This document shows, one piece after another, positions 1 through 23,435 of a stretch of 23,435 nucleotides of DNA. Both the position numbers and the translations under genes were made by a program. The stretch lies in IMG/VR virus record IMGVR_UViG_3300009182_000326, positions 1-23,435 of that record. The stretch is one strand, 5' to 3'. The notes under the pieces are model-generated. The model was not told the DNA's origin. It saw nothing but the letters and a program-made list of their open reading frames with translations, and ran no database searches. Each line of letters opens with the position of its first letter. Position 1 is the first letter of the stretch. Source of the DNA: a virus.

Positions 1-27
1 CGAGCAGCGTCTTTATCCAGCGGCGGC

Positions 28-55
28 TTATGTATATACACTAACATATACATAA
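28..55. repeat. AT-rich perfect hairpin
   Basis: A 10-bp perfect inverted repeat (TTATGTATAT at 28-37 and ATATACATAA at 46-55) flanks an 8-base loop. There is no adjoining T-run, so it does not look like an intrinsic terminator. It overlaps both tiny minus-strand ORFs at the window edge. Confidence 0.5.
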
Positions 56-157
56 ACGTAGGGCATACTATCCCTTCATTTTGCTTATTCTTTATCTTCA
101 AACATCTAAACCGCAGGCATTTTGCGATCTTCGTCCTGTAAAGGATAGTAGATGAGC

Positions 158-178
158 ACTCTTATCGGCAAGAGTTTT
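158..178 (+). terminator. Weak terminator-like hairpin
   Basis: A 6-bp stem (ACTCTT at 158-163 with AAGAGT at 170-175) and a 6-base loop are followed by only four T's (175-178) on the plus strand. No plus-strand gene is visible upstream inside the window, and on the minus strand there is no U-tract. A terminator function is therefore uncertain. It may be part of a larger fold together with hairpins 184-203 and 211-231. Confidence 0.2.
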
Positions 179-183
179 CCCTC

Positions 184-231
184 CCTGTGATCCAAGATCC
201 AGGTTCCCGGGCACTAGAAATTAGCCAGTGC
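184..231. repeat. Two adjacent hairpins
   Basis: Hairpin one pairs CCTG-GATC (184-192, with one bulged T) with GATCCAGG (196-203) across a 3-base loop. Hairpin two pairs GCACT (211-215) with AGTGC (227-231) across an 11-base loop. They lie just beyond the stop of the GIY-YIG gene, so they could form the 3' trailer of the minus-strand operon transcript. No tRNA T-loop consensus is present. Confidence 0.35.
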
Positions 232-254
232 AAGCTATAACCGATTGATTGAGC

Positions 255-683
255 CTAAATTTTGTCTTGAATATGTGAGCCATGTATCCGACAATTTATA
301 ATACCATTATAATAATCATCAGATTCTAATACTTTGCGGTCGAATTGTTCGCGGGCCTCAATGTAGGATGTTACTGCCTTACTGTTACAGTAGTGCAGTA
401 TTTCTCTGGTAAAATTTTCTTTGCCTAATGTGTCTATATCTGCCTGAAGATTGGGGCTACTACCCCAATATTCTTGCCAGTCCGAATCAATTTTGCTTCG
501 AACTCGCTTTTTCTTCTTGGTGCCATTCTTGAGTTTTACTGTTTTATAGCTGGTCTTTGCAAACTTTGCTAATTTTTTGCCAATGTATTTTCTATTGTTT
601 GTTGTATTGGTAATGATATAAACAAAGCCCACACAGTCTTCTGGTAAAACATTTATAGGTTGGCCTTGATATGTCCATGTCAT
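255..683 (-). CDS. GIY-YIG nuclease-domain protein
   Basis: A 142-residue protein with an N-terminal GIY-YIG fold. Residues 19-23 (GFVYI) stand for the GIY strand, and KYIGKK (32-37) is the YIG strand. A lysine-rich segment follows (50-61). YIEAREQF (107-114) carries the glutamate that usually coordinates metal in this superfamily. Members cleave one DNA strand using the two tyrosines and the glutamate. Similar short proteins are common in T4-like phages and are often annotated as Seg-like homing endonucleases, although no DNA-recognition domain such as that of I-TevI is seen here. The ATG at 683 is preferred over an in-frame TTG at 695. It overlaps the stop of the methyltransferase gene (TAATG) and has GGAAAG upstream. 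Last visible gene of the minus-strand operon. Whether it is a mobile nuclease or a phage DNA-processing enzyme cannot be decided. Confidence 0.8.
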   Translation of the reverse strand: MTWTYQGQPINVLPEDCVGFVYIITNTTNNRKYIGKKLAKFAKTSYKTVKLKNGTKKKKRVRSKIDSDWQEYWGSSPNLQADIDTLGKENFTREILHYCNSKAVTSYIEAREQFDRKVLESDDYYNGIINCRIHGSHIQDKI

Positions 684-1423
684 TAGTCTTTCCAACTAGC
701 TATGTGTTGACTGGGGCTGAAACTTTGCACCTCCATACCTACTTTATCAAACATGATGCTTAAACTTTTTTGAGAATGCATACATACATGCCCGTTGCGA
801 GGACTCAAATACCAATACTCTGATCCAGCACTGCCGATAATATCATTCACCAGTGTACTAACAACAATTTGTCCTGTTTCTGGTTTTACAAAAGATATTA
901 TTTCTTTAATAGTTTCCCAAGGAGATGGGGTATGTTCCAGTACTTCAAATGCTGTTACTACATCAAAAGTTGTATCTTTTTCAAATGCAGGCGCAGTCTG
1001 CCACATTGGATCCCAGCCCACTGCATCGTAGCCCTGTGCATTTAATTCTTTGCTGAATAAATCGTTACCAGCACCATAATCTAATAAAGTAATTGATTTG
1101 TCTCCTCCCAACAGGGGACTAAACCATGCGACACAATCTTTGGGACGTTTTCCGCTGTAATCTGGATCTATTTTGATATATTCATCATTATAGATATTTT
1201 TAATATAATCGTCTATCGACCAATTATCTAAGTCAGTTGTAAAAATAAATCCACAACTGCCGCATTTGTGATAATACAATGCATGACCTATTGGTGCAAA
1301 TATTTGCCGTCCTTTTTCTTCTTCACAACTACGATTAAAATCTTTCACACCTAATATAGAAGTGTTTCCGTCACAGATTTTACAACGCAGACCTTGATAT
1401 TTGTTGTCAACAACTATATCCAT
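683..1423 (-). CDS. SAM-dependent methyltransferase with N-terminal zinc ribbon
   Basis: A 246-residue class I methyltransferase. Residues 14-17 (CKIC) and 54-57 (CGSC) form a four-cysteine zinc ribbon. The Rossmann core follows: motif I LLDYGAGND (113-121), a GWDP acidic loop (136-139, D138) after the second strand, and the post-motif FDVVTAFEVLEH (153-164). RNGHVCMHS (209-217) precedes the C-terminal helices. This domain order (Cys4 ribbon, then a Methyltransf_23/11-type core) is typical of enzymes acting on sugars, lipids or other small or glycan substrates. DNA methyltransferase motifs (DPPY, PC) are absent, so DNA modification is unlikely. It lies 2 bases after the Hc1-like gene and overlaps the GIY-YIG gene by 1 base. 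The substrate is unknown; O-methylation of a host-surface or virion glycan is a guess. Confidence 0.82.
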   Translation of the reverse strand: MDIVVDNKYQGLRCKICDGNTSILGVKDFNRSCEEEKGRQIFAPIGHALYYHKCGSCGFIFTTDLDNWSIDDYIKNIYNDEYIKIDPDYSGKRPKDCVAWFSPLLGGDKSITLLDYGAGNDLFSKELNAQGYDAVGWDPMWQTAPAFEKDTTFDVVTAFEVLEHTPSPWETIKEIISFVKPETGQIVVSTLVNDIIGSAGSEYWYLSPRNGHVCMHSQKSLSIMFDKVGMEVQSFSPSQHIASWKD

Positions 1424-1425
1424 AA

Positions 1426-1620
1426 TTAAGCAGCCTTAGCTTGTTTACGGGCATTCTTTTCCGCAGTGATTTCGTTGCGACGTGCTTTAATCAGTTTGCT
1501 CATTTCAGCCAATGCTTTACGGGCACGGGTTCCTGCTGCGGCATTGCCTTCTATGAATTTTGTGTCTTCTTTCAAAAATTCTTCGTATTGTGTTTTTAAT
1601 TGATCTACAGTACTATTCAT
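1426..1620 (-). CDS. Hc1-like (histone H1-like) nucleoid protein
   Basis: A 64-residue basic protein with the Hc1 signature. The helix around residues 24-50 contains EGNAAAGTRARKALAEMSKL, matching the GNKAAGTRARK-type motif of small bacterial histone-H1-like proteins. The tail is lysine- and alanine-rich (KNARKQAKAA). Family members bind DNA non-specifically and help compact or organise it. The start at 1620 is chosen because AAAGGA sits 7 bases upstream; the longer reading from 1662 would overlap the neighbour extensively and lacks such a site. The start overlaps the stop of the AT-hook gene by 8 bases, implying translational coupling. Encoding such a protein next to an AT-hook protein and gp46/47 suggests a role in coating or packaging phage or host DNA during recombination. 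That role is inference; the family assignment is fairly firm. Confidence 0.75.
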   Translation of the reverse strand: MNSTVDQLKTQYEEFLKEDTKFIEGNAAAGTRARKALAEMSKLIKARRNEITAEKNARKQAKAA

Positions 1621-2050
1621 TTGTATTTTCCTTTGTTGTGTTTTGTTGTTCTGTGGGAACATCTGTGCTAACTACCTGTTTTCTAGGTCTACCTCTTATT
1701 CTACTTCTTTCTTCAACTCTAGGCCTTCTAGTTACTTCTTTTCTAGGTCTTCCTCTTTTACCAGGACCCACTCTTGATTGTTTTTTCAACCAAGCATCGT
1801 GATTCCTAACAGGAGCTCCCAGCGGGGGTGGCGAAATTTCTCTTTGAATTTTTTCTGCTTCCATGCATATTTTGATCATGTCAAAATATAGCTTTTTCAG
1901 TTTCCTCAAGTGATTTCTTAGTTTTTTGCCAGGCTTATTTCTCAGCCGCTTAAATTCCAAGAACTCATAATGATAATTATGCAGATCCAAAAAGGCCTGT
2001 AAAGATTCTGAGTATAGTTTTTTATACTTTTCTAATGGCTCATTCAACAT
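1613..2050 (-). CDS. Twin AT-hook DNA-binding protein
   Basis: A 145-residue basic protein. Residues 1-72 are predicted helical and charged, possibly a coiled coil, with a cluster KKLRNHLRKLKK at 42-53. A proline-rich turn (SPPPLGAP, 73-80) leads to two AT-hooks. Their GRPRK cores (100-104 and 120-124) are each flanked by arginines and lysines and lie exactly 20 residues apart. The tail is polar (Q/T/N/E). AT-hooks insert a GRP core into the minor groove of AT-rich DNA, which suits this AT-rich genome. The ATG at 2050 overlaps the gp46 stop (11 bases), and no Shine-Dalgarno is evident, so coupling to gp46 translation is likely. An in-frame GTG at 2083 is an alternative start. Exact function unknown; an architectural or regulatory DNA-binding role is inferred. 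Confidence 0.8.
   Translation of the reverse strand: MLNEPLEKYKKLYSESLQAFLDLHNYHYEFLEFKRLRNKPGKKLRNHLRKLKKLYFDMIKICMEAEKIQREISPPPLGAPVRNHDAWLKKQSRVGPGKRGRPRKEVTRRPRVEERSRIRGRPRKQVVSTDVPTEQQNTTKENTNE
1679..1757. repeat. Direct repeat encoding the two AT-hooks
   Basis: The 19-base unit at 1679-1697 recurs at 1739-1757 with one mismatch, exactly 60 bases (20 codons) apart, in the DNA that encodes the two AT-hook cores. The identity at DNA level indicates duplication of the motif, or strong selection on both copies. Confidence 0.75.
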
Positions 2051-3824
2051 AATCAGAACTATTTGAGTAGGTAGTAAAACCACCTTCCTTGACTACCCTT
2101 AGAATATTATTGACTCTACTGATCAATTCATCTTTATGGCTGATCAAATAGATATTTTTATTTCGTTCTCTGGCCATTTTCTTCAATACTGCTAGGGCGC
2201 TTTCAACACCAGCACCATCCATGCCAGAATCTACCAATTCATCAATAAACAACAAATTAACATTTTGATATAATCCTTCCCATACATCACGGAATGCAAA
2301 GCTCATGGACAATATCAAACGATTGCGTTCTCCTCTGGATAAATTATCAAAATCAAGTTCCTGACCTAATTGAGTAATTTGAACACTTAAATCATTTTGA
2401 AACACTACTTGATGTGGTAAACCTAATCGATCAATATAATAACTCAATCTCTTATTGAGATAACTTAGATTTTGATCAATGATTTTCTTTCGAATAAAAC
2501 TATCTTTGTTAGTTAATAATTTTAATAGATAATCTTGATGATCTCGCAATTTACTTAAGTCGTTTACCAAAGTCCAATCCACGATTTGTAAAGCACTTTT
2601 CTTTAATTCTCCAATTTGTTCTTCATAAGGGTTGGCACTATCCGCCCTTTCCATTAAATTTTTTTCTAAACTATCTAGATTATTTTTATGACCTAGGGCT
2701 TCTTTTTCACTTTCGTAAAAAGTAATAGGACGTCGTAGTTGTTCACCAATTAAGGCAATTGCTTCGTTAACTTCAGACAATTCTTTGACAATTTTATTTT
2801 TATACACAATAGCATCGGCATGATGTTTTTTAGCTGTGGTGTTCATTTCCTCATGTTTGTGATCAAGTAAATCTTGTTCACAAGCAGGGCAGGTTTTACT
2901 ACTTAATTTTTCTAAATCTTGAGTATATTTGTTCAGTGTTTTTTCAGCCTGTATCTCTGCACTTTCTAGTGTGGCCTTTTGTTTTCTAAGTCCAGACAAC
3001 AAAGAATTGTTTTCTTCCCATATTTTTAATTCAACATGTGCAGCAATTTCTCCATCAATATCTACTTCTGTTAATGTATGGATATTTTTTATTAATGATG
3101 CTACATCACTTTCTTTTTTGCTGGCCCATGCATTACTTTTACTAACTAGCCCTTCAATGCTTCTTTGCACACCTTCATTGGCTCTTTTAATTGCTTCAAT
3201 ATTAGCAGTTTCCGTAACGATGCTGTCTTTGATTTCTTTAAGAGCAATTTTAAGTAGTTCAGCCTTTTCACTCAGTAATGTGATGCCCAATAGTTGTTCA
3301 ATTACCTCACGTTGATCACTGACACGCATACTGAGGAACGGTTCGGTATATGTGTTCAATGCCACCAAATGTTTAAACATAGTATGGCTCATTTGCAACA
3401 TTTGTTCGATTGCTTTTTGTGTCTCTCTACTATCGCCTTGACTGTCGTCCTCTGACTCATCAGTTTTGATCTGATTATCATTAACAAACAATTTTAAAAT
3501 ATTAGGTTTTCTACCACGTTCAATTCTGTAGACATTGTTATCTTTTTCAAATTCCACAGTGACCAACATGCCTTTGCCATTAATCTTGTTAATTAAATTT
3601 TCTTTACGGATGTTAGTTAATGCTTGACCATAAAGTGCATAGCTTAATGCATTCACAATAGTGGTTTTACCAGTACCATTTCTTGAACCAGTATCCTCTC
3701 CACCAAGATCAAGATTGGATCCTAATACTAGAGTTAAATTTTCTTTATCAAATGCAACTGCTTGTGATACATTACCCACGCTCATAAAGTTGCGTACGGT
3801 TAAATTGCTGATTTTAAATGTCAT
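2040..3824 (-). CDS. 46: gp46 recombination endonuclease subunit (SbcC/Rad50-like ATPase)
   Basis: A 594-residue SMC-type ATPase (T4 gp46 is 560). The N-terminal half-site has Walker A GSRNGTGKTT (46-55). Long helical arms follow, with a zinc-hook CPAC (312-315) that would join two subunits. The C-terminal half-site has the ABC signature LSRGER (495-500), Walker B LLFIDEL (524-530), a D-loop region (VDSGMD) and the H-loop ISHKDE (561-566). All expected catalytic elements are intact. With gp47 it forms the Mre11-Rad50-like complex. That complex resects double-strand ends for recombination-dependent replication and contributes to degradation of host DNA. The start overlaps the end of gene 47 by 4 bases (ATGA), the classic coupled arrangement. 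Its 3' end overlaps the AT-hook gene. Confidence 0.96.
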   Translation of the reverse strand: MTFKISNLTVRNFMSVGNVSQAVAFDKENLTLVLGSNLDLGGEDTGSRNGTGKTTIVNALSYALYGQALTNIRKENLINKINGKGMLVTVEFEKDNNVYRIERGRKPNILKLFVNDNQIKTDESEDDSQGDSRETQKAIEQMLQMSHTMFKHLVALNTYTEPFLSMRVSDQREVIEQLLGITLLSEKAELLKIALKEIKDSIVTETANIEAIKRANEGVQRSIEGLVSKSNAWASKKESDVASLIKNIHTLTEVDIDGEIAAHVELKIWEENNSLLSGLRKQKATLESAEIQAEKTLNKYTQDLEKLSSKTCPACEQDLLDHKHEEMNTTAKKHHADAIVYKNKIVKELSEVNEAIALIGEQLRRPITFYESEKEALGHKNNLDSLEKNLMERADSANPYEEQIGELKKSALQIVDWTLVNDLSKLRDHQDYLLKLLTNKDSFIRKKIIDQNLSYLNKRLSYYIDRLGLPHQVVFQNDLSVQITQLGQELDFDNLSRGERNRLILSMSFAFRDVWEGLYQNVNLLFIDELVDSGMDGAGVESALAVLKKMARERNKNIYLISHKDELISRVNNILRVVKEGGFTTYSNSSDYVE

Positions 3825-4834
3825 AGATCGTTATAAAGTTGAAGCAAAACAGAATTATCAAATTGTCCATTTTCTAAATTAACTAGTCCTTCTATCACAA
3901 TTTGATCCACACTACTGAATAAACCATCTGGACTTTCGTCTACTGTGCCTTCTAAATTAGTTTTATCTTGTGTCAAACTAATTTCACGTATATCATATTT
4001 TTCTGTGAATTCTTCTTTGATAAAATTGGCTTCTTCAAAAGTAATATCAATGTCTAGATTCACTCTCAAATGCATTTTTGATTTCATCAATGAATCTTTT
4101 TCGTCAATCAATCTACTTAATGGCAGCGTTCTATATTTGGGGCAATCGGCCCAGTTAATGTATTTGGGTTCTCCTCCCCATTCTAAAATCATCATTCCGC
4201 GATCATCGTCCCACGAGTCGGCAAAATTATGAGGAAATGCATTACCAATATAGTGTACCTTACTTCTACTTTGACGTTTATGGAAATGTCCGCTGAACAC
4301 ATAGTCTTGATGATGGAAATGATCCACCTGCAATTCTCCGTGATCTGGCATTTGTACCATAGCATTCATATAGAATAATGGCAACTCAAAGTGTCCAAAC
4401 ATATATTTGCTTTTAACTTGACTAATGGTTTTCCATTCATCGCCAACTAACCACGGGACTAGGGTGACATCATCAAGCGTTGTAACACTATCTACAACAG
4501 TGACTCCTGGAATGTGCCGTCCGAAAGCACTAGAATGAATGTCACGCTTGTCTTTGTAAAATAAATCGTGATTGCCTGGAAACCAAAAGAATTGATCAAA
4601 AGCGCCACCTAACTTCTCTAAAAGTATCAAAGAAGTATTCAGAGTGAATAAATTCAAACTGTTTCTGTTATGGCTCCAATCACCCATGAATATACCAGTA
4701 TCACAACCAGCTTCTTTGGCTTGACTGATAAACCAATCCACAAATTCTTCACAATCTCTTAAATGTGTAGTAGAGTTAGACTTTAGCCCAACATGAAGAT
4801 CTGTGAATACTGCTACTTTTTTAAATAAGCTCAT
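3821..4834 (-). CDS. 47: gp47 recombination endonuclease subunit (SbcD/Mre11-like nuclease)
   Basis: A 337-residue calcineurin-like metallophosphoesterase (T4 gp47 is 339). Metal-binding motifs are in the standard order: DLH (12-14), GDWSHNR (51-57), GNHD (87-90), FGHFE (146-150) and SGHFHKRQ (181-188). The C-terminal third would carry the gp46-binding region. It supplies the Mn-dependent 3'-5' exonuclease and endonuclease activity of the gp46/47 complex used for end resection. The ATG at 4834 has AAGGA 8 bases upstream (4843-4847), and a sigma70-like promoter lies just ahead. It is probably the first gene of the minus-strand operon running to 255. Confidence 0.96.
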   Translation of the reverse strand: MSLFKKVAVFTDLHVGLKSNSTTHLRDCEEFVDWFISQAKEAGCDTGIFMGDWSHNRNSLNLFTLNTSLILLEKLGGAFDQFFWFPGNHDLFYKDKRDIHSSAFGRHIPGVTVVDSVTTLDDVTLVPWLVGDEWKTISQVKSKYMFGHFELPLFYMNAMVQMPDHGELQVDHFHHQDYVFSGHFHKRQSRSKVHYIGNAFPHNFADSWDDDRGMMILEWGGEPKYINWADCPKYRTLPLSRLIDEKDSLMKSKMHLRVNLDIDITFEEANFIKEEFTEKYDIREISLTQDKTNLEGTVDESPDGLFSSVDQIVIEGLVNLENGQFDNSVLLQLYNDL

Positions 4835-4854
4835 GCCAATAATCCTTATTTTAA

Positions 4855-4883
4855 AGCATAGCAGATATTGTGACCAAAGTCAA
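4855..4883 (-). promoter_or_regulatory. Sigma70-type promoter for gene 47 operon
   Basis: On the minus strand, TTGACT (4883-4878, 5/6 to consensus) and TATGCT (4860-4855, 4/6) are separated by 17 bases. The predicted start near 4848 falls at the edge of the AAGGA ribosome site (4847-4843), giving a very short leader. The -35 box lies immediately after the gp55 stop, in the 50-base gap between genes 55 and 47, so the operon can be expressed independently of gene 55. Confidence 0.55.
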
Positions 4884-4884
4884 A

Positions 4885-5826
4885 TTAAATATTTTCAGAA
4901 CCTTCTTCCTCTATTTCTTCTACAGGATCTTCATCACTCTTTGGCAATCTCATATTTGGTGAACGCATATTTTTATATAGTTCCGCCTGTCTAGCAATTT
5001 CTTCAGCGTATTCCTGACTATGTTGCCTAGTCATGCTAGGTGTTAGACCAGCTTCTTCCATAAGATCATCACGAATATTTTGATTCTTTTTTTCCATATT
5101 CAATATTCTAGTGAATGAATTAGTTACAGCGGCAGTATAGTAGGCAAAGGGGTTTTCACTTTTACTTTCATCAAATTGCAATCCAATCTGACTTAGTTGT
5201 AGTATGGCTTGGCCCTTCATTTCTTCAATGTAGGTATAACCACGCCAGTTACTACGTTGTGCATATCTTTCACTGAGTTTGATAAACATCTTCCCAAGAT
5301 TTTCAGTAATTCTACCGTGATCTTTACTGAACTTTCCGCTTTTAATTGGGCCTTTCCAGTGGCTTTTACCTACGCATGTCAATTGATCTGCATCGTTGAA
5401 TTTCCAATGTTGAAATGGGGGAAAGTTAACTTTTTCGTGGCTATCAGCAGTATTTTTTAAAGTCTTTTTCCTACCAGGAGAGAGGGGAATATGATCAAAA
5501 GTCATAATTCTAATAATAATGTCAGTTTTAATGATATTATCAGTGCTGGGAATACACTCGGATAATTTTATTTTCTTATCCCCACCTATTCTAGCCTTAC
5601 TAAAAATCTCCAATCCCAATCTTTTGGCTCTATGATTTTTAGCTTCTTCAATAATTTTATTATCAATTTTATCTAAACTGCTAACAATTATGTCATATTG
5701 TTGATAATTGGGGCTAGTAAAGCTGGAATAGGAGCATTTGCTATAATGGATTTCTGATAATAAATCTTTATTATTAAGATATTTTACTTTTCTGCCAGTT
5801 GGGGCAAAATATGTAGATGTAGTCAT
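4885..5826 (-). CDS. 55: gp55 late-transcription sigma factor with extended N-terminus
   Basis: A 313-residue protein whose C-terminal half is gp55-like. Residues 172-255 include SERYAQRSNWRGYTY (185-199), EEMKGQAILQLSQIGLQFD (201-219), a KSENPFAYYTAAVTNSF segment (222-238) and the ILNMEKKNQN tail (241-250), as in T4-type late sigma factors. These direct RNA polymerase to TATAAATA-type late promoters. T4 gp55 has only 185 residues. Here about 165 extra N-terminal residues include FDHIPLSPGRKK (110-121) and VNFPPFQHW (133-141), of unknown function. The C-terminus is acidic (299-313), where T4 gp55 has its sliding-clamp contact, but I do not see a clear clamp motif. The ATG at 5826 is preferred to an upstream in-frame TTG (5880), which would fall inside the promoter; AAGGA lies about 13 bases upstream. 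Divergent from the structural genes that it probably activates. Confidence 0.9.
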   Translation of the reverse strand: MTTSTYFAPTGRKVKYLNNKDLLSEIHYSKCSYSSFTSPNYQQYDIIVSSLDKIDNKIIEEAKNHRAKRLGLEIFSKARIGGDKKIKLSECIPSTDNIIKTDIIIRIMTFDHIPLSPGRKKTLKNTADSHEKVNFPPFQHWKFNDADQLTCVGKSHWKGPIKSGKFSKDHGRITENLGKMFIKLSERYAQRSNWRGYTYIEEMKGQAILQLSQIGLQFDESKSENPFAYYTAAVTNSFTRILNMEKKNQNIRDDLMEEAGLTPSMTRQHSQEYAEEIARQAELYKNMRSPNMRLPKSDEDPVEEIEEEGSENI

Positions 5827-5852
5827 GTTATTATTATTTTCCTTATTTTTTA

Positions 5853-5880
5853 AGTATAACACACAACTTGATACTGTCAA
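5853..5880 (-). promoter_or_regulatory. Sigma70-type promoter for gene 55
   Basis: On the minus strand, a perfect TTGACA (5880-5875) and TATACT (5858-5853, 5/6) have a 16-base spacer. Predicted start is near 5846, about 20 bases before the ATG and next to the AAGGA ribosome site. This is the best host-type promoter in the window and fits early or middle expression of a late sigma factor by unmodified host RNA polymerase. Confidence 0.65.
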
Positions 5881-5896
5881 CTGTTATGTTTATAGT
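5868..5896 (+). promoter_or_regulatory. Sigma70-type promoter facing the structural genes
   Basis: On the plus strand, TTGATA (5868-5873, 5/6) and TATAGT (5891-5896, 5/6) have an ideal 17-base spacer. Predicted start is near 5903, giving a leader of about 36 bases to the ATG at 5939. Its -35 box lies inside the spacer of the gene 55 promoter and is shifted only a few bases from the opposing -35 box (5875-5880). Polymerases firing in the two directions would therefore compete. Confidence 0.5.
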
Positions 5897-5903
5897 AGCA
5901 CTT

Positions 5904-5911
5904 TATTTATG
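5904..5911 (-). promoter_or_regulatory. Possible late promoter octamer towards gene 55
   Basis: Minus-strand CATAAATA matches the T4 late octamer TATAAATA at 7 of 8 positions. It lies in the intergenic region upstream of gene 55 (leader about 70 bases) and could allow gp55 to activate its own gene. AT-rich intergenic DNA makes chance matches common. Confidence 0.3.
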
Positions 5912-5919
5912 GTTAAATA
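5912..5919 (+). promoter_or_regulatory. Possible late promoter octamer for the baseplate block
   Basis: Plus-strand GTTAAATA matches TATAAATA at 6 of 8 positions. The predicted start would fall near 5925, immediately before the AAGGA ribosome site (5926-5930) of the gene at 5939. The spacing from octamer to start codon is similar to that before gene 6. The sequence match is weak. Confidence 0.25.
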
Positions 5920-5938
5920 GCTAATAAGGAATATATTT

Positions 5939-6727
5939 ATGGCAACTTCGTCAATTGTAGGACCAACTTCAGATTCAGGTGGCGGACAGTCATCGTCTAA
6001 TTTTGCTGCCACTGATCCTAAGAGATTGGATGTTAAAAATGGTAGTCCTAGATCTGCTCAGGCATTAAATGGGGCCAATGCAGTAGTTACTCCGGCAGCC
6101 AATGCAAACAGTATGACAAGAAATGGTAAAACAGATTTGCGAACTAGAATAATGGTTCCAAACTCTTATCTTACCCAATTAACTTCTGGATATAAAAATA
6201 ATTTGGGATTGTTACAAGGTATTATTTTTCCATATACTCCAACAATTACATATGAACATAAAGCTGAATACGCTACACAAAATCCACTACACAGCAATCA
6301 TTCCATAAATTTTTACAAATATAGTGCAGTAGGTGATATCAGTATTTCAGGAGTATTCACAGTACAAAGTAGGGCAGATGCTGTGACATATCTATCCATA
6401 TTACATTTATTAAGGGCTTTAACCAAAGGTAGATTTGGAGGTAGTGATCCTCTTAGAGGAAGCCCGCCTCCAGTTTGTAGATTATGGTCGCATGGCACCT
6501 TTATGTTGCAAAATGTACCAGTAGCCATTTCTAGTTTTAAAAATGACTTAATGCCTGAAGTGGATTATTTTTATTTAAAAGATGCTGTTTTTCAAGAAGC
6601 ATATGTTCCAGTGAAATCAACCATAGCGTTAACTTGTAAACCTATGTACAGCAGAAAAGAAATGTTAGATGCTACAGTTCCAGATTGGTTAAGTAGCAAG
6701 AATCAAAGAAGTTTGGGATTATTATAA
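5939..6727 (+). CDS. Tail-tube-cap/baseplate initiator-like virion protein
   Basis: A 262-residue protein. Residues 1-65 are low-complexity (Ser, Gly, Ala, Asn). The rest is a globular beta-rich domain with GIIFPYTPTITYEHKAEY (94-111), LHSNHSINFYKYS (117-129), ISISGVF (134-140), a helix LSILHLLRALTKGRFGG (152-168) and GSPPPVCRLWSHG (174-186). VDYFY (208-212) follows. This FPxTP...HSN...ISG.F...HxLR..TK...G.PPPV pattern is one I associate with baseplate or tube-initiation proteins of large myophages, the role of T4 gp48 and gp54. Direct similarity to those T4 sequences is not evident, so the number is not assigned. AAGGA (5926-5930) is 8 bases upstream of the ATG. The stop overlaps the gp53 start by one base (TAATG). 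Confidence 0.6.
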   Translation: MATSSIVGPTSDSGGGQSSSNFAATDPKRLDVKNGSPRSAQALNGANAVVTPAANANSMTRNGKTDLRTRIMVPNSYLTQLTSGYKNNLGLLQGIIFPYTPTITYEHKAEYATQNPLHSNHSINFYKYSAVGDISISGVFTVQSRADAVTYLSILHLLRALTKGRFGGSDPLRGSPPPVCRLWSHGTFMLQNVPVAISSFKNDLMPEVDYFYLKDAVFQEAYVPVKSTIALTCKPMYSRKEMLDATVPDWLSSKNQRSLGLL

Positions 6728-7026
6728 TGGCCAAATACTCCTCATATAGTCCTTATTTTTCTACTGATCAAACCTATGGTCATTTAGGTGTGATGAATTT
6801 TAGGACTATCCCGTCTTTGACCAATGATATATTGTTCACTATAACTAAAACTTACGAACATCGCCCTGATTTATTATCGTATGATCTTTATCAAACAGTA
6901 CAATTATGGTGGGTATTTGCTTTAAGAAATCCTTCTATAATAGAAGATCCAGTATTTGATATGAAATCAGGGGTGCAAATATTTTTACCACAATTGACCA
7001 CTATTAAAACATCATTGGGATTATAA
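6727..7026 (+). CDS. 53: gp53 baseplate wedge protein
   Basis: A 99-residue protein, about half the length of T4 gp53 (196 residues). The conserved core runs from residue 41 to 88: KTYEHRPDLLSYDLYQTVQL, then WWVFALRNP, a DPVFD strand and VQIFLP. The DLYxxxxLWWVFAxRNP pattern and the LP-containing end of the core are typical of the gp53/LysM-like wedge family, which is also found in P2-type gpX proteins. In T4, gp53 bridges neighbouring wedges when the baseplate assembles around the hub. It overlaps the upstream gene by one base and precedes the hub gene by one base. Its own last codons (SLGL) supply a GGGA before the next start. Confidence 0.88.
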   Translation: MAKYSSYSPYFSTDQTYGHLGVMNFRTIPSLTNDILFTITKTYEHRPDLLSYDLYQTVQLWWVFALRNPSIIEDPVFDMKSGVQIFLPQLTTIKTSLGL

Positions 7027-7027
7027 A

Positions 7028-10000
7028 ATGGCAATTAATTATGATGAATTAGGTAATGTAATAAATTCTGATGGCATATCTGGAGAAAATAATTATAATT
7101 CATCAGATATTGAACGTAAAACTAAAAAATCAGATACAAATTTGCCTGAAAATTATTATTCTACGCAACAAGCAGGCACTAATATTCTCAATAGTTATAG
7201 ATCAATAAATTATAATTTTACATTGGCTGCTATATCTGCATATCAGGCCAGCCGGCCAGAAACTTATGATTTAAAAAATCCTAAATATATTGTAGCAACT
7301 AGCAAGGGTAAAAATAAAAATGACAGAATTAATGCATCGTTATCTGAAAACAATAGATTAGTTAACAAAAATCAACTTAATAATACCAGACAATTATTTG
7401 ATGACATTTCATCATTTAATAAAGACACGCCAGGCAGTTTTGATTTATTCATAGATGATGTCAGTATTGATTCAACATTTAGTTTCAAGGATGGCGCAGT
7501 TACCTTACCTTTAAAATTTAATTTTGAAGTAATAGAACCGTATAGCCTTAACGGATTTATAGAAGCTTTACAAATTTGTTCTTTGGCCAGCGGTTATAAA
7601 GATTACCAGAAAGCAAGTTATGTGTTGATTTTAGATTTTGCAGGGATTCCAGATAGTAGCGATGTGCCATTGCCAGAAAGTGTGCCTAACTCTAGCAAAA
7701 TGTTTTTTATCCAAATAACTGGGATACAAGTATCAGTGACAGATTCAGGTACAAAATATAAAGTTGAAGCAGTTGCGGTGGGCGATAAAGCTCGAGGCGA
7801 TGCAGTGTCAAAAACTAAAAGAAAAATAGTTGGTGAAGGTAATACAGTTAAGCAACTGTTATCTAATATAGTAAAAGGTTTGAATGAACAATCCTTATTA
7901 GAAGCAAAGTCATCATCAAAAAATCAAACGATGTCTGATAGTTATGAAATTTTATTTCCAGTATATAACGATAACGGCGAAATCATACCAGGAAAAGACA
8001 ATTCTATTGCAACAGAAGCATTTTGGGATGATTTGGCTTCGGCAAACAGCAATCCTGCTATGAACAAAATTGGAGAAACTAACTCTGCTTATCAACCAGT
8101 GGGTACTGCTATTAAATCAACTACAAAAAAAGAATCGCAAAGTACACTTTCGTATCAACATACGGCACAGTTTGATTCTGGAGTTCCAATAACTGATATA
8201 ATTTCTTCAACTATTCGAGATAGTAATTATGTAAAAAAAGTTATAAAAGCATTCCAAAGCAATGGTGATCCAAAATCAGTGCTAGATTCAAATGGATTTT
8301 TGAATTATTTTATAATTACTCCAAAATTAATGGCCAAAGATGGCCCTGACAATCCTGAAACAAATCAACCATATTATACATATACATACCTAGTTGAGCC
8401 TTATAAAATTCTTTACAATATGGCAGTCCCGGGTGCAGGAAATCAAGCAATTGATGCTAAAAAAATTCAAAAATTTTCTTTGAGAAATTACAAATATTTT
8501 TACACAGGATTGAACGTTGACATACTTGATTTTAAAATAAATTTAAACCATTTATTTTTTGAGGAAGTTCCTAAAGATTTAGGAAATAGCGAGTCAGATC
8601 CCAGTGCAGATAGTGCCAAATCAGGAAATAGTACTAATACTAGATTTGGAAATTCTGGTAAAGATACTGGGTCTAAAGCTGCCCAATATTCTACAAACAA
8701 TGCCAGTACTGAAAATCCTAGTGGTATGCCTAACAGTACTGCGCCTGATGGGGTGGGGTGGCAACAGTCAGTAAAAATAATGCATGAGAAACTTGCAAAT
8801 TCTGTGGGCCTTATAACGGGAGAGTTATCAATATTAGGAGACCCGTACTACCTAACAGCCACTGGGTCAGGTAATAGTTTAAATAAAAATAGTCAGTTTG
8901 GTAAACTGGCTAATGGTCAAGAAGCAGCGGCAAGAGCAGGGATGGTTTTGATATCGTTAGCATTTAATAATCCAGATGATATAGGTGAATCTGGATTTGT
9001 AAAATTTAATAATAATCCTTTGCCAATAAGTGGGTTATATCAGATTACCATAGTAAAGAGCCATTTTAAAGATGGTATTTTTAAACAAAATTTATCAATA
9101 CTTAGAGTTCCTGGACAAACGTTAGATCAAAAACCAGATGATCCAAGTTTGATTTTTGATGCTTATCCTAATCCTGAAGATCAAATAGAAACAAGTAGAG
9201 GTCCGAATCCGCCTTCCTATGCAATAACCACAAATGATGGGACTATAGGTGTTAGATCTAACTCATTAAATTTACAATCAATCCTTAATAAAACAATTTC
9301 AAATAATCCTGGTGGATTGGGCGGTAATAATAATTCAGTCTTTGGTGCAGTTAATCCTGCAGGAAATATACCTAACTCAATTTATGGTATAATACCCAAT
9401 GGTCCCAATCAATTAGCCAGCGGAATTCGTGCGTCAATTTCTGGACTGTCTGCTACTCAGTCCAAGGGATTGGGTCAAGCATCATTGGTACAAGGAGCCG
9501 CGTTGGCCCTCAACTCTGTTTTTCCAAGTCCTGGACAGTTGCCTAATTCATTAAAAGTGAATTTAATTGGAAATCAATATAATTTAAAGAATGCATTGGG
9601 AGACAATTCACTAAATGCTGCGGCATCGGATGTTTCCAATTTGATAGGAAATGTTGGCAACCAAGTTACTGGGCTTTTGGGATCATCTAAATTGTTTGGG
9701 ATCAGCAATTTGTTGGGCAATCTTACTGGTAAATTAGATACCAAAATACTATCATCACTCAACGGATTAAGTAATGTGATACCTGCAAATGTCAATATAA
9801 AAACAGCGTCCAATCAAGGTATTCGAACAGACAGCCTTACTCGGGATGGTTTGTCAAAGTTGCCACCAATACCAGAGCAACCAGTAGGTATTAGGAATTC
9901 TGGGTTTATTGAAAATTATGCCAGTGACAATTATAATACACTTGAAAAATTTAACGACTCGTATCAAATTGATAATATAGCTCAATCGGGAAAAGTTTCG

Positions 10001-10168
10001 TCAGCGTTTAGTCTATACAGCGGAGTATCTGAAAAACCCTTGTCTGTGGAAGCCAATTACAGTTTGGTTAATCAAAATTTATCAAAATCGGTGATCTCTC
10101 AATATGGCAGTCGATCAAAGAATGAAATCAGTCCTTTGATTAACGCATTAAATAACAACATTGCATAA
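7028..10168 (+). CDS. Large baseplate hub protein (gp27 position)
   Basis: A 1046-residue virion protein between gp53 and the gp5 spike. Beta-rich regions stand out. At 138-170 is FDLFIDDVSIDSTFSFK, leading to LKFNFEVIEPYS and the helix NGFIEALQICSL (175-186). At 225-250 are MFFIQITGIQVSV and KYKVEAVAVGD. Near 485-514 is a YKYFYTGLNVDILDFKINLN segment, which resembles hub proteins of other large myophages. Around 594-700 is GELSILGDPYYL, ending in LPISGLYQITIVKSHF and IFKQNLSILRV. T4 gp27 has 391 residues and forms a trimeric ring binding gp5; the context and barrel-like segments suggest the same job. Residues from about 705 to the end are Asn/Ser/Gly/Leu-rich with LxNLxG-type repeats, unlike a compact hub. 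The start has GGGA about 9 bases upstream. Hub assignment rests on context plus motif memory. Confidence 0.65.
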   Translation: MAINYDELGNVINSDGISGENNYNSSDIERKTKKSDTNLPENYYSTQQAGTNILNSYRSINYNFTLAAISAYQASRPETYDLKNPKYIVATSKGKNKNDRINASLSENNRLVNKNQLNNTRQLFDDISSFNKDTPGSFDLFIDDVSIDSTFSFKDGAVTLPLKFNFEVIEPYSLNGFIEALQICSLASGYKDYQKASYVLILDFAGIPDSSDVPLPESVPNSSKMFFIQITGIQVSVTDSGTKYKVEAVAVGDKARGDAVSKTKRKIVGEGNTVKQLLSNIVKGLNEQSLLEAKSSSKNQTMSDSYEILFPVYNDNGEIIPGKDNSIATEAFWDDLASANSNPAMNKIGETNSAYQPVGTAIKSTTKKESQSTLSYQHTAQFDSGVPITDIISSTIRDSNYVKKVIKAFQSNGDPKSVLDSNGFLNYFIITPKLMAKDGPDNPETNQPYYTYTYLVEPYKILYNMAVPGAGNQAIDAKKIQKFSLRNYKYFYTGLNVDILDFKINLNHLFFEEVPKDLGNSESDPSADSAKSGNSTNTRFGNSGKDTGSKAAQYSTNNASTENPSGMPNSTAPDGVGWQQSVKIMHEKLANSVGLITGELSILGDPYYLTATGSGNSLNKNSQFGKLANGQEAAARAGMVLISLAFNNPDDIGESGFVKFNNNPLPISGLYQITIVKSHFKDGIFKQNLSILRVPGQTLDQKPDDPSLIFDAYPNPEDQIETSRGPNPPSYAITTNDGTIGVRSNSLNLQSILNKTISNNPGGLGGNNNSVFGAVNPAGNIPNSIYGIIPNGPNQLASGIRASISGLSATQSKGLGQASLVQGAALALNSVFPSPGQLPNSLKVNLIGNQYNLKNALGDNSLNAAASDVSNLIGNVGNQVTGLLGSSKLFGISNLLGNLTGKLDTKILSSLNGLSNVIPANVNIKTASNQGIRTDSLTRDGLSKLPPIPEQPVGIRNSGFIENYASDNYNTLEKFNDSYQIDNIAQSGKVSSAFSLYSGVSEKPLSVEANYSLVNQNLSKSVISQYGSRSKNEISPLINALNNNIA

Positions 10169-10180
10169 CTAGGATTACAC

Positions 10181-12586
10181 ATGCCATTTGATCAAAGAGC
10201 ATTACGACCCAAACCTCAAGGGTCTGGGCCGTACATTGCAGAAATAGTTAATCATTTAGACCCATTAAGAATGGGAAGGTTGGAGGTGTCAATCATTGAT
10301 GGATTATCAAATTCACTGACCAATCCAAATGAAACTTATATTGCTAATTATCTTAGTCCCTTTCAGGGAGCGACCTCTGTGAGATTTGAAGGAACAAATC
10401 CAGCAAATTTTAATGATGTGCAAAAAAGTTACGGATTTTGGATGGTACCTCCTGATGTGGGATGCAGAGTCCTGGTTATTTTTGTCAATAAAGACCCCAA
10501 TCAATGTTTTTGGATAGGTTGTGTTCAAGACACCTATCAAAATCACATGATACCAGGCATTGCAGCCAGTTCTGAATCATATGTAACTTCATCACAATTA
10601 ACAAAGTATGGGCAAGCCTCTTATCTCCCAGTAGCAGAATATAATAAATCAACTGAAAAGAATAAAAATCCTAATATTGATAAAAAATTAAAGCCAGTAC
10701 ATCCATTTGCAGACAGATTACTGACTCAAGGTCTTTTATTGGATCGAATTCGTGGGGTGACATCCAGTAGTGCTAGGCGAGAAACCCCCAGTTCAGTATT
10801 TGGAATCAGCACACCTGGGCCTTTAGATCCCAACGGTCCTAAAAAGCCAATTAGTCGACAAAAGAAAGATTTTATCGCGCCTGTTAGTAGATTGGGCGGA
10901 AGTACATTTGTAATGGATGACGGGGACGTGAATGGACAAAATGAGCTGGTTAGAATAAGAACAAGAACTGGGCATCAGATACTATTACACAATTCAGCTG
11001 ATTTAATTTATATAGCAAATTCTACTGGCACAGCCTGGATAGAGCTTACCAGCATGGGCAAAGTTGATATCTACGCTGCCGACTCAGTGAGTATACATAC
11101 TCAAGGGGATTTTAATATGCGAGCTGATCGAGATTTTAATCTTGAAGCTGGTCGACGATTTAACATAGCAGCAGGTTCTGGGGACATCAATATCAACGCT
11201 GGAAAAAACTTAAATTTATTAGCTGATGCGATTAGGGCAAGATCTTTTCATGATATAAGTCTAACATCAGATACAGAAACAAAAATTGCAGTTGGTGAAA
11301 ATTTTGGTCTAGCAGTTACTGGCGACACTAATTTACTAGTTGGCGGGACAACTAACATAAGTTCAATAGATCAATTGAACGTTATTTCTGAAAATAGAGT
11401 GTCCATAAAATCAAACACAGATTTGGCTTTGAGCTCTGGAGAATCCGTAACCATGTCGTCAACTATTATTGACATGAATGGTAATCCTGCAACTAGTCCT
11501 TCCCCGGCCATCCCGTTTACCGTTGATACGCCAGCCCCGTTAAACTTCTTTTCTGTACCACAAAATTCACCAGGTGAGTGGAATAACAATTTTTTTGCAG
11601 CGCCCAATCTTACATCTATAATGTCAAGAATACCCAGTCACGAGCCCTGGGCGCAGCACGAAAGTGCCAATCCTGATCAATTTAATTTGGCAAATACAGA
11701 TGCTAGCATTGGCACTACTATACCTGGGAATATTGGACAGCCTAAAGCTGTGTTTAGTGGTACACCAAAATATGTGGTTGCAGGCACGGGGTCTTCACCA
11801 ACATTTGCTGGCCAAAGTGCTAATACTACTCCGTCCAGTAGTTTTTTACCTAGTATTAGCGATAAAGACAAAGTCAAGGCAGCGCAAAATGCTCAAAACG
11901 GAATTAAGGGCCAAGAAGCTCTTAAGAAAGCGGCATCACAATTGGGTATGATTGAAGTTAATGCTGTTGCTAGTTTGTTGGGAATTACTGGTGGTGAAAG
12001 TTTATGGAAGATTGAAACTGAAAACTTTAATTATAAAGCAGATAGATTAATTGAAGTATTTCCATCAATATTTAAAAATAATCCTACTTTGGCCCAACAG
12101 TATGCTGGGAACCCAAATAATTCATTACCAGAACTTTTATATGGGTATCAAAGCCCCATTGGAAAACGACTTGGTAATACACAGCCGGGTGATGGTGTCA
12201 AATATGTTGGAAGAGGATTTATTCAATTAACAGGACGTAGCAATTATGCTAGATACAGTCAACTTATGTATGCCAACGGATTTGTTCCTAAACCTACAAC
12301 ATTGTTAGATGAACCAGATGCTTTGAATACTCTGATCCTTGCTGCTCAAGTCAGCGTGATATACTTGTTAGATAGGGTCAAAATCTCTCAAGCAGATGAT
12401 GGGTACTTTTCATCGGCACTTAAAGCGGTGGGGAATAATACGCCTGATATATTGGCCAAGAAAACTAGCTTCTATGAATACTTTTTAGAACAATTAACAC
12501 CACAGCAAAATGTTTTAAGATCAGGAAGTGGCGAAATAGTCAAGGATTCCCAGGGTAACCCAATTAGAACAGGTAGAATAGATTGA
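10181..12586 (+). CDS. 5: gp5-like baseplate spike with C-terminal GH19-type lysozyme
   Basis: An 801-residue central spike. Residues 15-125 form an OB-fold: YIAEIVNHLDPLRMGRLEVS, VPPDVGCRVLVIF and CFWIGCVQD. At 255-275 is RIRTRTGHQILLHNS. A repetitive beta-helix follows at about 283-432, with short turns such as NLEAGRRFNIAAGSGDINI, as in needle-forming gp5/VgrG proteins. The linker PSHEPWAQHE is at 485-494. The C-terminal 585-780 is a glycosidase of GH19/phage-lysozyme type, with GESLWKIETENFNYKADRL (605-623; E606 and E612/E614 as candidate catalytic acids) and GRGFIQLTGRSNY (677-689). In T4 gp5 an unrelated lysozyme sits before the beta-helix; here the enzyme is at the end. It would pierce the outer membrane and cut peptidoglycan during DNA injection. 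AGGA lies 8 bases before the ATG. Confidence 0.88.
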   Translation: MPFDQRALRPKPQGSGPYIAEIVNHLDPLRMGRLEVSIIDGLSNSLTNPNETYIANYLSPFQGATSVRFEGTNPANFNDVQKSYGFWMVPPDVGCRVLVIFVNKDPNQCFWIGCVQDTYQNHMIPGIAASSESYVTSSQLTKYGQASYLPVAEYNKSTEKNKNPNIDKKLKPVHPFADRLLTQGLLLDRIRGVTSSSARRETPSSVFGISTPGPLDPNGPKKPISRQKKDFIAPVSRLGGSTFVMDDGDVNGQNELVRIRTRTGHQILLHNSADLIYIANSTGTAWIELTSMGKVDIYAADSVSIHTQGDFNMRADRDFNLEAGRRFNIAAGSGDININAGKNLNLLADAIRARSFHDISLTSDTETKIAVGENFGLAVTGDTNLLVGGTTNISSIDQLNVISENRVSIKSNTDLALSSGESVTMSSTIIDMNGNPATSPSPAIPFTVDTPAPLNFFSVPQNSPGEWNNNFFAAPNLTSIMSRIPSHEPWAQHESANPDQFNLANTDASIGTTIPGNIGQPKAVFSGTPKYVVAGTGSSPTFAGQSANTTPSSSFLPSISDKDKVKAAQNAQNGIKGQEALKKAASQLGMIEVNAVASLLGITGGESLWKIETENFNYKADRLIEVFPSIFKNNPTLAQQYAGNPNNSLPELLYGYQSPIGKRLGNTQPGDGVKYVGRGFIQLTGRSNYARYSQLMYANGFVPKPTTLLDEPDALNTLILAAQVSVIYLLDRVKISQADDGYFSSALKAVGNNTPDILAKKTSFYEYFLEQLTPQQNVLRSGSGEIVKDSQGNPIRTGRID

Positions 12587-12592
12587 TAAATA
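12585..12592 (+). promoter_or_regulatory. Possible late promoter octamer before gene 25
   Basis: GATAAATA (7 of 8 matches to TATAAATA) overlaps the gene 5 stop codon and ends 7 bases before the gene 25 ATG. A transcript starting the usual 5-7 bases downstream would be nearly leaderless. No Shine-Dalgarno precedes gene 25. Confidence 0.35.
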
Positions 12593-12599
12593 TAACACC

Positions 12600-13037
12600 A
12601 TGCCTTACAAAACATTAGAAATCACCAATTCGGCAGCAGTTTATCAACAGGCTCCTAAAACTAGTCAATTTTACAAGGGCTTTTCCAGCACAGACGTGGC
12701 CAATGTCAATAACAAATTATATGACATAGACATAATTAGACAAGATTTGATTAATCAATTTAAAACCAGTAAAGGTGAGAGATTGATGAACCCAACATTT
12801 GGTACAATTATATGGGATGTATTAATGGAGCCAATGACTGATGAAATTTATGATTTGTTATCTCAGGATATAACTTCAATATGTAATAGTGACCCTAGGG
12901 TAGTTCCTACCCAAATAAATTTAAATGAATTTGAGGGAGGTTATTTGGTAGAAATATCATTACAACTAGTTGGAACTAATCAAACTACATTTTTAAAGTT
13001 ATCTTTTAATCAAGAAACTGGGTTGAATATACAATAA
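12600..13037 (+). CDS. 25: gp25 baseplate wedge subunit
   Basis: A 145-residue member of the GPW/gp25 family (T4 gp25 is 132). The defining segment is KTSKGERLMNPTFGTIIWD (55-73), followed by LMEP (75-78), an acidic amphipathic helix and SDPRV (97-101), which continues into the final beta strands. gp25 forms the inner wedge core with gp6 and gp53. It is the piece that nucleates sheath polymerisation in contractile tails, phage and T6SS alike (TssE). No ribosome binding site is visible before the ATG, and a GATAAATA octamer lies directly upstream. The N-terminal 30 residues before VNNKLYDIDII are extra and polar. Gene order 5-25-6 differs from T4, where 5 and 25 are in separate places. Confidence 0.93.
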   Translation: MPYKTLEITNSAAVYQQAPKTSQFYKGFSSTDVANVNNKLYDIDIIRQDLINQFKTSKGERLMNPTFGTIIWDVLMEPMTDEIYDLLSQDITSICNSDPRVVPTQINLNEFEGGYLVEISLQLVGTNQTTFLKLSFNQETGLNIQ

Positions 13038-13057
13038 TATACCCACTTTACTGCCGC

Positions 13058-13065
13058 TATAAATA
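13058..13065 (+). promoter_or_regulatory. T4-type late promoter for gene 6
   Basis: A perfect TATAAATA octamer lies in the 47-base gap between genes 25 and 6. Transcription would begin near 13071, leaving a leader of about 14 bases. It is the only perfect intergenic copy noticed in the window, and the likely reader gp55 is encoded here. It probably drives genes 6 and the giant downstream gene. Confidence 0.7.
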
Positions 13066-13084
13066 AGGTATATAATGAAAAATC

Positions 13085-16000
13085 ATGTCTATACCTTCTA
13101 CTAACTCAAAACTACTGGTAACTGAAGATTGGAAAAAAATATACCAATCATATCAAAATGCGGAATTTCAAAGTTACGACTTTGATACTCTTCGCAGGAT
13201 TTTAATTTCCTACCTTCAAGAAAATTATCCAGAAGATTTCAATGATTTTATTGAAAGTAGCGAATACATTGCATTAGTTGAGCTGATTGCATATCTAGGA
13301 CAAAATCTTAGTTTTAGGATTGATTTGAATGCCAGAGAAAACTTTCTAGAAACTGCTCAACGTAGGGATAGTATTTTAAGATTGGCACAACTAGTTAGCT
13401 ATGTGCCAAAACGTAATACACCTGCTAGCGGACTTTTAAAAATATCAGCGTTATCTACTACTGAAAATATTTTTGATCAAGCTGGCAATAATTTATCTGG
13501 TAGTACTATTGTTTGGAATGATCCTACAAATGCCAATTGGTATGCACAATTTTTAAGTATATTAAACGGAGCAATGCCAGGAGAAACAGTATTTGGAAAG
13601 CCAAACGATAGTGGTATCATTGTTGGGGTACAAACTGATCAATATATCATTAACAGTTCTAACACGGATGTTCCAGTATATTCATTTGGTCAGAATATTA
13701 ACGGTTCAGCTATGAATTTTGAAATAGTGCCTGCTACATTTTCAGGTAAGAACTTTGTTTATGAAGATACTCCTACCCCAGGAAATTCTTTTAAAATCAT
13801 ATATCAAAATGATAATCAAGGGTCTGGTAGTGCAGGTACTGGATTTTTTGCATTTTTTAAACAAGGTACGCTGGGTTTTAGTAATTTCAATGTAACCAAC
13901 CCTGTGCCAAATGAAATCATAGGAATTAATGTTGAAAATATCAATAATACTGATGTGTGGTTATGGCAATTGGACATGAACGGCGGGTATTCATCATTAT
14001 GGAACCAAGTTCAGTCTACAAATGGTAATAATATTATCTACAACAGTTTAGAAAAATCTTTTAAAAACATATATAGTGTTACTACTCGCGATAAAGATCA
14101 AATTGATTTAAATTTCTCAGATGGTGTATTTGGTAATCTACCCACAGGAAATTTTCAAATTTTTTATCGTCAAAGTAATGGAGCTTCTTATAGTATAAGT
14201 CCAGATCAAATGTCTGGGATTACTGTGACCATACCTTATGTAGATAAATCTGGAGTCAATCAAACATTATCGGTTATTTTAAATTTAGAATATACTGTGA
14301 ATAATAGTTTATCTACAGAAACCAATGACACAATTCGTAGGAATGCACCTCAATCATTCTACACTCAGAATAGAATGATAACTGCTGAAGATTATAATAT
14401 AGTACCCTTAACATACACTACTGATATTTTAAAAATTAAAAGTGTTAATAGAGTAAGTAGTGGGATTAGTAAATATTTTGAGCTAAGTGATGTTAGCGGA
14501 AAGTATAGTAAAATAAATATTTTTTGTGACGATGGTATAATTGCAAAAAATGTTACCAGTGAAGATTTAAAATTTAGTTTTTATGATCAAAATGATTTGT
14601 GGACTTCAATAAAAAATTATTTAATACCTATATTGACTAAATCAGAATTAATGTCTTTTTATTTAGATGTTTATAGAAAGGTTGCACCAATCAATGTAGA
14701 TGATACTAAGCAAATTACTTGGGTATCAGTAAACACGGTTACAGGGCAAAGTCGAGGATATTTTAGAGGACCAATTTATAACAATGAAACAAATAACTAT
14801 TTTTTGAGACCGTTGTCCACTCATCAAAGTCCTGCAGGGTTTGACAATCCATTATATTATGTATCAGCAGGATCTATGATTAAATTTCAAGCACCAAATG
14901 ATAATCTTGGAAGAACTCAATATTTTTTACCAGATGGTACTTTTACAATAACAGAAGGATTTGATACATCCAATTATTTTTGGACTAATGTTCAGCAGGT
15001 AATTGGTACGGGTGATAATAATGGAGTTGGTGCATTAGATGATGGCACTGGCCCCGTAATATTAAGTAATATAATTCCTAACGGATGTATTGTTGTTGAA
15101 GTAGTTCCTCCTTTTGTTAATTCTTTAGATCAAGATTTTCAATTCAATATAGTTAATTTATGTTTGAGTTATCAAAATTTTGGTTTAAGATTTGATACCG
15201 TTTATCGAACTTGGCAAATAATTTTTAATGGGAATTTAAATAAAACCAACGATTTATCTGAAAGTGGATTAGATAATATGTTTATTAATGAAGGCGATAA
15301 TACTTTCTCTAATAGGGATTCAAGTTGGTTAATATTATTTGATTTAATTGCTCCAAAAACATATAAAATCACTACTAAATTAGTACAGTATATTTTTAAA
15401 AGTGAAAATCAAACTGGCTTCTATGTTGATAATTCTAATATAAATTATGATTATACTAACAACACGGTAGTAAAAGATAAAATTACAATTTTATCAATTA
15501 ATCCAAAAGCCAATTCCTTAAAACCGTTAGGTATTGATTATATTTGGCAAATAACTGGTTCAAAAATTGAAGAGGATGGATACATAGATCCGTCAATAAT
15601 TTTTCTTGGACTTTATAACGGTATTTCACCTGGGCAATTAAACACAGTCACAATTAATCCGGATTCTTTTTCTAATATTGTAGGACTTCCAACTAATACT
15701 GCATTAATTAATGGTATAAGTTATACAGGTAGACGTGGAATAAAATTTCATTATGAACATAATCCTTCTGAAAATGCAAGAGTTGACCCTGCTAAAAGTA
15801 ATATAATTGACATCTATATGTTAACATCTAGTTACAACAATCAATTTAGAAATTGGATTTTAACAGGAGTTGGAGCAAAACCAATACCCCCAACTACTCA
15901 ATCTTTGGAAAATAACTATAGTGCAAGTTTGGAGTTGGTTAAATCAATCAGTGATCAAATAGTATTCCAACCTGCTTCTTATAAAATTCTTTTTGGAAAT

Positions 16001-16348
16001 TATGCAGAATCAAAATTACAAGCAACATTTAAAGCAGTTAAAAATAGTACCAGTATAATGAGTGACAACTCTATTAAATCTAAAATATTAGAAGCAATTA
16101 ATCAATTTTTTGCTTTAGAAAATTGGGATTTTGGGCAAACATTCTACTTTAGTGAACTATCTACTTATGTGATGAATTTAATGTCGCCGGATGTTACCAA
16201 CTTAGTATTAGTTCCAGTATCCTCAAATTTTGGAAATTTATACGAAATTAAATGTCAGACAAACGAAATTTTTATCAGTGGAGCTACTTCAGATAATATT
16301 GAAATTATTTCAGCTGTGACACCATCAAAGTTACAATTTGGAACATAA
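13085..16348 (+). CDS. 6: gp6 baseplate wedge protein, enlarged
   Basis: A 1087-residue protein; T4 gp6 has 660. The N-terminal 120 residues are diagnostic: DFDTLRRILISYLQENYPED (32-51), the ESSEYIALVELIAYLGQNL segment (58-76), IDLNARENFLETAQRRDS (79-96) and LAQLVSYVPKRNTPASG (100-116). A Baseplate_J-type beta-rich middle follows (GVFGNLPTGNFQIFYR; NRMITAEDYNIVPLTY). The C-terminal part has NYAESKLQATFKAVKNS and FGQTFYFSELSTYVMNL. gp6 dimers form the inner ring that ties wedges into the hexameric baseplate and rearranges on sheath contraction. About 400 extra residues relative to T4 lie in the middle and after the J domain (including ISPGQLNTVTINPDSF and a GRRGIKFHYEHN segment); their role is unknown. 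The ATG lacks a strong ribosome site; a perfect late promoter is 20 bases upstream. The next gene starts 2 bases after the stop. Confidence 0.92.
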   Translation: MSIPSTNSKLLVTEDWKKIYQSYQNAEFQSYDFDTLRRILISYLQENYPEDFNDFIESSEYIALVELIAYLGQNLSFRIDLNARENFLETAQRRDSILRLAQLVSYVPKRNTPASGLLKISALSTTENIFDQAGNNLSGSTIVWNDPTNANWYAQFLSILNGAMPGETVFGKPNDSGIIVGVQTDQYIINSSNTDVPVYSFGQNINGSAMNFEIVPATFSGKNFVYEDTPTPGNSFKIIYQNDNQGSGSAGTGFFAFFKQGTLGFSNFNVTNPVPNEIIGINVENINNTDVWLWQLDMNGGYSSLWNQVQSTNGNNIIYNSLEKSFKNIYSVTTRDKDQIDLNFSDGVFGNLPTGNFQIFYRQSNGASYSISPDQMSGITVTIPYVDKSGVNQTLSVILNLEYTVNNSLSTETNDTIRRNAPQSFYTQNRMITAEDYNIVPLTYTTDILKIKSVNRVSSGISKYFELSDVSGKYSKINIFCDDGIIAKNVTSEDLKFSFYDQNDLWTSIKNYLIPILTKSELMSFYLDVYRKVAPINVDDTKQITWVSVNTVTGQSRGYFRGPIYNNETNNYFLRPLSTHQSPAGFDNPLYYVSAGSMIKFQAPNDNLGRTQYFLPDGTFTITEGFDTSNYFWTNVQQVIGTGDNNGVGALDDGTGPVILSNIIPNGCIVVEVVPPFVNSLDQDFQFNIVNLCLSYQNFGLRFDTVYRTWQIIFNGNLNKTNDLSESGLDNMFINEGDNTFSNRDSSWLILFDLIAPKTYKITTKLVQYIFKSENQTGFYVDNSNINYDYTNNTVVKDKITILSINPKANSLKPLGIDYIWQITGSKIEEDGYIDPSIIFLGLYNGISPGQLNTVTINPDSFSNIVGLPTNTALINGISYTGRRGIKFHYEHNPSENARVDPAKSNIIDIYMLTSSYNNQFRNWILTGVGAKPIPPTTQSLENNYSASLELVKSISDQIVFQPASYKILFGNYAESKLQATFKAVKNSTSIMSDNSIKSKILEAINQFFALENWDFGQTFYFSELSTYVMNLMSPDVTNLVLVPVSSNFGNLYEIKCQTNEIFISGATSDNIEIISAVTPSKLQFGT

Positions 16349-16350
16349 TA

Positions 16351-19300
16351 ATGACAACGTCAACATTTAAATCAGTTAATTTACTGCCAACATATTTTCA
16401 AACTGATAAAAATTCTAAATTTTTATCTAGTACTATTGATCAATTAATACAACCTGCTAAAATAGAAAGATTGAATGCTTTTGTGGGGTCAACAGCCACG
16501 CCTAATTATAGCTCGTCTGATTCGTATGTTGTTGAGCCAGAAATTGCAAGGCAATTATATCAATTAGATCCTGCTTTAGTAATCAATAATATACAAGATT
16601 CAATACAGTCTATTATTACTTTAAAAGATCTAACTAATGAAATAGGTATCAAAGGAGGCTATAACAATAACTTTGATAGATTATTTAGGAGTGAAATGTA
16701 TCCTTATGATCCTCCAATTGATTTAGATAAGTTTAACAATTACCAAAATTATTTTTGGTTGCCTTCAGGTCCTTTTATAATAGACATTGATGAAGATGAT
16801 TTGGATGTTGCTAAATTTATTGTAGGCAATACAACTACCACAGTTATGGTGCACGGCAACTCGGTTCAGTTGTTAAATGGTATGTTAGTGACTTTTACTG
16901 GATTAAATGTTGCTTATGAATATCAATATAAAGAGTTTTTTGTTGAAGGTGTAGGAACATCAATAGTATTAGTGCCTTTGAATGAATTAATCACCCCTGA
17001 AAAAATAGCACAATCTAATGACGAGTTATATGATTCTACAAAATATGATTTTTTAGGTTTTGATAGTTCAGAAAATTTTCCATTAAATCCAGAATATGTC
17101 ACAATTAATCGTGCCAGTAAAGATAGGAATCCTTGGTCAAGATATAATCGGTGGGTTAGTTTAGATGTAATAAAAACTAGCTCTTTACTAAACAGCAAAG
17201 AAATCATTACTCCTATTTCTAATAGAGCTGTTAGGCCTATTATTGAGTTCAATGCAAATATACAACTGTATAATTTTGGTTCTAATGCTACTCAAGCTGT
17301 TGATTTGATAGATACCACCAGAGAAAACGCCTTTGATGAAATTGAAGGAACAGAACTGCCATCACCCACCTCATCTGAAAGCGCATTACAAATTGATGGA
17401 GTAAACATAGCTTATGGGCAAAGAATAATTTTTGCTGCTGACAAAAATGAATTAGTTAGAAATACAATTTTTGGTGTTTTTTTTATTAGGGTAGGGGGTA
17501 ATCCAAACCCCAGCATTTCTCTGATCCCATTGCCACCAGAACGCCCATTTATTCCTTTGTCAATATTCTATCAAAACACGGTTACCAATGGAACATCAGT
17601 TTTAGTTAAAAAGGGCGTTGTTAATGGCGGAACAAGTTGGTGGTTTGACGGTTTATACTGGAATTACGCTCAACAGCACACTAAACTTAACGAGGGACCG
17701 TTAATTGATTTATTTGATAGCTCTGGGGTTAGTTACTCAAATAAAAATGTTTATTTGAATAATTTCAAAGGGAATAAAATTATTGGGTTTGGTATTAATG
17801 AAAACAACCCTATAGATCCTGTGTTGGGGTTACGTTTAAATTATTTGAATAATGATGTTAATTCAAGTATTCTTTTTGAAAATTATTATGCTAATGAAGT
17901 TATAAATTTGATTGATATTGGCGAAAATGTTTCTAAAATTAAAACTAGTCAAACTTTTTTTAAAATTGATGGAAAATTAGCAAACGTATGGGGTAACTTG
18001 ATAAATCCCCCAGTTGGTTTAAACACCAGCACTGGGTATTATGATTTGCCAATGGGAGTTACAAATAATCCATTAAATGAAGATCTGGACAATCTAGTTC
18101 ATGGTGATTTGGATAATCAAAAAACTAATAATATTCAAGTAGTTTCAAATGTAAATCCAATTAGTTTTGCCATGATGTTTATGGGTAAATCTGAACACAA
18201 TATTGTTGATGCTATAACAAAATGTTCCGCTGATTACGAATATTTTAAGCTAAGTTTAATTAATAATACCTCGCTAGTGACACATCCAAATGATCCTATT
18301 AAGTCTTTTGATGAAATTTTAAATAAAATTAATGCTGGTAAAACAATAAAAAGTTCTTTTTATCTATCAGATATGTTAGGTTATGGAACAGAAAAAATTG
18401 AAACTCAGTATGTAGTGTCTGATCCTAGATTTACATCCTACCCGTTACCACAAGATTTTTCTATAACATCACCCTCAAGTAAAAGTTTATTAGTATATAT
18501 TAATGGAAGTCAATCAGTTTTAGGAATTGATTATGAAATACAATCAACTGATTCTTATATTGAAATTTTAAAAAATTTATTTATTGGTGATGAAGTATTA
18601 ATTGTTTTGTATCCAGATACTAAACGCAACTATATACCGCCAACCCCTACTAAATTAGGGTTATATCCTAAATTTGTTCCAAAAATTTATTTAGATACTA
18701 GCTATACAACACCGGTAAACGTAATTCAAGGACATGATGGTAGTATAACTGTTGCATTTAATGATTATAGAGATGATATTATATTAGAATATGAGCTACG
18801 AGTTTATAATAATATAAAAGTTGATTATCAACCAGAATTATTTGACATTCATGAAGTTGATCCTGGTGTTTGGAGAGATACTGCAAAAATTAGCGATTAT
18901 AATTATGAAGAAATCAATTCTATTTTAGAAAAAGATTTTATTAAATGGGCAATTAATTATGGTATTGATTATACCACAAATAATTCTTATAGTGCTAGTA
19001 ATAAATTTACCTGGAAATTTAAATCAAAAATAAATTCAATTGAAGGATCGTGGAGAGCGATATTTAAATATTATTACGACACTGATAAACCAAGTACCAG
19101 TCCTTGGGAAATGTTAGGTTTCCATGAAAAACCTAATTGGTGGGATTCCCAATACGGTCTAGCACCTTATACATCTGGCAATACATTGATGTGGAATGAT
19201 CTTGCAAACGGTCGAATAGCAATCACTGATAATGGTCCTGTTATCAATGAGTTTTACGCAAGGCCTTCGTTATCAAATAATTTACCAGTTAATGGAATCG

Positions 19301-22300
19301 GGGATTTATTAGACCCAATTACTATTGGCATAGCTGAGTCATTGGAAAATTTTAGTTGGTCAGTGGGCGAACAAGGTCCTGCAGAAACTGCCTGGAGACG
19401 AAGTAGTAGTTGGCCATTTGCAGTTCAAAAATTATTGTTGCTAACCCGCCCAGCAAAATATGCTTCTTTAATGTATGATCCTTGTCAAATTAAAAAAAAT
19501 ATTGTTGGACAATGGGTATCTGTTAAAGATCAATCATTTTTAAAATTAAAAAATTTATATATTCATGGAGAGAATGAAATACCTACAAATAGCGGGTATA
19601 GTGTTTATCTAAGTGAGAATGGTCAAAGACTTGACAAAAATTATATTTCAAAACTTAGAAATGATTTGACATATGCCAATTTTAATTTATTTTATCCTGT
19701 TGCTGGTTTTATAAACAAAGATACTGTACAAATTTTTATTGATGCGTATGAGCCAACTACTAGTTTGCCTGGGGCATTATTACCTGATGCTGATTATAAT
19801 TTAATACTTAAGACTAGCAACCCGATTATGAGTATAGGTATTTCGGGTATAATTATACAAAGGGTTGATAATAATTTTGTTGTTAGGGGATATGATAGAG
19901 AAAATCCTTATTTCACATATTATTCGCCAATTAGAAACTCGTCAACTCCTTCAATTACTGTAGGCGGCATCAATAAAGAGTTTGTTAATTGGGAGTCGGG
20001 ACTAACAGGTGCAGTTGGAAATTTAAATTTAACTACCGCACAGTCTGCTCCAACTGGAAATTTTTACCAAAAAGATCAAATAGTTCAAAATGGAGGAGCT
20101 TATTATCAAACACTAGTTTCTCATCAATCAGGATTAGTTTTTGATAAATCTCTATTTTCAAAATTACCTTCATTGCCAGTTATTGGCGGCGCCACAGTTC
20201 AATTGGCAAATAATTTTGAATCAACACCTCTAAAAATTCCATATGGACATACATTTACAAATATTCAAGATTTGTATGATTTAATTGTAGGATATGGCAA
20301 ATGGTTATCTGATCAGGGATTTGTGTTTAATCAATTTAATTCTGATTTAATGGAAACGGTTGATTGGAATTTAAGTGCAAAAGAATTTTTATATTGGAGT
20401 ACACAAAATTGGATTAATGATAGCGTATTATCGTTAAGTCCTTTTGCAGATCAAATTACATATAGTTTTGACAAATTAGTAGTTGATAATATTTTTAATA
20501 AATTTTACGAGTATAGTGTTATCAAATCAGATGGCACTCCCTTTGAAAAATCCAATCTATTTATCACACGGTTGGATGGTGTCTTTACTGTTAAAGCGAT
20601 TAATACTGAAGATGGAATATATTTTTTACGATTAAATGCTATACAGAAAGAACAAGGCATAGTTTTTAATAACAAAACAATTTTTGGAGATGTTGTTTAT
20701 AATCCTAAAACCAGTCAACGTCAAAATCGTGTTAAATTAGTTGGGTTTCGAACTTCTGATTGGAACGGGAACTTTTCTGCTCCAGGATTTGTCTATGATA
20801 TTGTTAATGTAGTTGACTGGGTCCCAAATACAAACTATCTAGCCAGTACGGTTGTACGATATAATAATTTTTATTATAGTGCCATCAGAAATGTCAGTAA
20901 ATCAGCGACTTTTGATTTTAACAAATGGAAAAAACTTGGAAAAAAACCAATTTCTAAATTGTTACCAAATTTTGATTATAAAATTAATCAATTCAAAGAT
21001 TTTTATAGTTTAGATATTGATAATTTTGATATTGGTCAAGAAAAATCTGCTCAAAATTTAATTGGTTATTGGGCAAGAACTTATCTTAATAATATAATAC
21101 CTAATCCAATATCTCAATATAAGTTTTATCAAGGCTTTATTAAAGAAAAAGGTACAAAAAATGTTGTATCAAAATTGTCTAATGCTGATCCAGTAAATTC
21201 AGATATTGAAATTAAAATTTATGAAAATTGGGCATTACGTGTTGGGGAATACGGTGGATTCACATCATCTCAAGAATTCGAGTTTGCGTTAATAGAAGGA
21301 ACCTTTTCAGAAAATCCGCAGATCATATCGTTTTTGCCACAACCAGCTACTTTAAATTATTCATCAATTTACTATGTTGATCCGTCAAAATTTACTATAC
21401 CTTCAACGGGAAAAATACCTGAAATAAAAACCACTACTTCAACGAATGTGTTTAAATTAATACATGCAGGGTATGTTCGAATTGATGATGTTGACGCTAC
21501 TGCATATAATCAAGATAGTTTGTTAGATATTGCTAATTCTAATAATTTATTAGAAGGAAATACTATTTGGTTAGGTTTTAAACCTAATGGAAGCTGGGAT
21601 GTTTTAAAATATACGTTGTCAACTCAAATTGTTGATGCAGTATCAGATACATCCTATGACCGAATAACTATCACCACGTTAACCCCTCATAAATTAGAAA
21701 TTGGGAAAATTGTATCTATTTCTGGTATTTCTAATTCATTAAATGGAGTTTATCTTGTAGACTCAATAATATCTTCAACTCAATTTGAAATACTTAATTC
21801 TACAATGTTTACAAATATGGAATCTTTAACATTACCAGGATTTTTGTTTACATTTGAGTCATTAAGATTTTTAGATTTTGATTCCATACCATCTGATGAA
21901 ATATTGCATACTTACAAAACTGGTTCCTATGTATGGGTTGATTCAGGCAATGATACTAGTAATAAAGGTTGGGCAGTATATAAAAAATCTTCAAATTATA
22001 AAAATAATATTTTTATTGGAAAACATTCCAATTCCCCACAGGGTTATGGATATAGCATTAGTTCAAGAAATGGAAGTGATATTTTAGCAGTTGGGGCTCC
22101 TCTATTTAATGACACTTCTAATAGTTCAGGCGCAGTGGTCGTTTATAAAAATAAAAAATCAGTATTGGAAGAAGTAGCATTTTACACAATGCCAAATACA
22201 GCTGGAAATAGTAATAAATTAGGAACAACCGTAGTTTATGATGATTATCCTTTTTCAACTGGCATTGAAAAATTTGGATTGACTTTTGCAGGGGCTCCTG

Positions 22301-23435
22301 GAGCATATAACAATAGTGGTACTGTCTTAATTTTAAGTATTAATGACATATATCAAACAACAGTTACAGGACGATTAACTAATCCAAATGCATCATCTAC
22401 TGGTACTTATGGTGCTAGTATTTTTGTTCAAAGAAATACAACTACAAAATTAGTATTGGTGGGAGCACCAATAATTAACAAAGTATATTCCTACATTGTA
22501 ACTGCAACAAATTCAAGTTCCACAGTACAGATCAGTCAATACTCAACAGTAACATCATCTGCGTCATTAAGTTCAGATGCACAATGGGGATATTCAATTG
22601 TTGGGTCAGATAATTCAAATTGTCTAGCTATCAGTGCTCCGTATAATGGTTATAAAAATACCGGCACAGTCACTGTAATATTTGGCAACGGTTCTAAACA
22701 GACTATATCTAGTCCTTTTGGGGAGAATGGTCATTTTGGTCTAGCTATGGCTATGAGTTTTGATGCATCATATTTGGCTATTTCTGCACCATCCACGCCA
22801 AATTCAAATAATAGTTTTGGTGCTGTGGCAATTTACAGTAACACTTGGACAAATAATTTTTACACGCTAACTCAAATTTTAACTAATATTGTTCCCGATG
22901 GTAAAATGTACTTTGGTATGGCTATTAGTATTAATACCATGTCAAATGGGTTGGTGGTATCTGCATTGGGTACCAACACTACTGTTATTACTACATTTGA
23001 TACTATTACTACATTTGATTATGATACAACTATATTCACTGAATCTGAAGATTTTTCAGGGACTACATATCTTTATAATCGTAAAAATTCAAGATTTGTA
23101 TATAGTCAAGAGGTCAATGAACTAGAGGAATCAATAACTACATCAACTAATTTTGGAAATTCAGTGATAATTGATGATGATTTGATTTTTGTAGGTGCTC
23201 CATCTACTATAAATCAAAGTACAGGTAGTTTATATATATTTTCTAAAATTAATACGCAGGTTGACGGGTGGGAAAGATTTCGGGTACAGGACAAATTACT
23301 ATTACCCGAATCATTAAAACAAATAAGATTAATTGATACAAATTCAGACAGCATTATTAGTTATTATGATTATGTTGACCCGCTTAAGGGAAAAATTTTA
23401 GGAGTTGCTGAAAAAGAAATAACTTATAAAACAGC
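16351..23435 (+). CDS. Giant virion structural protein (gp7 position), 3' end beyond window
   Basis: Reading from the ATG at 16351 stays open for 2361 codons to the window end. I followed every codon of this frame and found no stop. GGA lies about 9 bases upstream. Segments I recognise from very large tail/baseplate proteins of T4-like and other big myophages: INRASKDRNPWSRYNRW (251-267) with RAVRPIIEF (292-300); HDGSITVAFNDYRDD (795-809); YYYDTDKPSTSPWEMLGF (907-924) with KPNWWDSQYG; ETAWRRSSSWPFAVQKLLL (1012-1030); QRQNRVKLVGFRTSDWNG (1456-1473); YWARTYLNNIIPNPISQYKF to ENWALRVGEYGG (1573-1643); and QIRLIDTNSDSIISYYDYVD (2324-2343). An FG-GAP propeller is inserted at about 1871-2303. T4 gp7, the outer wedge protein, has 1032 residues and also follows gp6, so a wedge or wedge-linked receptor role is inferred. 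No direct gp7 similarity is evident. Confidence 0.8.
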   Translation, partial: MTTSTFKSVNLLPTYFQTDKNSKFLSSTIDQLIQPAKIERLNAFVGSTATPNYSSSDSYVVEPEIARQLYQLDPALVINNIQDSIQSIITLKDLTNEIGIKGGYNNNFDRLFRSEMYPYDPPIDLDKFNNYQNYFWLPSGPFIIDIDEDDLDVAKFIVGNTTTTVMVHGNSVQLLNGMLVTFTGLNVAYEYQYKEFFVEGVGTSIVLVPLNELITPEKIAQSNDELYDSTKYDFLGFDSSENFPLNPEYVTINRASKDRNPWSRYNRWVSLDVIKTSSLLNSKEIITPISNRAVRPIIEFNANIQLYNFGSNATQAVDLIDTTRENAFDEIEGTELPSPTSSESALQIDGVNIAYGQRIIFAADKNELVRNTIFGVFFIRVGGNPNPSISLIPLPPERPFIPLSIFYQNTVTNGTSVLVKKGVVNGGTSWWFDGLYWNYAQQHTKLNEGPLIDLFDSSGVSYSNKNVYLNNFKGNKIIGFGINENNPIDPVLGLRLNYLNNDVNSSILFENYYANEVINLIDIGENVSKIKTSQTFFKIDGKLANVWGNLINPPVGLNTSTGYYDLPMGVTNNPLNEDLDNLVHGDLDNQKTNNIQVVSNVNPISFAMMFMGKSEHNIVDAITKCSADYEYFKLSLINNTSLVTHPNDPIKSFDEILNKINAGKTIKSSFYLSDMLGYGTEKIETQYVVSDPRFTSYPLPQDFSITSPSSKSLLVYINGSQSVLGIDYEIQSTDSYIEILKNLFIGDEVLIVLYPDTKRNYIPPTPTKLGLYPKFVPKIYLDTSYTTPVNVIQGHDGSITVAFNDYRDDIILEYELRVYNNIKVDYQPELFDIHEVDPGVWRDTAKISDYNYEEINSILEKDFIKWAINYGIDYTTNNSYSASNKFTWKFKSKINSIEGSWRAIFKYYYDTDKPSTSPWEMLGFHEKPNWWDSQYGLAPYTSGNTLMWNDLANGRIAITDNGPVINEFYARPSLSNNLPVNGIGDLLDPITIGIAESLENFSWSVGEQGPAETAWRRSSSWPFAVQKLLLLTRPAKYASLMYDPCQIKKNIVGQWVSVKDQSFLKLKNLYIHGENEIPTNSGYSVYLSENGQRLDKNYISKLRNDLTYANFNLFYPVAGFINKDTVQIFIDAYEPTTSLPGALLPDADYNLILKTSNPIMSIGISGIIIQRVDNNFVVRGYDRENPYFTYYSPIRNSSTPSITVGGINKEFVNWESGLTGAVGNLNLTTAQSAPTGNFYQKDQIVQNGGAYYQTLVSHQSGLVFDKSLFSKLPSLPVIGGATVQLANNFESTPLKIPYGHTFTNIQDLYDLIVGYGKWLSDQGFVFNQFNSDLMETVDWNLSAKEFLYWSTQNWINDSVLSLSPFADQITYSFDKLVVDNIFNKFYEYSVIKSDGTPFEKSNLFITRLDGVFTVKAINTEDGIYFLRLNAIQKEQGIVFNNKTIFGDVVYNPKTSQRQNRVKLVGFRTSDWNGNFSAPGFVYDIVNVVDWVPNTNYLASTVVRYNNFYYSAIRNVSKSATFDFNKWKKLGKKPISKLLPNFDYKINQFKDFYSLDIDNFDIGQEKSAQNLIGYWARTYLNNIIPNPISQYKFYQGFIKEKGTKNVVSKLSNADPVNSDIEIKIYENWALRVGEYGGFTSSQEFEFALIEGTFSENPQIISFLPQPATLNYSSIYYVDPSKFTIPSTGKIPEIKTTTSTNVFKLIHAGYVRIDDVDATAYNQDSLLDIANSNNLLEGNTIWLGFKPNGSWDVLKYTLSTQIVDAVSDTSYDRITITTLTPHKLEIGKIVSISGISNSLNGVYLVDSIISSTQFEILNSTMFTNMESLTLPGFLFTFESLRFLDFDSIPSDEILHTYKTGSYVWVDSGNDTSNKGWAVYKKSSNYKNNIFIGKHSNSPQGYGYSISSRNGSDILAVGAPLFNDTSNSSGAVVVYKNKKSVLEEVAFYTMPNTAGNSNKLGTTVVYDDYPFSTGIEKFGLTFAGAPGAYNNSGTVLILSINDIYQTTVTGRLTNPNASSTGTYGASIFVQRNTTTKLVLVGAPIINKVYSYIVTATNSSSTVQISQYSTVTSSASLSSDAQWGYSIVGSDNSNCLAISAPYNGYKNTGTVTVIFGNGSKQTISSPFGENGHFGLAMAMSFDASYLAISAPSTPNSNNSFGAVAIYSNTWTNNFYTLTQILTNIVPDGKMYFGMAISINTMSNGLVVSALGTNTTVITTFDTITTFDYDTTIFTESEDFSGTTYLYNRKNSRFVYSQEVNELEESITTSTNFGNSVIIDDDLIFVGAPSTINQSTGSLYIFSKINTQVDGWERFRVQDKLLLPESLKQIRLIDTNSDSIISYYDYVDPLKGKILGVAEKEITYKT
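21961..23256 (+). other. Seven-repeat FG-GAP beta-propeller domain within the giant protein
   Basis: Seven repeats each pair a GYGYS/FGLAM-type strand with an AVGAP-type strand and, usually, an SGAVVVY-type strand. The VGAP-equivalents are AVGAP (about 1914), FAGAP (1981), LVGAP (2036), AISAP (2093), AISAP (2144), VVSAL (2204) and FVGAP (2280). The strand GWAVYKKS at about 1873 precedes the first repeat and could close the ring with the last blade, as in integrin alpha heads. Calcium-loop DxDxDG motifs are not seen. The sixth repeat is degenerate and contains an 18-base tandem duplication. Family knowledge: FG-GAP propellers mediate protein or glycan contacts. Inference: a host-contact or inter-subunit module grafted into a conserved tail protein, because conserved phage sequence resumes at about 2316. 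Confidence 0.8.
22987..23022 (+). repeat. 18-base tandem duplication in propeller blade six
   Basis: Two adjacent 18-base units (22987-23004 and 23005-23022) share their first 15 bases exactly and encode ITTFDT then ITTFDY. They lie in the weakest of the seven FG-GAP repeats, directly after its VVSAL strand. The unit is in frame, so it lengthens the blade by six residues. Confidence 0.8.

Follow-up and report, generated by a model that had tools for sequence, protein, structure and literature searches.

The 23,435-base IMG/VR virus record IMGVR_UViG_3300009182_000326, analyzed here over its full length (the window), encodes two small proteins directly downstream of a recombination nuclease: a 145 a.a protein with a predicted helical hairpin and two AT-hooks (protein X), and a 64 a.a Hc1-domain (histone H1-like) protein. 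In the lineage of the window, X is a core gene and Hc1 an accessory one, given that X is near-universal beside gp46 and Hc1 is absent from about a third of the loci. As to function, we see a roughly even chance that the two proteins make up a small module for DNA architecture, expressed with the replication and recombination genes in one group of T4-like phages.

Gene Organization

The window has a GC content of 33.5%, in line with the AT-rich phage genome described in the first-pass annotation. X and Hc1 lie in a minus-strand block which, in order of transcription, opens with a gp55-like late sigma factor (nt. 4885–5880; phrog_12791, E 3e-85) and continues with the SbcD-like nuclease subunit gp47 (nt. 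3821–4834; phrog_100, E 2e-56), the SbcC-like recombination nuclease subunit gp46 (nt. 2040–3824; phrog_77, E 2e-96), X (nt. 1613–2050), Hc1 (nt. 1426–1620), a methyltransferase that is outside the conserved core (nt. 683–1423; PF13489, E 2e-24), and a SegE-like GIY-YIG protein, which ends the block (nt. 255–695; PF19835, E 4e-33). The gp47 and gp46 genes overlap by 4 bases, gp46 and X by 11 bases (nt. 2040–2050), and X and Hc1 by 8 bases (nt. 1613–1620), with a probable ribosome-binding site for Hc1 (AAAGGA) inside the 3′ end of X. The coordinates and family names first assigned to the two genes, their 8-base overlap, and their coupling to SbcCD-like nuclease genes were all borne out by this inspection. 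A promoter-like TTGACA-16-TATACT sequence (nt. 5880–5853; a consensus match only) overlaps the start of the listed sigma factor ORF.

The flanking genes of the block merit brief comment. Few relatives have a methyltransferase at this location (L002, L056, L074, L163, and L164), and it appears to be a come-and-go cassette. The position of the SegE-like gene is kept in nearly all loci, unlike that of a typical mobile homing endonuclease, and its family naming is in conflict, as PHROG labels it "NAD synthetase" and Pfam SegE_GIY-YIG.

The orientation of the block bears on a possible role in genome packaging, in which X and Hc1 would condense the phage genome during late infection or be incorporated into the virion. 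Such a role was suggested for the Hc1 of moraphages (PMC12619734), and the phage genomes in question are probably large (gp46 relatives occur on contigs of up to 355 kb). However, X and Hc1 are co-directional with the replication and recombination genes, and the structural genes, starting at nt. 5939, are oppositely oriented. A search for the late promoter TATAAATA returned one match, fewer than expected by chance, and it lies away from the X and Hc1 genes. Given that a 64 a.a Hc1 lacking a Lys-rich tail is also, on paper, a weak condenser, we regard packaging as highly unlikely.

Conservation of the gp46-X-Hc1 Linkage

The linkage was examined from two directions. In an Hc1-anchored search of IMG/VR, for which the best 80 of 154 loci were taken, X sits between gp46 and Hc1 wherever gp46 is within reach. 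In an independent gp46-anchored search, the closest 80 of more than 596 matches were taken, and 67 of these loci extend at least 1.2 kb downstream; the resulting figures describe the lineage of the window, not T4-like phages at large. X follows gp46 in 64 of the 67 loci, Hc1 is present in 44, and both are present in 43. The independent anchoring rules out that the linkage is an artefact of Hc1-anchored searching. The conserved order is sigma55-gp47-gp46-X-(Hc1)-SegE, with SegE being the next gene after X or Hc1 in nearly all loci. The first-pass annotation had treated X and Hc1 as a pair whose linkage should be conserved in relatives, and would have given up the proposal had it not been; the linkage is indeed conserved, but the pairing is not obligate, as roughly one locus in three has no Hc1.

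The overlaps are likewise conserved. Of 100 loci, 78 have overlapping gp46 and X genes, and in 52 the shared stretch is 11 bases long, as in the window; for X and Hc1, 62 of 77 loci show an overlap. Conserved overlap can reflect genome compactness rather than a common function, which counts against a joint module. Also counted against it is the history of Hc1, which was gained or lost at least nine times on the gp46 tree, indicating that X does not need Hc1. Where contigs of 354, 103, and 93 kb lack Hc1 beside gp46, no Hc1 was found elsewhere on them either.

This accessory behavior of Hc1 would suit a host take-over function, in which X, Hc1, or both would coat the nucleoid of the host or change its structure in early infection, either driving off the host's own nucleoid proteins or making host DNA available to gp46/47. 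Both genes are small and encode basic proteins, and there is precedent in the T4 protein MotB, which alters H-NS binding (PMC7827196). Typical early take-over genes are scattered, however, whereas nearly the whole lineage has X, in a fixed position next to gp46, and we consider this explanation rather unlikely.

We did note several rearrangements within the block. A 215 a.a ORF with an HNHFHPNS motif lies between X and Hc1 in four loci (L044, nt. 3219–3866; L047, nt. 5343–5990; L052 and L053, nt. 5343–5990) and, by eye only, resembles a 2-oxoglutarate/Fe(II) dioxygenase. In L044, X is broken into two short frames. In L029, L030, L031, L047, and L052, approximately 0.8 kb of extra sequence separates gp47 and gp46, which elsewhere overlap.

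The Hc1-Domain Protein

Hc1 of the window matches the Pfam family PF07432 over profile positions 1–56 of 57 (E 4.7e-14; 52.4 bits against a cut-off of 23.5) and, at 64 a.a, extends just 8 residues past the domain. AlphaFold2 predicts a single helical hairpin (helices at residues 4–23 and 27–63) with a pLDDT of 95. An alignment of 30 phage homologues revealed an invariant loop and helix start, GN-AAGTRARKAL, and the GN-AAG-R-RK core common to phage and bacterial homologues is present in the window protein, within the predicted hairpin. The near-invariant surface RARKAL...RR.EIT.EK could contact nucleic acid. A chance or low-complexity match is ruled out by the Pfam score (E 5e-14), the 154 relatives, and strong purifying selection (dN/dS 0.02–0.09 against the two closest relatives tested).

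The first-pass annotation had further stated that Hc1 proteins condense DNA, a statement that does not transfer to the phage protein. In chlamydial Hc1, as summarized in PMC2848022 (citing Pedersen 1996 and Remacha 1996), dimerization occurs via the N-terminal domain and DNA binding via the Lys-rich C-terminus. The window Hc1 resembles the chlamydial protein (HctA, PF07432) in its N-terminal domain along the full length, but does not have the Lys-rich C-terminal DNA-binding domain (PMC2848022), has no Lys-rich tail of any kind, and carries a net charge of only +4.5. As it amounts to the N-terminal domain and a stub, DNA condensation cannot be carried over to it. A short PAKK-type tail is seen in a minority of its relatives.

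Protein X and Its AT-Hooks

Protein X showed no consistent match to a known family among Pfam, PHROG, and PDB sequences, and Foldseek searches of PDB and BFVD returned generic helical hairpins alone, none with E < 0.001. All of its 94 distinct relatives lie beside gp46. AlphaFold2 confidently predicts a hairpin (helices at residues 3–32 and 40–72) and then a short helix (residues 81–94), while the basic tail, which holds both AT-hooks, is modeled at low confidence, as a disordered segment. The net charge of X is +17.9 in the window, with a family mean of +10.9.

The two AT-hooks are canonical by sequence (GKRGRPRKE and RIRGRPRKQ), with the codons for GKRGRPRK at approximately nt. 1738–1761 and those for RIRGRPRK at approximately nt. 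1678–1701 of the minus strand. The Pfam AT_hook model (PF02178) picks out residues 96–104, in the first hook, although at a score below its cut-off (E 0.38; 11.2 bits against 17.4). Given that this model has only 13 positions and scores textbook cores below cut-off, we instead tested the hooks on the X family as a whole. The GRP[RK] motif occurs in 24 of the 94 distinct X proteins. Shuffling the tails 500 times gave on average 0.4 such proteins and never more than 5, which rules out that the hooks are a by-product of basic tail composition and sustains the earlier description of twin AT-hooks, with their two RGRPRK cores. Near-variant hooks in other X proteins (RGRPPKG, KKRGRKPKG, and KKRGPKPKG) fall outside this count. 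More than half of the X proteins have a basic tail only, with no recognizable AT-hook, which speaks against a DNA-architecture module. Mapped on the gp46 tree, the strict hook state has changed 16 times or more, so the hooks have been repeatedly gained or lost. Hc1 co-occurs with 21 of the 24 hook-bearing X proteins, a figure for which a tree-corrected test has too few pairs. Hook-bearing loci have a GC content of 37.1% compared to 37.8% (P 0.04, uncorrected for relatedness), a difference too small to use.

Against the two closest relatives tested, X showed a dN/dS of 0.03–0.08; within the protein, the hairpin (0.01) is more constrained than the tail (0.07–0.26). Judging by dN/dS, both X and Hc1 are translated and strongly constrained by purifying selection.

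These properties could also fit an X that acts mainly through protein–protein contacts, for example as a partner or regulator of gp46/47, with the basic tail serving only to bring it to DNA and Hc1 being an unconnected passenger at a site before segE that tolerates insertions. X is found beside gp46 only, the hairpin is its most conserved part, and other genes have entered the same region (the methyltransferase, and the 215 a.a ORF in L044, L047, and L052). However, the recurrence of AT-hooks far above chance suggests selection for DNA binding itself, and PA5oct and Atu_ph07, whose gp46 is 44–49% identical, have no detectable X next to it, meaning gp46 has no general need of it. We think it rather unlikely that X is principally a partner of gp46/47.

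Relationship between X and Hc1

The X and Hc1 families were compared by HHalign. Shallow alignments gave about 1.5%, rising to 53% with deep profiles (93 X sequences; viral and bacterial Hc1), with a pairwise P of 1.4e-4 and a match that is collinear along the hairpin; the reversed-sequence control gave 0.6%. When the most Hc1-like X sequences were left out, the value was still 45%. In a restricted-column test, the real score was 23.0, compared to 20.0 for the best of 200 column shuffles that kept the heptads, and none of 200 shuffles reached the real score in either of two column-shuffle controls. Among 41 small-ORF families from the same loci, X and Hc1 were each other's best non-self match by a clear margin. 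The similarity is nonetheless below conventional significance, and common descent of the X hairpin and Hc1, as judged from these profiles, is likely but unproven.

A more far-reaching possibility is that X and Hc1, as tandem paralogues, jointly reconstitute a bacterial histone in two parts, with the tail-less Hc1 hairpin oligomerizing and the X hairpin carrying an AT-hook tail. AT-rich phage DNA would then be organized into a chromatin of the phage's own making, through which the access of its gp46/47 nuclease is controlled. We hold this to be distinctly unlikely.

Hc1 and X in Other Phages and Bacteria

Among isolated phages, those with the most similar gp46 (44–49% identity) are the PA5oct group, Phosso, and the Agrobacterium phage Atu_ph07, and neither X nor Hc1 was detectable in 8.7 kb around their gp46. 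Hc1 was detected in just one isolated phage, the cyanophage S-SRM01 (MW015081, annotated "histone H1"), where the context differs and both gp46 and X are absent from the 12 kb examined. In other uncultivated phages, Hc1 is a neighbor of ThyX or is found close to Cpn10 and a clamp-loader-like ATPase, placing it among DNA-metabolism genes there as well. Other phages can carry Hc1 apart from gp46, so its function is not confined to gp46/47, a further point against a module built around this nuclease. A 238-kb phage contig (G009, the record of L073) encodes a second, more distant Hc1-like ORF (C1, nt. 135054–135236; E 3e-9), far from the first.

In bacteria, the single-domain Hc1 of Alphaproteobacteria/Rickettsiales and Bacteroidota (~58 a.a) shares the GNKxAGTRARKAL core and is mostly tail-less, like that of the window. 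The two bacterial neighborhoods examined (L089 and L091) are chromosomal and, unlike the window, contain neither X nor gp46. Some Bacteroidia Hc1 proteins (L104, L107–L110, and L112) have Lys/Pro/Ala-rich tails, most ending in KKAPPKKK, and differ from the single-domain alphaproteobacterial and phage forms.

Nucleoid proteins encoded by phages are few in number, and most are isolated examples. Such proteins are known as a kind, as is phage-encoded Hc1, described in moraphages in 2025 (PMC12619734). The moraphage protein and the S-SRM01 "histone H1" (MW015081) are of the PF07432 type, like that of the window; the text of the moraphage paper makes no mention of gp46/SbcC or of an AT-hook, both of which characterize the arrangement seen here. 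T4 MotB (PMC7827196) is a working analogue, being a small, phage-made, DNA-binding protein acting at the level of the nucleoid, but its predicted KOW/OB-fold is unlike the X and Hc1 hairpins. AT-hook proteins of the HMGA type (PF02178) have RGRPRK cores in a disordered basic tail, as X does, but in X these hooks score below the Pfam cut-off and are joined to a helical hairpin with no consistent Pfam or PHROG match. On the T4 map, the gene for MotB is not known to lie next to gene 46. The first-pass annotation knew of no system with this exact pair and we likewise found none: within the open-licence literature, itself weak evidence of absence, no paper found describes the X family, the recurrence of hooks within it, or the gp46-X-Hc1 arrangement.

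Proposed Role and Implications

The module favored here rests on the linkage to gp46, the overlaps, the recurrence of the hooks, the charge of X, and the hairpin folds, together with the mutual match of X and Hc1, the domain roles in chlamydial Hc1 (PMC2848022), and the placement of Hc1 among DNA-metabolism genes elsewhere. X would be the constant part, comprising a hairpin that may serve as a dimerization or protein-contact unit and a flexible basic tail. Through its putative AT-hooks, X would hold AT-rich DNA by the minor groove, and through the hairpin it would self-associate. Hc1 would be an optional extra hairpin with no DNA-binding tail of its own, most likely oligomerizing with itself or with X, and its joining could turn DNA tethering by X into bridging or compaction. 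As the gp46 and X genes keep a fixed layout for translation, the module would most likely act on the DNA handled by gp46/47, namely replicating and recombining phage DNA, probably in the early to middle phase of infection, with a possible effect on the activity of the nuclease. The roles raised in the first-pass annotation, namely shielding of the phage genome from gp46/47, direction of that nuclease toward host DNA, and compaction, are not told apart by the sequence evidence.

In a whole group of uncultivated, probably large T4-like phages, a hairpin/AT-hook family not described before stays bound to the recombination nuclease, in many cases accompanied by a minimal histone-like domain of bacterial type. 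The phage Hc1 is also a naturally occurring case in which the function of the Hc1 domain can be examined in the absence of a DNA-binding tail. If the module does organize replicating DNA, it would provide a testable system for how phage DNA is made accessible to, or kept safe from, the phage's own end-resection nuclease.
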